From contig NZ_CP031513.1 in the NCBI RefSeq assembly GCF_003522965.1, positions 868,001 to 932,000 on the forward strand: a DNA stretch of 64,000 nt, read 5' to 3'. Below are positions 1 to 64,000 of this stretch, piece by piece. The stretch comes from Bombilactobacillus bombi. Lineage in GTDB: Bacteria; Bacillota; Bacilli; Lactobacillales; Lactobacillaceae. Made by a program: the position numbers and the translations under genes. Each line of letters begins with the position of its first letter. Position 1 is the first letter of the stretch. The notes below the pieces were generated by a model that searched no databases, was not told where the DNA came from, and saw only the letters and a list, made by a program, of their open reading frames with translations.

Positions 1-1
1 T

Positions 2-556
2 ATGACAAAGACTATTGGAATTTTTGTAGGCAGTTTGCGCAAGGGTTCTTATTCACGGATTATTGCTCAGGAGATGGCTAAACAATTTCCTGCTGGTTAT
101 GAAGCTAAATTCATCGAAATTGGTGACTTACCTTTATACAACCAAGACTTTGATGACTTGAACGAAGTACCTGCACAATATCCAAAATTCCGTGATGAGG
201 TCAAAGCAATTGATGCTGCTTTGTTTGTTACACCAGAATATAACCGCAGTGTTCCAGCAGTTTTGAAGAACGCTTTAGATGTTGCTTCTCGTCCTTATGG
301 TGCTAATGTTTGGGATGGCAAGCCAGCAGCTGTTGTTTCTGTTTCTATTGGTGCCATTTCTGGCTTTGGTGCTAACCAGCATTTACGTCAAGCATTAGTC
401 TTTTTGAACATGCCAACTTTGCAACAACCAGAAGCTTACATTGGTAATGTTACTAACTTTATTGACGAAGACAAGGGCGAAGTTAATAATCAAGGAACTA
501 AAGACTTTTTGAAGTCAATTGATGAAGCTTTTGTTAAGTTAATTGACCGTTATTAA
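2..556 (+). CDS. NAD(P)H-dependent FMN/quinone reductase
   Basis: Flavodoxin-fold reductase of the NADPH-dependent FMN reductase family (cytoplasmic; typically reduces free flavin, quinones or chromate). The 184-aa length is normal for the family. The FMN phosphate-binding loop GSLRKGSYS is at residues 10-18, and the second flavin-contact segment starting TPEYN, followed by a conserved V-P-x-x-L-K-N-A-x-D pattern, lies around 77-93. The ATG is at the second base of the window, so its ribosome site cannot be seen and the start is assumed. It stands alone: a terminator follows directly and clpP has its own promoter. The physiological substrate cannot be told from sequence. Confidence 0.88.
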   Translation: MTKTIGIFVGSLRKGSYSRIIAQEMAKQFPAGYEAKFIEIGDLPLYNQDFDDLNEVPAQYPKFRDEVKAIDAALFVTPEYNRSVPAVLKNALDVASRPYGANVWDGKPAAVVSVSIGAISGFGANQHLRQALVFLNMPTLQQPEAYIGNVTNFIDEDKGEVNNQGTKDFLKSIDEAFVKLIDRY

Positions 557-563
557 TAATCTC

Positions 564-594
564 GGCATCCGTTTAATTCGGATGTCTTTTTATT
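564..594 (+). terminator. Intrinsic terminator after the FMN reductase
   Basis: GGCATCCG (564-571) pairs with CGGATGTC (579-586), with one G-U pair and a 7-nt loop, and is followed by a T run. Confidence 0.85.
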
Positions 595-614
595 TACATA
601 CGAAGCTTTGATAG

Positions 615-667
615 TTGACTTTTCCTGTAAATGTGATAAATTAGCAGAGTAACCAATAGAGTGCTAA
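615..667 (+). promoter_or_regulatory. clpP promoter with CIRCE-like operator
   Basis: TTGACT (615-620), a 16-nt spacer and TAAATT (637-642) form a plausible promoter. Overlapping the -10 and the start site is TTAGCAGAG (641-649), nine bases, then GAGTGCTAA (659-667). The right arm is a perfect HrcA/CIRCE half-site. The left arm keeps TTAGCA but has GAG where CTC is expected. The known consensus is TTAGCACTC-N9-GAGTGCTAA, so HrcA control of clpP is inferred. Confidence 0.7.
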
Positions 668-689
668 TTAATAAATAGGAGGCTACGAA

Positions 690-1280
690 ATGTTAGTTCC
701 AACAGTTATTGAACAAAGTCCCCGCGGCGAACGGGCTTATGATATTTACTCACGCCTTTTAAAAGATCGAATCATTATGTTGTCTGGTGAAGTGAATGAT
801 CAAATGGCAAACACTGTTATTGCCCAATTATTATTCTTAGATGCACAAGATTCTAAAAAAGATATTTATATGTATATTAACTCTCCTGGTGGTTCAGTCA
901 CAGCTGGCTTAGCAATCATGGATACTATGAACTTTGTTAAAGCTGATGTCCAAACCATTGCAATGGGGATGGCAGCATCTATGGCTAGTGTCTTGTTATC
1001 ATCTGGTGCCAAGGGCAAACGTTTTGCTTTGCCAAATTCCACAGTCTTAATTCACCAACCTTCTGGTGGTGCTCAAGGACAACAAACAGAAATTGAAATT
1101 GCTGCTGAAGAAATTCTCAAAACGCGTGAACGTTTGAATAAGATTTTGGCTGACAATTCTGGTCAAGATATCGAAACCATTAAAAAAGATACCGAAAGAG
1201 ATAACTACATGACTGCTCAAGAAGCCAAAGATTATGGTTTGATTGATGACATCATGGTTAATAAATCCGCGGAAAAATAA
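690..1280 (+). CDS. clpP: ATP-dependent Clp protease proteolytic subunit
   Basis: ClpP serine protease. It forms the tetradecameric barrel that degrades proteins unfolded by ClpX/ClpC/ClpE in the cytoplasm. The 196-aa length is typical. Ser in the GMAASMAS segment, His in LIHQPSGG and Asp in the TERDNYM segment supply the catalytic triad. The ATG at 690 follows AGGAGG with normal spacing. The gene is monocistronic: CIRCE-like operator in front, terminator behind. The operator suggests heat-shock control by HrcA rather than only CtsR. Confidence 0.97.
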
Positions 1281-1291
1281 ATAATAATTAA

Positions 1292-1330
1292 AGAGCCTGA
1301 GATAATTCTTACCTCAAGCTCTTTTTGTTT
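1292..1330 (+). terminator. clpP terminator
   Basis: AGAGCCTGAG pairs with CTCAAGCTCT (one internal mismatch) and is followed by CTTTTTGTTT. It lies between convergent clpP and nox; the A/T flanks could also serve nox weakly. Confidence 0.8.
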
Positions 1331-1343
1331 ACAGAGAAATAAT

Positions 1344-2702
1344 TTATTTAGCTTGCAATTGCCGTTGAGCTTTTTGAGCTGCAACATTCATAATATTCCA
1401 AGGACAATCAAATCCAGGTTGGAAGAAGAAATCCGTATAAGCTAAATCTGCCACAGTTAAATGTTGCTGAATGGCTAAAGAAATTGTATTAATATTCGCC
1501 GTAACATCAGCAGTCGACATGATTTGTGCCCCTAAAATTTGACCATTTTCAGGATTATAAGTTAATTTAAATTGTACTTTAGCATTATGAGCGTCAGGCA
1601 CAAACGGTGGACGGTAGCTATCTTCCACATACACTGAAGCTGATTGAACAGGATAGTTTTTGGCAGTTGCATCTTTAATGCCCGTCGAAGCAAAATGATA
1701 ACGGAACACTGAAAGTGCAGAAGATCCCGAAACAGCAGGTGTTGGTTGACTAGCCTTTTCCAAATTTTTCACTGCATAGCGACCTTGGCGCCGACTATTA
1801 GTGGCTAAGGCAATTTTAGCAGGTTGACCAGTAGGTGCAAAAGTTACATAAGTTGCATCTCCAACAGCAAAAATATCTGGTTGACTAGTACGTTGGTATT
1901 GGTCAGTTTTTATTGTTTGATCATCATTTAATTCTAAAGTATCAGCTAACCAAGCAGTATTAGGTTTAACTCCAACGGATTCAATCACTAAATCCGCTGC
2001 ATAAGTACCCTTGTCTGTTACAACTTGTTGAACTTTGCCATTATCACCAACAAATCTTTGGACATTTTCACCTAAAGCTAAGTCCACGTTATTTTGTTTT
2101 AACTCTTGCGCCAAAACATCAGTAAATTCAGAATCCAAATACGTTCCTAAAATTCGAGGTAAAACATCAATTATTGTTACTTGTTTGCCGGCTTTAGCAA
2201 ATGCCTCAGCGGCTTCAATTCCGATATAGCCTGAGCCAATCACCACCACTTTATCAATCAGCGGTTCCACAGTTGCGCGTTTGAGCTTCATTGCCCAATC
2301 ACGACCCCGCATAAAATAGATATTCTTCAAATCATTACCAGCAACTGGAATTTGTGCTGGAACTGCTCCAGTGCTGATAATAAGCTTATCATAACTTTCA
2401 GTTCTGGTAGTATCATCAGCTAAATTGTGAACTGTTACTTGATGCTCAGTAGAATTAATCGCAGTAACATCCTGTTGAATAAATACATGAACACCCTTTT
2501 TTTCCATGTCCTCTTTGGTTGCATAGCTTACACTATTAACATCTTTAACGACACCTTCTAAATAAAGCTGCATTCCACAGGAGAGAAAAGAAAGAAAATC
2601 GCCCTTTTCATACCATTGAATCTCTGCTTGTGGATAGTCTTGCAATAATTCTTGCACCGCTTCAAAACCACCATGTGATGAACCAACTACAACTACTTTC
2701 AT
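1344..2702 (-). CDS. nox: NADH oxidase / CoA-disulfide reductase family flavoprotein
   Basis: FAD-dependent pyridine nucleotide-disulfide oxidoreductase, 452 aa, most like the H2O-forming NADH oxidases of lactic acid bacteria, which regenerate NAD+ with O2. The N-terminal FAD-binding motif VVVGSSHGG starts at residue 4. The redox-active Cys lies in [14 protein letters not shown] second dinucleotide-binding loop [15 protein letters not shown] binds NAD(P)H, and IFAVGDA is the C-terminal FAD contact. The single active-site Cys separates it from CXXC reductases. GGGAGG precedes the ATG. Monocistronic, with its own promoter and a palindrome in it. CoA-disulfide reductase activity remains an alternative. 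Confidence 0.88.
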
Positions 2703-2735
2703 AAATTGAGTTCCTCCCTTTTCAGTTACACCTAC

Positions 2736-2763
2736 ATTATAATGGTTCTAAATTAGAATGCAA
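2736..2763 (-). promoter_or_regulatory. nox promoter with palindromic operator candidate
   Basis: Read on the minus strand: TTGCAT (2758-2763), a 16-nt spacer and TATAAT (2736-2741). The spacer contains the perfect palindrome TTCTAAATTAGAA (2746-2758), a good position for a repressor. The regulator is not identifiable; a redox or metal-dependent repressor is only a guess. Confidence 0.6.
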
Positions 2764-2838
2764 TATTATCTCTAGAATAACTCTCGGTAATTGTTATAAA
2801 TGTGCTTGTACCACTGCCATAGAACCAAAAATAATTAT

Positions 2839-3708
2839 TTAATGATTGACTGAACTATCTTTTGCATGTGCAAATTGGTTCATCCATTGAGGTAAATACT
2901 GATCAATCATCGTCGGTAACACAACATAGTTATCTTTGGCTAACAACTCTGCCCCGTAGCTGTGCAAAAAAACTGCCGCTAAAACAGCATCATGCCAATT
3001 AGAAAATTGTGCTGCAAAGCCTGCTATCATACCAGTTAATGTATCACCCATTCCCCCGGTAGCCATTGCTGGAGTTCCCAGTGTGTTTTCATAGATTTCT
3101 GCTTCATTGTTGAAATAAATATGCGAAGGTGAGCCCTTAAGAATTAATGCTGTTTGGGGCGCTGCTATCTGTTGCAAATATTGATAATTATTAGTTGTTG
3201 TTTGCTGTTGAGGTGTTAATCCACTCAACCGTTGCCATTCAATTTGATGAGGTGTTAAAATCACCTGGGCTTGACAATGTTGGAGATCAATTTGATATTG
3301 AGCCAATAACGTAATCGCTGAAGCATCAATAATCAAACATTGTTGTTTACTAACTTTTTTAATAATGGCCGTCAGTAACTGCGCATTATTGGTAGTTACT
3401 TCTAAACCGGGGCCAATAGCAATGACATTTACACTAGTTAATAATTCTAGTAATGGTTTAGAATTATTTAAATCTAAAACCATTGCCTCGGGCAAGCGTG
3501 CATGCAAACTAATAAAATTATCTATACTAGTAGCGACACTAACTAGTCCAGCTCCTGTATACACTGCTGCTGTAGCAGCCATAATAGCTGCACCACCAAA
3601 ATTAGCGCTTCCAGCAATTAATAAAACTTTACCAAAAGTACCCTTATAAGAATTGTGGGGGCGCGGTTGAATAACATTATTTAAAATTTTTGTTGTAAGT
3701 TTTTTCAT
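2839..3708 (-). CDS. nnrD: ADP-dependent NAD(P)H-hydrate dehydratase
   Basis: YjeF C-terminal/CARKD family repair enzyme. It uses ADP to dehydrate damaged NAD(P)HX back to NAD(P)H in the cytoplasm. The 289-aa length fits the stand-alone dehydratase without the epimerase domain. Visible motifs are the N-terminal KGTFGKVLLIAGS, the central LTPHQIEW, and the C-terminal GGMGDTLTGMIAG nucleotide-binding/catalytic segment carrying the conserved Asp. It is divergent from the adjacent tRNA-Leu and has no operon partner. Confidence 0.92.
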   Translation of the reverse strand: MKKLTTKILNNVIQPRPHNSYKGTFGKVLLIAGSANFGGAAIMAATAAVYTGAGLVSVATSIDNFISLHARLPEAMVLDLNNSKPLLELLTSVNVIAIGPGLEVTTNNAQLLTAIIKKVSKQQCLIIDASAITLLAQYQIDLQHCQAQVILTPHQIEWQRLSGLTPQQQTTTNNYQYLQQIAAPQTALILKGSPSHIYFNNEAEIYENTLGTPAMATGGMGDTLTGMIAGFAAQFSNWHDAVLAAVFLHSYGAELLAKDNYVVLPTMIDQYLPQWMNQFAHAKDSSVNH

Positions 3709-3767
3709 AATTTTTAAATTTCCTAGTTACAATTAGTTTAAAATTTGATAAAATTAGTATTTGTAAA

Positions 3768-3851
3768 GCCGCTGTGGCGGAATTGGCAGACGCGCAGCGT
3801 TCAGGTCGCTGTATGGTTTTCCATGTGCAGGTTCGACTCCTGTCAGCGGCA
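3768..3851 (+). tRNA. tRNA-Leu (anticodon CAG)
   Basis: The acceptor stem GCCGCTG (3768-3774) pairs with CAGCGGC (3844-3850), discriminator A at 3851. The anticodon arm CAGCG-TTCAGGT-CGCTG gives anticodon CAG (reads CUG). A long class-II variable arm and a TTCGACT T-loop are present. CCA is not encoded. A -10-like TAAAAT lies at 3749-3754. Confidence 0.96.
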
Positions 3852-3920
3852 ATATTGTTTCTGTTAATGGTTTATCAATATTTATCAGAATACGGTCTTC
3901 TCATTCATTATATTTATTAA

Positions 3921-3951
3921 AACAGAAGTTCTTAGAACTTCTGTTTTTTAA
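3921..3951. terminator. Bidirectional terminator between tRNA-Leu and the AhpD-like gene
   Basis: AACAGAAGTTC (3921-3931) pairs perfectly with GAACTTCTGTT (3935-3945), with A-rich 5' and T-rich 3' flanks, so it can act on both strands. Confidence 0.85.
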
Positions 3952-3954
3952 TTC

Positions 3955-4302
3955 CTAATTTTCTTTTTCTTGAAGATATTGAGCAAATGATAATGCTTTT
4001 GCACCATAAACTGTGGAAGGTCCACCTCCCATTAAAATTGCAACATTTACTACTTCTGCCAATTGTTCCATAGTAACACCATTTTTTAAATTACTTTTAA
4101 CGTGTGACATGATACAGCCTTCACAGCGATCTGCAATCGCAATTCCTAAGGCAATCATTTCTTTGGTTTTCGTATCCAAAGCACCTTCTTGCATTGTAGT
4201 TTTAACTAAACCACCGAAGGCTTTCATTTCTTCTGGTGATTGCTTACGCAAATTAGCCGTTTCTTTTCCAAATTTTTCATATTGTTCACTATAATCAACC
4301 AT
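3955..4302 (-). CDS. Carboxymuconolactone decarboxylase family (AhpD-like) protein
   Basis: Small all-helical protein of 115 aa. It carries the AhpD-type active-site motif CEGCIMSH (CXXCXXXH) in the middle, preceded by the conserved acidic residue of ADRCE. Family members act as thiol-dependent peroxidase or disulfide-exchange proteins; true decarboxylases lack the CXXC. A role in peroxide or thiol defence is likely, with an unknown partner. It ends inside the terminator shared with tRNA-Leu. No AhpC gene is adjacent. Confidence 0.85.
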   Translation of the reverse strand: MVDYSEQYEKFGKETANLRKQSPEEMKAFGGLVKTTMQEGALDTKTKEMIALGIAIADRCEGCIMSHVKSNLKNGVTMEQLAEVVNVAILMGGGPSTVYGAKALSFAQYLQEKEN

Positions 4303-4379
4303 AATCTATTCCTCCATTTATAAGTACTTATCTTTATTAAACCGCAAAAAGTAAATGCTTTCAATAGATATGCGACCAA

Positions 4380-4409
4380 CAAAAAATCCGATATAAAATT
4401 ATATCGGAT
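4380..4409 (-). terminator. Terminator of the YisL-type gene
   Basis: ATCCGATATA (4386-4395) and TATATCGGAT (4400-4409) form a perfect stem followed on the minus strand by TTTTTT. Confidence 0.85.
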
Positions 4410-4434
4410 CAAAATCTAGTTTAACTACCTTAGC

Positions 4435-4791
4435 CTAGTGAAACAATGGGAAACCATCCGTCATTATAAAACCGATAATAACCACAATAACTGCTAAAAT
4501 AAGAGCCCCATAAAACATAACTCGAGAAAACTGTTTCTTTAATTTTTTGGCAAAGGCCATTTCAATTAAACCAATTAAACCTACTGCAAGGATAATTTTC
4601 ACAATTGTCAAAATTGGATGCTCATGCCAAGCATAACTAAACATTAATGCTCCACTAATAATCAATATTATGTAGCAAATACGCGCAATCATTACCCAAA
4701 CTTTGGCTTGGGGAACTTTAGCTAATAAACCGCCAATAATTGCTACAAATAATACTACGCCAACAACTAGATGTAACCAAGGCCACAACAT
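4435..4791 (-). CDS. YisL family (DUF1516) small membrane protein
   Basis: A 118-aa protein made of four hydrophobic helices, roughly residues 3-24, 32-51, 59-80 and 91-111, the layout and length of the YisL/DUF1516 family. The conserved start MLWPWLHL and a short basic loop after helix 3 (KKLKKQ) are visible. The function of the family is unknown; it sits in the cytoplasmic membrane. The gene is alone, with its own terminator. Confidence 0.82.
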   Translation of the reverse strand: MLWPWLHLVVGVVLFVAIIGGLLAKVPQAKVWVMIARICYIILIISGALMFSYAWHEHPILTIVKIILAVGLIGLIEMAFAKKLKKQFSRVMFYGALILAVIVVIIGFIMTDGFPLFH

Positions 4792-4849
4792 TTTATCACC
4801 TCAAATATTAATAATAATTATTATAGAACAATTTTTGAATAATAGAATC

Positions 4850-4883
4850 AAAAAAAGCATTCCACTTTTCAGAAGAATGCTTT
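4850..4883 (-). terminator. Terminator of the oppA-amidohydrolase unit
   Basis: AAAGCATTC (4854-4862) pairs with GAATGCTTT (4875-4883); a run of T follows on the minus strand. Confidence 0.85.
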
Positions 4884-4894
4884 CATAATTTTAA

Positions 4895-6106
4895 TTATGC
4901 TGGTTGGTGAACACAGACACCACCTTGATAAACAGCTTTTTCTTTTTGAATAACTTTAATATCTTGAATAGGATTATCTTTCATTACAATAAAGTCTGCC
5001 ACTTTACCCACACTAATCTCACCGTAGTCTTTGCTGACATGCATCGCTTTGGCACAATTAATTGTCGCAGTGTCAATCGCTTGTGCTGGTGTCATGCCTG
5101 CTTTTTCTACATATAATTGCATTTCATAGGCACTTTCATTTTCAAAGCCATTATAAGGAGTCCCTGCATCAGTCCCCATAGCAATAGGGATTCCAGCAGC
5201 AGCAGCTTTTTTGATACTAGCAAAGTGTTTTTTAATATTGATGATAACTTTTTGACGTGCCCAATCAGCAACTGTGTCTTCCCCATATTTGTAGATTGCA
5301 TACATAGCATTCATCGTTGGTACCACAAAAGTTTTATGTTCTTTCATGATATCAATGGTCTCATCATCAATATCAAAGGCATGTTCAACTGTATCTACAC
5401 CAGCTTGAGCTGCTTCTTTAACTCCAGCATTGCCTTGGGCATGAGCAGCAACAGTCTTATTTTTGTGATGGGCTTCTCGAACAGCAGCTTTGACTTCATC
5501 TTCATTAAATTGGATATCATCTGGTGTTTCACCATTACGCAAAACCCCACCAGTCACCATTAGTTTAATATTATCGACACCATTTTTCATAGATTGACGA
5601 ACGCCCTTAATCATTTCGTCTACGCCATCAACTTCAATTCCTGATCCATCACCGTGACCTCCAGTCATGGTGAAAGCTTTACCGGAAGTCATAACTCGTG
5701 GACCAGCAATCATCTTTTGATGTTGCATTATTTTAATAGGAATATCAATATCATAAGCAGCACCTACATTGCGAATATAAGTGACACCGTGATTAATGAG
5801 ATCTTGCATGTTTTTTATAGCAAACATTGTCTGTATAGCTTTAGGATCAGCGCCTTCAATGCTACTTTCTTGTTCGGCCCAATAAGTTGGAGTACTCCCA
5901 ATATGGGTATGAGCATTCATAATGCCAGGCATAACATATTGATTATGAAAGTCTACAATTTGATCAACAATTGACTCTGAAGGTACTCCTTGTCCCATAG
6001 CAGTTATTCTTTGAGTATCAGTGTCAACGGTAAAATATTGTTGTGGTTGAAAATCTTGTTGTTCATGTTGATAGATATTAGCGTTAATAAAAGTTATTTT
6101 AGTCAT
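4895..6106 (-). CDS. Metal-dependent amidohydrolase (imidazolonepropionase/prolidase-like)
   Basis: TIM-barrel amidohydrolase, 403 aa. It carries the metal ligands of the superfamily: NAHTH near residue 65, the carboxylated Lys in NIKLMVTGG, a His in AAHAQGNAG, another in VEHAFD and the Asp in AMGTDAGTP. Closest in style to the group that includes bacterial Xaa-Pro/Xaa-Arg dipeptidases, so it probably hydrolyses a dipeptide or N-acyl amino acid in the cytoplasm. It follows the peptide-binding lipoprotein by 24 nt with no terminator between, so both share the T-box leader. That context supports a role in peptide use; the exact substrate is unknown. Confidence 0.82.
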   Translation of the reverse strand: MTKITFINANIYQHEQQDFQPQQYFTVDTDTQRITAMGQGVPSESIVDQIVDFHNQYVMPGIMNAHTHIGSTPTYWAEQESSIEGADPKAIQTMFAIKNMQDLINHGVTYIRNVGAAYDIDIPIKIMQHQKMIAGPRVMTSGKAFTMTGGHGDGSGIEVDGVDEMIKGVRQSMKNGVDNIKLMVTGGVLRNGETPDDIQFNEDEVKAAVREAHHKNKTVAAHAQGNAGVKEAAQAGVDTVEHAFDIDDETIDIMKEHKTFVVPTMNAMYAIYKYGEDTVADWARQKVIINIKKHFASIKKAAAAGIPIAMGTDAGTPYNGFENESAYEMQLYVEKAGMTPAQAIDTATINCAKAMHVSKDYGEISVGKVADFIVMKDNPIQDIKVIQKEKAVYQGGVCVHQPA

Positions 6107-6130
6107 TATAAAGTCCCTCTCTTTTTAAAA

Positions 6131-7747
6131 TTATTTCCAATAAGCATATTGCAATTGTCCTGAATTTCCAGACATAGCATCCCATTTCAACCCACCTAAT
6201 TTACTGTTGACAAAATGTGCTTGGGCTGCTTGATAAGTAGGAGCTACACCGGCAATTTGCATTAAACGTTGATCGGCTTGCTTTTCAAATTCCCACCGTT
6301 GTTGTGCTGAATAAGTTGTTGTATCAGAAACTTTATCCATCAGTGCATCATATTGGTCATCTTTAGTTTTTGCAAAATTAATTTGATTATTGCTGCGCAT
6401 CCCATCTAGGAAGTTTTGGGCATCAGGATAATCAGGTCCCCAACCCACTGTACAGATATCAAAATCACAACTAAAATCACGTGAAACATGAGTTGCATGT
6501 GGTACAGAAACAATATTGATTTTTAGGCCGGGCAAGTTCTTTTGGACAGCACCTTGTACATATTCAGCCAATTTCTTTTCGGTATCAACGTCATCCACCA
6601 AAAAGTCTAATGTGACCTTAGATTTACCTAAATCACTTTGAGCTTTTTGCCAATATTGTTTAGCTTGATTAACATCTGTCGGTGCTAAATTTCCTACTTC
6701 ATCAATAAAATCACGTCCTGTTTTAGGATCTTTAGCATAATTTTTAGGTACTATATTAGTTGCAGGTCGCGAGCCATCTTGCAATACTTTGTTAGCTAAT
6801 TGCTGGCGGTTGATAACTAAGCTAATAGCATGCCGCAAATTTTCATTAGCTGTAGCTGTTCGTTTAGAATTGAAATAAATATAATTGTTACGTCCTGTTG
6901 GCGTTACTACAAGTTCTTTGCTGTTGCGATTTTGCTTCACAAATTGACCACTAACATTAGTTAAATCTACACTGCCAGATTTAAACATACTTTGAGCTGT
7001 ATTATCATCTTTGACGACATTGACATCAACTTTGGCAATTTGCACATGTTTAGCATTCCAATAGTACTTATTTTTTACGTAATGCCAAGAATCATTATTG
7101 CCATTCCACCCCTTCAAAGTGTATGGTCCATTAGCAACTGTTGTTTGATCATTAGTGCCATATTTTTCACCATATTTTTTAATAGCAGCTGTTTGGACCG
7201 GTTTATAGCCTACAAAAATATAATTAATAAATGGAATAGGCTTAGTCAAAGTTATTGAAAAAGTTCGTTGGTTGATAGCTTTGACTCCTAATTTATGTGG
7301 ATCCATCTTACCAGTATTAATGGCTTTAAAGTTTTGAATATATTGAACATCTGTAGTAGCTTGCGATTTAGTTTTAGGATCGGTGGTTCTTACTAGCGAA
7401 GTTACAAAATCTTGGGCTGTTACAGGCTTACCATCTTGCCAACGTGCATTCTTTTTAATCTTAAAAGTATATTTAGTTCCATTTTCTGTGGGCTGAACAA
7501 TTTTTTCAACCATCCCGGGAACTATCTTATTATTACGATCTCGTTTATAAATACCTTCACTGATTTGATCAAGAATAGCTCCCCCATTAGTTTCAATGGA
7601 CTTATTAGGATCAACAGTCATCGGTTCTCCTGGGATCGTAATTTTTAAAGTTTGATTATCGGCACCAGCTGCTTTGGAACCACAACCGGTTAATAAGGCT
7701 ACTCCTACCACCAAATACATCCACAGCTTCTGCTTTTTTTGCCACAT
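6131..7747 (-). CDS. oppA: Oligopeptide ABC transporter substrate-binding lipoprotein
   Basis: Family 5 extracellular solute-binding protein, 538 aa. It captures peptides outside the cell and delivers them to an Opp permease. The lipoprotein signal peptide ends in ALLTGC, followed by the SBP_bac_5 fold with conserved segments such as GEPMTVDPNKS and GWGPDYPDAQNFLD. The start is taken at the ATG preceded by AGGGGGAAG; a longer reading frame upstream would run back into the T-box terminator region. No oppBCDF is nearby, so it must use a permease coded elsewhere. It is controlled by a T-box and is followed by the amidohydrolase. Confidence 0.9.
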   Translation of the reverse strand: MWQKKQKLWMYLVVGVALLTGCGSKAAGADNQTLKITIPGEPMTVDPNKSIETNGGAILDQISEGIYKRDRNNKIVPGMVEKIVQPTENGTKYTFKIKKNARWQDGKPVTAQDFVTSLVRTTDPKTKSQATTDVQYIQNFKAINTGKMDPHKLGVKAINQRTFSITLTKPIPFINYIFVGYKPVQTAAIKKYGEKYGTNDQTTVANGPYTLKGWNGNNDSWHYVKNKYYWNAKHVQIAKVDVNVVKDDNTAQSMFKSGSVDLTNVSGQFVKQNRNSKELVVTPTGRNNYIYFNSKRTATANENLRHAISLVINRQQLANKVLQDGSRPATNIVPKNYAKDPKTGRDFIDEVGNLAPTDVNQAKQYWQKAQSDLGKSKVTLDFLVDDVDTEKKLAEYVQGAVQKNLPGLKINIVSVPHATHVSRDFSCDFDICTVGWGPDYPDAQNFLDGMRSNNQINFAKTKDDQYDALMDKVSDTTTYSAQQRWEFEKQADQRLMQIAGVAPTYQAAQAHFVNSKLGGLKWDAMSGNSGQLQYAYWK

Positions 7748-7790
7748 AATTACTTCCCCCTTTAAATGTTTTTTGATGACTATTGCCAAC

Positions 7791-8068
7791 AAAAAAACGC
7801 CCTTTTAGAATATTAATCTAAAAGGACGCCAAAACGCGGTACCACCTTCGTTACAGAATTGTTAATTCTGTCGCTCACGTACGCCTGCATTAATCAGGAT
7901 AACGTTCGCGCTATAAAGGGCGCACCCGCGTTACTCTCAGCGAATAACTTGCTCTAACTCAACTTTCATTAATAAGACGTTACACCTTCGCAGATAACGG
8001 TGCTCTCTGACAACCTCTTAATAACTACTCCTTAAATTATCTTAGCAATTTCTCATCTATGTTTAATG
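7791..8068 (-). promoter_or_regulatory. T-box leader upstream of oppA
   Basis: Read on the minus strand, AAGGTGGTACCGCG (about 7834-7847) is the canonical T-box antiterminator sequence; UGGU would pair with an ACCA tRNA end. It is preceded by a hairpin formed by ACAGAATT and AATTCTGT. It is followed by the competing terminator: stem 7798-7829, then T7. The 5' part has the GUUGUCAGAGAGC start typical of Stem I. The specifier codon cannot be fixed with confidence. GUU (Val), just before an A and UUCGC that can pair with an upstream GCGAA, is the best candidate. Confidence 0.9.
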
Positions 8069-8074
8069 ATTATT

Positions 8075-8102
8075 ATCATAACAGGTTAATTGTAATTGTC
8101 AA
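8075..8102 (-). promoter_or_regulatory. Promoter of the T-box/oppA transcript
   Basis: TTGACA (8097-8102), 16 nt, TATGAT (8075-8080) on the minus strand. The predicted start near 8068 gives a leader of about 320 nt. Confidence 0.75.
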
Positions 8103-8278
8103 CTATTATATTATTTTTATTTTTAATTTTTGGAATTAGAAAGCTGTTTCTAAGTTGTTAAAAAAATAAAATCAAGCTTATGGCTGATAAATCACTAGAT
8201 TTTTATTAAAATGTTATTATTCTCAAAATCAAAATTATAATAACTGTTTATTTTATTATAGTAATTTAAAAATTAATG
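8103..8278. other. AT-rich spacer between divergent promoters
   Basis: No reading frame, hairpin or recognisable operator was found here. It separates the T-box/oppA promoter from the aromatic operon promoter. Confidence 0.5.
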
Positions 8279-8307
8279 TTGACACATTTAATTACTAATG
8301 TTTTAAT
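8279..8307 (+). promoter_or_regulatory. Promoter of the aromatic amino acid operon
   Basis: TTGACA (8279-8284), a 17-nt spacer and TTTAAT (8302-8307) with the extended -10 element TGT before it. Transcription should start near 8314, giving a leader of about 270 nt before the first structural gene. Confidence 0.8.
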
Positions 8308-8340
8308 GTAAACATAATTTATTGAGAAAGGAAGATTAAG

Positions 8341-8397
8341 ATGACTTGTTGTTTACTTAAGAAAGTTTATTATTTTGACTTTGCTTATTTTAAGTAG
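8341..8397 (+). CDS. Leader peptide rich in Tyr and Phe
   Basis: An 18-codon frame encoding MTCCLLKKVYYFDFAYFK, preceded by AAAGGAAG at good spacing and about 27 nt from the predicted transcription start. Residues 10-17 hold three Tyr and three Phe out of eight. Stalling there would cover 8376-8384, one arm of the first regulatory helix. It lies directly ahead of a Tyr/Phe biosynthetic operon. The peptide itself probably has no function beyond sensing charged tRNA-Tyr/tRNA-Phe. Bases 8334-8347, including its start codon, can pair with 8450-8463, so its own translation may also be gated. Confidence 0.78.
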   Translation: MTCCLLKKVYYFDFAYFK

Positions 8398-8525
8398 CGT
8401 TCGCATCATGAACTTAGATGCGAACGGTGCTTACGTTCGTGTCTAGGCAAAGTCATCTTGATCTTAGCCAATTAGACACGTTAGTCTAATTGGCAAGTAT
8501 AAATAACCATATTTATATAATATAT

Positions 8526-8573
8526 AAGCCAGTTAGATTATGATTATAGTCTAGCTGGCTTTTATTTATTTTA
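8526..8573 (+). terminator. Attenuator terminator before the MFS-AroQ gene
   Basis: The 16-bp stem 8526-8541/8546-8561, with two G-U pairs and loop GATT, is followed by TTTATTTATTTT. It ends just before the ribosome site of the first structural gene, so readthrough is required for operon expression. Confidence 0.88.
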
Positions 8574-8586
8574 AGGAGTGATTTGG

Positions 8587-10035
8587 ATGCATAAAAAGCA
8601 GTTATCATTTAGTTTATATCTTAATTATTTTGTACATGGCATCGGTATTATAATTTTAACCCAAAACATGCTGGCTTTAAGCCAGCATTGGCACTCTCCT
8701 CTTGCAACCGTGTCATATGTCATCTCTGGAATTGGGATTGGCAGATTTATCGCTTACTTTATTTTAGGCAATTTATCTGACCGCTTTGGCCGTAAAATTT
8801 TTGTTAATTTAGGAATGATTAGTTATTTAATTTTCTTTTTAGGGATGGCTTTTGTAACTAATATTAAGATTGCATATTTTTTGGCCATCTTGGCAGGTAT
8901 CGCTAATTCAGCGTTGGATGCTGGCACCTATACTACTTTTTTGGAAATGGGTGGTACTCAAGGATCTGCTAATGTTTTATTAAAGGCTTTTATTTCATCT
9001 GGCGAATTCTTATTGCCATTAGTGGTCGCTATGATTGAAGCTCAAAAGATGTGGTATGGCTGGTCCTTTATTCTAGCTGCCATAATTTTGGTTATTAACT
9101 TAGTTTTACTTAATCGGCAAAAATTTCCACCACGTAATCAAGCTAGTGAACGCGAAGCAAATATTATTAAGCAAATATCACCTATCAAAAAAATAATTGC
9201 TTCGATTGGCTTATCTGGATATGGCTATACTTCAATGGCTCTTATGATTTTATACACACAATGGATTAGTCTTTTCGCCACCAAAACTTTTCATTTTAAT
9301 TCCGTCTTAGCACATTGGCTGTTATCTTTATACAGTATTGGCTCTATCAGTGGTGTAATTATCATTTTTATTCTATTAAAAAGGACTGTTGCTGAAACCA
9401 AAATACTTATTTTCATGAATGTTGGCTCTCTACTAGCACTATTAATCATTTGTTACAGTCAGTTGGCGGGATTATCAATGCTAGCGGCGTTTGCTTTTGG
9501 TTTTACAGCTGCAGGTGGTGTATTACAAGTTGGTTTAAATCTCTTTGTTAAACTGTATCCGCAGATTAAAGGTCGCATCACCGGAATATATTTCACTTTC
9601 GGTAGCTTAGCATCGTTTACTATTCCGTTAATTACTGGATGGCTTTCTCAGCAAAGTATTGCTCAAGCAATGCGCTTTGATTTAGTAATTGGTTTAGTTG
9701 GATTATTATTAATAAGTATCACTAGCTGGGCAGTTTATACACCAAGCTCTTTAAATCACGAACGAAAACGAATTAACCAAATTGATCAACATATTATTCA
9801 CTTACTCAATCAACGTTTTGATACAGTTAAGGCAATTGGGAATTTAAAACAGCAGCAGCAACTGCCGATTTTAGATCAAGAACGGGAAAATGATATTTTA
9901 AATTTAGTTGCGCAAAAAAGCTGTCATCCAGAACATACACAGTATATGCAGATAATTTACCAATCGATTATGGCTAACTCACGTGCCTACCAACATAAAA
10001 ACCATTCAGATAAGGAGAATGTCAACAATGATTAA
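8587..10035 (+). CDS. MFS transporter fused to AroQ chorismate mutase
   Basis: 482 aa. Residues 1 to about 385 form a twelve-helix major facilitator with the MFS motif A-like GNLSDRFGRK between helices 2 and 3. Residues about 390-475 are an AroQ (type II) chorismate mutase domain. By hand alignment with the E. coli P-protein all active-site residues are present: Arg393, Arg410, Lys421, Asp430, Arg433, Glu434, Ser465 and Gln469. AroQ converts chorismate to prephenate. The frame is uninterrupted. The start at 8587 follows AAGGAG by 8 nt; a GTG nine bases upstream overlaps that site. It overlaps aroC by 8 nt and is first in the operon. The mutase should face the cytoplasm because MFS C-termini do. 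The transported substrate is unknown; shikimate, quinate or an aromatic acid would fit. Confidence 0.88.
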   Translation: MHKKQLSFSLYLNYFVHGIGIIILTQNMLALSQHWHSPLATVSYVISGIGIGRFIAYFILGNLSDRFGRKIFVNLGMISYLIFFLGMAFVTNIKIAYFLAILAGIANSALDAGTYTTFLEMGGTQGSANVLLKAFISSGEFLLPLVVAMIEAQKMWYGWSFILAAIILVINLVLLNRQKFPPRNQASEREANIIKQISPIKKIIASIGLSGYGYTSMALMILYTQWISLFATKTFHFNSVLAHWLLSLYSIGSISGVIIIFILLKRTVAETKILIFMNVGSLLALLIICYSQLAGLSMLAAFAFGFTAAGGVLQVGLNLFVKLYPQIKGRITGIYFTFGSLASFTIPLITGWLSQQSIAQAMRFDLVIGLVGLLLISITSWAVYTPSSLNHERKRINQIDQHIIHLLNQRFDTVKAIGNLKQQQQLPILDQERENDILNLVAQKSCHPEHTQYMQIIYQSIMANSRAYQHKNHSDKENVNND

Positions 10036-11197
10036 TTACATTACCGCCGGCGAATCACATGGTCCCCAATTAAGTGGGATTTTAACTAATATTCCAGCAG
10101 GTTTAACTTTAAATATTGACAATATTAATGCTGCATTAGCTGCTCGCCAAGGTGGCTTTGGTCGGGGAAGTCGCCAACAAATTGAACATGATACGGTTAT
10201 TATTACTGGCGGAGTTCGCCATGGCATTACTTTAGGAAGTCCAATTTCTTTAACAATTAAAAATCGAGATCATGCACATTGGTCAAAAATTATGGATCCT
10301 TTAACTTCTCCTACAGCAAATAATACTCTGCGTAAAGTCACACGCCCGCGCCCCGGACATGCAGATTTAGTTGGAGGTATGAAATATGGTCACCGTGACT
10401 TACGTAATGTATTAGAGCGTTCTTCGGCCCGTGAAACTGCCATGCGCGTTGCAATTGGGCAAATATGTAAGCAATTATTAGCACAATTAGATATCCAATT
10501 AATTGGTTATGTTCAACAGGTTGGTCCTATTTCTACCAACGAGGACACTACTTTAACTATACAACAACTACAACAAGAAATAATTAAAAATGATTTGCGT
10601 ATTCCTGACCAACAATTAGTAGATAAAATTCATGATTTAATTATCGCTACTAAAAAAGCTGGTGATACTTTGGGAGGAGTTGTACGAGTTGTTGCTGAAA
10701 ATGTACCAGCTGGCTTAGGCAGTTACACCAATTGGGACACTAAATTGGATGCTCAACTAGCTGCTGCTGTTATGGGAGTAAATGCCATTAAGGGAGTTGA
10801 AATTGGCGATGGTTTTACGGCAGCTAGTCATTATGGAAGTGAAGTTATGGATGAAATTGATTGGGAGGCTGAAACTGGTTGGACTCGTTTATCTAATCAT
10901 TTAGGAGGATTTGAAGGTGGTATGACTAATGGTATGCCTATTATTGTCAAAGCAGCCATGAAACCTATTCCGACTTTGTATAAACCACTCCAAAGTGTTG
11001 ATATTCAAACTAAGATTAAGCAAAAAGCTAATGTGGAACGCTCAGATACTACGGCTATTGTGCCAGCTTCTTTAGTCGTTGAAAGTGTTGTTGCTATCGA
11101 ACTAGCAAAAGCAATTACTGCTACTTTTGATGGTAGTAACTTATCTCGATTACAAAAAGCAATTGCTGATTATCGTCAAGAACTAAATAATTATTAA
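10028..11197 (+). CDS. aroC: Chorismate synthase
   Basis: Converts 5-enolpyruvylshikimate-3-phosphate (EPSP) to chorismate with reduced FMN, the last common step of aromatic biosynthesis. 389 aa, normal length. Motifs are GESHG near the start, RPGHADL, the signature ERSSARETAMRVA and GGFEGGMTNG. The start ATG at 10028 follows AAGGAG and begins inside the last codons of the MFS-AroQ gene (8-nt overlap), suggesting translational coupling. Its product is the substrate of the fused chorismate mutase just upstream. Confidence 0.97.
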   Translation: MINYITAGESHGPQLSGILTNIPAGLTLNIDNINAALAARQGGFGRGSRQQIEHDTVIITGGVRHGITLGSPISLTIKNRDHAHWSKIMDPLTSPTANNTLRKVTRPRPGHADLVGGMKYGHRDLRNVLERSSARETAMRVAIGQICKQLLAQLDIQLIGYVQQVGPISTNEDTTLTIQQLQQEIIKNDLRIPDQQLVDKIHDLIIATKKAGDTLGGVVRVVAENVPAGLGSYTNWDTKLDAQLAAAVMGVNAIKGVEIGDGFTAASHYGSEVMDEIDWEAETGWTRLSNHLGGFEGGMTNGMPIIVKAAMKPIPTLYKPLQSVDIQTKIKQKANVERSDTTAIVPASLVVESVVAIELAKAITATFDGSNLSRLQKAIADYRQELNNY

Positions 11198-11210
11198 CAG
11201 GAGTACCTAA

Positions 11211-11738
11211 ATGATTATTCATACTTTAGGACCTGAGGCTACTGATAGTTATGCGGCAGCACAAATTTATAACCATCAACATTATGCTGATCAAGCCCAA
11301 ATTGTTGGACATCCCAGTTTTGAATCTTTATTAAGTAATTTAACAGCTTATTCGCAAGATTATTTATTAATACCTGCAGCTTTTAAATCAACAATTTTCA
11401 AAGCTAGTTGGGGAGATATTCACTACGCCTTATTAGAAAAAATAGATTTAATGGACTGCTTTATAACTAAGTTAGATCCGCTAGTCGTTATTAAAAGACT
11501 TAACGCGGATAATCGCATCGGCTATACTCATGCGGCAACTGCACAATTGCTCACCCGTATTGTCAAAAACGTGGAAGTACAAACTGTTGCGAGTAAATAT
11601 TTAGCCTATCAAGCTTATCAGCTTAACCAAGCAGGCTATGTCTTAACCAACATTAAAAATGTCCAAATAACCCAGCATGAACAAATTATTAAACGTTTGA
11701 CACCATCAATGGTATGGTGCGTCTATCAAATTAGTTAG
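11211..11738 (+). CDS. BacA-like / prephenate dehydratase-like protein without ACT domain
   Basis: 175 aa. It begins with the TLGPEAT segment typical of the prephenate dehydratase fold, followed by HPSFESLL and LLIPAAF, which resemble the matching parts of bacilysin protein BacA (a prephenate decarboxylase). It is much shorter than PheA (about 280 aa). It has no C-terminal ACT domain and no TRF motif of dehydratases; BacA also lacks both. Its place between aroC and aroA suggests it acts on prephenate. It may be the Phe-branch dehydratase of this organism or a BacA-type decarboxylase; sequence alone does not decide. A good AGGAG site precedes the ATG. Confidence 0.7.
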   Translation: MIIHTLGPEATDSYAAAQIYNHQHYADQAQIVGHPSFESLLSNLTAYSQDYLLIPAAFKSTIFKASWGDIHYALLEKIDLMDCFITKLDPLVVIKRLNADNRIGYTHAATAQLLTRIVKNVEVQTVASKYLAYQAYQLNQAGYVLTNIKNVQITQHEQIIKRLTPSMVWCVYQIS

Positions 11739-11746
11739 GTGATTAT

Positions 11747-13054
11747 ATGATAAATTTACAGAGTCAACCACGTTATGGATTACACGGAGCCCTCAATATT
11801 CCAGGTGATAAAAGTATTTCTCATCGCGCCTTAATTATTGGGGCTTTGAGCCATGGTACCACTCATTTAGAACATTTCTTACAAGCAGAAGACTGTTTAT
11901 CAACACTATCTGCTCTCCAAGCTTTAGGAGTACCTATTACTCATGAGAAAGAGACTGTAACTATTCACGGTCAAGGCTTAGCTGGTTTAACAGCACCCAA
12001 ACATGCTCTAAATATGGGAAATTCAGGTACGACTACTCGTTTGCTTACCGGTGTCTTAGCAGGGCAAGCATTTACTACTACTTTAATAGGAGATTCCTCT
12101 TTAAGTCAACGCCCTATGGAACGGGTTCGTCATCCCCTCAACCAAATGGGAGCCCATATAAACCTCACAGCGGGTCATTTACCTATGACAATTAGCGGCC
12201 AAAACTTGCATGCGATTACTTACCAAATGCCAGTCGCAAGTGCGCAAGTCAAAAGTGCAATAATTTTGGGTGCATTACAAGCTCAAGGTCCTAGTACAAT
12301 TGTTGAATTACTACCGACTCGTGATCATACTGAAAGACTTCTCCAAATTTTTGGTGCTGACATTCAGACAGCTCAAGATAAACGAACAATTACCATTCAA
12401 CCTCAACCACAGTTAGCTGCTCAAGACTTAATTATTCCCGGTGATATGTCTTCGGCTGCTTTCTTTATTACTGCAGCTAGCATTGTGCCCAATTCTCATA
12501 TTAAATTAACTAAAATAAATTTGAATCCAACACGTACTGGTCTCTTGTCTGTTTTAAAACGCATGGGAGGAAATATTCATCTTACAGCACTGGGGCAAAT
12601 TGCCGGCGAACCGGTTGGTGATATTGACGTTGAAGCTGCAACTTTAAAACCAATTCAACTAACAGCCACAGATATTCCCGCCATCATTGATGAGTTGCCC
12701 TTAGTCGCTCTATTAGCCGCTAGTGCTAATGGCATCAGCAAAATCAGCGGAGCCAGTGAACTGCGAGTTAAGGAAACTGATCGAATTGCTTGCATTACTA
12801 GCGAATTACAAAAGCTAGGCATCAATATTAAAGAATTGCCCGATGGTTTTCTCATTGATGGTCGTACTGCTTGGTCTGTCCGTAATCAACAATTAGACAG
12901 CCACAAAGATCATCGTATCGGGATGATGCTAGCCATCGCAGCTTTAAAAATAACAACTCCATTAAAATTAAACCATGCCAGTGCCATCAATATTTCTTAT
13001 CCCACATTTTTCCAAGATTTACAGGAATTACTGACGAAGGAGACATCATCATGA
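11747..13054 (+). CDS. aroA: 3-phosphoshikimate 1-carboxyvinyltransferase (EPSP synthase)
   Basis: Joins shikimate-3-phosphate and PEP to give EPSP. 435 aa. Substrate-binding motifs: PGDKSISHRALI near residue 20, NMGNSGTTTRL around 90, SQRPMERV, LPTRDHTE, ELRVKETDRI and DHRIGM near the C-terminus. The two-domain length is normal. Overlaps tyrA by 4 nt (ATGA), so translation is likely coupled. Confidence 0.97.
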   Translation: MINLQSQPRYGLHGALNIPGDKSISHRALIIGALSHGTTHLEHFLQAEDCLSTLSALQALGVPITHEKETVTIHGQGLAGLTAPKHALNMGNSGTTTRLLTGVLAGQAFTTTLIGDSSLSQRPMERVRHPLNQMGAHINLTAGHLPMTISGQNLHAITYQMPVASAQVKSAIILGALQAQGPSTIVELLPTRDHTERLLQIFGADIQTAQDKRTITIQPQPQLAAQDLIIPGDMSSAAFFITAASIVPNSHIKLTKINLNPTRTGLLSVLKRMGGNIHLTALGQIAGEPVGDIDVEAATLKPIQLTATDIPAIIDELPLVALLAASANGISKISGASELRVKETDRIACITSELQKLGINIKELPDGFLIDGRTAWSVRNQQLDSHKDHRIGMMLAIAALKITTPLKLNHASAINISYPTFFQDLQELLTKETSS

Positions 13055-14148
13055 CAAAAGTTTTAATTAAAGGATTAGGTTTAATTGGTAGTTCTTTAGC
13101 TTTAGCTATTAAACAAGCACATCCAACTATAACTTTAATTGGTTGTGACATCGATGCTGCTAGTCTGAGTTATGCCCAACAGCAAAACATCATTGATATA
13201 TCTACGACTGATTTCAGCACTGCCGCTCCGCAAGCCGATGTGATTATCTTAGCTAGTCCAGTCAATATAATTATCAAAGACTTGCAGCTATTAGCAACCC
13301 TGACCTTAAAACCACATGTCCTCATCACTGATGTAGGCAGTACCAAACAAACAATTGTAAAAGCTGCAAAACCCTTGCAGCAACAAGGGATTGCCTTTAT
13401 TGGTGGTCACCCAATGGCAGGTTCACATAAATCAGGAGTTACTGCTGGTCGAATTGATTTATTTGAAAACGCGTTTTATTTTTTAGTACCTCAATTAACC
13501 TCTCCGCAGATTATTGCTCAACTTCAAGACTTACTAAGTGCTACTCATGTGAAATGGTTAACCGTAACGCCACAGCAACATGATCGAATTGTAGGTCAAC
13601 TAAGTCATCTACCCCATATTGTTGCTGCGGGTTTAGTTAATGAAACTCAAACTACCCTTCAAAATTCTCCCCTAGGTTTACGCTTAGCGGCTGGCGGATT
13701 TAAAACTCTTACTCGCATTGCTAGTTCTGATCCTACTATGTGGACAACAATCTTACTAGAAAATGCGCCTTTGATTAGCGCCCAACTCCAAGATTATATT
13801 GCTGCATTATCCCAAATTCAAACTGACTTAAAAAACCTAAATAAACCAGCCATTGAGCAATTCTTTACCAATGCTAAGATTACTCGTGATCACTTAGGTC
13901 CACAACAATTAGGTAGTCTCCCTAATTTTTTTGATTTATTTCTTAATATTCCAGATCAAGTAGGAGCAATTGCTGATGTTACGCAACTGCTAGCAAAAGG
14001 TCACATTAATTTAGTCAATATTCATATTTTAGAAGTTCGTGAAGATATTGATGGTGTTTTACAATTAACATTTGACAACGCCAAAAATCAACAACAAGCA
14101 GCTAATTTATTACGTGCTGCCAATTATCAAATTATCAGGAGGAATTAA
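13051..14148 (+). CDS. tyrA: Prephenate dehydrogenase with ACT domain
   Basis: Oxidatively decarboxylates prephenate to 4-hydroxyphenylpyruvate for Tyr. 365 aa. The N-terminal NAD-binding loop GLGLIGSSLA is at residues 8-17, GGHPMAGSHKSG lies in the active site, and HLPHIVAAGL carries a conserved His. A C-terminal ACT domain starting near residue 295 (IPDQVGAIADV) suggests feedback control by Tyr. AAGGAG precedes the start. Coupled to aroA upstream by an ATGA overlap and to aroK downstream by a 1-nt gap. Confidence 0.96.
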   Translation: MTKVLIKGLGLIGSSLALAIKQAHPTITLIGCDIDAASLSYAQQQNIIDISTTDFSTAAPQADVIILASPVNIIIKDLQLLATLTLKPHVLITDVGSTKQTIVKAAKPLQQQGIAFIGGHPMAGSHKSGVTAGRIDLFENAFYFLVPQLTSPQIIAQLQDLLSATHVKWLTVTPQQHDRIVGQLSHLPHIVAAGLVNETQTTLQNSPLGLRLAAGGFKTLTRIASSDPTMWTTILLENAPLISAQLQDYIAALSQIQTDLKNLNKPAIEQFFTNAKITRDHLGPQQLGSLPNFFDLFLNIPDQVGAIADVTQLLAKGHINLVNIHILEVREDIDGVLQLTFDNAKNQQQAANLLRAANYQIIRRN

Positions 14149-14149
14149 G

Positions 14150-14650
14150 ATGCAAGCAATTCTAGTCGGATTTATGGGCAGTGGTAAAACTACCATCGGC
14201 AGTTTATTAGCGCAACAATTAAAGACTCAACATTACGATTTAGATGACTTAATCGTCCAACAAGCAGGCCGCAGTATTACGGAGATTTTCGCCCAAAGTG
14301 GCGAAGAATATTTTCGTCATTTAGAGCAACAAACACTCAGTCAAGCTTTAACTAATAAGGGTATTTTATCTACTGGTGGCGGTACACCAACTATTGCCCC
14401 AAATGCTGCAGTACTCAAAGCTAGCTCAACACCTGTTATCTGGCTCACTGCAAAAGATCAAACGATTTTAGAACGTGTCACGCAAGATCAAAGCCGCCCG
14501 TTAGTTAATGATTTAGATCAAAACTCTTTATTACAGTTAAAACAAAAGCGGGAAACATTATATGCTGCAGTCGCTGATTTAACAATCAACACTGATTATC
14601 TAACACCTTTACAAATTGTTCAAAAAATCCAAGAATGGTTAACCAATTAA
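14150..14650 (+). CDS. aroK: Shikimate kinase
   Basis: Phosphorylates shikimate with ATP. 166 aa. Walker A GFMGSGKTT at residues 8-16, DLDDLI of the shikimate-binding region, STGGGTP, and RPLV of the lid. The start at 14150 follows AGGAGG directly after the tyrA stop; an upstream in-frame extension inside tyrA is not needed. Last gene of the operon, 12 nt from the convergent response regulator. DAHP synthase, aroB, aroD and aroE are absent here, so the operon covers only the shikimate-to-prephenate/Tyr part. Confidence 0.96.
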   Translation: MQAILVGFMGSGKTTIGSLLAQQLKTQHYDLDDLIVQQAGRSITEIFAQSGEEYFRHLEQQTLSQALTNKGILSTGGGTPTIAPNAAVLKASSTPVIWLTAKDQTILERVTQDQSRPLVNDLDQNSLLQLKQKRETLYAAVADLTINTDYLTPLQIVQKIQEWLTN

Positions 14651-14679
14651 AAACGCTCAAAGCTATAACCAGCCTTGAG
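14648..14679 (-). terminator. Terminator of the ABC/two-component operon
   Basis: Minus strand CTCAAGGCT and AGCTTTGAG pair (one G-U) around the response regulator stop codon and are followed by CGTTTTT. It may weakly stop aroK transcription too. Confidence 0.75.
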
Positions 14680-15268
14680 TTTGCGCCACATGAACTGCTT
14701 CAATACGATTTTTAGCTGCTAATTTACTCAAAATAGCTGAAATATAATTACGAACTGTACCATTAGATAAAAATAGTTTCTGACTAATTTCAGCTGTAGT
14801 CAAACCAGTAGCAATACCAGCGAGCACATTTTGTTCCTGTACAGTAAGCGGATTAGCTATACCGCTTAACACAGATTGCACAAGTTCAGGTGCATAAAGC
14901 ACTTTACCAGCCATGATTTGATGAATAGCAGATATCAAATCATCACTGGAACTATCTTTAAGTAAGTAACCAGCTACTTCAGCAGCAACTGCTTGTTCAA
15001 AATAACTTTTATTAGCAAAAGTTGTTAAAATAATAGACTTAGTGCTTAGATGTTCGTCATTAATTTTTTGAGCAATTTGTAAACCAGTCATTTGGGGCAT
15101 TTCTATATCTAATAATGCAATGTCAGGTACTTGTTTTTGAATTTGTTCCCAAGCAACTATTCCAGATTCATAACTTCCAACAACTTCTAAATCATCTTCT
15201 AAATTTAAAATAGCCGTTAAAGCTGAGTTTAACATTGCTTGATCTTCAGCTAAAATCATTTTAATCAT
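14663..15268 (-). CDS. NarL/DesR-family response regulator
   Basis: 201 aa. The receiver domain has the acidic pair AEDQ near residue 8, the phospho-Asp in ALLDIEMPQMTG and the conserved Lys in LLKDSS. A LuxR-type helix-turn-helix (LTVQEQNVLAGIATG onward) occupies the C-terminus. The start overlaps the kinase stop by 8 nt and uses AAAGGAG. With the kinase and ABC-2 exporter upstream it matches the B. subtilis yvfRSTU or des layout, in which the regulator controls its own exporter operon. Confidence 0.9.
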   Translation of the reverse strand: MIKMILAEDQAMLNSALTAILNLEDDLEVVGSYESGIVAWEQIQKQVPDIALLDIEMPQMTGLQIAQKINDEHLSTKSIILTTFANKSYFEQAVAAEVAGYLLKDSSSDDLISAIHQIMAGKVLYAPELVQSVLSGIANPLTVQEQNVLAGIATGLTTAEISQKLFLSNGTVRNYISAILSKLAAKNRIEAVHVAQTQGWL

Positions 15269-16391
15269 TTATCGACTCCTTTAAAGGCAAATTTAATTTA
15301 ATTGTGGTGCCATGATTAGTACTATTAATAGCAAAATTTCCTTGCAATTGGCTAATACGTTCTCTCATCCCTAAAATACCATGAGCCCCTGGTCGTATTT
15401 GTCCAAAACCAATTCCATCATCATTAATCACAACTAAAGCTTGTTGTTGAGTTTGCTTAAAGCTAACATGAACCTCACTTGCTTGACTATATTGCATCAC
15501 ATTAGTGAGGGCTTCTTGTAAAATGGCTGCAATAGTTTCTTGAACAACTAAAGGCCACTTTTGCACTAATTCTTCTTGTTCTGTAATTAAATTAATTTTT
15601 AATCCTCTTAATTTATCAGTTAAATTGACTAAAACCTCAGTCAAAGTTAATTTTCGTAAATTAGTAACAATTTCGCGAACTAAAGTCAAATTTGATCTTG
15701 AAGCTGTTTGAATTTCAATTAGTTGCTGGTTCACTTTATCCGGATTACGTTGTAATAATTTTTGCGCTAATTCTGCTTTTAAAGTTATAGTCGCAAAGGA
15801 TTGTCCTAAAGTATCATGTAAATCTCGCGCAATACGGTCTCTTTCACCGCGTCTAATTAACATTTCATAACGTTTATTTTGTTGTTTTAAAATGCCAGAA
15901 CGAACATAATTATTACGAATAGAACGACCACCTAATGGTGAAAATATAATAAATAATAAAAAGACAGACGTTGAAGTAATATCTCCCCAACTATAAATTT
16001 CCATTAAAAATGGATGAATAAACATTATCAATAGCCCACACGCCAGAGCGATATAATATTTTAATAAATAGCTGCGGAATTTTTGTTTTGCAATTGGTAA
16101 AGATCCTATTACCCAAGCAGTAAATAAAAACAAAAACAACATTCCTTGATAATAAATTAAAATTAAAGTTATTAAATATTGTCCTAATATCCATAATGGC
16201 AATTTAGCTGTAATAATATAACTATTACGATAAAACCAAACAAAAATAGCTAATAAGACCAATGCTATCCAATCTTTATAGTGGCGGTAAGGAAACATTT
16301 GCACTAGTGGTATCACTAACCATAATAACCATAAATAAGGAGCAAATCCAAAACGTTTGGGAAATAAAATATATTTGTGGATAAATTCCAT
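15261..16391 (-). CDS. DesK-type sensor histidine kinase
   Basis: 376 aa. The first 165 or so residues form five or six membrane helices with no large extracellular loop, as in DesK/YvfT sensors of membrane state. A HisKA_3 dimerisation segment carries the phospho-His in ARDLHDTLGQS. The HATPase domain has GIGFG and HGILGMRER. It probably senses membrane or envelope change and phosphorylates the NarL-type regulator coded immediately downstream. Confidence 0.9.
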   Translation of the reverse strand: MEFIHKYILFPKRFGFAPYLWLLWLVIPLVQMFPYRHYKDWIALVLLAIFVWFYRNSYIITAKLPLWILGQYLITLILIYYQGMLFLFLFTAWVIGSLPIAKQKFRSYLLKYYIALACGLLIMFIHPFLMEIYSWGDITSTSVFLLFIIFSPLGGRSIRNNYVRSGILKQQNKRYEMLIRRGERDRIARDLHDTLGQSFATITLKAELAQKLLQRNPDKVNQQLIEIQTASRSNLTLVREIVTNLRKLTLTEVLVNLTDKLRGLKINLITEQEELVQKWPLVVQETIAAILQEALTNVMQYSQASEVHVSFKQTQQQALVVINDDGIGFGQIRPGAHGILGMRERISQLQGNFAINSTNHGTTIKLNLPLKESIND

Positions 16392-16424
16392 AAATCTATC
16401 TATCCTTTCACTTACTAAAGAAAT

Positions 16425-17159
16425 TTAGACTTTTGAACGTTTTCTTTGAACAATAAACATTAACATTATACCAAGTGCTAACCAAATTAGTTCCCCCAAT
16501 AATGAAGGTAGTGACCATTTTTGTCGATTAATTAATTGGTTAATAATATCCATAGTTTGATAAGTAGGCAATGTTTTTCCAATTTGTTGTAACCAATCCG
16601 GAAACATTGTTAAAGGAAACCATAATCCACTAATCAGTGCTAAAGGAAAAACTAACATTGAAGAAAAAAGATTAACCATACCAGCATCACCCATAAAGGT
16701 AATGACTGAACCAAATATCATCAATATGATGCTTCCAAAAGTAACACAAAGAGTAATAATAGACCAATTAATTAAAGATAACTGCACTCCTACAATTACA
16801 TAGGCAATTATTTCAATTGCAATTACTTCAACTACCGTCAAAAATAAGATTGTAAGAAAAAAAGAACCATAATAAGTACTAGGATTAAGAGAAGTTACAT
16901 CCATTAGCCTAATAAAATGCTGTTCTTGATCATCTAAAATATTATTTACAACTGTGATTATTGAACTTAATAAAGTGGCAAAAATTAACATACTGACTAA
17001 ATAAGTTACTTTAAATTCTTTCGGCACACTTTGATTCACAATTTTAGTAAAAATTAAATAAAAAAGTGCTGGCATTAAGATATCAAAACTAAAAAAACGT
17101 AAATTACGAAAAATTAAACGTTTAAAATTCATCTGTGTTAAAACTAGAAACTTTTTCAT
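16425..17159 (-). CDS. ABC-2 type transporter permease
   Basis: 244 aa with six hydrophobic helices (about 22-42, 55-75, 95-125, 130-155, 162-182 and 222-240), the ABC2_membrane layout. The segment ISGLWFPLTMFP before the last helices is characteristic of YvfS-like exporters. It starts 2 nt after the ATPase gene, so they form one exporter. The substrate is unknown; drug, lipid or peptide efflux is typical. Confidence 0.88.
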   Translation of the reverse strand: MKKFLVLTQMNFKRLIFRNLRFFSFDILMPALFYLIFTKIVNQSVPKEFKVTYLVSMLIFATLLSSIITVVNNILDDQEQHFIRLMDVTSLNPSTYYGSFFLTILFLTVVEVIAIEIIAYVIVGVQLSLINWSIITLCVTFGSIILMIFGSVITFMGDAGMVNLFSSMLVFPLALISGLWFPLTMFPDWLQQIGKTLPTYQTMDIINQLINRQKWSLPSLLGELIWLALGIMLMFIVQRKRSKV

Positions 17160-17161
17160 AA

Positions 17162-18040
17162 TTATTTCTCCTCATTGATTTGACGAAAGATATCGTCTAA
17201 CGACTTTTGTTGAATCTGCAAATCACGAATATATAACATTTGTGGAGCTAAGTCTTGCAAAAATTGGTCAACATTATCAACTCTAAAACAATAATAATTT
17301 TGTTGGTGACTTTCTAAAATTCCATTCTTGATTTGTAATTGCTCTTCTGTTAAGTCACTAATGAATTTGATTGTGTTTTGATTAAATTTTTGCCGTAGAC
17401 TTTGTAAACTACCATCATGAATTAAATGTTGATCTTTTAAAAATAAAATTCTTGTTGCCACATCTTCAATTTCAGATAAATAATGGCTAGTAACAATAAT
17501 AGTTTTACCTTGAGCAGTTAATTGCCGAATATTATTCCAAAAGTGATGTCGACTAGTTGTGTCCATCCCTGCAGTAGGTTCATCCAAAAATAACAATTGA
17601 GGATCTCCGGCTAAAGCCAAAGCAAAGTTCAATTTACGTTGTTGACCTCCAGACAATTTATTTACATAGTTATTGATATCTTCACCTAAATCAGCAATTG
17701 TTTGTAAACTTTTTGTAGTCATTGGTTGAGTATATAAAGAACGTAGTATCTCAATTAATTCAGAACCTCGCACTCGTTTCATAACTAAATCATCTTGAAA
17801 CATTACTCCAATATGATTTTTAACTAAGTTGGACTGTGGATTATTTTGTAAAATGGTAACTCTTCCGGTAGTACTGGTTTGTAATCCCAGTAGAATTTTA
17901 ATCAAAGTGGTTTTACCAGCACCATTAGCTCCTATTAATCCAATCACCTCACCAGATTTAATCGAAAAATTAACATCTTCAAATACTATTTTCGTATCAT
18001 AACGTTTGCTTAAGTGTTGTACTTCAACGATTTTGTCCAT
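17162..18040 (-). CDS. ABC transporter ATP-binding protein
   Basis: 292 aa. Walker A GANGAGKTT near residue 37, Q-loop MFQDD, signature KLSGGQQRK, Walker B LLFLDEPTAGMD and switch His in VTSHYLSE. The C-terminal 80 residues are the extension common in ABC-2 exporter ATPases. First gene of an operon ATPase-permease-kinase-regulator, preceded by repeated GTCAT/ATGAC elements likely bound by the regulator. Confidence 0.93.
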   Translation of the reverse strand: MDKIVEVQHLSKRYDTKIVFEDVNFSIKSGEVIGLIGANGAGKTTLIKILLGLQTSTTGRVTILQNNPQSNLVKNHIGVMFQDDLVMKRVRGSELIEILRSLYTQPMTTKSLQTIADLGEDINNYVNKLSGGQQRKLNFALALAGDPQLLFLDEPTAGMDTTSRHHFWNNIRQLTAQGKTIIVTSHYLSEIEDVATRILFLKDQHLIHDGSLQSLRQKFNQNTIKFISDLTEEQLQIKNGILESHQQNYYCFRVDNVDQFLQDLAPQMLYIRDLQIQQKSLDDIFRQINEEK

Positions 18041-18102
18041 AATTACACTCCTTTAAACTGATGAATATAGTTTAGCAAGTGTACAATTATTCCAAAAGTC
18101 AT

Positions 18103-18132
18103 AATCGTCATCGTTTAAGATGACAAATGTCA
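18103..18132. promoter_or_regulatory. Palindromic operator candidate ahead of the ABC/two-component operon
   Basis: GTCATC-GTTTAA-GATGAC (18107-18124) is a perfect inverted repeat, flanked by two more GTCAT copies (18098-18102 and 18128-18132). Location upstream of an operon that includes a NarL-type regulator suggests autoregulation. Confidence 0.55.
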
Positions 18133-18137
18133 TAACA

Positions 18138-18176
18138 AAAAACCTGCGGACAATTGACACATGTCCGCAGGTTTTT
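18138..18176 (-). terminator. Terminator of the phosphatase gene
   Basis: AAAAACCTGCGGACA (18138-18152) pairs perfectly with TGTCCGCAGGTTTTT (18162-18176). Symmetric, so it works on both strands. Confidence 0.92.
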
Positions 18177-18185
18177 GAAATATTA

Positions 18186-18935
18186 TTATTCTAATAATTT
18201 TGCTTGCAACTGTTGTACTTCTTTTGCACTAAAATTCAAAGCTTGTTGAGCATAGGTATAAATATCACCATAATTATCGTTAATTAATTGTAGAGCTTTT
18301 TGTAAATACTCTGGTTTAACATATAAAGCAATTGCCATAGCATCTAAAGCCGCTTGCTTAGCTCCTTGTTGACGATAATAATCAATGATGACATCATTAG
18401 CAGCCTTACGATCTTGATTTGTCTGTAAATAATCTTGTAATATTTGATCTTCATCGACATTTAATAGAGCTAGAACTAACGCTGCTCCAAAACCAGTCCG
18501 ATCCTTACCAGCAAAACAGTGAAATAAAGTTGAACCAGTGTTATTTTGTAATATCAATTGCAAGAATTGCGTATAGCCTGCTTGAGCATTTTTATCTAAA
18601 ACCAAATCATGATAGATACTCATCATATGCTCATCAACTTTATCAGTGGCGCCAATAGCAATAAAGTCATCTAAACTAGCATTATTATTGGCTGATTTTA
18701 AAATATCAATGTTAATAATTTTCACACCAGGTAATTGATCATCCGGTCGCTCTTGAATTTCAAAATCACGGCGAAAATCAATTGCCTGGGTCAAGTGATA
18801 ATTATTAATTAATTCTTGTTGAGTTGCTGTATCTAAATTTACTAGTTCCCCTGAACGTAATAATGCCTTAGCTTTAATTGTCTTACCATCTTTAGTCGTC
18901 ATACCACCTAAATCACGAAAGTTAGTTAATTCCAT
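18186..18935 (-). CDS. Tyrosine/serine-type protein phosphatase
   Basis: 249 aa. It carries the phosphatase signature HCFAGKDRTG (CX5R), with catalytic Cys and Arg, about residue 133. The N-terminus NFRDLGG is typical of the Y_phosphatase3 family (MptpB/LipA-like, broad phosphoprotein or phosphoinositide specificity). Cytoplasmic, no signal peptide. It is a single-gene unit with a strong terminator; the target is not known. Confidence 0.87.
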   Translation of the reverse strand: MELTNFRDLGGMTTKDGKTIKAKALLRSGELVNLDTATQQELINNYHLTQAIDFRRDFEIQERPDDQLPGVKIINIDILKSANNNASLDDFIAIGATDKVDEHMMSIYHDLVLDKNAQAGYTQFLQLILQNNTGSTLFHCFAGKDRTGFGAALVLALLNVDEDQILQDYLQTNQDRKAANDVIIDYYRQQGAKQAALDAMAIALYVKPEYLQKALQLINDNYGDIYTYAQQALNFSAKEVQQLQAKLLE

Positions 18936-19024
18936 TTACTCTACCCCACAACTTTAATTTATTTTTATAGTGTACTACACTTTGAACTTTAGTTATAAGA
19001 AAATACTTAAAAAATTACGCTTAA

Positions 19025-19228
19025 TTAACGATGGGACGTAATATAAAAGAACAAATAACATAAAGCTACAAATGGTATTGTACAATATAAGGCAATTCGC
19101 TGTTGCGGATCAAACCAAATCAGAAGACAAGATAATCCACTAGCGATTAAAGCAAAATATGGAATCCAAGGATAACAAGGAGCATTGATTCCAGGCAAAC
19201 AATATAGTCCAATACTTTTTGGAATCAT
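19025..19228 (-). pseudogene. Remnant of an amino acid permease (C-terminal end)
   Basis: A 67-aa frame holding PCYPWIPYFALIASG and FDPQQRIALYCTIPF. This is the ending typical of amino acid-polyamine-organocation permeases, which normally have about 450 aa. Only the last two helices remain, and the sequence upstream (19229 onward) has no permease similarity. It faces the broken metalloprotease gene tail to head, so a deletion or insertion junction probably lies near 19,230-19,290. Confidence 0.65.
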
Positions 19229-19288
19229 ATTCTTTACTTTTTTATTTAAATAATTATTTGGTAATGAACGTAATTTTACAGATAAAAT

Positions 19289-19677
19289 ATGAGTATTGGA
19301 ACAGGAATATATACTCCTATAAATATTACAATAGGTCAAAATCAGGCACAATCAATAATGGATTTTTACTATTATAATAATGGTTGGGTGTAGCTGGAAA
19401 TACAGATTATGTATTAGGTAATAGCCCCGTGAGCTTTGTATATTCAAATTTTAGTTGTGCAACTATCAATGCTTGGGGAAATATATATAACAGCCTATCA
19501 AATAGTAAAAAAATCCAGGTTTGGTCACATGAAACAGGTCATGCAATGGGATTAGCACACAATGACGACCTAAGTTACATAAGTGTAATGAGATCTTCTT
19601 TATATAGTAATGATTATAGAAATTATGACGGTCCAACAGCTAATGATCTTGCAGGAATCAATCATTTGTACAGATAA
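19289..19677 (+). pseudogene. Broken matrixin-type zinc metalloprotease
   Basis: Two overlapping frames. The first (ATG at 19289) gives 34 codons ending NNGWV and a stop at 19391-19393. The second frame, open from 19384, continues with GVAGNTDYVLG to the zinc motif HETGHAMGLAH and a Met-turn (SVMRSS). Joined by a one-base shift they read as one metzincin domain. There is no signal peptide and no ribosome site at 19289, and an in-frame stop lies just before, so the 5' part is also missing. Zinc ligands are intact. An untested alternative is a sequencing error plus a truncated gene. Confidence 0.72.
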
Positions 19678-19700
19678 AATAATCTAAGAAGGAATGTATT

Positions 19701-20459
19701 ATGAAAAATTTTAAAATATTAATAGTAGGGCTTATTTCTTGTATAGCTCTTATAGGTGGCATTAGCTTATATACTTCACATCATGCGTCACTTAAAATAA
19801 GTGAGGTTAAAACCATAAATACAAAATCAAGTAAGCGTAAAAAGATTACAAACAAAAAATTTTATAAAGGAAATATACGAGAAATACCAGGAGATACACT
19901 ATTTGTAGATTATCCAAAAAGTTTTAATGGATTAATAAGTAAAGGTAAAGCAACAATTTTAGGCACAGTTACAAACTTACAAGATGCTTCTAATGATTCT
20001 TTACCTAACAGACCGATGACAATGGCTACTATCGCAATTGATCAAATTCTAGCTGGGAAATTAGATAAACAAGAAACAAAAGTGAAAGTTCTATTCATGG
20101 GTGGAAATATAGCAAATAATAAACTTTTAAGAGATGTTTCTAACAAAGATTATTTAACGCCCCAACAAAGAGAAGCAGCTCAATCTAACAAAATTATTAC
20201 TGTTAAATATTCATATATGCCATTACCACAAATAGGAAAAAAGTACGCATTGATCATCTCGCCAGAAAAAAAGGGAGTTAATGGTATTCCAGAAGTGTTT
20301 TATATGCCAATATATTCAGGAAAAGGCGTATTCATTAGAAACTCTAAGGGACAATACTTAAGAGAAGCAGAACCGCAACCAGTGGGTGGTGGAGATGGTA
20401 CAAAGAGTAGTAACACCAGCGAAAATGACGATTTAATAATGAATCGGGGGAATGAATAA
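19701..20459 (+). CDS. Exported protein of unknown function, paralogue of the next gene
   Basis: 252 aa. The N-terminus is a hydrophobic helix (about 5-24) after two Lys, with LISC as a possible but very early lipobox. The mature part is Lys-rich, then has a beta-type pattern (KATILGTVTNL, VKVLFMGGN, GKKYALIISPE, SKGQYLREA) and a low-complexity tail with GGGDG. No known domain recognised. The same order of motifs occurs in the lipoprotein at 20702, so the two are probably related. It follows the broken metalloprotease by 23 nt with its own AAGGAA ribosome site, suggesting a former unit of protease and partner. Confidence 0.7.
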   Translation: MKNFKILIVGLISCIALIGGISLYTSHHASLKISEVKTINTKSSKRKKITNKKFYKGNIREIPGDTLFVDYPKSFNGLISKGKATILGTVTNLQDASNDSLPNRPMTMATIAIDQILAGKLDKQETKVKVLFMGGNIANNKLLRDVSNKDYLTPQQREAAQSNKIITVKYSYMPLPQIGKKYALIISPEKKGVNGIPEVFYMPIYSGKGVFIRNSKGQYLREAEPQPVGGGDGTKSSNTSENDDLIMNRGNE

Positions 20460-20701
20460 TTTGATTAAAAAGAGCAACACAGCAGATTAACCCAAACAAG
20501 CAATTACAGGTTTATTCTAAAACCCGCTCTAAAATCCCCTCAACATCATAAAATAGTTAATCCAATAATATTTTTAGAAAAAACAGATTGTCCACTTTCA
20601 AAAATTGAAACTACAGTAACTTTTAATCTCAACAAAGTATAGTCTAATAATATAGGGACAAAATAATAAATTAGATGCTTAAATCTAGATTGGAGCTTTA
20701 A
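20460..20701. other. Intergenic region with possible decayed coding sequence
   Basis: About 55 codons are open on the plus strand (roughly 20,476-20,641) without any start codon, so this may be gene debris. No promoter, terminator or repeat is clear, apart from CCCGCTCTA, which recurs downstream of the next gene near 21,691. Confidence 0.35.
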
Positions 20702-21583
20702 TTGGTAAATTTAAAATATAGACCAAAAAGATTATTTTATCTTGGATTATTAGCTATAACCTGCTTTTTAATAGTTGGCTGTACTAAAACTAATAAATCA
20801 ATTAATAATACTTCCCATCCTCAAAAAGACAAGTATGCCTTAATTTTAGAAAAATCTAAAAATATTGGTAAAAAACAAAAAACTACTATCAAAAATTTAA
20901 AGGCTGTTACTTATGATCCAGGTCCAGCTATCAATGAATATATCAATAGAAAAGATTATAATGACATGTTAAGGATGTCATCTGGATTAGTCCAAGGTGT
21001 CGTTACGCAATGGATTACCTTGCCTAATAAAACTGGAACTATGGTAAATACAGCCGAATATCCACCGTTCACCGTGTTAAAAGTATATGTCCATCATTCC
21101 TTAGCAAATAAAAGTAAGCCCTTAGAAAACAAATATATTTACGTGTATTTCACAGGTGGCATAAAGGGCGACCAGAAATTAGCGCAGCAATTGGAAAAAT
21201 CTAAGTGGAATGATTACAATGCAGATTTAAATCAGATTTCATTTATGACCAAAGAAGAATTGCCTATACCATATGTTGGCACTGAAGTGGTGATTAATCC
21301 AGCTAGAAGCCCCATTTCAGATGTTCCGGAAGCTCAAAAGTTAGTTCCATCTAAATATATTTATATGTTAACTTGGGCGGAACGCAGCCTCTGGCTCAAA
21401 GACAAAAACGGACAATATCAAATGTCTAATAGTAATTTTATCCACAAACTAAACAATTCACCCCAGTATAAAGAAGAATATGAAACCAGGCACGAACAGT
21501 ATCTGCCTGGTGAGGATCCTCTCTTAAGTAAAGATCAAAAGATTACGAAAAAGATTAATCAGCTAACTAATGATGTCAAATAA
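20702..21583 (+). CDS. Lipoprotein of unknown function
   Basis: 293 aa. A clear lipoprotein signal peptide with basic start, hydrophobic stretch and lipobox IVGC at residue 27. The start is TTG, placed 6 nt after GGAG; no ATG fits. The mature part contains VYVYFTGG-like and LPIPYVGTEVVI strands and KNGQYQMSN, matching the order of motifs in the 252-aa upstream neighbour (VLFMGGN, LPQIGKKYALI, SKGQYLR). Probably anchored outside the cell. No enzymatic motif seen. The tail is charged (DPLLSKDQK onward). Confidence 0.72.
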   Translation: MVNLKYRPKRLFYLGLLAITCFLIVGCTKTNKSINNTSHPQKDKYALILEKSKNIGKKQKTTIKNLKAVTYDPGPAINEYINRKDYNDMLRMSSGLVQGVVTQWITLPNKTGTMVNTAEYPPFTVLKVYVHHSLANKSKPLENKYIYVYFTGGIKGDQKLAQQLEKSKWNDYNADLNQISFMTKEELPIPYVGTEVVINPARSPISDVPEAQKLVPSKYIYMLTWAERSLWLKDKNGQYQMSNSNFIHKLNNSPQYKEEYETRHEQYLPGEDPLLSKDQKITKKINQLTNDVK

Positions 21584-21699
21584 GTCAGTTGAATAAATTA
21601 TTGTTATTAAGTATTGCACTGAAGTCAAAGAGTTCTTTGCGTGCTGGTGTTTTTGATTGTGGCACCATCGCCTGTTTAATAAACCAGACCCCGCTCTAA

Positions 21700-21888
21700 T
21701 TAAAAGAAGTATAGCCAATTCAAAGGATTTAAAATTTCTAAAAATAAGTCGAAGAAATATTGGCTAAAAGTCTGCTTAAAGTTCCTTCTTTGACGCCAAT
21801 ATTTCCAAGTTGCACCAAACAAGGCAAGCACAGCACATATAATTGGATAGATAGTTAATACTAACAATAAATTGAGAATTATTTTCAT
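21700..21888 (-). CDS. Small membrane protein, hypothetical
   Basis: 62 aa. One or two hydrophobic helices at the N-terminus (residues 2-25), then a basic segment WRQRRNFKQ and an aromatic C-terminus. No ribosome site is visible; a TATAAT stands only a few bases before the ATG, so it would have to be leaderless or is not translated. No family recognised. Confidence 0.4.
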   Translation of the reverse strand: MKIILNLLLVLTIYPIICAVLALFGATWKYWRQRRNFKQTFSQYFFDLFLEILNPLNWLYFF

Positions 21889-21954
21889 TAGATTATACCA
21901 TCTTGATTTCTTAAATAATAAAATTAGTTATTATCAACAACAGATTGATTAAAT

Positions 21955-21986
21955 TAAAAAAGGCTGAGAACTATTCTCAGTCTTTT
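21955..21986 (-). terminator. Terminator of the whiA-side operon
   Basis: AGGCTGAGAA and TTCTCAGTCT form the stem, with A6 and T6 on the two sides, so it is bidirectional. It follows the NmrA-like gene. Confidence 0.85.
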
Positions 21987-22006
21987 TTATATAGAACAAT
22001 ATCTAT

Positions 22007-22690
22007 TTAAGAAGATAAATTTGCTAAAGCTTGCGCAATTAAAATATCACCATTACTAATATCAAAAGCTTGATTAATAGTTCGTGGCTGATTTAAGCAT
22101 TCCACAACTGTCTGCGCTACATCTGAGCGTGTTATTGTTCGTACTTTGTTATCAACAGTTAAATCTAATTGCGGCCCCAGCACTACTTCCCCTGTTGGAG
22201 TTGCATTAGTTAGAGCTGCTGGACGAATAATTGTATACGCTAAGCCACTATGCAACAACCATTCATCTGCATAATATTTAGCCGCATAATAATAATTGCC
22301 GGTACTTAGTTCACGTTGTTGATAAGACCAAAGTGACCGATTTTGAGCTCCAATAGCGCTTATAATAATAAAACGTTCTATATCTGCTTTTTTGGCAGCT
22401 TCCATAGCCTTCACGGCGCCATCTAAATCGACCATCATTGTTTTATCAGCACCAGTTTTGCCACCTGAACCAACCGCAAAAACCACTGCTTGTTGATCTT
22501 TCATTGCTGCTTGTAAATGGGTGATATCTTTTTCCACATCAACTAAAGCAGTTTGATAACCTTGTTCTTGATAATCTTCAATTTGCGAAGTTGAACGCAA
22601 ACCAGCAGTAACTTCATGCTGACTAACTTGTAATTTTGCTACTAGAAGACGACCAATTTGTCCATGTGCACCAATCACTAAAACTTTCAT
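22007..22690 (-). CDS. NAD(P)-binding SDR, NmrA/YwnB-like
   Basis: 227 aa atypical short-chain dehydrogenase fold. The N-terminal Rossmann motif IGAHGQIGRLL is at residues 6-16; FAVGSGGKTG and YYAAKYYADE follow, the latter holding a Y-x-x-x-K. Members are NAD(P)H-binding reductases or redox sensors, with undefined substrates. Placed 3 nt downstream of whiA, so it is likely the last gene of the rapZ-yvcK-whiA transcript. Confidence 0.85.
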   Translation of the reverse strand: MKVLVIGAHGQIGRLLVAKLQVSQHEVTAGLRSTSQIEDYQEQGYQTALVDVEKDITHLQAAMKDQQAVVFAVGSGGKTGADKTMMVDLDGAVKAMEAAKKADIERFIIISAIGAQNRSLWSYQQRELSTGNYYYAAKYYADEWLLHSGLAYTIIRPAALTNATPTGEVVLGPQLDLTVDNKVRTITRSDVAQTVVECLNQPRTINQAFDISNGDILIAQALANLSS

Positions 22691-22693
22691 TAA

Positions 22694-23647
22694 TTAATTT
22701 TCCTCCGTAGCTACTTGATATTGGGTTTTAATTAGATCATCTAATTTACGCAAACGATGATTAATTCCTGATTTTGAAATTGGACCACTGGGAACCAGTT
22801 TACCTAGTTCATTTAAGGACATCTCAGGATGTGCCAGGCGCAATTCAGCAATCTCTTTTAATTTGGGTGGCAGCTGATCTAAGCCATAATTGTCCCGCAA
22901 AAATTCAATATTAGCAATTTGACGACTAGCAGCTTTAATGGTCTTATTGATATTAGCATTTTCACAATTTACCAACCGATTAACTGAATTACGCATGTCT
23001 CGGACGATACGAATATCTTCAAATTTCAACATTGAACTGGTAGCACCAATGATTTGCAGAAAATCAGAAATTTTTTCAGCACCTTTTAAATAAGTAATAT
23101 ACCCATTTCGGCGCTGAGTAGCTCGCGCATTGAGATTAAATTGGTTCATTAACTGCATTATTCCTTGGTTTTGATTTTCATAAAGAGAGTAAATTTCCAA
23201 ATGATAACGGGATGTCTCCGGACTATTGACACTGCCACCAGCCAAAAATGCTCCTCGCAAATAAGAACGTGCTCGCTGTTGAGAAGTTAAAACTTCTTCG
23301 GGGATATCTGTTCGAATTTGAAAACTATTATTTTCAATAATTCGTAAATCAGCTAATATTTCTTGCACATGTTGGCGTAAACGCACAATATATTGATTAT
23401 TCTTCTTTAATTTCATTTTTCGGCGTACAACCAGGTCCGATTCTACCGTATATAACTGATGCAACAATGAATAAATCCGCCGTGCAATTGCTGGATTTTC
23501 TGTAGGCACATTCAAAATAAAACGATGATCGACTAATGATAAACTACCACTCATTCGAATAATGGCTGATAGTTCTGCACGTGCATGTTCTGGATGCACT
23601 TCCAAACTAGTTAATTCTTTTTTAACCTCACTGGCATATGACGCCAA
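22694..23647 (-). CDS. whiA: WhiA family DNA-binding protein
   Basis: 317 aa. The N-terminal LAGLIDADG-like fold (inactive as nuclease) includes [18 protein letters not shown], and a C-terminal helix-turn-helix carries LNELGKLV and [10 protein letters not shown]. WhiA binds DNA and influences cell division and chromosome organisation in Bacillota. It sits in the conserved rapZ-yvcK-whiA block, 2 nt after yvcK. Confidence 0.96.
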
Positions 23648-23649
23648 GA

Positions 23650-24690
23650 CTATCGCTCCTCATTTTTACGATTACCGGCTTGAAAGGCCAAGTTTACAAT
23701 TTCTCGAGCCACTTTGTTGCCATCATGAAAAGCTCCGCCATCATGTAATGACAAAAAATCATCCGTGATAACCCGGCAACCCATTTTTCTCAGTTCTGTA
23801 AAATCGCTACCAACTTGTTTTAAATATTCGTTATAGCGCACATAATCCATATAATTAGGCGGCACAGGCGTACTATTCACCAATACTGTATCAATAAAGT
23901 GACCTCCAAGGTGCTGATTTAATACTTTAACATGATCAGCATCCGTAAAGTTGACGGTTTCTCCTTTTTGAGTCATGATATTGCAGATATAAACTACCTC
24001 CGCTTGCGTCTGCTTTACAGCTTCGCCTAAATTACTAATCATAAGATTCGGCAAAATACTGGTAAACAAACTACCAGGACCCAAAACAATTACATCGGCC
24101 TGCATAATTGCAGCCAAAACAGGTAATACTGCTTCTGGTTGTTCTTCAGGATTATTAGTATCAGTTACCCAGACTCGTTGAATCGTTTTGCCAGCATACG
24201 TGATTTCATGTTCTCCAGCTAAAGTAGTGCCATCTGTAAATTCAGCATTTAAGGTTAAGGGTTCATTGGAAGCAGGAAAAACATGACCTTCCACTTCCAT
24301 CATGCGTGACAATTCCTGTACAGCATCAAAAATATTATTACCATACATTTCTGATAAAGCGGCAATCACTAAATTGCCAATGGCATGTCCTGCTAAGAAG
24401 GAATCATCACTCGCAAAGCGATATTGAAAAACATCCAATGATAACTTATCCAAATTAGATAAAGAAACTAGCACATTACGAATATCCCCGGGGGGAACAA
24501 CATTGATATAATTACGAATTGCTCCCGACGAACCACCATCATCGGCTACTGTTACTACGGCCGTGATATCAGCATTTAAATCACGTAAACTATTCAAAAC
24601 TACCGGCAATCCTGTACCACCGCCGATTACGGTTATTTTAGGGCGACGGCCTTTAATAACCTTAATTGTTTTTGCCATATTTATACTCAT
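23650..24690 (-). CDS. yvcK: YvcK/CofD-like gluconeogenesis factor
   Basis: 346 aa. It binds UDP-sugars and is needed for growth on gluconeogenic carbon and for correct cell wall synthesis in B. subtilis. The nucleotide-binding [10 protein letters not shown] is near residue 23, [10 protein letters not shown] around 47 and PPGDIRN follows, all hallmarks of the family. The start overlaps rapZ by ATGA; a second ATG four codons in is possible. Confidence 0.95.
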
Positions 24691-25586
24691 GAACGATTCA
24701 CCGTTTCCTTATATCGATTTATATCTCGGTGTACGATATTCACAGGATATCCTGCCTGCCGCAAGTCATTACCTAAACGTTGAGCAATTGCAACCGAGCG
24801 ATGTTGCCCACCCGTACAACCAATTGCAATTGTTAGACTAGTTTTACCTTCTTGCTGATAGCCAGGAATAATATTTTTTAATAAGTTAATATATTGCTGA
24901 TAAAATTTTTTCGTAACATCTTTATCAAACACATAATCTGCTACTGGAGCCTGCAAACCTGTTTGAGTTCGTAATTTTGGCAAATAATATGGATTAGGCA
25001 AAAAACGTACATCCATCACATCATCAGCGTCAATGGGCAAACCATACTTAAAACCAAAAGACATCATCACAATATGAAAAACATCTTCATCTTTTTCTTC
25101 AAACTCTTTAAAAATTTTTTCGCGCAACTGTCGTGGAGATAAGTCAGTAGTATCAATTACTAACTCAGCTCGTTCACGAATTGGCAGCAACAGTTCACGT
25201 TCGTGATTGATACCATCAATTAAACGCCCATCCATAGCCAAGGGATGTGAACGTCGAGTTTCCTTATAGCGAGCCACCAACTCAGAGTCAGTCGCATCTA
25301 AAAACAAAACTCGCGTCCGCATAGATTCAATATCCTCAAAATCTGCAAAAATACTTAGAGCCTTATCATAAAATTCGCGAGAACGAATATCAATGACCAG
25401 TGCTACTTTATCTATTTTATCTGATTGTCTTAGTAACTCACTAAATTTTTCTAATAAAGATGGTGGCATATTATCAATGCAAAAATAACCCATATCCTCA
25501 AATGACTGTACTGCAACAGTTTTACCTGCCCCACTCATACCCGAAATAATAACTAAATCTTTAATATTAGTTACTTCTGTTGTCAT
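24687..25586 (-). CDS. rapZ: RNase adapter/nucleotide-binding protein RapZ
   Basis: 299 aa. Walker [11 protein letters not shown] starts about residue 16, and a C-terminal domain has [12 protein letters not shown], which binds small ligands. RapZ (YvcJ) hydrolyses nucleotides and affects competence in B. subtilis. The start is taken at the ATG reading MTTEVTN, giving the family length; an upstream in-frame ATG would add 23 residues that do not look conserved. Overlaps yvcK by 4 nt. Confidence 0.94.
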
Positions 25587-25690
25587 GTTCACACCCACTC
25601 TCCAAATATATAATAACCTTTCTGTTATCTTACTGCCAAATAAATAGACGAGCAATTATTAATTGTGCCCGTCTACTATTAATATCTAAC

Positions 25691-28528
25691 CTATTCAAGT
25701 GTTTCAAATTTTTCTAAAACTGGTTTCAAATATTGTCCAGTGTAAGACTCTTTGACTTGTACAATTTGCTCCGGTGTTCCAATAGCTACAACTTGTCCAC
25801 CTAAGTCGCCGCCTTCTGGTCCCAAATCAATAATCCAATCTGCGGATTTAATCACATCTAAGTTATGTTCAATCACAACTACTGTATTACCTTGATCAAC
25901 CAGTCTTTGCAGCACATCTAACAAACGTTTAATGTCATCAACATGTAAACCCGTAGTCGGTTCATCCAAAATATAGAAATTATGACCATCTGATTTCTTA
26001 TAGAGTTCTGACGCTAATTTCATTCTCTGGGCTTCTCCCCCAGACAAAGTAGTAGCCGATTGTCCTAGTTGAACATACCCTAAGCCGACATCCGCAATTG
26101 TCTGTAATTTACGCTCAATTTTGGGTAAATGCTCAAAAAATTCCAAAGCTTCTGCAACGGTCATTTGTAAAATTTCCGCAATGTTCTTACCCTTGTAGGT
26201 GACTTGTAAAGTTTCCGAGTTATAGCGCGTACCATGACAAACTTCACAAGGTACATAAACATCTGGCAAAAAATTCATCTCAATTTTAATAATGCCGTCC
26301 CCTTTACATGCTTCACAACGGCCACCTTTAACATTAAAGGAAAAACGTCCTTTAGTATAGCCTCGAACTTTGGCTTCATTAGTCTTAGCAAATAAATCAC
26401 GTATATCATCAAAAACTCCCGTATAGGTCGCTGGATTACTCCGCGGAGTACGTCCTATCGGACTTTGATCAATATTAACAAGTGTTTTTAAATCTTCAAA
26501 ACCGGTAATTTTTTGAAATTTACCAGGACGATGATTATTATGATTCAATTTTTGTGCTAAGGCTCGTTGTAAAATTTGGTTCACTAAAGATGATTTTCCC
26601 GAACCCGAAACCCCAGTGACAGCGATAAATTTTCCAAGTGGAAATTCGACATCAATATTTTTCAAATTGTTTTCAGCAGCACCATAAATTTTGACAGATT
26701 GACCCGTGCCATTCCGACGTTTTGTGGGTAATGGAATATATTTTTTGCCGGCCAAATATTGCCCTGTTAAAGAATCAGGATTGGCAGCTACTTCTTGAGG
26801 TGTGCCTGCCGCTACTATCTGTCCTCCCGCTGCACCCGCACCAGGACCAACATCAATCAAATAATCAGCCTGCCGCATTGTATCTTCATCATGTTCTACA
26901 ACAATTAAGGTATTACCTAAATCTCGCATAGCTTTAAGCGAACGAATTAATCGATCATTATCACGTTGATGCAAACCAATCGAAGGTTCATCTAAAATAT
27001 ATAATACTCCGGATAAGTTAGAACCAATTTGAGTAGCTAAGCGAATGCGTTGGGCTTCTCCACCTGATAGAGTTCCCGCCGAACGCGAAAGTGTCAAGTA
27101 ATCCAAACCGACATTTTGCAGAAATGTCAACCGATCAATTACTTCTTTTAAAATTGGCTGGGCAATTACTGTATTTTGTGGTGATAACTTAATAGATTTA
27201 AAAAATGGTAATGCTGCTTTGATAGGTAAATCTGAGACCTCAGCAATGTTTTGCTGAGCAATTTGTACGCTGAGAGCTTTACGATTCAAACGTGTACCAT
27301 GACAAGTTTGACAAACTGATTCAGTCATATATTTGCGCATAATATCTCGCATAAAAGCACTTGAAGGCTTGCGATAACGATGGGCAATATTAGGAATGAC
27401 ACCTTCAAATGTAGTATCAACATCACGTACACTACCAAAATCATTATCAAAATGAAAATGAAATTGCTGTTTATCAGAGCCATAAAGCAAAAAATCTTGT
27501 TGGTTTTGGGGCAATTTATTAAATGGTGTATCTTGGTCAATTCCAAATTGCGCAGCAGCTTGTTGTAATAAATGTGGATAATACTGTGAATGTTCTTGGT
27601 TCCAAGGAACTATCGCTCCTTGATTCAAGGTTAAATGACGATCGGGAATTACTAAATCCAAATCCACTTCTAACTTCATACCTAAGCCATCACAATCTGG
27701 ACAAGCCCCAAAAGGTGCATTAAAAGAAAAAAGCCGTGGCTCTAATTCTCCTACTGTAAAACCACATAAAGGACAAGCATAGTGTTCTGAAAATACTAAG
27801 GGCTCACCACCAATTATATCTGCGGTCATATACCCACCTGATAAGCGCAAGGCCGATTCTATAGAGTCAAATAGTCGTGAACGGATGCCATCTTTAATTA
27901 CTATTCGATCCACAACGACTTGCAAATTATGCTGTTGATTTTTATTTAATTCAATCTCATCAGTAATATCATGTTGCTCACCGTCAATAATTACCCGTAC
28001 ATATCCTTGCTTGGCAATTTGTGCTAATACTTTTTTATGTTGTCCTTTTTTACTGCGTATTACTGGCGATAAGATTTGTAATTTGGTTCGTTCGGGCAAT
28101 TTTAATAACCGATCCACCATTTGTTCGACTGATTGTCGACTAATAATAGTACCATCATTAGGACATACTGGCGTCCCTACTCGCGCCCATAAAAGCCGCA
28201 AGTAATCATTAATTTCAGTAGCGGTACCAACAGTAGAACGAGGGTTTTTGGACGTAGTTTTTTGATCAATAGAAATTGCTGGACTCAATCCATCAATTGA
28301 ATCGACGTCAGGTTTATCCATTTGTCCCAAAAACTGCCGCGCATAAGAGGAGAGACTTTCAACATAACGTCGTTGCCCTTCTGCATAAAGGGTATCAAAC
28401 GCAAGTGAACTTTTTCCAGAGCCTGAAAGCCCAGTCATCACTACCAATTTATTACGAGGAATGGTGACATCAATATTTTTCAAATTATGCGAACGAGCAC
28501 CATGAATGACAATATTATCGTTTACCAT
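25691..28528 (-). CDS. uvrA: Excinuclease ABC subunit A
   Basis: 945 aa. DNA damage recognition ATPase of nucleotide excision repair, forming UvrA2B. Two ABC modules: Walker [10 protein letters not shown] near residue 34 and GVSGSGKSS near 640, signatures LSGGEAQR twice, and zinc-finger Cys pairs ([14 protein letters not shown] with CEVCHG). Start overlaps the uvrB stop by 1 nt (TAATG), so the two are translationally coupled. Confidence 0.97.
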
Positions 28529-30537
28529 TAACTAATCTCTGCTTTCAATTCTAAAATTGTATCACGTAAAGTTGCTGCTTGTTCAAAATCTAACGCTTTG
28601 GCAGCACGTTCCATTTGTGCAGTTAGCTGTTGTAACAACTCTTGTTGCTCTTGATCTGACATATTATCAAAGTCAATTTCCACAGCCGCTGCTTGTTCCA
28701 CTTCACCATCATGATCGACCGTTTTAATCGCGGAAATTGCATCACGAATTGGTTTTTGAATCGTTTGTGGGGTTATATGATGCTTCTCATTATATTGTTC
28801 TTGAATTTGACGCCGACGCTTGGTTTCAGCAATCGCTGTTTTCATCGAATCTGTCATGTGGTCTGCATACATAATAACATGTCCATCTTTATTACGAGCT
28901 GCACGGCCAATAGTCTGAATTAAGGGCCGTTCTGAACGCAGAAATCCTTCTTTATCAGCATCCAAAATCGCAATTAATGATACTTCAGGAACATCAATTC
29001 CTTCGCGCAAAAGATTAATTCCGATCAAAACATCATACTTACCTAAGCGTAAATCCCGGATAATTTCTGTTCGTTCGAGGGTTTTAATATCACTATGCAA
29101 ATAGGCTACTTTAATACCCAAATCTTTCAAATAGTCAGTTAAGTCTTCAGCCATTTTCTTGGTCAAAGTGGTTATCAAAGTTCGCTCTTTCTTCTCAATC
29201 CGTTGATTGATTTCAGCTACTAAATTATCAATTTGACCCATAATTGGTCGTACTTCGATATCAGGATCTAAAAGTCCTGTTGGTCGAATAACTTGTTCAA
29301 CTACTTCACCAGTGCGTTCTAATTCATAGTCACCTGGAGTGGCAGATACATACAAGATTTGATTGACATGCTTTTCAAATTCTGCCAAAGTTAACGGACG
29401 ATTATCTAAGGCACTAGGCAAACGAAAACCATAATCAATGAGCATCTGTTTGCGCGCACGATCACCATTATACATCCCACGAATTTGCGGCATAGTTACA
29501 TGAGATTCATCAATCATAATATTAAAATCATCTGGAAAAAAATCTAACAACGTAAATGGCGGTTCGCCTTGAGCTCGTCCTTCCATGTGTCGAGAATAAT
29601 TTTCAATACCGGAAGTGTAGCCCATTTCCCGCATCATTTCAATATCATAATTGGTACGCTGTTCTAAACGTTGCGCTTCTAATAATTTGCCTTGACCCTT
29701 TAATTCGGCCAACCGGTCCGCTAATTCTTGACTAATCCGTTTTAAGGCGGCCGTCATTTGCTCTTCATTCGTCATAAAATGAGTGGCAGGAAAAATGGAA
29801 ACTTGTTCTCTTTCACCCAAAATTTCTCCGGTTAATGGATCCATTTCCAAAATACGATCAATCTCATCACCAAAAAACTCAATCCGTAAAGAATTGTCAT
29901 CCCGCGAGGCTGGAAATATATCAATCACATCGCCACGGACGCGAAAACGTCCCCGCTGAAAATCAATATCATTACGTTCAAATTGGTTATCCACTAAGTC
30001 TTTGAGCAACTGCTGGCGATTAATCTCTTGTCCTGTGCGCAAAGAAATCACACTAGCCTGATATTCTCGAGGATCACCTAAACCAAAAATACAAGAAACT
30101 GATGCAACAACAATCACATCATTACGTTCCAATAAAGCCGAAGTAGCTGCGTGTCGTAATTTATCAATTTCATCATTAATACTAGAATCTTTCTCAATAT
30201 AGGTATCGCTGGAGGGTACATAAGCTTCAGGTTGATAATAATCATAGTAACTCACAAAATATTCAACCGCATTATGGGGAAAGAATTCTTTAAATTCGCC
30301 ATAAAGTTGACCGGCCAGAGTTTTATTGTGCGAAATAACCAAAGTAGGCTTGTTTAAATTCTTGATGACGTTAGCCATCGTAAAAGTTTTACCGGTTCCT
30401 GTCGCTCCCTTGAGTATTTGCTCATGATTGCCTGTCTGAAAATCGTGAGTCAATTTGTCAATAGCTTGTTGTTGATCTCCAGCTGGTTGATATTTAGAAA
30501 CTAATTCAAATTTATTATCGGTTATCCGTTCTAGCAT
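28528..30537 (-). CDS. uvrB: Excinuclease ABC subunit B
   Basis: 669 aa helicase-like subunit that verifies damage and recruits UvrC. Walker [11 protein letters not shown] near residue 44, the beta-hairpin [21 protein letters not shown] of motif [11 protein letters not shown] of motif VI and a C-terminal UVR coiled coil ([12 protein letters not shown]). AAAGGAG precedes the ATG. A LexA-like box lies upstream. Confidence 0.97.
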
Positions 30538-30556
30538 GCTTTACTCCTTTGACACT

Positions 30557-30581
30557 AAAAAAGCTGGAAATAATTCCAACT
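30557..30581 (-). terminator. Hairpin plus T run between the HD gene and uvrB
   Basis: Minus strand AGTTGGAA-TTAT-TTCCAGCT followed by TTTTTTAG. It fits a terminator for the HD gene, but it lies between the LexA-like box and uvrB. Confidence 0.65.
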
Positions 30582-30608
30582 CTAATTTCTATAGTTATAC
30601 TATCATAG

Positions 30609-30622
30609 CGAACATACTTTCG
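30609..30622. promoter_or_regulatory. LexA/DinR-like box upstream of uvrB
   Basis: CGAACATACTTTCG, inside a larger inverted repeat GCGAA-N6-TTCGC, differs from the Gram-positive SOS consensus CGAAC-N4-GTTCG at one base of the right arm. uvrBA is a known SOS operon in Bacillota. Confidence 0.6.
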
Positions 30623-30634
30623 CTATTATTAAAG

Positions 30635-31270
30635 CTACTTTTCTGTCAAAATTTGTCGACTAATAGCTGTCAGTTTTTCTCGTGAAGCAAAATCTTCATT
30701 TAACAAATCTGGTAATACTGTCTGTAAGAAGTATTTTCCACAGGCTAAATTTTGAAATTTTTTGATGGTCACTAGGCTTTCACTGAAAATTTCAATGAAA
30801 ACATTATCTGGATTTCCTTTTTCAATTTCACCAAAAGATTCATACAACAAATCAACTTTGTCAGCAATTGCTAAAATATTGCCTTCCAAAGTGTCATCTT
30901 TGCCTTCTCCCAGCCGCCGGCGAAAACGATCTTGTAAGTTATCCGGAATTTCTTTTTGGATAAAGTTCTCTGTCATGTCTTCATCAACTTGTGCTAACAT
31001 TTGTCGTAATTGCTTAGTTGCGTATTTAACTGGCGTTTTAATATCTCCAATAAATCGCTCCGTATAATCGTGATTCAGTGCTTTTTCATATAATGACTGC
31101 CAATTAATCTGATTCCCCGCTAATTCTTCAATATCACCTAAAATTTGAGCAATTTCTGTCACTTTGAACGAATGCGCTGCTACGCTATGTTGCTGATATT
31201 GAAAATGACCTGGAGCTCGGTCTAAATTTTCGAGGTTGGTCAATCCTTGAATAAATTGATGAATTCCCAT
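30635..31270 (-). CDS. HD-domain phosphohydrolase (YfbR-like)
   Basis: 211 aa. HD domain with HSVAAHSFKVTE, the metal-binding pair in NHDYTERFIGDIKTPVKY and a second conserved Asp in ADKVDLLYE. The pattern HD-x2-E-x3-GDI-x-TPVK is that of YfbR-type 5'-deoxynucleotidases. Length is typical. A GGGAGG site precedes the ATG. Possibly removes phosphate from dNMPs; the substrate is not proved by sequence. Confidence 0.82.
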   Translation of the reverse strand: MGIHQFIQGLTNLENLDRAPGHFQYQQHSVAAHSFKVTEIAQILGDIEELAGNQINWQSLYEKALNHDYTERFIGDIKTPVKYATKQLRQMLAQVDEDMTENFIQKEIPDNLQDRFRRRLGEGKDDTLEGNILAIADKVDLLYESFGEIEKGNPDNVFIEIFSESLVTIKKFQNLACGKYFLQTVLPDLLNEDFASREKLTAISRQILTEK

Positions 31271-31293
31271 AAAAAAACGCCTCCCGCTTGCCT

Positions 31294-31325
31294 AAAATTT
31301 CTAATATGTTAATCCAAATTAGAAA
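31294..31325 (-). terminator. Weak terminator after pgcA
   Basis: TTTCTAAT and ATTAGAAA pair (31298-31305/31318-31325) with a short T run on the minus strand. Confidence 0.5.
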
Positions 31326-31353
31326 CAATTGCAAATAGAAGACGCTATTAAAA

Positions 31354-33072
31354 TTAATACCAACTATCAATTGCTTCTACATAAGCTGCTAAATTATCAT
31401 TAGCTTCAGCTTCTGTATTAGCGGTCACACCTACGTAATTTTTAATTTTTGGTTCTGTTCCTGATGGGCGCACAGCAATCCAAGTTTCATCAGCTAAAAT
31501 AAATTTCAAAACATTTGCACTGGGCAAACCTAATGCTTTGGTTGTCCCATCGGCATTTTTTTGCAGTCCACTTTGAAAATCCTGAACACTAATAATCTTA
31601 GTGCCATTAAATTCTGTAGGTTCATTTTGGCGGAATCGATTCATTAATTTATCCATTTTAGCAATGCCATCTACTCCAGCAAAAGTTTTGGAAATAGTTT
31701 TTTCTTTATAATAACCGTAACGTTGATAAATATCTTGCAAGCCATCATACAAAGTCTTATTTTGACTCTTATAATAAGCAGCAACTTCTGCTAACAGCAC
31801 ACTAGCTTGAATGGCATCTTTATCACGGACAAATGGTTGCACCAAATAGCCATAACTTTCCTCAAAACCAAACAAAAACTCATGACTGCCAGTTTCTTGA
31901 AATTGTTGAATTTGTTCTGCAATAAATTTAAAGCCTGTTAAAACATTAATCATTTCTACGCCATAAGCTTGGGAAATTTTAGTTGCTAACTCCGTGGAAA
32001 CAATTGATTTAACTACAGCCCCATTTTGCGGTAATGTGTGTGTTCTTTTTTTTGCACTTAAAATATACTCTAACAAAACACTAGCAATTTGATTACCAGT
32101 CATGAGTTGATACTGCCCATCAGGTTGCCGTACTGCTGCTCCCAAACGATCAGCATCAGGATCAGTAGCAATTAAAACATCAGCAGAAATTTTTTGTCCG
32201 TCTCTAATAGCCAAATTAAAAGTTTCGCTAAATTCTGGATTAGGAAATTCCACAGTTGCAAATTCCGGATCCAAAATAGCTTGTTCTTGAACTAATTGCA
32301 TTTTAGTAAAACCTACTTGGCTAAAAGCACGACCAGCCAGCATCTTGCCGGTTCCGTGCAAAGGCGTATAAACAAATTTTAAATCACGATATTGGTTTAT
32401 AAGGTTTTGATCAATCGAAACAGATTTTATTTCTTGAAGATAGGCTTGATCTACATCTTCACCAATTAAATGTAAGAGTTGCTGCTGACGTAAATCATGA
32501 ATATCAGCTACTGCGATGGCAAATAAGTCCCGGGCTTGACGTACATAATTAGTAATTTGATCAGATTCTTGAGGTGGCATTTGCCCACCATCAGGACCAT
32601 AAATTTTAAAACCATTATATTTAGCCGGATTATGACTAGCAGTAATCATAATTCCTGCATAAGTATGGAGATAACGTACTGCAAATGATAACTCAGGAGT
32701 AGGTCTTAAACTATCAAACAAATATACTGGAATTTGATGATGTCCTAATACGCGCGCAGATTCTGCAGCAAAAAGTTGAGAATTGTAGCGTGAATCAAAA
32801 CTAATTGCTACTCCACGCTGTTTTTTGGTGTCATCTAGCGTATCCATAAAACGGGCTAAGCCTTCAGCAGCCTGGCGTACTGTATAAATGTTCATCCGAT
32901 TAATACCTGGTCCAAGAATTCCTCTCATGCCAGCAGTTCCAAATTCCATCGGCGCGTAAAAGGCATCTTTCAATTCTTCTTGCTTGTCTTTCAAACTATC
33001 TAATTGTTGTTTCAAAGCTAAGTCTAAGTTTGCATAATTAGCCCAGACTTGATAATTATCTTGCCAATCCAT
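31354..33072 (-). CDS. pgcA: Phosphoglucomutase (alpha-D-phosphohexomutase)
   Basis: 572 aa. Interconverts glucose-6-P and glucose-1-P for UDP-glucose and wall polymer synthesis. The catalytic Ser loop TASHNPAKYNG is around residue 145, the metal-binding loop DPDADRLG around 305, the sugar-binding EESYG and the phosphate-binding RPSGTEPKIK at the C-terminus. All four signature loops are intact. It is a single gene between trxB and the HD gene. Confidence 0.95.
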   Translation of the reverse strand: MDWQDNYQVWANYANLDLALKQQLDSLKDKQEELKDAFYAPMEFGTAGMRGILGPGINRMNIYTVRQAAEGLARFMDTLDDTKKQRGVAISFDSRYNSQLFAAESARVLGHHQIPVYLFDSLRPTPELSFAVRYLHTYAGIMITASHNPAKYNGFKIYGPDGGQMPPQESDQITNYVRQARDLFAIAVADIHDLRQQQLLHLIGEDVDQAYLQEIKSVSIDQNLINQYRDLKFVYTPLHGTGKMLAGRAFSQVGFTKMQLVQEQAILDPEFATVEFPNPEFSETFNLAIRDGQKISADVLIATDPDADRLGAAVRQPDGQYQLMTGNQIASVLLEYILSAKKRTHTLPQNGAVVKSIVSTELATKISQAYGVEMINVLTGFKFIAEQIQQFQETGSHEFLFGFEESYGYLVQPFVRDKDAIQASVLLAEVAAYYKSQNKTLYDGLQDIYQRYGYYKEKTISKTFAGVDGIAKMDKLMNRFRQNEPTEFNGTKIISVQDFQSGLQKNADGTTKALGLPSANVLKFILADETWIAVRPSGTEPKIKNYVGVTANTEAEANDNLAAYVEAIDSWY

Positions 33073-33123
33073 GATTAACCCTCCAAATTGATACTAACTG
33101 CCCCTTATTATAACGTTTGCGAC

Positions 33124-33150
33124 AAAAAAAGACTAACAAAATTGTTAGTC
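33124..33150 (-). terminator. trxB terminator
   Basis: GACTAAC (33131-33137) pairs with GTTAGTC (33144-33150), T7 follows on the minus strand; the trxB stop codon lies inside the stem. Confidence 0.8.
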
Positions 33151-34080
33151 AACATCAGTTAAAGTTTGTAAATAGTTGAAAACTCCTTGACCTGCTAGTC
33201 CACCTTCACCAACAGCAGTAGTAATTTGCCGCAAATCTTTTTTGCGCACATCCCCGACGGCAAAAATGCCTGGAACTTTGGTCTCCATATGGTCATTAGT
33301 TTCGATCCAATTATCTGCATTAGTTATTTTCAAATTATTTAAGGCTTCAGTATTCGGCTTAATTCCCACATAGATAAAGACTCCCGCTGCGTTAATTATT
33401 TTTTCTTGACCAGATTCTTTATCTTGATAACGCACAGCGGTTACTTTCTTGTCATCACCTTGCACTTCTTCTACAGCAGCATTCCAAATAAATTTAATCT
33501 TGTCATTAGCAAAGGCTCTTTTTTGTAAAATTTGTTGAGCTCGCAGTTGATCACGCCGATGAACAATGGTTACTGACTTAGCTAATTGCGTTAAATAAAT
33601 TCCTTCTTCTACCGCTGAGTCGCCACCGCCAATCACTACAACGTCTTCACCTTTAAAGAAGGCACCATCACAGACAGCACAATAAGATACTCCTTTTCCA
33701 GAATATTCATCTTCACCAGGAATACCAATTTTCTTATATTCTGAACCCGTGGCAATTATTAATGCTGGCGCTCTGAAAGTTTCATCGGTAGTATGAACCA
33801 ACTTATCATTACCATCTAAACTTACTGATTCTACTGTACCATATTGATAATCAACCCCAAATTGCGTTGCTGATTGATACATTTGTTCACCCAGTTCAGG
33901 ACCCATGATTGATTTAAACCCCGGATAATTTTCTATGGCTGCAGTATTATTCATTTGACCGCCATAAATACCCCGATCAAGCATCAATACTTGTAAGTTA
34001 GAACGTGAAGCATACAAAGCCGCAGTCATTCCGGCAGGACCAGCGCCAATAATAATCACATCATAATTTTTTTCTGACAT
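33145..34080 (-). CDS. trxB: Thioredoxin reductase
   Basis: 311 aa. FAD/NADPH enzyme that reduces thioredoxin. FAD-binding GAGPAGMTAALYA at residues 12-24, redox-active CAVC around 138, NADPH loop GGGDSAVEEG and GIFAVGDVR. Low-molecular-weight type. Downstream of lgt and hprK; all may be one transcript ending at the terminator here. Confidence 0.96.
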   Translation of the reverse strand: MSEKNYDVIIIGAGPAGMTAALYASRSNLQVLMLDRGIYGGQMNNTAAIENYPGFKSIMGPELGEQMYQSATQFGVDYQYGTVESVSLDGNDKLVHTTDETFRAPALIIATGSEYKKIGIPGEDEYSGKGVSYCAVCDGAFFKGEDVVVIGGGDSAVEEGIYLTQLAKSVTIVHRRDQLRAQQILQKRAFANDKIKFIWNAAVEEVQGDDKKVTAVRYQDKESGQEKIINAAGVFIYVGIKPNTEALNNLKITNADNWIETNDHMETKVPGIFAVGDVRKKDLRQITTAVGEGGLAGQGVFNYLQTLTDVD

Positions 34081-34151
34081 AAACTTAATCCTCCATTTTT
34101 TTGCATATAATCATCATAAATTGCTTAAAGCGCAATTACCAACAATTTGCT

Positions 34152-34985
34152 TTAACGTTGATACGGATACTTAAAACCACTACCAGCGAGATAATCTGGT
34201 AAATTACCTTGGCGTCTTCGATAAATGACAACAACCAGCGCCCCAATAAAAAGCACTACTGACAGTACTTGCGATACTCTTAATGCTCCCCAATAAAGAC
34301 TATCAGTTCGCATTCCTTCCACAAAAAAACGTCCTAAAGAATACCACAGTACATAACTTAAAAATACTTCTCCTTGTTTAAAGAGTTTTGGTCGATGACG
34401 TAAAGTTAATAAAATAATTAGACCAATCAAATTCCAAACGGATTCGTATAAAAACGTTGGCTGCCGATAATGTCCATTGATAAGCATCTGTTGAATTACA
34501 AAATTGGGCAGATGTAAGCCCTGTAAAAAACTAGCTGAAGTAATTGCCCCATAGGCTTCCTGATTCATAAAATTACCCCAACGACCAACAATTTGACCAA
34601 CTAATAAACTTGGAGCAGCGATATCTAACACTAACCAAATAGGTAACTGCCGTTTTTGTGTAAAAACAATCGTTACTAATAAGGCAGCAATCAGACCACC
34701 ATAAATCGCAATACCACCATGCCAAATTTTAATAATTTCACTAGGATATTGTGCATAAAATGACCACTGAAAAATTACATAATATAAACGGGCCCCAATT
34801 AAAGCAAACGGAACTCCCCATAATACCAAATCAATAATATCATCAGCCATAATTTGGCGTTTCTGGGCTTCACGTAAGGCTAACCAGACTCCAATAATAG
34901 CCCCCGTAGCAATTAACACTCCATACCAACGAATAGCAAAGGGGCCCAACTGTAGAAAAATAGGATTTAAAACTAATAAGCTCAT
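34152..34985 (-). CDS. lgt: Prolipoprotein diacylglyceryl transferase
   Basis: 277 aa membrane enzyme with about seven helices. Moves diacylglycerol from phosphatidylglycerol to the lipobox Cys of prolipoproteins. The signature [13 protein letters not shown] is in the middle, with [11 protein letters not shown] before it. It serves the lipoproteins seen in this window (OppA, PstS, the 20.7-kb protein). Overlaps hprK by 4 nt. Confidence 0.96.
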
Positions 34986-35932
34986 TTATTAGCGTCACTT
35001 TCAGAATTTTTTTTGATTAAACCAGTAAGATTTTCTTCAAAACGAGCGGCTGCATCATAGCCCATCTTTTTTGCTCGATAATCCATTGCTGCAACTTCAA
35101 TAATATTAGCAATATTACGTCCCACTTTAACCGGAATCGTCATTGAAGGCACTACAACATCAAAAATTTGTTCTGTATTATCATCCAAACCAATTCTTTC
35201 ATAATTTTCGTTTGGAGACCAATTTTTGAGATTCATAATTAAAGAAATTTCCATAGAAGTTCTGACTGCACTAGCACCAAACAAGTTCATAACATCGATA
35301 ATACCAATGCCTCGCACTTCCATTAAATTTTTTAAAATTTCGGGTGCTTCACCGACTAAAGTATGCTCATTTTGTTGGAAAATATCAACTCGATCATCAG
35401 CAACTAGACGATGTCCGTTCTTAACAAGTTCTAGAGCAGTTTCACTTTTACCGATTCCCGAGTCACCTTTAATTAAAACACCTAAACCGTAAACGTCAAC
35501 TAAAACACCATGAATACTCTGACGTTCTGCCAAAACTTTTTCTAAATATTGTGTAATAATGTTAGAAACTCGCGTTGTTGTTAATGGTGAGCCCAAAATT
35601 GGTATTTGATGTTCATTTGCTGCCTGCCGCATTTCTAGTGAAGGTTGAATCCCTCGAGAAAAGACAAAGGCAGGCGTTTTATCAGTACACATTTCTGTCA
35701 AAACATGATACCGATTCTTAGGAGTCATAGCTTTTGCATAAGATGTTTCAGTTTGTCCAAATAATTGCACTCGTTCATACGGATAATAATCAAAATAACC
35801 TGTTAATTCTAGACCTGGACGCGAAATTTCGGTTTCCACAATCGGGCGTTTAGCAAGATATTCTTGGCCATAATAAACTTCAATATTAGTATTATTAATT
35901 AAATCTTGTACAGTGATGATGTTTTTTCCCAT
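34982..35932 (-). CDS. hprK: HPr kinase/phosphorylase
   Basis: 316 aa from the chosen start. Phosphorylates HPr at Ser46 and controls carbon catabolite repression. Walker [10 protein letters not shown] around residue 153, ADDRVDI and the family signature [12 protein letters not shown]. The start reading MGKNIITV is chosen over an ATG 12 nt upstream because that one touches the AAGGA ribosome site and homologues begin at the later Met. Gene order hprK-lgt is conserved in Bacillota. Confidence 0.95.
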
Positions 35933-35964
35933 AATTACACTCATTCCTTAAAAACTTTTCTTAA

Positions 35965-36315
35965 CTAAAATCTTCTTTGAAAAGCATGATAACCGATAAA
36001 AGAATTCGCTATTGACATTATCAAAGCAATAAAAATTGCTGCACTAAAACTACGTAAAACAAAACCACTAATCAACCAGGCAATTATCTCTAAAGTTAAA
36101 CCATTAATCACTAAGGAAAAGAGACCAAAAGTTAATAAAGTAATTGGAAAAGAAATAATATGCAAGATTGGCTTAATCGTCATATTTAACAACACTAGTA
36201 AAAATCCCGCAATAAGGGCAGTTAAAAAATTATCTATAAAAAACATACTCGGTAAAACCCGAGCAATTGCCATAAACAATAGTGTGTTAATAATAGTTTG
36301 GTAGATAATCTTCAC
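35965..36315 (-). CDS. YvlD-like phage holin superfamily IV membrane protein
   Basis: 116 aa with four hydrophobic helices. The 4TM holin-like family named after B. subtilis YvlD, which is also encoded next to hprK. The role is unknown; true holin activity is not implied. The start is uncertain: GTG at 36315 gives MKIIYQTIINTLLF, matching family N-termini; a TTG at 36333 would add six residues and has no ribosome site. Confidence 0.8.
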   Translation of the reverse strand: MKIIYQTIINTLLFMAIARVLPSMFFIDNFLTALIAGFLLVLLNMTIKPILHIISFPITLLTFGLFSLVINGLTLEIIAWLISGFVLRSFSAAIFIALIMSIANSFIGYHAFQRRF

Positions 36316-36358
36316 GATTGTTCCCACTTTCAAAGACTACTTTATTGAAAAAGTTCAT

Positions 36359-37042
36359 CTAATATTTTCTATTTTGCTGATCATCTCTACAATTAAGATC
36401 TGCTAGTTTGCCTCGTTTTAAATAGACTACCCATTCACACAAGTTAGTAATATAGTCACCCATGCGCTCTAAATAATTAGTTACCGATAAATACGAAGTC
36501 CCGTTTTCAACGGTTTGGGCATCATTTTTCATATCCATAATACAAAGATGCTTAATTTTTTGTACTAAGCGATCAATATCATTATCTTGTTGCGCAATCT
36601 CAATAGCTCGCTGATCATCTTCTTGTAAATATGATTCAATTGCTTGAGTAAACATGGCCTCTACTTGTTGCGAAACTTGTTGAATGAGCTTTTCTACGTC
36701 AGGAAGCGTTGATTTTTCATGTAAACGCAAATCTGCGCGAGCAATACTAACAGCATGATCACCAATGCGTTCTAAATCTGAACTAGCTTTTAAGACTGTC
36801 ATAATCATTCGTAAATCGCTAGTCACAGGCTGTTGCAAAGCAATCATTTCAAAAGATTTTTTTTCTAAGTCCATTTCACGATTATTAATTTTTTGATCAT
36901 CAACAACCACTTGCTGTGCTAAATCCTGATCATGAGTAATAAAAGCAGTTACTGCCTTTTTGATAGCTTCATTGACCATCATTGCCATTTCTGAAAAACG
37001 AATGTGTAAATTATTTAATTCAGTTTCAAATTCACTTCTCAT
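36359..37042 (-). CDS. phoU: Phosphate transport regulator PhoU
   Basis: 227 aa all-helical protein made of two PhoU repeats. Conserved acidic/metal-binding segments are present, such as DLERIGDHAVSIA (repeat 1, near residue 91) and NYLERMGDYITNL (repeat 2, near 188). Links PstSCAB to PhoR-type kinases in other bacteria. Last gene of the pst operon. Its usual partner PhoR is degenerate here, see 41395. Confidence 0.95.
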   Translation of the reverse strand: MRSEFETELNNLHIRFSEMAMMVNEAIKKAVTAFITHDQDLAQQVVVDDQKINNREMDLEKKSFEMIALQQPVTSDLRMIMTVLKASSDLERIGDHAVSIARADLRLHEKSTLPDVEKLIQQVSQQVEAMFTQAIESYLQEDDQRAIEIAQQDNDIDRLVQKIKHLCIMDMKNDAQTVENGTSYLSVTNYLERMGDYITNLCEWVVYLKRGKLADLNCRDDQQNRKY

Positions 37043-37075
37043 AATGAGCCCCCTTAAATATTATAGTTAAAACAC

Positions 37076-37834
37076 TTATCCAAACCGACCACTAATATAA
37101 TCTTCAGTCTTTTGCTGATGAGGATTCAAGAAGATTTTTTTAGTTTGATCCATTTCGATTAATTCGCCTTGATAAAAAAAGGCAGTCTGATCAGAAATAC
37201 GTGATGCTTGATGCATACTATGAGTTACAATGACAATCGTATACTGTTCTCTTAACTCTAATAACATATTCTCAATTTTTGTAGCTGAGATAGGATCTAA
37301 GGCTGAAGTTGGTTCATCTAACAAAATCACCTCAGGCTTAACGGCTAACACCCGCGCAATGCAAACACGCTGCTGTTGACCACCCGACAGCGCCAAAGCA
37401 CTTTGGTCTAGTTTATCTTTGACGTCATCCCAAACTGCTGCTTGCCGCAAACTTGTTTCTACGGCTTCATCTAAAACTTCTCTTTGTCTGACTCCTGCAA
37501 TTTTTAAACCATAAACTACATTATCATAAATCGAAAAGGGAAAGGGATTAGGTTGTTGAAATACCATACCCACACGTTTGCGGAGCTGAACGGTGTCCAT
37601 TGCTGGTGCGTACATATTCTGTCCTTCAAGAGCAATATTACCCGTAATTGTTACATTGTCAATTAAATCATTCATCCGATTCAAACACCGTAAAAATGTC
37701 GATTTACCACAACCAGATGGACCAATCATGGCGGTAATTTCATCACGCTTAATATCCATTGTAATACCTTTAAGTGCTTCTTTATGACCATAAAACAAAT
37801 GGACATCTTGTGCTGTTATGATTGCATCTGTCAT
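37076..37834 (-). CDS. pstB: Phosphate ABC transporter ATP-binding protein (copy 1)
   Basis: 252 aa. Walker [11 protein letters not shown], signature [10 protein letters not shown], Walker [13 protein letters not shown], ends EDYISGRFG as PstB does. ATG at 37834 chosen: AGGAG is 8 nt away, whereas the GTG six bases upstream is too close. A second pstB precedes it; tandem pstB genes are common in lactobacilli. Confidence 0.95.
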
Positions 37835-37845
37835 CTTCACTACTC

Positions 37846-38646
37846 CTAACCAAAATGTCCAGAAACATAATCTTCCGTTAATTGAACTTGCGGTCGAGTA
37901 AATATTCGACGCGTTTGATCATATTCAATTAATTGACCCTGATGGAAAAAAGCTGTGTAATCACTAACTCTAGCAGCTTGTTGCATATTGTGGGTCACAA
38001 TAATGATTGTATATTGTTTTTTTAAATCTTGCATAGTTTGTTCAATATTAGCTGTGGAAATTGGATCTAACGCACTAGCAGGCTCATCCATTAACAAAAT
38101 ATCAGGTTCTAAAGCTAAAGCCCTCGCAATACATAATCTTTGTTGTTGACCACCAGACAAAGCCAGCGCACTTTTATTCAGATCATCTTTCACCTGTTCC
38201 CACAATGAGGCCTGCTTTAAAGTAGTTTCTACAATTGCAGCTAATTTTTTAGCATCATGCAAACCGCGTTGCTCCAACGCAAAGGTGATATTTTCACGAA
38301 TAGATTTAGAAAATGGATTGGGACGTTGGAAAACCATCCCAATATGCTTACGTACTTCATAAACGTCTACTTGAGAAGTATTAATATCAACATCGCGATA
38401 CATTATTTTGCCGGTTACTTGCGCTCCAGCAACTGTATCATTCATGCGATTTAAACTGCGTAAATAAGTTGATTTGCCTGAGCCAGAAGCACCAATTAGA
38501 GAAGTAATCTTGTACCGCTCAAACTGCAGACTCACCCCATGTAATGCCTCATGGCTACCATAACTGACGCGCAAATCATCGGTTGATAATGCTATTTCAT
38601 GTTGTCTTTCGTCTAATATCCGTGTAAAGCTAGCTTTTTTTGTCAT
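37846..38646 (-). CDS. pstB: Phosphate ABC transporter ATP-binding protein (copy 2)
   Basis: 266 aa. Walker [11 protein letters not shown], signature [10 protein letters not shown], Walker [13 protein letters not shown], ends EDYVSGHFG. The N-terminus has a longer extension than copy 1. The ATG at 38646 is favoured over a GTG that overlaps the pstA stop, because AGGTG stands at better distance. Forms the ATPase of PstCA, alone or with copy 1. Confidence 0.94.
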
Positions 38647-38650
38647 TAGA

Positions 38651-39535
38651 TTATTCACCTGTCAGATGTTTGTATAATTTGCCACCCAGATAGCGTGCTA
38701 ACAAATTAAAAATTAAAACTACTGCTACTAATACTAGTGAAGAACCGGCAGACACTGCACTAGCATCTGGAATCAAACCTTCTGAATTAACTTTCCAAAT
38801 ATGAACCGCTAACGTTTCTGCTGGCCGCATAAAATTCAAAGGCGAAGTTAAACTAAAAACATTCCAATTAGTAAAGTCAAGTGGTGGTGCACTTTGACCC
38901 GCAGTATAAATCAAAGCCGCTGCCTCGCCAAAAACTCTCCCAGCAGCCAAAATAATGCCCGTAATAATTCCTGGCAAGCATTCTGGAATAATCACATGAA
39001 TAACAGTTTCCCAACGTGATAGCCCCAAGGCAAGTCCTGCTTCTCTTTGACTTAATGATACAGTTTGTAACGCGTCAGTAATGCTGCGAACCAATAAGGG
39101 TAGATTAAAAATAGTAAGTGTTAATGCACCCGATAAAATCGAAAAACTTAAGTGAAAGTTTACTACAAATACTAAAAAGCCAAATAATCCCACCACAATA
39201 GATGGTAAAGAACTTAAAACTTCAATAGCTGAACTAATCAAGTTAGCCAATTTTTGATTAGTTGTATATTCTGATAGATAAATGGCAATTCCAAGAGCTA
39301 AAGGAATCGAAACTAACATTGACAAAATTAGTAGATATAATGAATTAAATAATTGAGCGCCAATACCACCACCAGCTTGGAAACTTTTAGCAGCACTAGT
39401 TAAAAATTTCCAACTAAGATGGGGAATGCCAGCAACAAAAATATAAATGAGTAATGCTGCTAAAATTACAACAATTACTCCTGACATGAAATAAATGACC
39501 CCAGTCATTAAGTGATCAATTTTTTTTGCTTTCAC
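38651..39535 (-). CDS. pstA: Phosphate ABC transporter permease PstA
   Basis: 294 aa, six membrane helices. The binding-protein-dependent permease loop (EAGLALGLSRWETVIHVIIP) couples to PstB. Start is GTG overlapping the pstC stop by one base (TAGTG), so translation is coupled. Confidence 0.94.
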   Translation of the reverse strand: MKAKKIDHLMTGVIYFMSGVIVVILAALLIYIFVAGIPHLSWKFLTSAAKSFQAGGGIGAQLFNSLYLLILSMLVSIPLALGIAIYLSEYTTNQKLANLISSAIEVLSSLPSIVVGLFGFLVFVVNFHLSFSILSGALTLTIFNLPLLVRSITDALQTVSLSQREAGLALGLSRWETVIHVIIPECLPGIITGIILAAGRVFGEAAALIYTAGQSAPPLDFTNWNVFSLTSPLNFMRPAETLAVHIWKVNSEGLIPDASAVSAGSSLVLVAVVLIFNLLARYLGGKLYKHLTGE

Positions 39536-40452
39536 TACAGTTCACCTCGTTTAGCCAAATATTTAATGACAATATTAAATAGAAGTGACATTATCAATAA
39601 TAATAAGGCTAGTGTCCATAAAGCATTATTGGCACTGGTTCCCATAACTGTATTACCCATATTCATTGTTAAAACACTGGTCAAAGTCGTTGCCGGTGAA
39701 GCTAAACTGCTAGGCATGAGTGCTGCATTTCCAATCACCATTTGAACAGCTAAGGCTTCCCCAAAGGCTCGCGACATCCCAAATATTATCGCCGTCATTA
39801 ATCCCGGAGCTGCTGCTCTTAGAACAACCTTATAGATGGTTTGCCAGCGTGTAGCCCCTAATGCCAAAGAAGCCTCACGATAATGACGCGGCACCGCCTT
39901 TAAAGCGTCCACAGCCATCGAAGTAATAGTTGGTAAAATCATTACTAATAATACCAAGGTTCCAGCCAAAATTCCAAAACCACTACCACCAAAAAGTTTC
40001 TGTACAGCAGGCACAATTACTGCCAATCCAATAAAACCATAAACGACTGAAGGAATCCCAACCAATAATTCAATTACTGGTTGTAAAATTTTATTCCCTC
40101 GCTTAGGTGAAATTTCAGTCATAAAAATAGCTGCGGCCAATGAAAATGGTGTAGCCAAAACAACCGCTAATAGTGTTACAGCAAAGGAACCCACAATCAT
40201 TGGCAAAGCTCCAATTATGGGCCGATGATGGATGTTGGTTTGATCAGGCGCCCAAGTAGTTTTGGTGAAAAAATCTACTAAACTCCCATGATCTTGTACA
40301 AAAATTGCAATCCCTTTAGTTGCAATAAAACCAAAGATGGCTAACACTAATAAAATAATTAATAACGTACAAAATTGCGTTAATAAACGGCCACGAGTTT
40401 CAATTTTGGCTGATAGTGAACGTTGTTTTAAACTTTTAGCAATTGGATCCAT
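39535..40452 (-). CDS. pstC: Phosphate ABC transporter permease PstC
   Basis: 305 aa, six helices with the coupling loop EASLALGATRWQTIYKVVL. The start is set at the ATG one base after the pstS stop (reading MDPIAKSLKQ). A longer in-frame extension would lie inside pstS and is not believable. Confidence 0.94.
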   Translation of the reverse strand: MDPIAKSLKQRSLSAKIETRGRLLTQFCTLLIILLVLAIFGFIATKGIAIFVQDHGSLVDFFTKTTWAPDQTNIHHRPIIGALPMIVGSFAVTLLAVVLATPFSLAAAIFMTEISPKRGNKILQPVIELLVGIPSVVYGFIGLAVIVPAVQKLFGGSGFGILAGTLVLLVMILPTITSMAVDALKAVPRHYREASLALGATRWQTIYKVVLRAAAPGLMTAIIFGMSRAFGEALAVQMVIGNAALMPSSLASPATTLTSVLTMNMGNTVMGTSANNALWTLALLLLIMSLLFNIVIKYLAKRGEL

Positions 40453-40453
40453 T

Positions 40454-41317
40454 TTAGTCACGCACCTTAATTCTGGTTGTTTTTCCTGTAGCATCTTGCT
40501 GATAATGCATTTGTTTAATTGGAATATAGTGCATTTGACGCACTTCGTGCTTTTGAAAATTATCACTTAAAATATAATCAATTAGTTGTTTAGTCTCATT
40601 ATTAGCATTCTTAGTTGTATACATATGCTCATAAGACCAAATGGGCCAAGTATTATTGGTCACGCTTGCTACTGATAATTTAACTCCATTTATTTTCAAA
40701 GCTGGTGTTTCCTTGGTCAAATATGGCCAAGCTACATAACTAATCGCTCCAGGTGTATTCTTAACAATTTGGCGGACCATCCCACTAGAATCTTGTTCAG
40801 AAGATTTTTTAGATGGTCGTCCTTGCATCACTTGTTGTTCAAATATTGTTCTCGTTCCGCTTCCTTGAGCCCGGTTAACTAACGTAATTGCTAAATTGGG
40901 ACCACCCACTGCTTGCCAATTATCAATTTTGCCCATAAAAATTGCTTGTAATTGCTGTAAAGTTAGGTTATCAACGCCTACTTTTTTATTAACAATCGGC
41001 ACAACTGCGACTACACAGACTCGATGATCTACCATGTTTGAAGCTTGGATACCCTTTTTTTGCTCTGCAAAGACGTCCGAGTTCCCAATCTGAACAGCTT
41101 GTTGTTGAACTTGAGAAAGTCCCGTGCCGCTACCTCCACCTTGTACATTAATGTACGCTTGAGAATTTTGTTTGCTGAATTGCTCACCAGCTGCTTCTAC
41201 TAATGGCTGCAATGCTGAAGATCCTACAGCAGTTACTGTTTGTTGTTTAGTTTGTGAACAACCCGTCACAGTTAACAAAACTACTCCCAAAAGAAACAAT
41301 TTGGGGAATCTTTTCAT
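40454..41317 (-). CDS. pstS: Phosphate-binding lipoprotein PstS
   Basis: 287 aa. Signal peptide with lipobox VTGC at residue 20, then the PBP-like fold with phosphate-contact segments AVGSSALQPLVE, GGGSGTGLSQV and the conserved loop NRAQGSGTRTIFE. First gene of the transporter block. It stands 77 nt after the kinase gene with no clear terminator between, so it may be transcribed from the kinase promoter or its own. Confidence 0.95.
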   Translation of the reverse strand: MKRFPKLFLLGVVLLTVTGCSQTKQQTVTAVGSSALQPLVEAAGEQFSKQNSQAYINVQGGGSGTGLSQVQQQAVQIGNSDVFAEQKKGIQASNMVDHRVCVVAVVPIVNKKVGVDNLTLQQLQAIFMGKIDNWQAVGGPNLAITLVNRAQGSGTRTIFEQQVMQGRPSKKSSEQDSSGMVRQIVKNTPGAISYVAWPYLTKETPALKINGVKLSVASVTNNTWPIWSYEHMYTTKNANNETKQLIDYILSDNFQKHEVRQMHYIPIKQMHYQQDATGKTTRIKVRD

Positions 41318-41394
41318 ATCTTTCCTCCATCACCAGCATACCAAAATCTGGATTCTAGTAGTTAATTAAACTCATTTTTAATTATCTCATAATT

Positions 41395-43050
41395 TTATAA
41401 AGGTAGGTGTACATCAATAAGTGTCCCTTTATTAATTTGACTGGATAACTCAATGGTTCCGTTTAACGCTTGTACTGCTTCTTGGACAATTGCTAAACCT
41501 AAGCCTGTCCCTTGTTGGTGCTCTTTATCAACCCGATAAAAACGTTCAAAAACCTGTTTTTGATTTTTAGCGTCGATACCAATACCACTATCTTTAATTG
41601 TTATATTCAAATAATTTTCAATCTCATTATGATCCACTTTAATCAGCACTTGACCACCCACACGATTATACTTAACCGCATTACTAATTAAATTTTGGAA
41701 TATTTCCCATAATTCTTGTTGATATGAACTAACCCAACTATTTCCTTGCCATTGTCGTTCAATTTTTAAATGCAACTTATTAATTTGTTCTTGCTGTTGT
41801 TGTAAGGCCTTTTTTACTAATTCCATTGTATCAACTCGGTCAGGCAATAAATTCTCTTGATGATCTAATTTATTTAATGTGACAGTATCGTCCAATAATT
41901 CATCTAGACTTTGTGCTTGCATCCTAATTTGCTTCAAAATCTCATTATCTGAATTGGTTTGTTGCAATAATTGATCAACATTTTGAATAATGGCTGTAAC
42001 TGAAGGTTGTAATTTTTCACTTACGTTATCGATAAAATCTAATTGCTGTTGCTGTAATTGATGAATATTGGTTAAGTCATACAAAATAACAATTACTTGT
42101 TGTTCTAAATCTTCACTGCTATGGGCAATCCGAATAACATTAGCATCCACGTATCGATCTGAATCACCATATAATTGAATGTGCCGATGATGATTACGAT
42201 TTTTACGTAAAGTATGTTCAATCATCCGACTTAAAGCATAAGTTTGAATGTCATCAACAAAAGGATGTTTGTTTTCTGCAATTTGTTTACCTAACATAAT
42301 TGACAACATTTGATTATGCAACAAAACATTACCTTCAGCATCCAATAACATGACCCCTACTGGAAGATGTCCCATTAAACTTTGAAACCGCCGTTTTAAA
42401 ATGGAATTAGTTTCTACTTGCTGTTGATTGTGCTTATCTAACGCATTAACCGCATGAATCAAAGACGTATAAGGTGTATTTTCTTTGGTAATCAAAGATT
42501 CAGTTTGTTCATTAGCTTTAATTTGTTGCAATTTTTGTACAATTGCATGTAAATAGCGGCGTTGTTGCCGATAAGTAAAGTACTGAATAGCCATTATTAA
42601 CAACCATAAAACAAGATAAATCGCAGAAAATAACCCGACCAGATTAGAATGCTGCCAAACTGATTGATATTTTTTTACCATTACCCGCTGACGGTTATTA
42701 GTCGTAGAATCTAGTAAATATAATAAATAACGTTGTCCTCGAAAATGCTGTAAATAATAGGGATTAGTATTATCTAATTGATTTTGCTGCAAAACATCAT
42801 GCACTTGTTTTTGACGTGTAGTCTGTGGATGGTTTGAATCTGTAACAACTGTCAATTGATGATCGTCGGCCCAAGATGCTAGCGAACGCCGGTTAGTATC
42901 TTTTTTTAATACTTGATAATCATTTTTTAAAGCTGCTAGATGATTAATTTGATCTTGTTTGACAAATTGACTCAAAATAAAGAGACAAAAACTATAAATC
43001 AAAATACCCACCAAGGCAGTTATTATAATTGTTCGTCGTTGCCGGCGCAT
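41395..43050 (-). CDS. PhoR-like sensor kinase lacking the phosphoacceptor histidine
   Basis: 551 aa. Membrane helices near residues 8-28 and 139-160 flank an extracellular domain; a PAS domain (LPVGVMLLDAEGNVLLHN) follows. The dimerisation helix reads NVSEKLQPSVTAI, where functional kinases have NVSHELRTPLT-like sequence. The His is replaced by Glu345 and the next Pro-Leu by Ser-Val. The ATPase domain is intact: N-box NLISNAVKYN, G1 DSGIGID, F-box VFERFYRVD and G2 GTGLGLAI. It cannot autophosphorylate in the normal way. Position before pstS is that of phoR; no response regulator is next to it. Confidence 0.85.
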   Translation of the reverse strand: MRRQRRTIIITALVGILIYSFCLFILSQFVKQDQINHLAALKNDYQVLKKDTNRRSLASWADDHQLTVVTDSNHPQTTRQKQVHDVLQQNQLDNTNPYYLQHFRGQRYLLYLLDSTTNNRQRVMVKKYQSVWQHSNLVGLFSAIYLVLWLLIMAIQYFTYRQQRRYLHAIVQKLQQIKANEQTESLITKENTPYTSLIHAVNALDKHNQQQVETNSILKRRFQSLMGHLPVGVMLLDAEGNVLLHNQMLSIMLGKQIAENKHPFVDDIQTYALSRMIEHTLRKNRNHHRHIQLYGDSDRYVDANVIRIAHSSEDLEQQVIVILYDLTNIHQLQQQQLDFIDNVSEKLQPSVTAIIQNVDQLLQQTNSDNEILKQIRMQAQSLDELLDDTVTLNKLDHQENLLPDRVDTMELVKKALQQQQEQINKLHLKIERQWQGNSWVSSYQQELWEIFQNLISNAVKYNRVGGQVLIKVDHNEIENYLNITIKDSGIGIDAKNQKQVFERFYRVDKEHQQGTGLGLAIVQEAVQALNGTIELSSQINKGTLIDVHLPL

Positions 43051-43072
43051 AAGCTATTCCTCTTTTCTCGTT

Positions 43073-44192
43073 TTAATTGACATTACTTTGACTTAATTCC
43101 CATTGCAGATAGGAATAAATAAATGCATCCAAATCACCATCCATTACGGCTTGACCATTTCCGGTTTCATAATTAGTACGATGATCTTTGACCATTGTAT
43201 AAGGATGAAAAACATATGAACGAATTTGTGAACCCCAACCAATTGCAGATTGTTCACCCTTAATTTGAGCTTCGCGCTCCTTTTGAGCTGCTAGTTCACG
43301 TTGATAAAGTTTGGCGCGCAACATGTTCATTGCTGTTTGACGATTTTGTAATTGCGAACGCTGAGCTTGAGAACTAACTACAATTCCTGTAGGCAAATGA
43401 GTAATTCGAACAGCAGAAGAAGTTTTATTGATATGCTGCCCACCAGCACCACTAGAACGAAAAACATCAATTCGTAAATCATCAGGATTAATATCAACTT
43501 CAATACTATCATCAAGTTCAGGCATCACTTCAACTGAAGCAAACGAAGTATGGCGACGACCAGCTGCATCAAATGGAGAAATTCGAACTAAGCGATGTAC
43601 ACCACTTTCCGAACGCAATAAACCATAAGCATTATGTGCCTTAATCATCAAAGTTACACTTTTAATCCCTGCTTCTTCGCCAGCTTGATAATCTTCTACT
43701 TCAATTTGAAAATTATGCTGGGTGGCCCAACGTTCATACATGCGCAATAACATTGATCCCCAATCTTGGGATTCTGTGCCGCCAGCTCCCGGATGTATTT
43801 CTAAGATGGCATTGTTGGCATCATAAGGGCCACTTAATAATAGAGTGATTTCATATTGGTGTAGCTGCTGTTCTAATAATTGCAAATTTTCAGTTAGTTC
43901 GTGGCGTAATTGTTGATCACTATCATCTTCTTGTAGTAATTCTAAAGCCACCTCAGCATTTTCTTGTTGTTCCTGCAGCTTGATAAATGTATCATACTGA
44001 TCTTTCAATTGATTAGTTTCATTAATAATTTTTTGCGCTAATTGTTGCTGATTCCAAAAATCTGGCTGAGCCATCTTTTGTTCATTAATCGCAATACTTT
44101 CTTTTAGGCCATCTAAGTCAAAGAGACCCCCTAAATTGATTAATTTTGGCCGCAGATTGTTCTAATTTGTTTTTAAATTCTGCAATTTCCAT
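43073..44192 (-). CDS. prfB: Peptide chain release factor 2 (programmed +1 frameshift)
   Basis: Recognises UGA and UAA stops. The first 24 codons from the ATG at 44192 (MEIAEFKNKLEQ start) end at an in-frame TGA (44118-44120). The site reads AGGGGG, three bases, then CTTTGAC, the universal prfB frameshift signal with an internal Shine-Dalgarno. After the +1 shift the protein continues to 43073, about 365 aa in total. GGAG stands 7 nt before the start. The catalytic GGQ is in SSGAGGQHINKT, and the anticodon-mimic SPF in RISPFDAAG. Confidence 0.95.
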
Positions 44193-44216
44193 TTTCATTC
44201 TCCATCTTATTAAAAT

Positions 44217-44257
44217 TCTAAAAAAGAGGACCGTGACAAAATATTTATCACAGTCCT
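44217..44257 (-). terminator. Terminator between secA and prfB
   Basis: Minus strand AGGACTGTGA pairs with TCACGGTCCT and is followed by CTTTTTTAG. It is 117 nt downstream of secA; a second 9-bp hairpin (ATTGTTGCT/AGCAACAAT, about 44,310-44,353) lies between. Confidence 0.8.
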
Positions 44258-44373
44258 TCCCAATGTCATTTCAATTTTTACAAAATATTCGTAGAAAAAT
44301 TCAGCTTAATTGTTGCTACAAAGCAGGACTCAACTTACATTAAGCAACAATAAATCACTTTTTACCAAGTAAT

Positions 44374-46734
44374 TTATCTTTGAACATTTTGGCGAATTTC
44401 TGCTTTCATAAATAGACGTGTCACATCATATTCAATGTCTGCAATCATTTGTTCAAACATTCTGAATCCTTCTTCTTGATACTCAACCAATGGATTCATT
44501 TGTCCATAACCACGTAATCCAATAGATTGACGTAATTGATCCATTTCATCAATATGATTGGTCCAATGTTCATCCACAACTCGTAAAATAACAACTTTTT
44601 CAAATTCCAGCATTTGTTCATCATTTTGTAATTGTTGTTGCTTTTGGTGGTAATTATCTAAAGCAAAGTCATCTAACAATTGATATATTTCTGCTTGAGA
44701 CTTGCCATCTAAATCCTTACGTTGCAACTGTTTCGGACTAATCATTGCAGTAATAGCAAAGTCATAAATACCATCTAAATCCCAATTTTTAGAATCACCA
44801 TTAGTCCGCGAATCAACTTGGCTGCGAATTGTCCGCTTAATCATATCTAATAAGATTTTTTCTAGACTCTGCTTTTCTGTAATAACTTGCATACGTTGCT
44901 TATAAATAACTTCCCGTTGTTCACGCATAACGTCATCATACTGCAAGGTATTCTTCCGCGTATCATAGTTATTTCCTTCAACCCGCTTTTGGGCAGATTC
45001 AACTTGCCGGCTCAGCATCCGACTTTGAATCACTGTATCTTCGTCATAGGCTTTAGTATTTTCTAGCCACTTTTTGGCTCTTTCAGAACCAAAACGCTTC
45101 ATTAAATCGTCTTCTAACGACATATAGAAAATGGTTTCCCCAGGGTCACCTTGCCGTCCTGAACGTCCACGCAACTGGTTATCAATCCGCCGAGATTCAT
45201 GGCGCTCAGTACCAATAACACATAATCCGCCCAATTCTCTAACACCAGGTCCTAATTTGATATCTGTCCCACGACCAGCCATATTAGTAGCAATAGTCAC
45301 AGCGCCCCGCTGGCCGGCTTTGGCAATGATTTCAGCTTCTTTGGCATGATTTTTAGCATTTAAGACTGCATGAGGGATATGCTCTTCATCTAAACGTTGC
45401 GATAGATATTCTGATGTTTCAACGGCCACTGTACCAACCAAAATTGGCTGTCCCTTAGCATGACGCTGTTTAATATCTTCTACAACAGCTTTAAACTTAC
45501 TTTTGATAGTCAAATAGAGCATATCAGGATGATCAACTCGAGCAATAGGCTTGTTCGTTGGAATCGTAATAACTTCCATGTTGTAAATTTCCCGAAATTC
45601 TTCTTCTTCGGTTTTAGCCGTTCCTGTCATTCCGGATAACTTATCATACATTCTAAAGAAGTTTTGATAAGTTATGTTAGCCATGGTTTTGGTTTCATCC
45701 TGAATTGGTACGCCTTCTTTGGCTTCAATTGCTTGATGTAAGCCATCAGAAAAGCGCCGACCTTCCATTACCCGTCCAGTAAAGGAATCAACAATCATAA
45801 TTTTTTTGTCAGTAACCACATAATCTTTATCTTTATCCATTATATAGTTAGCTCTTAAAGCTTGATCAATATGATGGTTTAACAATGTATTATCGATATC
45901 ATAGAGATTTTTTAAACCAAAAGTTTTTTCACCTTTACGAATTCCACTTTCGGTTAAACCAATAGTTTTTGTTGGCCAATCGATTTTATAATCGTCAGGT
46001 ACTAAAGTTTTCACAAAATGATCAGCACGCAGATAAAGTGCTGTAGATTGTTCTGCTTGTCCTGAAATAATTAACGGTGTTCGCGCTTCATCAATCAAAA
46101 TCGAATCAACTTCATCGACAATCGCATAATTTAATGGCCGTTGAACCATTTGTTCTTGATAAACCACCATATTATCACGTAAATAATCAAACCCTAATTC
46201 ACTGTTCGTTGAATAAGTAATATCACAGTTATAAGCTTCGCGTTTTTCATCAGGACTCTTAGAATTTAAATTCAATCCTACTGATAGTCCCAACCAATTA
46301 TACAAACGCCCCATTTCAGTAGCATCACGTTGTGACAAGTACTCATTGACCGTTACTACGTGTACACCTTTACCAGTCAAAGCATTCAAATATACTGGTA
46401 AGGTAGCTGTTAATGTCTTACCTTCACCAGTTTTCATTTCAGCAATATTACCTTCGTGTAAAGTAATACCACCAATTATCTGAACATAAAAAGGGTATAA
46501 ACCTAATACGCGCTTAGCACCCTCACGCGCAGTGGCAAAGGCCTCTGGCAAAATATCATCTAAGGTTTCTCCCTTTTGTAAACGTGCTTTAAATTCTGGC
46601 GTCTTCGCTTTTAAATCTTCATCTGAAAGTTGCGCATATTCATCTGCATAGGCTGTTACTTTATCGGCTATTTTGCCCATGCGCTTGACTTCGCGCTTAT
46701 CACTTTCAACCCATTTTTTAATTGGATTTCCCAT
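44374..46734 (-). CDS. secA: Preprotein translocase ATPase SecA
   Basis: 786 aa motor for Sec export. Walker [15 protein letters not shown] near residue 100, [13 protein letters not shown], the helicase motif [10 protein letters not shown] and the scaffold domain are all present. It ends at QNVQR without the C-terminal zinc-binding tail (CXCX8CH), as in many lactobacilli. Single gene with terminator behind. Confidence 0.97.
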
Positions 46735-46822
46735 TTATTTAAATCTCTCCTGTACTTTTACATATCTACAATATCTTATCATTTTACCACTAATAATTAA
46801 ACCAATATTAATTATTGGGTAG

Positions 46823-46862
46823 AAAAAAGTGGCTGGAACTTAATTATAATCGTTCCAACCAC
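46823..46862 (-). terminator. hpf terminator
   Basis: Minus strand GTGGTTGGAAC pairs with GTTCCAGCCAC (G-U allowed), T6 follows. Confidence 0.85.
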
Positions 46863-46876
46863 CAGATAATCTTAGA

Positions 46877-47425
46877 CTATTCTCCAGTTTCAATCAAACC
46901 ATATCGGCCATCATTGCGTTTATAAACAATGCTGGTGCCATTAGTTTTTGCATCTTCAAAAACAAAAAAGTTATGACCTAACATATCCATTTGTAAGACT
47001 GCTTCTTGAGCATCCATTGGTTTCAAAGAAACATGCTTAGTTCTAACAATAGCTAAATCGTCACTAGCTTCTGCTTCAGTGTCACTTGGTCCAACTAAAT
47101 TAAAGTCTTTAATTCCTTTTTCGCGTGACTTGCGATTAATTTTAGTTTTAAATTTCCGAATTTGGCGTTCTAATTTTTCAAATACAGCATCAATGCCCTT
47201 ATACATGTCAGGGTCAATTTTTTCTGCACGTAAGGTTAAATAAGGCATTGGAATCGTGACTTCTACTTTGGTACTTTTAGTGCCATATACCTTTAAATTG
47301 ACATGGGCAATTGGATTTTCAGTATCTTTAAAGTATTTATTTAAATTTCCCAGACGCTTTTCAATATAACTTCTAATAGCGTCAGTTACCTCAATATTTT
47401 CTCCGCGAACATTGATTTTTAACAT
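46877..47425 (-). CDS. hpf: Ribosome hibernation promoting factor (long form)
   Basis: 182 aa long-type HPF. The N-terminal S30AE domain (MLKINVRGENIEVT start) blocks the decoding centre, and a C-terminal dimerisation domain (about 125-182, LQMDMLGHNFFVFEDA) makes 100S ribosomes. Own promoter, 120-nt leader containing a hairpin, own terminator. Confidence 0.95.
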   Translation of the reverse strand: MLKINVRGENIEVTDAIRSYIEKRLGNLNKYFKDTENPIAHVNLKVYGTKSTKVEVTIPMPYLTLRAEKIDPDMYKGIDAVFEKLERQIRKFKTKINRKSREKGIKDFNLVGPSDTEAEASDDLAIVRTKHVSLKPMDAQEAVLQMDMLGHNFFVFEDAKTNGTSIVYKRNDGRYGLIETGE

Positions 47426-47550
47426 CAGAAACGCTCCTTTAAGGTTATTTGGAAATGAGACAAAGATTGATATTCAATAATTTAAATATCAATATAATCA
47501 TTCCCACTATTACCTATTAAAAATATTTTGTCCCAAATCCCCTTATCTGT

Positions 47551-47579
47551 ATTATAGATTTTTTTGTAATGAACAACAA
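47551..47579 (-). promoter_or_regulatory. hpf promoter
   Basis: TTGTTG (47574-47579), 17 nt, TATAAT (47551-47556) on the minus strand; start near 47,544. The leader can form a hairpin ATTGATATT/AATATCAAT. Confidence 0.7.
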
Positions 47580-47589
47580 CTATTAATTA

Positions 47590-48273
47590 CTAACGCGCTA
47601 AAGAAAGTGAGGATATCTGTCCTTGATAACCTTGCTGGCGTAAACAATCACGCGCATGAAAAATTGTCCGCCCAGTAGTATAAATATCATCTAAAATTGT
47701 TACTTGTGTGGCTTGTAAAATTGCCGCATAGTTTTGGTTAAAGTCAAAAAATTGTGGGGTTTTTAGACGTTGCTGGCGATTTTTTTGTGCTTGTGGCGTG
47801 CTGGTTGGTAACTTGATTAAAGCAGGAGTTAAGTTGACAAGATCGCCAAAAATTCCCTTGACGGGATCAAATTGTCGTTGTTGCCAGTGATTTTTCTGCG
47901 TTGGTACATAAATAAAAGGTGGTTGCCATTGGCGTAATACTTGTTGTAGATAAGATTGAAATACTAGACGTAATACATAATCGCCATAACGTTTATAACG
48001 CTTAAAATAATCATGCATGGCCAAATTATAACTAAATATTGCTTGATGCTTAAAATTATGATATCCCAATGCTTGCCAATATTTACAATCAGGACATTGC
48101 TTTGATTTATCTTGCTGACGAAAACAAGTAGGACAGTGTGGTGCTTTAATTTGGTGAAATTCAGCCCCACATCGTGAGCATAAAAAATCTTGCTTAATTT
48201 TCTTACCGGCAAAGATTTCTTGTGGTGTTAGTTCATGGACAATTTCATCTCGACACAATAAACAATTATTCAT
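47590..48273 (-). CDS. comFC: Competence protein ComFC (phosphoribosyltransferase-like)
   Basis: 227 aa. N-terminal Cys pairs (CLLC, CSRC, CPTC, CPDC) for zinc and a C-terminal PRTase loop VTILDDIYTTGRTI. Needed for DNA uptake in natural competence, working with ComFA. Overlaps comFA by 8 nt. Confidence 0.92.
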   Translation of the reverse strand: MNNCLLCRDEIVHELTPQEIFAGKKIKQDFLCSRCGAEFHQIKAPHCPTCFRQQDKSKQCPDCKYWQALGYHNFKHQAIFSYNLAMHDYFKRYKRYGDYVLRLVFQSYLQQVLRQWQPPFIYVPTQKNHWQQRQFDPVKGIFGDLVNLTPALIKLPTSTPQAQKNRQQRLKTPQFFDFNQNYAAILQATQVTILDDIYTTGRTIFHARDCLRQQGYQGQISSLSLAR

Positions 48274-49564
48274 CCTGGTTTAACCTTCTAATCTGGCGAA
48301 TAGCTTGGTCAATCGCTAAAGTATATTGCTTAGCAAAAAATATAACCTGATTATCACTATGTTCAGCACTCCGCCCTGCACGACCTGCAATTTGAATTAA
48401 AGTTTGTGTATTAAAGCGACGTGAGTCGGCTTGCCAAACCATAACATCAATATTAAAAAAAGTAACACCCCGTTCTAAAATAGTTGTAGTTACTAATGCC
48501 TGCCATTGATTATCTCGAAAAGCTTGGACCTTCTGTCCACGTAAGGGATCTTTAGTATGGACAAAAGTTTGCTGTAAATTCGGTAATTCTTGGTGCAACA
48601 ACTGTGAGATAAATTCCGCTTGTTTAATACTATCTACAAAAAGCAAGAAACGCTGTTGTTTTTGATATAAAGTGGTAATACTGTGCAATAATTGCTCATT
48701 CAAACAGTTAAATCGTTGACGCCAAATTAGTCGAAATTGTGGTTCTGGTAAATCATGTCCATGAAAGCGCCGGTTCAAAAGACTATAATTTAATTGTCCT
48801 TGAGCTATTTGCTGCTGATATTCTGGGCTAGGAGTAGCTGATAAATAAATTAGCGTATGACGCTTTTTCACTGCTTGTTGGACTGCTTGGTGCAATAATG
48901 GATTATTGACATAAGGATAAGAATCACACTCATCTAAAATTAATAAATCAAAAGCTGCACGAAACTTTAATAATTGATGGACAGTACAAATCAAAATTTG
49001 CGAATAATAATAATGATTTGCACCTTGACCATGTAGTAGACTAACTCCAGTAGTCCTAAAGGCTGCTTTAATTCGTGGATAAAGTTCATTGCACACATCA
49101 ACTCGCGGAGCAGTTAAGGCAATTCGTTCACCTTGCCTAATAGCTTGCGCCAACATGGCAAATAACATTTCCGTTTTGCCACTGCCTGTTACAGCCCATA
49201 CTAAATGTTCTTGCTTGTTCATCTGCACTTGACAAAGTTGACAAGATATTGCGTGTTGCTTAGGAGTCAATGTACCTGTCCAAGTTAAGGGATGCGGTGG
49301 TACTATAAAATCATTTTGTTCCGGATATGCTATTAAATAGTCCTGATTAGTTAAGCGTCCTAAAACTAGGCATTCCGGACAATAAAACAACTGTGGCGTG
49401 ATACTATAAGTGCTTTGACAATTGACCATTTGACAACGTTGACAGCGAAATTGATCATTGGCTAAACTAATTAAAGCCGGAAATTTTTGTGGATGTGGAT
49501 TATCTTTAGTTGTTACAATTAAACGTCCAGATAAATCTTTTGTTTCTTGCAAATTATCACCCAT
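48266..49564 (-). CDS. comFA: Competence helicase ComFA
   Basis: 432 aa DNA translocase. A zinc-binding Cys4 near the N-terminus (CQRC...CPEC), Walker A AVTGSGKTEML, DEAD-like motif LILDECDS, SATPSPEY and QIAGRAGRS. Drives single-stranded DNA across the membrane. Divergent from the YigZ-type gene, with only about 30 nt between the starts, as in other lactobacilli. Confidence 0.93.
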   Translation of the reverse strand: MGDNLQETKDLSGRLIVTTKDNPHPQKFPALISLANDQFRCQRCQMVNCQSTYSITPQLFYCPECLVLGRLTNQDYLIAYPEQNDFIVPPHPLTWTGTLTPKQHAISCQLCQVQMNKQEHLVWAVTGSGKTEMLFAMLAQAIRQGERIALTAPRVDVCNELYPRIKAAFRTTGVSLLHGQGANHYYYSQILICTVHQLLKFRAAFDLLILDECDSYPYVNNPLLHQAVQQAVKKRHTLIYLSATPSPEYQQQIAQGQLNYSLLNRRFHGHDLPEPQFRLIWRQRFNCLNEQLLHSITTLYQKQQRFLLFVDSIKQAEFISQLLHQELPNLQQTFVHTKDPLRGQKVQAFRDNQWQALVTTTILERGVTFFNIDVMVWQADSRRFNTQTLIQIAGRAGRSAEHSDNQVIFFAKQYTLAIDQAIRQIRRLNQDE

Positions 49565-49596
49565 TAATTAATTACACCTGGAAAGGAGATTTTACT

Positions 49597-50229
49597 ATCA
49601 AAACTTATATTACAATCAAAGAAAATTACCAACATGAATTAATAATAAAAAAATCCCGTTTTATTACCAATTTAGCGCGCGTTCAGACTCCGGAAGCTGC
49701 TCAAGATTTTATTACCCGTATTAAAAAACAAGAATATAAGGCTAATCATAACTGCAGCGCCTTTATTGTCGGTGATCACAACCAATTTCAACATGCCAAT
49801 GACAATGGAGAACCAGCGGGCACAGCAGGAATTCCGATGTTAGAAACTTTACAACAAATGCAAGTCCAAAACGTGGTAGCTGTTGTTACGCGATATTTTG
49901 GAGGCATTAAACTAGGAAGTGGTGGTTTAATTAGAGCTTATCGCCAAAGTGTCTCCCAAGCTATTAATGCTGTAGGACGTGTTCAAGGCATCCAACAACA
50001 AGAACTATTAGTCACTATTGCCTACAATAAGTTAGATTCACTCATGTATTGGTTACAACAACAACATCTTGTAATTGCCAATACTAGCTATACTGATCAA
50101 GTAATCTTGACCATTTTAGTGAATAAAAATCAAATCGAACAAACAAAAAAGGACTTGAACAATTTATTAAATGCTCAAATCCAAATGGAATTAGGAAATA
50201 CAACTTTTAATGAAATTCCCTTAGTTTAA
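49597..50229 (+). CDS. YigZ/IMPACT family protein with non-canonical start codon
   Basis: About 210 aa. The IMPACT domain has KKSRFITNLA, DNGEPAGTAGIPML and VTRYFGGIKLGSGGL, followed by a C-terminal DUF1949 domain. Function may relate to translation or stress; unknown. A perfect AAAGGAG (49582-49588) stands 8 nt before ATC (49597), and homologues begin here, but no ATG, GTG or TTG is available. The nearest in-frame TTGs are at 49540 and 49510, without ribosome sites and inside the opposite comFA start region. Either AUC initiates or the ATG is mutated. Its stop codon abuts that of the convergent gene with no gap. Confidence 0.82.
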   Translation: MKTYITIKENYQHELIIKKSRFITNLARVQTPEAAQDFITRIKKQEYKANHNCSAFIVGDHNQFQHANDNGEPAGTAGIPMLETLQQMQVQNVVAVVTRYFGGIKLGSGGLIRAYRQSVSQAINAVGRVQGIQQQELLVTIAYNKLDSLMYWLQQQHLVIANTSYTDQVILTILVNKNQIEQTKKDLNNLLNAQIQMELGNTTFNEIPLV

Positions 50230-51312
50230 TTAGTGTTTTTCCAAACGTTTAACTAAGTGTTGAATAGCATGAAGCAACGGTTGGCGATTTTCGCCAACTA
50301 ATCCGATTGATTCTACAAATAATTCTAATCCGACTAAAGCAGCAATTGTTAATAAAATGCCTCCCCAGAATGAAGAAACTGGATATAACAAAGCAATAAA
50401 AGAAAAAACTAATGATAAACCATAAATTACCAAAACCGTTTGACGATGGCTTAATCCTAACTGCATGAGACGATGGTGTAAATGATGGCGATCAGCTTGT
50501 GAAATTGGTTTATTATTTAAAAATCTGCGCAACATTGCATAAATGGTATCAGTAATGGGCACTCCTAAAATAACAATAGGGATAATTAAAGATACAAAAG
50601 TAACATTTTTTAACCCTTTTAAGGAGAAAACTGCAATCATAAAACCGATAAACAACGCTCCTGTATCACCCAGAAAAATTTTGGCGGGATGAAAATTATG
50701 TGGTAAAAATCCTACGAGTGAAGCCACCAGCGCAAAAATCCAAATGGAAACATACGTATCTGTAGTAGTCAAAAAGAAGTAGCCAATTATCCCCATCGTA
50801 AAAAGTGCAATTATTGATACACCCGTAGCTAAACCATCCAAGCCATCAATTAAGTTAACTGCATTAGTAATTGCTAAAATCCAAAAAATAGTTACTGGTA
50901 AACTTAACCAACCTAATTGAAACGAACCAATAAATGGAATTACAACATACGTCATTTTAATTCCAGCCAAAAAATAAATTACCAATGCTGCAATAAAAAT
51001 CCCCAACATTTTTTGTGAAGGTTTAAGTTCTCGGATATCATCAATTAGACCCGTTAAAATTATAATGCATTCTGCCAAAAAGACGCTAAATAACTCGTGC
51101 GTCGGAAATTGCGGTCGTAATAGAACAAAAGTTGAAAAAGTAAATGCCAAAAAAATAGCCAAGCCCCCCACAGTAGGCATTGGTTTTTTATTAACACGCC
51201 GGGCATTGGGTTTATCAACTGCTCCTAAAACAAAAGCAAGCTTGCGCACGAAAGGAGTTATTACTGCTGCAATAATCATAGTTAAAAATAATTTGACGAT
51301 AATATTAAACAT
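50230..51312 (-). CDS. tagO: Undecaprenyl-phosphate GlcNAc-1-phosphate transferase (TagO/WecA-like)
   Basis: 360 aa, about ten membrane helices. Glycosyltransferase 4 family: NAVNLIDGLDGLATG and LGDTGALFIGF with catalytic Asp, and the cytoplasmic HHLHHRL motif of sugar-nucleotide specificity. Starts wall teichoic acid or other glycopolymers. ATG at 51312 chosen; the GTG 21 nt upstream overlaps the AAAGGGG site. Confidence 0.9.
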   Translation of the reverse strand: MFNIIVKLFLTMIIAAVITPFVRKLAFVLGAVDKPNARRVNKKPMPTVGGLAIFLAFTFSTFVLLRPQFPTHELFSVFLAECIIILTGLIDDIRELKPSQKMLGIFIAALVIYFLAGIKMTYVVIPFIGSFQLGWLSLPVTIFWILAITNAVNLIDGLDGLATGVSIIALFTMGIIGYFFLTTTDTYVSIWIFALVASLVGFLPHNFHPAKIFLGDTGALFIGFMIAVFSLKGLKNVTFVSLIIPIVILGVPITDTIYAMLRRFLNNKPISQADRHHLHHRLMQLGLSHRQTVLVIYGLSLVFSFIALLYPVSSFWGGILLTIAALVGLELFVESIGLVGENRQPLLHAIQHLVKRLEKH

Positions 51313-51392
51313 TGTGTAGCAAGCCCCTTTCACATACTATGAATTATAATAGTTAGCGCGAATTTATACAACTTATACTCCTAATTTTAAAA

Positions 51393-51423
51393 TAAAAAAG
51401 CTTATGCCCTATTTGGCATAAGC
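51393..51423 (-). terminator. rny terminator
   Basis: GCTTATGCC (51400-51408) pairs with GGCATAAGC (51415-51423), with T6 on the minus strand; it includes the rny stop codon. Confidence 0.88.
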
Positions 51424-52974
51424 AATTTTTCTAGTTTCCCTAATTACTGTTACTTTGATATGTCCTGGATATTCTAATTCTTTTTCGATTTGATTTTTAA
51501 TCTTTCGAGCTAGAATTGTTGATTGGTTATCAGAGATTTTGTCAGGTTTAACCATAATTCTAATTTCACGTCCTGCCTGAATTGCATAACAATGATCAAC
51601 GCCATCATAGCTATTAGCAATTGTCTCCAATTTTTCCAAACGATGAATATAATTTTCCATTGATTCAGAGCGAGCACCTGGACGTGCAGCTGAAATTGCA
51701 TCAGCTGCAGCTACTAACATTGCAATCATTGAAGTAGGTTCAACATCTCCGTGACTAGCGGCAATTGTATTCACTACAACTTTAGGTTCTTTGTATTTAG
51801 TAGTAACATCGACTCCAATTTCTACGTGTGAACCTTCAATTTCATGATCCAAGGCTTTTCCAATATCATGTAACAGCCCTGCGCGTTTCGCTAAAGTTTC
51901 ATCTTCACCTAATTCAGCAGCCATTGTACCAGCAATTTTTGCAACCTCAATTGAATGACTCAGAATATTCTGGCCATAACTAGTCCGAAAGTTAAGTCGA
52001 CCAACAATTTTAATTAAATCAGGATTCATATTATGAATTCCCAAATCATAGACTGTTTGTTCGCCTAACTCTCTAATTCTAGTATCCATCTCTTTACGAG
52101 ACTTATCGACCATTTCCTCAATTCGTCCAGGATGAATGCGCCCATCAGAAATTAATTTTTCCAATGTTAAACGTGCTATTTCACGGCGAATTGGGTCAAA
52201 ACCACTCAAAGCCACTGCTTGTGGCGTATCATCAATAATAACATCAATACCCGTCAAAGACTCAATGGTTCGAATATTACGGCCTTCACGACCAATAATT
52301 CTTCCCTTCATCTCTTCATTGGGCAAAGCGACAGTTGTGACAGTTGATTCTGATACCGTGTCAGCAGCCGATTGTTGAATAGCTTCAACTACTAATTGCT
52401 TGGCCTTTTTCTTGGCATCTTGCTGGGCTGATTCTTCACTAGCACGAATGAGCTGCGCTTTTTCTTGAACCAGTTCATCATTCAATTGATTTAAAAGAAA
52501 ATCACGCGCTTGTTCGTGAGTCATACCCGCAATTTCTTCTAGCTTTTGCTGCTGTTTTTCTAAGGTTGAAATTACTTCTTTTTGTTGATTCTCTAATTTT
52601 TGTTCTGTACTATCAATTTTTTCCTCGCGTTTTTCAAGAGAATGTTCGCGTTGATCCAACGAGCTATCCTTACGATCTAAGGTGTCTTCTCGTTGTAACA
52701 TTCTGTTTTCCTGACGCTGAAGTTCTTTGCGTCGTTCACGCAAGTCATCTTCTTGTTGCTGACGATACTTATGACTTTCTTCACGCGCCTCAATTAGTGC
52801 TTCTTTTTTAGCTGAAGCAGCATCCTTTTTAGCCGTTGCAATAATACTTTCAGCAGACTTACCAGCTTGCTTCAAGCTATTTTCATAAGCACTTTTCCGC
52901 ACAAAAAAACCGATTACAGCACCAATTATTAGCATCAAAACTGCGACCGCGAGGACAGCGAGATTAAATGACAT
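51409..52974 (-). CDS. rny: Ribonuclease Y
   Basis: 521 aa membrane-anchored endoribonuclease that initiates mRNA decay. N-terminal helix (residues 4-24), a long coiled coil (to about 190), KH domain ([14 protein letters not shown]) and HD domain ([13 protein letters not shown]). All domains complete. Confidence 0.97.
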
Positions 52975-53035
52975 TTGCTTACCTCCAAGTCACATTGTAC
53001 TAGTTTGGCTTTAAAAATATTTTAGGTACATAATA

Positions 53036-53064
53036 ATATTATGGTTTATTGGTCCAACTGTCAA
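53036..53064 (-). promoter_or_regulatory. rny promoter
   Basis: TTGACA (53059-53064), 17 nt, TAATAT (53036-53041) on the minus strand, about 60 nt before the rny ATG. Confidence 0.7.
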
Positions 53065-53078
53065 CGATGTTTGCTCAA

Positions 53079-53110
53079 TAAAAAAAGAAGAATCCTTTAA
53101 GATTCCTCTT
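53079..53110 (-). terminator. recA terminator
   Basis: Minus strand AAGAGGAATC pairs with GATTCTTCTT (one G-U), loop of 6, then T8. The recA stop lies inside. Confidence 0.85.
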
Positions 53111-54191
53111 TGACAACTGTTTTATCTTTAGTTTTAGCTTTATCTGCCTTATTTGGAGCTTTTTCTTCAGATTCCTTAGAATCTTCCTGAGTTAAGTCAG
53201 AATCCATTCCATAAGCAACCCGAACTTTTTGTTTAATTTCAGCTTTTAAATCAGGATGTTCATCGAGATACTTTTTAACATTTTCGCGTCCTTGGCCAAT
53301 TCGCTCATTATTGTAAGAATACCAGGAACCACTTTTTTCTACGATATCTTTTTCAGCACCCATATCAACAATCTCACCAGTCTGCGAAATTCCTTTGCCG
53401 TACATCATATCTACATGAGCTACTTTAAAAGGAGGTGCTACTTTATTTTTGACTACTTTGATTTTAACACGATTACCAATAACGTCAGAACCATCTTTGA
53501 TTTGTTCGGCTCTGCGTACTTCTAAACGAATAGTAGAATAAAATTTTAATGCCCGACCACCAGGAGTCGTCTCAGGATTACCAAACACAATCCCAACTTT
53601 TTCACGTATTTGGTTGATAAATAAAGCAATAGTTTTGGTTTTGTTAAGTGTACCTGATAATTTACGTAAAGCTTGGGACATTAAACGTGCCTGCAAGCCC
53701 ACATGGGAATCTCCCATCTCTCCATCAATTTCTGCTCGAGGAACTAAGGCCGCAACTGAATCAATAACCAAAATATCAACAGCACCACTAGAAACTAAAG
53801 CGTCAGCAATTTGTAGTCCTTGTTCACCAGTGTCTGGTTGGGATAACAACAAATTATCAATATCAACTCCTAAAGCTGTTGCATAAGTTGGATCCATCGC
53901 ATTTTCGGCGTCAATATAGGCTGCTGTGCCGCCGTTTTTTTGAACTTCGGCTACTGCATGCAAAGCTACTGTGGTTTTACCAGAACTTTCCGGTCCATAA
54001 ATTTCCACAATTCGGCCACGGGGAAATCCACCTACGCCTAATGCATCATCTAAAGCCAAAGAACCGCTGGAAACTGTGGAAATTTGGGTTTGTGCATTTT
54101 CACCAAGACGCATTACTGCTCCTTTACCAAAATCCTTTTCGATTTTTTTCAAAGCAATGTCTAATGCTGCTTGACGTTCATCTTTTGCCAA
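53097..54191 (-). CDS. recA: Recombinase RecA
   Basis: 364 aa. Walker [11 protein letters not shown], the signature ALRKLSGTL region, and a charged C-terminal tail ([15 protein letters not shown]). Starts with TTG, 8 nt after a strong GAGGAGG. A LexA box overlaps its promoter, so SOS control is expected. Sits next to cinA, as in many Bacillota. Confidence 0.97.
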
Positions 54192-54207
54192 AAAAATACC
54201 TCCTCAT

Positions 54208-54221
54208 CGAACACATGTTCT
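54208..54221. promoter_or_regulatory. LexA/DinR box of recA
   Basis: CGAACACATGTTCT matches the Gram-positive consensus CGAACRNRYGTTYC at 13 of 14 positions and lies between the recA ribosome site and a TATAAT at the cinA end. Confidence 0.85.
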
Positions 54222-54232
54222 CACATATAGTA

Positions 54233-54763
54233 TTATAAGCTATTAGCTACCATATTGAAAGCTGCAACCACACTTTTTTTACGCACATCAGCTCGATTGC
54301 CCGCAAACTTAAATTGTTGCGCTACAGTTGTTGTTGGACTGTTAACTGCAATCCACACAGTACCAGCTGCATGTCCTTCTAACGATTCTGGACCCGCAGC
54401 GCCAGTTAGACCAACACCGAAATTGCTATTAACAATCTGAGCACTGTGAATTGCCATTTGCATGGCAGTCCATTGACTGACAACTCCATGCTCTTGCAAT
54501 TTTGTTGCTGGAATATCCAAAAGTTGAGCTTTCATCTTTAGCGAATAAGTGATAAATCCGCCCTCTAGAACCTTAGATGCGCCCGGCACCGAAGCCAAAG
54601 TAGCTTGAAAAAGGCCAGCAGTTAAACTCTCAGCTGCTGTAATTGTTTGTTTTTGTTGTGTTAATTGCTTAACCACAAATTGAAACAGAGAATCATATTT
54701 CTCCAAAACAAAGGGTGCGCTACTTGTCTGAGACTTCTTGAATTCTTGCAACAGTTCTTGCAT
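54233..54763 (-). CDS. CinA C-terminal domain protein (PncC-type nicotinamide mononucleotide deamidase)
   Basis: 176 aa. Residues about 38-174 are the PncC domain: TAAESLTAGLFQ, SLKMKAQLLDIP, GVVSQWTAMQMA, GLTGAAGPES. It hydrolyses NMN to NaMN in NAD recycling. Full CinA has about 410 aa with an N-terminal molybdopterin-binding-like (COG1058) domain. That domain is absent here although the gene is in cinA's usual place between pgsA and recA. The first 36 residues look like the linker of the full protein. Confidence 0.87.
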   Translation of the reverse strand: MQELLQEFKKSQTSSAPFVLEKYDSLFQFVVKQLTQQKQTITAAESLTAGLFQATLASVPGASKVLEGGFITYSLKMKAQLLDIPATKLQEHGVVSQWTAMQMAIHSAQIVNSNFGVGLTGAAGPESLEGHAAGTVWIAVNSPTTTVAQQFKFAGNRADVRKKSVVAAFNMVANSL

Positions 54764-54814
54764 GATATCACCTTCTATTTATAATTACAATTTTTAAACT
54801 TAATATTTTTAAAA

Positions 54815-54859
54815 TAAAAAACGAGACTTTTTGACGACTTGTTCCGCCAAATGTCTCGT
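54815..54859 (-). terminator. pgsA terminator
   Basis: ACGAGAC (54821-54827) pairs with GTCTCGT (54853-54859) with a large loop; T6 follows on the minus strand. Confidence 0.7.
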
Positions 54860-54868
54860 AATCTCGAC

Positions 54869-55450
54869 TTATTTAAAATCAGCGTAATATTGCTTATTTT
54901 GAATCAAATAATCATAGGCAGAATATATTGTAAAAATTAAACAAATATACAACATAATCGTTCCAAAAGGCAAATGCCAATAACTAAAGAGCGGATCATT
55001 TAACAATAAGAAGACAATCGCCAGCATTTGAGTAGTTGTCTTGATTTTTCCAGGCATTTGGGCAGCCATCACTTGGCCTCCTTGCTCAACAATCAATAAC
55101 CGCAAAGTCGTAATCAGCAATTCTCGACAAGCAATAATTGCTACAACCCATGCAGGAGCTTGTTTATTAGCAGCCAAATAAATGAACGCCGTCAAAACCA
55201 GCATTTTGTCTGCTAAAGGATCCATAAATTTACCAAAATTAGTCACCAAATGTTGACTGCGAGCAATTTTACCATCAGCCAAATCAGTTAAAGAAGCAGC
55301 TACAAAAATCACCGCCGCAATTAAATACTCCCAAGCAACACTTGTCCCTAAAAACTGTACTTGACCTAAATGAAAGTTAATTGACATAAAAATCATAAAA
55401 ATTGGAATTAAGATAATGCGAACAACAGTCAATTTGTTTGGTAGATTCAT
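54869..55450 (-). CDS. pgsA: CDP-diacylglycerol-glycerol-3-phosphate 3-phosphatidyltransferase
   Basis: 193 aa membrane enzyme of phosphatidylglycerol synthesis. The CDP-alcohol motif DLADGKIAR, then GKFMDPLADK, supplies the full D-x2-DG-x2-AR-x8-G-x3-D-x3-D pattern. Five to six helices. Downstream of rodZ by 5 nt. Confidence 0.95.
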   Translation of the reverse strand: MNLPNKLTVVRIILIPIFMIFMSINFHLGQVQFLGTSVAWEYLIAAVIFVAASLTDLADGKIARSQHLVTNFGKFMDPLADKMLVLTAFIYLAANKQAPAWVVAIIACRELLITTLRLLIVEQGGQVMAAQMPGKIKTTTQMLAIVFLLLNDPLFSYWHLPFGTIMLYICLIFTIYSAYDYLIQNKQYYADFK

Positions 55451-55455
55451 AATAA

Positions 55456-56292
55456 TTACTCCTTAATTGAAAGCGTGTAAGTGTGGACGGTTCCCACTTG
55501 ATGTTCTGATACTGGTAATTGAACATCATTCAAATAAATTTCAGTCGAAGCAGCGTTACCGGTTTTAATAGAAATTTTTTGAACATCAGCTTGTAAATCT
55601 ACATCGTGACTCGAACCAGCATTGACAACCCCTTGCCATAACGTTTGTCCTTCATCTCCAGTATTCACAGTAATCCAAGCATCCGCATTAGTGGCAGTTA
55701 AACGTAGATTATGTGCACTGGCAGATTGCCAATTAGTCACGACAAAACCATCTGTTTGTTTATTATCAGCTTTAATCTTTAATTGCTGCTCAGAAGCCGG
55801 TGCTTTTTTAGTTGTATCTGCTTTTTTCTTTGCTTTTGTTGATTTATGTGTTGTAGGTTTTTTTGTTTCTACTTGTGTTGTCTTGGGAATCTGATGTGCA
55901 TTTTGACTATGCACTTTGGCCATTACTAACCCGATTAAACAAACAATTACTACGACTACTGCTAAAATACTAATCTGTGGTAAATGATTGCGAATGCTAT
56001 TCCATAGAGTTTCTTTTTTAGGCTTTGGCGTTTCTGGCTGAACTTCCTCTGGCTGAACTTGGGGAATTTCATCGCCAAACTCCTGTAATAAAGCTTTACT
56101 ATCTAAACCAACGCTTTCGGCATATTGCTTCACAAAAGCTCGAACATAAAAGTCTCCTGGTAATTGATCGAATTTTTCTTCTTCAATTGCTACCAAATAG
56201 CGCTTTTGAATCTTGGTTTTCTTTTGTAAATCATCAATTGTGTAGCCCCGTTCCAAACGGGCACTGCGTAATTTTTCTCCTATTTCACCCAT
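55456..56292 (-). CDS. rodZ: Cell-shape protein RodZ-like
   Basis: 278 aa. N-terminal HTH_25 domain (LRSARLERGYTIDDLQKKT), one membrane helix (about 108-125), a Lys/Thr-rich linker (about 135-165) and a C-terminal DUF4115 beta-domain (WITVNTGDEG, AASTEIYLND). Connects the morphogenesis machinery to the membrane. Conserved place between ymfI and pgsA. Confidence 0.9.
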   Translation of the reverse strand: MGEIGEKLRSARLERGYTIDDLQKKTKIQKRYLVAIEEEKFDQLPGDFYVRAFVKQYAESVGLDSKALLQEFGDEIPQVQPEEVQPETPKPKKETLWNSIRNHLPQISILAVVVVIVCLIGLVMAKVHSQNAHQIPKTTQVETKKPTTHKSTKAKKKADTTKKAPASEQQLKIKADNKQTDGFVVTNWQSASAHNLRLTATNADAWITVNTGDEGQTLWQGVVNAGSSHDVDLQADVQKISIKTGNAASTEIYLNDVQLPVSEHQVGTVHTYTLSIKE

Positions 56293-56343
56293 GATAAACC
56301 ACCGTTATTTATTTAATTTGAGTATAACACAAAATTTAATAAT

Positions 56344-57069
56344 TTATTCTAACCAACCACCAGTAATATATAATGTTTGGCCTGTTAAATATTGAGCTTG
56401 TGGCGATAATAAAGCATGCACCCAATAGCTAATATCTTCGCCTTCAGCTAGGCGTCCCATCGGAATTTGCGCACGCAATTGTTCTTTATTAGCCGCAGAA
56501 AATTGAGCCAGCATCGGCGTATTAACAGCACCAGGTGCAATAACATTAACTGTAATACCTAAACTGGCAACTTCCTGTGCGTAAGCTTGTGCAAATGCCG
56601 ATAATGCGCCTTTTAAAGTGCTATAAATAACTTCCATCGCACTCCCACGTTTGCCGTAAACAGACCCTATTAACACAATTCGTCCATTTTGACTCTGAGC
56701 TAGCTTTTCTTGCAGTTGCTGAATTAGTAACAAGGGCACTTTCAAATTGACATTTAATAATTGGTCAAATTTAGCTTTGGGCACTTGCGAAAATAACCGA
56801 TAATCAGTGATACCTTGAGCAGCAATCAAAGCATCAATACTAAAAATACTTTCAACTATTTTGGGAATGCAATCAGTTTGGTTAAAGTCAGCTGCAATTA
56901 TTAAAAAATCCTGCTTGGGAAATTGACAACGCCAATCTGCTACATTTTTTTGTAATTGATCTAAGTGTTGATTTCCTTGTAAATACAATGACCAGCCACT
57001 TTTAGCCAGATCATAACTGATTTTTTGACCAATTGCGCCACTAGCACCTAATATTAACGCCCATTTCAT
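56344..57069 (-). CDS. ymfI: SDR oxidoreductase YmfI-like
   Basis: 241 aa classical SDR. Cofactor loop LGASGAIGQKI, catalytic Ser in IGSVYGKRG and YSTLK (Y-x3-K). In B. subtilis the gene in this position, ymfI, makes the 5-aminopentanol modification of elongation factor P. The neighbourhood ftsK-ymfF-ymfH-ymfI-rodZ is kept here, so the same role is likely. A FabG-like activity is the alternative. Confidence 0.82.
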   Translation of the reverse strand: MKWALILGASGAIGQKISYDLAKSGWSLYLQGNQHLDQLQKNVADWRCQFPKQDFLIIAADFNQTDCIPKIVESIFSIDALIAAQGITDYRLFSQVPKAKFDQLLNVNLKVPLLLIQQLQEKLAQSQNGRIVLIGSVYGKRGSAMEVIYSTLKGALSAFAQAYAQEVASLGITVNVIAPGAVNTPMLAQFSAANKEQLRAQIPMGRLAEGEDISYWVHALLSPQAQYLTGQTLYITGGWLE

Positions 57070-57076
57070 TAATAAT

Positions 57077-58327
57077 CTACTCCGGATATAAAATTGTTTT
57101 AGTAAAATTATGTGGTTGTAAGACCTTTGTAGCCAAAGATATTAAATCTTGTACCTGAACTTGACTTAATAGTTGTGGTACTTGATTAATCTCTACTCCG
57201 TAAAAGTCTAATTCAGCCGCTTCCGTGGCCAAATTTTCTAAATAATCTTGCGCAAATAGATAAGAACCAATACTATCACGTCTAATAATTGCCATATTAT
57301 CTGCGGTTAATTCTTGACGAAAACCATCATGAAATAAATATTCTTCTATTTGGGCAGCTAATTCTTGCGGATGTTGAGTTTCCCCACTAATCAAAATGAA
57401 AGCATACTGGCGTTCAACTATTACATTATACCCAAAAGAATCATCAAGCAAACCATCATTTGATAAATTTTGATGAAATTCTGACATATCGCCAAATATT
57501 AATTCCAATAACAAGTCGAGATGGTTTTGCAGCAAAATCATTGTTGTCAAATCAAAATATGCCGTATCAACCCTCAATCCAATCATCAGATGAGGCCGTT
57601 GAGCTTTAAAATGAATTATTTGTTGATTTTTAACAGCGTTGAGTTGCGGTTGCATTCTAATGGGACTAGCACCTTGACGTTGCACTAACTGTTGTAAAGA
57701 TGTATTTTGCTGCGCTAAGTTCAAAATGCAATCTTGTACTTGTTTTACATCAACATTACCTGCCAAATATAATCTTAAATTAGCAGGATTATAATATTTT
57801 TGATAAATTGTCTGTAAAGTGGCAGGTGTAATTTGCTTAATGGAAGAAATACTACCTGCAATATCTTGAGCAATTGGATCATCTGGAAATAAATTATTTA
57901 AGGTAGTTTGCTCTAAAATCCAATCGGGCATGTCAGCGTACATTTGAATTTCTTGAGCAATAATTTCTTGTTCACGTGCCACATTTTGCGGAGTGAAATA
58001 AGGATGACTAATTAAATCAAGCAGTGTAGTTAAATTCTCAGAAACATGACCAATTGTTTTAAACAAAAAAGCTGTCTTTGTATAACTAGTAAAAGCATTA
58101 GCATCAGAGCCAAATTGAGCAAACCGCTGTGAACTATCATAACCAGGTTTAGCAAACAATTTATGCTCCAAAAAATGGGCCGCTCCAGCCGGTATATCTG
58201 CAAAAGTATCTAATGAACCAAAATCAACCATTGCAATAGCATAAGTTTGATTAAATTGAGTGTTGACTAATGCCCTAATTGGAAAATTTAATTGCTGGCT
58301 AATCTCAATTACTTCTAAATTATCCAT
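57077..58327 (-). CDS. ymfH: M16-family peptidase YmfH-like (catalytic subunit type)
   Basis: 416 aa. The inverted zinc motif HFLEH is at about residue 50 with a downstream Glu, so it should be an active M16 protease. Two-domain pitrilysin layout. Overlaps the YmfF-like gene by 8 nt, and the pair likely forms a heterodimer. The substrate is unknown. Confidence 0.88.
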   Translation of the reverse strand: MDNLEVIEISQQLNFPIRALVNTQFNQTYAIAMVDFGSLDTFADIPAGAAHFLEHKLFAKPGYDSSQRFAQFGSDANAFTSYTKTAFLFKTIGHVSENLTTLLDLISHPYFTPQNVAREQEIIAQEIQMYADMPDWILEQTTLNNLFPDDPIAQDIAGSISSIKQITPATLQTIYQKYYNPANLRLYLAGNVDVKQVQDCILNLAQQNTSLQQLVQRQGASPIRMQPQLNAVKNQQIIHFKAQRPHLMIGLRVDTAYFDLTTMILLQNHLDLLLELIFGDMSEFHQNLSNDGLLDDSFGYNVIVERQYAFILISGETQHPQELAAQIEEYLFHDGFRQELTADNMAIIRRDSIGSYLFAQDYLENLATEAAELDFYGVEINQVPQLLSQVQVQDLISLATKVLQPHNFTKTILYPE

Positions 58328-59606
58328 TTACCTTCTCCTTTTTTGCTTTTTCTGTGCCTAACAAGCAAAATTCAGCAATTTCGTGCAAATGACTTGCAGC
58401 TTGATGAATATCTTGCAAGGAGACTTGTTGAATTTTTTGTAGATAATGTTCATCATCTATCATAATTCGTGGATTTAATGCTTTTAGTAAGAGTTGATTG
58501 GCCGGTGTAGCAATACTGTCTGCTAATTCCAAGCGTTGATTAATTAAAGCTAACTTAGCGTGTTGCAATAAATCTTCTAATTGTTCAGTTGCTAAAGTAG
58601 CAATTTGTTGTGAAATAATTTGTTTTGTTTGGGCCAATTTTTCAGCGCTGATACCTGCATAAATAGAAATAATCTGCTGATATGAATTGACATTACTGTA
58701 AATTGAATAAGCTAACCCTGCTTGTTCACGCACCTTTTGGAACAATAAGGATTGATCATCGCCACCTAGCATCATATTTAAAACTTGTAAAACAGACTTA
58801 CGCGCAGGCACTTGATAAGCTAGTGCTAATTGACTTTGTTGAATCTGTTCTTGTCTTTGCTGAACAAGAGGTTCCTCAGTAAAATTCAGCAGTGACTTCA
58901 TTTGTAAATTAACTGATTGTTGTCGTGCTTTTAATTGCTGTAGATAGCTGGTTAATTGCGTGATAATACTTTGATCAACATCCCCCACTAAAGTGGCAAT
59001 TACACGATTAGTCTGTAGTATAGTTTGATATTGTTGCCAAAGTTGTTGTGGAGATACTTGCTGCAACTGCCTTAAAGTCCCAAAAGCAGGAATCGCTAAT
59101 TCAGGATAATTTTGATAAATTAATTTTTGTAAATCCAATGAAGCTTGTAGTGAATAATTATCAGCAATACTTGCATAAGCGTTAACCAAATTAGTCTGTT
59201 CAATTTGAAAAGCTTGTTGAGAAAATTGTTTTTTAGTCTGATTAGCATTGGGATGTAACAAGCATTCCCACAACAACTTTTGTGCTGCAGAGAAAATTTC
59301 TTCATTGTCATAACTAACAGGCGCACTAATGGCTAAAGACAAAACATTAAGATTTTGCAGAATAGTTGTTTTAGCAGTTAATTCGGCGCCATATAGAGAT
59401 GATAATTGCCGTGATAATAATGATTCTTTTGGCCAAGCGGCACTAGAACGCTGTAGCATATTGGCTAACAAACGACGGCTGGTTGTAGAATTTAATTCTT
59501 GTTCAGCCACAAAATTAACTTCTAAACGGGCTACATGAAATTTAGTGGTTGGCAACCATAAAATTTCTATTCCAGGTGCTACTTGAAAAGTTTGAATATC
59601 ATTCAT
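58320..59606 (-). CDS. ymfF: M16-family peptidase-like protein YmfF (non-catalytic type)
   Basis: 428 aa, the same fold as YmfH but without HXXEH; the matching segment ([13 protein letters not shown]) has no zinc ligands. Contains the M16 C-terminal pattern [14 protein letters not shown]. Probably the structural partner of YmfH. Starts within the end of ftsK (8-nt overlap). Confidence 0.87.
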
Positions 59607-61881
59607 CTGTTTGTTCTTCTTCTCCTGGTTGTTTAATTAAGACCTTGCGCGGTTTCGCGCCACGAGCTGGTCCAACAATGCCTCTTTCTTCCATATAATC
59701 TACTAAACGTGCCGCACGATTATAACCAATTTGAAAACGACGCTGCAGCATGGAAACACTCGCTTTTTGTTCATGGGCTACTAAGTCAATGGCTGGTTGC
59801 CAATATTCATCATCAGGCTCATCGCTTTTTGCTTCTTTACTATCTGGATCAGCTGGTATCATTTCTTCATCATATTCAGCTGCTTGTTGATCACTCACAA
59901 ATTTTACTACGCGTTCCACATCTTCAGAAGAAATATAGGCGCCTTGAATTCGTTGCGGCTTGGATTGTCCAATCGGTTCAAACAACATATCACCACGCCC
60001 TAAAAGCTTCTCCGCTCCCGGAGAGTCCAAAATCGTACGTGAATCAACATTACTAGATACTGCAAATGCCATTCTTGAAGGAACGTTGGCCTTTATCAAA
60101 CCTGTAATTACATCAACTGACGGCCGCTGTGTAGCAATAATTAAGTGCATGCCTGCAGCTCGAGCTTTTTGGGCTAAACGGACAATTGAAACTTCCACCT
60201 CGTGGCCAGCTGCCATCATTAAATCTGATAACTCATCGACAATAATGACAATATAAGGTAATTTTTCCATGACAGGATTATTTTTGTCACTATTATTTAC
60301 TTCAGCTGCTTGGTTGTATTCTTCAATTTTACGATTGCCCGTTTTTTCAAACAATTTATAACGCCGTTCCATTTCATTAACAGCCTTTTGCAAAGCCCCA
60401 GTAGCACGCTTGGCTTCAGTTACTACAGGAATTAATAAATGAGGAATGCCGTTATAAACACTTAATTCTACCATTTTGGGATCAATCAGAATTAACTTAA
60501 CTTCTGAAGGACGAGCTTGCATTAAAATTCCAGTAATAATTGTATTGATAGCCACAGACTTACCACTACCAGTGGAACCTGCAATTAATAGATGGGGTAA
60601 TTTAGTCAAATCACACATTGCAATTTGGCCATAGACATCTTTCCCCAAAGGAACAGCCAAAATATGGCCTTCGTGTTGTGGCTCATGTTCGACAATTTCG
60701 CGAAAAGATACCACTGATGGATGTTGATTAGGCACCTCAATCCCAACATAAGGCTTGCCAGGAATAGGTGCTTCAATTCGGATATCTTTAGCGGCTAAGG
60801 CTAAAGCCAAGTCATCAGCTAAATTAACGATTTTGCTAACCTTAACACCTACGGCAGGTTGAACTTCATATTTAGTTACAGTTGGCCCTAAAGTGGCCTT
60901 CTTTACTTCTACTTGAACACCAAAACTATCTAAAGTTTGCTTTAACTTTTTACGATTAGTATCAATTAATTCATATTCTGAAGATTGATCCGTTTCGGGA
61001 ATTTTAGTTAATAAGTCAACATTAGGCAATTGATAATCACTATTATCTTGCTGTCTAATCACTGGTTTAGTTTCGACTTTGGCGTCAACAGCAGCTGTTT
61101 TACTTGGTTGCGATTGAACTGGTTGGGGACCTTCAATTTCAAAATCATCTTCAGCCTGTTCCAAAGGCATTTCCGGTATTGTCGGTTCAGCAAAGTCATG
61201 CACTGGTGTCGGCGACTTTTTAGCTTTAGATTTAGCTGTTGCCTTAACTTGTTTTTGATGTTTGGCATAAGCAGTTTTGAAATATTTATAAGCGTGCTGT
61301 AGCCAAGAAACTGCTTGTTGTCCGATTTGAACTACTTGCGCAAACTTCACATCAAAAAACATTAATCCGCCCATAAATGCTAATAAAGTACAAATCAAAA
61401 AAGTCCCAATTGTGGAGAATAGCGGTCGAGAAATACTAAATAATAACGCTCCTAACATTCCTCCACCAACATCGGTCGCTACTTGATTATTCTGCATATC
61501 ATTAACGATTAAACGCCATGAAACTCCTAAAATATCATTATTTAACGCTAGTTTTTGAAATAATACCGCCTGCATCATAGCCAAAATACTTGTAAGTAAT
61601 AACAATACGCCGAAAGAACGTTTAAACCCGAGGTGAGGAACTTTGCCTAGACCAAACATCACAATTCCTAAAATAACAAGGATAATTGCTAAAATTTGAA
61701 AACAATCGCCAACTGCTATTCGATAAATATTAGCCCAAAAACGGCCGACTAAACCTAATTTAAAACCAGCAAAAATTGAAATAATTACGATAAATAGACC
61801 AATTATATTAATTGTATAATTGGCAGAAGTTTTCTTTTGCCGTTTTGTAGTTTTCTTTTTTGTTTTCCGTTTAGTTGCCAT
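59599..61881 (-). CDS. ftsK: DNA translocase FtsK/SpoIIIE
   Basis: 760 aa. Four membrane helices in the first 190 residues, a linker, then the motor: Walker [15 protein letters not shown], Walker [13 protein letters not shown] and [11 protein letters not shown]. The C-terminal gamma winged helix ([17 protein letters not shown]) reads KOPS/SRS sites. Start ATG at 61881 follows AGGAG; an ATG 15 nt upstream is less well placed. Clears chromosomes from the septum. Confidence 0.95.
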
Positions 61882-61975
61882 CTTTGTCTCCTGCAAATTA
61901 ATTCATCTTATATTATTGCATAAGATAGCTATTAACGACGACCTAAAAGCTATTTTTTAATGTTTTTTTAAGACA

Positions 61976-62001
61976 AAAGAAAAGACGGACAACGTCCGTC
62001 T
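61976..62001 (-). terminator. Terminator of the queT-DUF2829-SDR unit
   Basis: AGACGGAC (61983-61990) pairs with GTCCGTCT (61994-62001), followed by T-rich sequence on the minus strand. Confidence 0.85.
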
Positions 62002-62016
62002 GATTAAATTGCTATA

Positions 62017-62760
62017 TTAAATTTCTTTACCGAGCGAAAAGCCACCATCAATCGGTAAAACTGCTCCATAAATATACTCAGACACTGCACTCGCAAGAAA
62101 TAATGTTGCCTGCGCGATTTCTTCTGGTTGAGCATATCGTCCAATTAAGGTCTGGCGTGCTACTTTTTTAGCAGTATCAGTATTAGTGTTGAAATCTTCT
62201 TGTGTCATTGGCGTTTGAACAGCTCCAGGAGCTAGACAATTAGCCCGGATCTTGAATTTACCATAGTCAAAATTCAATTGTTTTGTATAACCTACAATAG
62301 CATGTTTACTAGCCGTATAAGCTGCGCCACCGCCACTAGCCATGAAACTTGCAATGGAGGCCATATTAACAATAGTTAAAGGGCGCTGAGCAGCTAAACT
62401 TTTCGCAATAAAAATATTGCAAACTAAATACATACTTCGTAGATTAGTATTTAAGACTTGATTCCATAACTGCTCATCAGTAGCTAATGAAGGTTGGTAA
62501 TCATCCAAGATCCCCGCAGTGTTACAAATAATATCCATCCTAGCTAATGGCTCTAATGTCACTTTCACATCAGTGGCCTGCATTAAATCAAGTTGAATAA
62601 AATGAAACCGAGCATGTTCAATATTAGCTACGTGCAAATCAATGCCATAAACCTCACAGCCTTGCTCTAAAAATAAGCGACATTGGCTGGCGCCAATCCC
62701 ACTAGCACAACCAGTCACTAACACTCGTTTGTCTTTTAAGTCTGGATAAATGGCTTTCAT
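62017..62760 (-). CDS. Short-chain dehydrogenase/reductase
   Basis: 247 aa classical SDR. Cofactor loop GCASGIGASQCR, NTAGIL, catalytic Ser near MASIASFMAS and YTASK. Asp in YGIDLH suggests NAD(H) preference. Coupled to the DUF2829 gene by ATGA overlap and thus to queT. Substrate unknown; 3-oxoacyl-ACP reductase-like annotation would be only by similarity. Confidence 0.86.
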   Translation of the reverse strand: MKAIYPDLKDKRVLVTGCASGIGASQCRLFLEQGCEVYGIDLHVANIEHARFHFIQLDLMQATDVKVTLEPLARMDIICNTAGILDDYQPSLATDEQLWNQVLNTNLRSMYLVCNIFIAKSLAAQRPLTIVNMASIASFMASGGGAAYTASKHAIVGYTKQLNFDYGKFKIRANCLAPGAVQTPMTQEDFNTNTDTAKKVARQTLIGRYAQPEEIAQATLFLASAVSEYIYGAVLPIDGGFSLGKEI

Positions 62761-62981
62761 GAAACTAATTGCCAGTCATCAGCCAAAATATCACAGGAAG
62801 TTGGCTGAAATACTGAAAAGGCTGGTGTTTCATCCGTTTTAATTAAAAAATAAGGATTCACAGCTTCTCCTTGATACTGGGCATCAGTTATTTCAATAAT
62901 ATATTGCTCACCGCTCGTCCAAGATTGGCGCACAACTTTTTTCCCTTGTTGCAATTGTTCTAAAGCTTTAGTGAACGGCAT
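62757..62981 (-). CDS. DUF2829 (Tad2-like) small protein
   Basis: 74 aa. Begins MPFTKALEQLQQGKKVVRQSW, with the pattern LQQGKKVVRQ-W near the start, PYFLIKTDE in the middle and CDILADDWQLV at the end, the DUF2829 signature. This family includes phage Tad2 proteins that bind Thoeris signalling molecules, and also many chromosomal proteins of unknown role. The start at 62981 overlaps the queT end by 14 nt; AAGGGAG lies 12 nt upstream, a rather long distance. Confidence 0.75.
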   Translation of the reverse strand: MPFTKALEQLQQGKKVVRQSWTSGEQYIIEITDAQYQGEAVNPYFLIKTDETPAFSVFQPTSCDILADDWQLVS

Positions 62982-63474
62982 GTCTAATAACTTCTCCCTT
63001 ACTAAAATCAATTTTACGACTAATAATATCAATAATGATAGCTCCTATAATCATTGAGAGCATTTCCCCAGCAGAAACCGTTACCCAAGTCCACACTAAT
63101 GGTAACTTCATAAACAAATGCATCTCCAGAGCTACTAAAAAGGTCCCTGGTATCTGACAAACGGTCGCAATGGCATATTTTTGCCATTTTATTGATGTTT
63201 TACTACCGAAATACCAGGTTAAGCAAGTACCAATAATCGTGCCAGCTGTTCCAAAAATTAAATCAGGCATTCCTACAGTAGAAAATAAATTTGTAATGAA
63301 ACATCCTAAAGTTACTGCAATAATATATTTCTTGTTAAAAGCTGCCAGGTGATTAAACAACTCTGCAAATCTAATTTGCACGGCGTTAAAACTTAACGGT
63401 GCAAACAATAAAGAAATTGCAACATATAATGCAGCAACGATTGCGGGCAAGGCCCAATTTTTACTTTTTTGCAT
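62968..63474 (-). CDS. queT: Queuosine precursor transporter QueT family
   Basis: 168 aa, five to six membrane helices. The QueT pattern VQIRFAELFNHLAAFN near residue 32 is clear. Substrate-binding S-component of an ECF transporter for preQ1 or related queuosine precursors. A preQ1-I riboswitch controls it, which confirms the substrate class. Heads a unit with DUF2829 and SDR genes. Confidence 0.94.
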   Translation of the reverse strand: MQKSKNWALPAIVAALYVAISLLFAPLSFNAVQIRFAELFNHLAAFNKKYIIAVTLGCFITNLFSTVGMPDLIFGTAGTIIGTCLTWYFGSKTSIKWQKYAIATVCQIPGTFLVALEMHLFMKLPLVWTWVTVSAGEMLSMIIGAIIIDIISRKIDFSKGEVIRHAVH

Positions 63475-63481
63475 AATATTA

Positions 63482-63520
63482 CTTCCTTAGTTTTTTTAAA
63501 TGGGATTTTGCGAACCATTC
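63482..63520 (-). promoter_or_regulatory. preQ1-I riboswitch
   Basis: Minus strand: AATGG, loop TTCGCAAAATC, CCATT, then the A-rich tail TTAAAAAAACTAAGGAAG, in which AAGGA is the ribosome site of queT. This is the preQ1-I pseudoknot layout and suggests translational control. Confidence 0.9.
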
Positions 63521-63527
63521 ACTGTTT

Positions 63528-63555
63528 ATGATAACAAAATTATAAAATAACTCAA
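63528..63555 (-). promoter_or_regulatory. queT promoter
   Basis: TTGAGT (63550-63555), 16 nt, TATCAT (63528-63533) on the minus strand, ending just before the riboswitch. Confidence 0.6.
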
Positions 63556-63558
63556 AAC

Positions 63559-64000
63559 TTATTTAGCTGGTTTTTGCAACAATTGTCTCACAACTTGCAA
63601 AATTGGTGGCTTTAAAATAAAGATTCCCAATCCATAAATTACTATACCAATAATTACTTCTATCAAAGCTGTTAATATGGTGAATTTCCAAGTCATGTGT
63701 AAATAAAATACCACTATAAACATAATTAAACCCGATAAAAGATATTTCCAAAGGCCAATAAATAAATCTGATAACTGCATGGACTTATGAATGGCCACTA
63801 ATTGATAAATAGTAACAGCCCATTCACAAAGCACCGTTGAAATCATTGCCCCATTAGTTTTCAATAACAAAATCAGTGGTACATTAAAAACCACACTCAA
63901 GATAGCTCCTAAAGTGACAGAAGCAGTGTATTGGCGATTTTTGCCCAAGGGTAAAAGATATTGATTTCCTATAATACTTGACCATGCAATCGGTAATATT
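63559..64000 (-). CDS. Polysaccharide biosynthesis flippase, C-terminal part
   Basis: Incomplete: the frame is open to the window edge (about 147 residues seen). Begins IGNQYLLPLGKNRQYT, followed by three to four membrane helices with the pattern VPLILLLKTNGAMISTVLCE. This is the end of a Wzx/MATE-like exporter of lipid-linked sugars. It ends KPPILQVVRQLLQKPAK. The rest of the cluster is beyond the window. Confidence 0.85.
   Translation of the reverse strand, partial: ILPIAWSSIIGNQYLLPLGKNRQYTASVTLGAILSVVFNVPLILLLKTNGAMISTVLCEWAVTIYQLVAIHKSMQLSDLFIGLWKYLLSGLIMFIVVFYLHMTWKFTILTALIEVIIGIVIYGLGIFILKPPILQVVRQLLQKPAK

Follow-up and report, generated by a model that had tools for sequence, protein, structure and literature searches.

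A probable Tyr/Phe leader-peptide attenuator of the Bombilactobacillus bombi aromatic operon and its relatives in the Lactobacillales

The aromatic operon found in a 64,000-nucleotide stretch of the Bombilactobacillus bombi genome (the window, to which all coordinates refer) is very probably controlled by a ribosome-mediated transcription attenuator, in which translation of a leader peptide senses charged tRNA-Tyr and tRNA-Phe and a relay of helices that exclude one another passes the signal on to the operon. Its peptide, its helices, their mutual exclusion and the agreement of its codons with the downstream genes are established by sequence and comparison. The first-pass annotation had read the region as attenuation of the trp/phe type, which is supported by conservation of the peptide and of the helices and by the tracking of the codons with the genes. 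This kind of mechanism was already known; the order-wide family, the exchangeable codons and the long relay are new as far as the literature searched is concerned. The whole case is built on sequence comparison and folding, and equilibrium folding backs the switch only in part.

Leader and aromatic operon

The promoter (8279-8307, forward strand), read from the sequence, combines a -35 TTGACA (8279-8284), a 17-nt spacer and a -10 TTTAAT (8302-8307) preceded by TGT; the motif TGnTTTAA(T/A) is kept in 24 of 25 homologous leaders. A consensus promoter scan of the window did not list it because the second hexamer has a T at position 2. The ribosome binding site AAAGGAAG (8327-8334), likewise read from the sequence, precedes an ORF of 18 codons (8341-8397) that runs from the ATG at 8341 to the TAG at 8395-8397. 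Its predicted translation product, MTCCLLKKVYYFDFAYFK, ends in YYFDFAYFK, and six of the eight residues of the regulatory stretch YYFDFAYF (8368-8391) are Tyr or Phe, the products of the pathway coded downstream. The intrinsic terminator (8526-8573) has arms at 8526-8538 and 8549-8561 followed by a U-rich tail, and a terminator scan reports the site 8526-8561 with the tail TTATTTATTT. The promoter, the 18-codon peptide and the terminator that had been annotated upstream of the aromatic genes are therefore all present in the sequence. The in silico folding proposed at that stage, run on 8314-8575, gives -96.8 kcal/mol versus -48.9 (sd 4.2) for 200 dinucleotide shuffles (z -11.4), none of which folds as low. 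Rfam matches near the leader (TPP, trpB, Qrr and others) score far below their cut-offs and were rejected as chance.

The first structural gene (8587-10035) codes a fusion of an MFS transporter (PF07690) and a type II chorismate mutase (PF01817). It is followed on the same strand by aroC (chorismate synthase, 10028-11197), a divergent prephenate dehydratase-like (PDT-like) gene (11211-11738), aroA (EPSP synthase, 11747-13054), tyrA (prephenate dehydrogenase, 13051-14148) and aroK (shikimate kinase, 14147-14650). In several other loci (L117, L125 and L128, for example) a small separate chorismate mutase gene lies downstream of the transporter gene.

Outside the attenuator, the divergent gene coding a family-5 solute-binding protein has a T-box leader (7819-8052, minus strand), as stated in the first-pass annotation; the RF00230 match has 91.2 bits (E 2.2e-20), just under the gathering score of 93 bits. 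On the leader's own strand the T-box model has no match. The B. bombi genome (one 1.84-Mb contig) has 19 T-box matches at E <= 0.001, six of them above the cut-off, and T-boxes therefore coexist there with the leader-peptide device. A second leader of the family in this genome, MLKLQIRQLNAYYYFRFFR (L111, C1:1799308-1799452, minus strand), precedes a PLP aminotransferase gene; a pair of leaders resembling this own-genome pair was also noted at L347. A PreQ1 riboswitch (44.8 bits) is located at 63481-63524 of the window, minus strand.

Helix relay and ribosome position

Seven alternating helices form a relay between the peptide and the terminator, with three mutually exclusive switches in succession. 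Segment S1 (8376-8384) lies inside the peptide codons and pairs with S5 (8447-8455); a stretch overlapping S5 can alternatively pair with the leader start region. S2 (8398-8407), directly after the stop codon, pairs with positions 8417-8426 of S3 (8416-8426), which can pair instead with 8434-8444 of S4 (8434-8445). Positions 8439-8445 of S4 are complementary to 8473-8479 of S6 (8468-8479), the other partner of which is S7 (8484-8493, through 8485-8493). S7 pairs either with S6 or, as antiterminator, with 8529-8538 of S8, the first arm of the terminator helix S8:S9. As every segment pairs with an earlier or a later one, S2:S3 frees S4, S4:S6 frees S7 and S7:S8 frees S9; when S3:S4 forms instead, S6 is freed, and so onward to the terminator. 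By complementarity and covariation, an antiterminator and an intrinsic terminator that exclude each other are thus placed between the ORF and the first gene. The three helices named in the first-pass annotation exist, as does its terminator, and are redefined here as 8376-8384/8447-8455, 8468-8476/8485-8493 and 8484-8493/8529-8538; the chain is longer than was then described, for it lacked the linking helices 8398-8407/8417-8426, 8416-8426/8434-8444 and 8439-8445/8473-8479.

The helices recur in relatives with compensatory changes, which is the covariation that had been suggested as a check. Alignment A1 holds 25 leaders (23 from the named loci described below, the window and L023). An unsupervised scan of all its column pairs for runs of at least five mostly paired columns yielded 25 entries; when these are ordered by their compensatory changes, S8:S9, S3:S4, S2:S3, S6:S7 and S7:S8 take the first to fifth places, S1:S5 the ninth and S4:S6 the thirteenth, so that all seven helices are listed. 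Pairings that the model lacks are listed too, among them S6 with S9 and S7 with S9, as expected from the resemblance of S6 to S8 and of S7 to S9. In A1 the termination fold (S1:S5, S3:S4, S6:S7, S8:S9) has 93.7 percent of its cells paired and both-side changes in 19 of 42 pairs, and no shuffle reaches it in any of five measures. The antitermination fold (S2:S3, S4:S6, S7:S8) has 95.1 percent of cells paired and both-side changes in 8 of 27 pairs, with two of the five shuffle measures weak, as 25 and 182 shuffles out of 500 reach the observed value. Alignment A4 comprises 102 more diverse matches and was made with a model in which S2:S3 and S4:S6 are absent. Both-side changes are found there in 26 of 29 pairs of S1:S5, S3:S4 and S6:S7 and in 12 of 17 pairs of S2:S3 and S4:S6, and no shuffle is as high for either set in any measure. 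Over 184 rows, mean duplex energies of native versus swapped segments (kcal/mol) are -9.3 versus -7.0 for S1:S5, -10.8 versus -7.9 for S2:S3, -15.4 versus -11.7 for S3:S4 and -11.1 versus -8.2 for S4:S6.

From this arrangement we infer where the ribosome stalls, the order of folding and the response to Tyr and Phe. When both amino acids are ample the ribosome would reach the stop codon and cover S2, so that S3:S4, S6:S7 and S8:S9 would form and transcription would end. When Tyr or Phe is scarce it would wait on codons 10-16, covering S1 and leaving S2 uncovered; formation of S2:S3 would then lead to S4:S6 and S7:S8, with S9 left alone and read-through as the outcome. A ribosome still before the Tyr codons would allow S1:S5 to form, which would keep S6:S7. 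Leaders free of ribosomes would adopt the S6:S7 state, in the window by way of the start region paired with S5.

These states were examined with a mask that keeps every base unpaired up to 12 bases past the point where the A-site codon begins, on a transcript whose last segment is S8; the S7:S8 value is a sum and can exceed 1. In the window, an A site at any of codons 9-16 gives a predicted S7:S8 of 0.98-1.06; the value is 0.63 at F17 and at most 0.01 at K18 or the stop codon. For an A site at codons 6-8 the prediction is formation of S1:S5, with S7:S8 at most 0.08. For the 25 species, mean S7:S8 is 0.45-0.46 at the Tyr codons versus 0.21 at the stop; with the upstream region masked, the rise from stop to Tyr codons exceeds 0.2 in 10 of 25 and a fall is found in none. 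With the start region left free, the rise is seen in 3 of 25 and the reverse in none; if the upstream part is left unoccupied, equilibrium folding fails to recover the switch in most species. The window then loses the effect, its start region being paired with S5 at -22.1 kcal/mol (mean of this duplex across leaders -12.1 native versus -9.6 swapped).

When S2:S3 is imposed, mean S7:S8 is 0.76 and S6:S7 0.15; S7:S8 does not beat S6:S7 in L023, L064, L067 and L073, and both are low in L068. A ribosome at the stop gives means of 0.21 for S7:S8 and 0.81 for S6:S7, with S7:S8 above S6:S7, contrary to the model, in L054, L055, L059, L065 and L066 and near ties in L069 and L072. With no ribosome the means are 0.98 for S6:S7, 0.92 for S3:S4 and 0.10 for S1:S5, and termination is therefore the predicted default. 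In the window S6:S7 reaches 1.00 in this state even with S2:S3 at 0.86, since S5 is taken up by the start region. We read this start-region pairing in the folding model as a putative lock that reinforces the termination default.

Spread of the family and codon specificity

A search with the first structural gene led to 24 loci in named species of Lactiplantibacillus, Levilactobacillus, Bombilactobacillus, Liquorilactobacillus and Ligilactobacillus and in one Sporolactobacillus. The Tyr/Phe run, on the conservation of which the first-pass reading depended, is present in 23 of the 24, where an RBS-led ORF within 700 bases upstream has four or more Tyr/Phe among eight residues. Most peptides follow the pattern YY(Y/F)-G-(F/L)-x-YF-R-stop with variations. 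Only Liquorilactobacillus cacaonum (L070) lacks a recognisable peptide there; by eye its sequence gives YCYGFVCSK, in a frame that reads on.

Three covariance models, whose E-values are rough, were used to follow the leader further. In the window's family, R1 (window-type leader) has matches at E <= 0.01 in at least 194 of 397 genomes; at E <= 0.001 it matches 41 of 295 genomes of the order and 5 of the 348 in a class sample, and four of these five lie in the window's order, B. bombi included. R2, built from 88 matches, finds at E <= 0.001 at least 176 of 295 order genomes (about 60 percent) and at least 57 of 75 genera; in a 199-genome phylum sample the window's own genome is the only one among its matches. 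Both models span the codon region and so favour Tyr/Phe leaders. R3 was built only from the bases after the stop codon (64 members), is blind to the peptide and finds at least 159 of 246 order genomes and at least 52 of 65 genera. Outside the order and inside the class, Sporolactobacillus vineae (L068; order Caryophanales) and G763 (L177) have the leader, in both cases before an MFS gene of the window's kind. These matches indicate that the attenuator belongs to a family present in most of the sampled genera of the order Lactobacillales.

The next gene was read for 228 leaders (189 + 39), among which some species are met twice and which include the window and 10 of the 23 named-locus leaders. 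A leader was classed as Tyr/Phe type when at least three of its last 12 residues are Tyr or Phe. Gene labels come from Pfam/NCBIfam for representatives and from BLAST clusters or N-termini judged by eye for the rest, and the labelled gene is occasionally separated from the leader, as at L212, where aroF lies 966 bases off. Of 201 leaders that precede aromatic-pathway, NhaC-like or TrpX-like genes, 200 are of the Tyr/Phe type; these counts and those given below for the other types do not equal independent events because the genomes are related and R1/R2 favour Tyr/Phe codons. The Tyr/Phe type includes all 60 leaders before MFS or chorismate mutase genes, all 40 before aroE, 83 of 84 before TrpX-like solute-binding proteins, all four before NhaC-like antiporters (three of them without Phe in the last nine residues) and one or two cases each before aroA, aroC, aroF, aroK, aminotransferases and pheA. 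The lone TrpX-like leader counted as branched-chain (L372) was set aside, as the wrong ORF had been scored; the other frame reads MHHLTTLLNGFFGFFR.

Ile/Leu/Val leaders (PLIISIIR, NLLLISVIR and ATIISIIR are examples) precede ilvA, ilvB, ilvE and livJ-like genes in 14 of 14 cases, all under a single family label (f5). Their S1 pairs at a mean of -8.0 kcal/mol with its own S5 and at -5.4 with the aromatic S5, so that S1 and S5 co-vary. Cys leaders (L129, L402, L403) all come from a single genus label (g26): NCCCTCC precedes a binding protein whose best NCBIfam match, below the cut-off, is a cystine one, NTCCCCTCYM precedes an M20 amidohydrolase gene and AAYCTCTR stands at a contig end. The regulatory codons thus match the downstream genes.

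R3 also brought in Trp leaders, from six genomes that have two R2 matches each: NSWQNWRR, NSWRNWRR, TWQSWRR, LWQSWQN, NRWQGWHR and AWQNWRRW, the last with a weak start (L445 is noted as the weak-start leader). All six precede PF04392 binding proteins and they fall under three family labels. In L445, L446, L447 and L448 the S6:S7 helix is itself followed by a T run, a feature absent from L444 and L449; in these four the relay is two segments shorter and its parity is kept. An outside check is provided by the NCBIfam TrpX model NF041285 (cut-off 390 bits), which was made independently of the leaders. The proteins behind the Trp leaders score 433, 462, 475, 463, 467 and 352 bits, five of six passing, versus none of 21 behind Tyr/Phe leaders (253 to 373 bits; L192 and 20 hand-picked across families). 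The leader codons and the protein family therefore agree on which copies are Trp transporters. The L451 protein scores 412 bits on this model, and its ambiguous leader, FYWHSHME, holds one Trp. TrpX-like copies behind Tyr/Phe leaders are predicted from their codons to be Tyr or Phe carriers. In G076 and G079, neighbouring TrpX-like ABC copies have Phe-only and Tyr-rich leaders (L356 and L343/L373), an arrangement that suggests separate Phe and Tyr transporters.

The product of the PDT-like gene is nearly invisible to Pfam (PF00800, E 0.023), and a profile search of its family versus PDB sequences gave chance matches only. Its AlphaFold model (mean pLDDT 96.1) has prephenate dehydratases as the three best Foldseek matches (TM by query about 0.5) and as the top three in VIA-align (Z 10.7, 10.2 and 10.0; rmsd 5.3-6.1; 154-163 aligned), ahead of a putative chorismate mutase (Z 8.7) and then binding proteins. 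As the fold is common, these matches support a prephenate dehydratase identity without proving it. When the PDT-like gene is the first one downstream, the last nine residues of the leader are devoid of Tyr (5 of 5 versus 0 of 100 before MFS/chorismate mutase and aroE genes), and the leaders thus predict that it serves Phe.

Alternative readings and related systems

A riboswitch, in which the leader RNA would directly bind free Tyr or Phe or a pathway precursor, as has been proposed for two Streptococcus agalactiae elements, is very unlikely here, even if the strong and conserved leader structure would suit it. Those elements, gbs1262 and gbs2033, are described in PMC4448216 as conserved in Lactobacillales and located before paralogous ABC operons, with premature termination seen by RNA-seq; a similar sequence precedes Enterococcus faecium aroFBC-tyrA, and the authors took the elements for aromatic riboswitches. 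The specificity of the present family appears to lie in the codons and not in a conserved RNA pocket: the RNA after the stop codon is described by one model, R3, across aromatic, ilv/liv, TrpX and Cys genes, and it is the codons that change. Moreover, an RBS-led ORF ends -4 to +9 bases from the start of the R3 match in 54 of 76 loci, many of them already known members or leaders used to build R3, versus 53 of 1520 random positions. In 17 of the 22 misses an FSYF-type run is found with no stop there; similar leaders elsewhere read on for about three codons. The term "leader peptide" has no occurrence in PMC4448216; judged from their context, and not from their sequences, gbs1262 and gbs2033 probably belong to the present family.

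Arrest of a nascent chain that senses the free amino acid in the exit tunnel, in the manner of TnaC, would account for the apparent conservation of the Gly before the second aromatic group and of the final Arg, the last residue in 124 of 189 leaders. In the 25 A1 leaders, however, the Gly is coded by GGC in 22 of 22 and the Arg by AGG in 18 of 19, which is what RNA pairing, more than a choice of residue, would produce; peptide conservation outside the sensing codons thus looks to be at the nucleotide level. Across the family the sensing positions may be occupied by Tyr, Phe, Trp, Ile, Leu, Val or Cys; at the third of them, A1 has Tyr or Phe in 22 leaders, by four kinds of codon, Leu in two and Trp in one. 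The pattern points to conservation of the RNA at Gly and Arg and of the amino acid class at the sensing codons, and nascent-chain arrest is very unlikely.

A stand-alone trans-acting sRNA with an incidental peptide, as implied by the Rfam entry RF02863 sRNA_2410 ("Enterococcus sRNA 2410"), is extremely unlikely: a terminated transcript of roughly 260 nt would result and RF02863 matches five of the 16 loci scanned, at the leader (L160, L165, L166, L168 and L178; the window leader does not reach the gathering threshold), but nearly every locus read has the element just upstream of an amino acid gene, and the RF02863 model begins at UUAGCUACUUUAGAUAG, the last leader codons, so that the Rfam unit, filed as an sRNA, cuts off the ORF.

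Ribosome-mediated leader-peptide attenuation, retained as the preferred reading, is known from Escherichia coli trpL and pheL, the models of the trp/phe type. The present family shares with them a short ORF rich in codons for the product amino acid, an antiterminator and a terminator that exclude each other, and termination predicted without translation; unlike these leaders, which have one switch, it has three in succession, and the likeness drawn here is one of mechanism. T-box leaders respond to tRNA charging. A response to tRNA charge is likewise proposed here, for a leader with no T-box match on its strand.

The first-pass annotation had placed the classic cases in Proteobacteria and Actinobacteria, with T-boxes as the normal device of Bacillota; leader-peptide attenuation is not so confined. 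The relevant passages give experimental support for the leader peptides of Listeria Rli60 ilv, first predicted as a riboswitch or sRNA (PMC5864092), and of Staphylococcus aureus ilv (PMC5794164), and a prediction for hisS/hisZ of bacilli (PMC2965389); a uORF before aroF has been proposed in Acholeplasma. The two ilv systems are, like the present family, leader-peptide attenuators of Bacillota, concern branched-chain amino acids and one operon each, and resemble it by mechanism. A putative attenuator before the Lactiplantibacillus plantarum operon ORF>aroG>ORF>aroF>tyrA>aroE is listed in Table 7 of a 2005 study (PMC1173090). By gene order, with an equation of gene names that is our own, this operon is of the window's type, and the passages concerned give neither a sensing peptide nor a mechanism. 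Among the loci analysed here, one from an L. plantarum strain (L050) carries the homologous leader. No description of the present family as leader peptides was found in the open-access literature searched.

It is likely that the Lactobacillales have an order-wide class of homologous leader-peptide attenuators, a counterpart of the T-box, built on one RNA relay with a codon cassette that was adapted to Tyr, Phe, Trp, Ile/Leu/Val or Cys and an S5 that changed in step. If so, this class would replace the aromatic-riboswitch and sRNA readings of parts of it, and its codons would tell what the downstream transporters and enzymes handle, such as Phe, Tyr or Trp for TrpX-like proteins, or the role of the divergent prephenate dehydratase. 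Lactic acid bacteria are known for their use of T-boxes, and the presence in this order of a second reader of tRNA charge, itself a homologous system, would alter the annotation of amino acid control in food, gut and pathogenic species. The natural recoding with its compensating RNA changes would offer ready sequences for studying how leader-peptide specificity evolves, and the relay raises the question of folding order across three switches. The leader codons would also provide a readable substrate prediction for poorly assigned transporters and enzymes.

Some leaders were noted before genes of other kinds. Aromatic-rich ones precede PTS EIIC-like membrane proteins at L360 (PF13303) and L440 (by reading), and leaders ending in VYFSYFR (L348) and MYFSYFR (L350) precede DASS/CitMHS-like transporters, the family having been searched for L348. 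The leader of L361, IIIFFVLM, precedes an ApbA-type gene.
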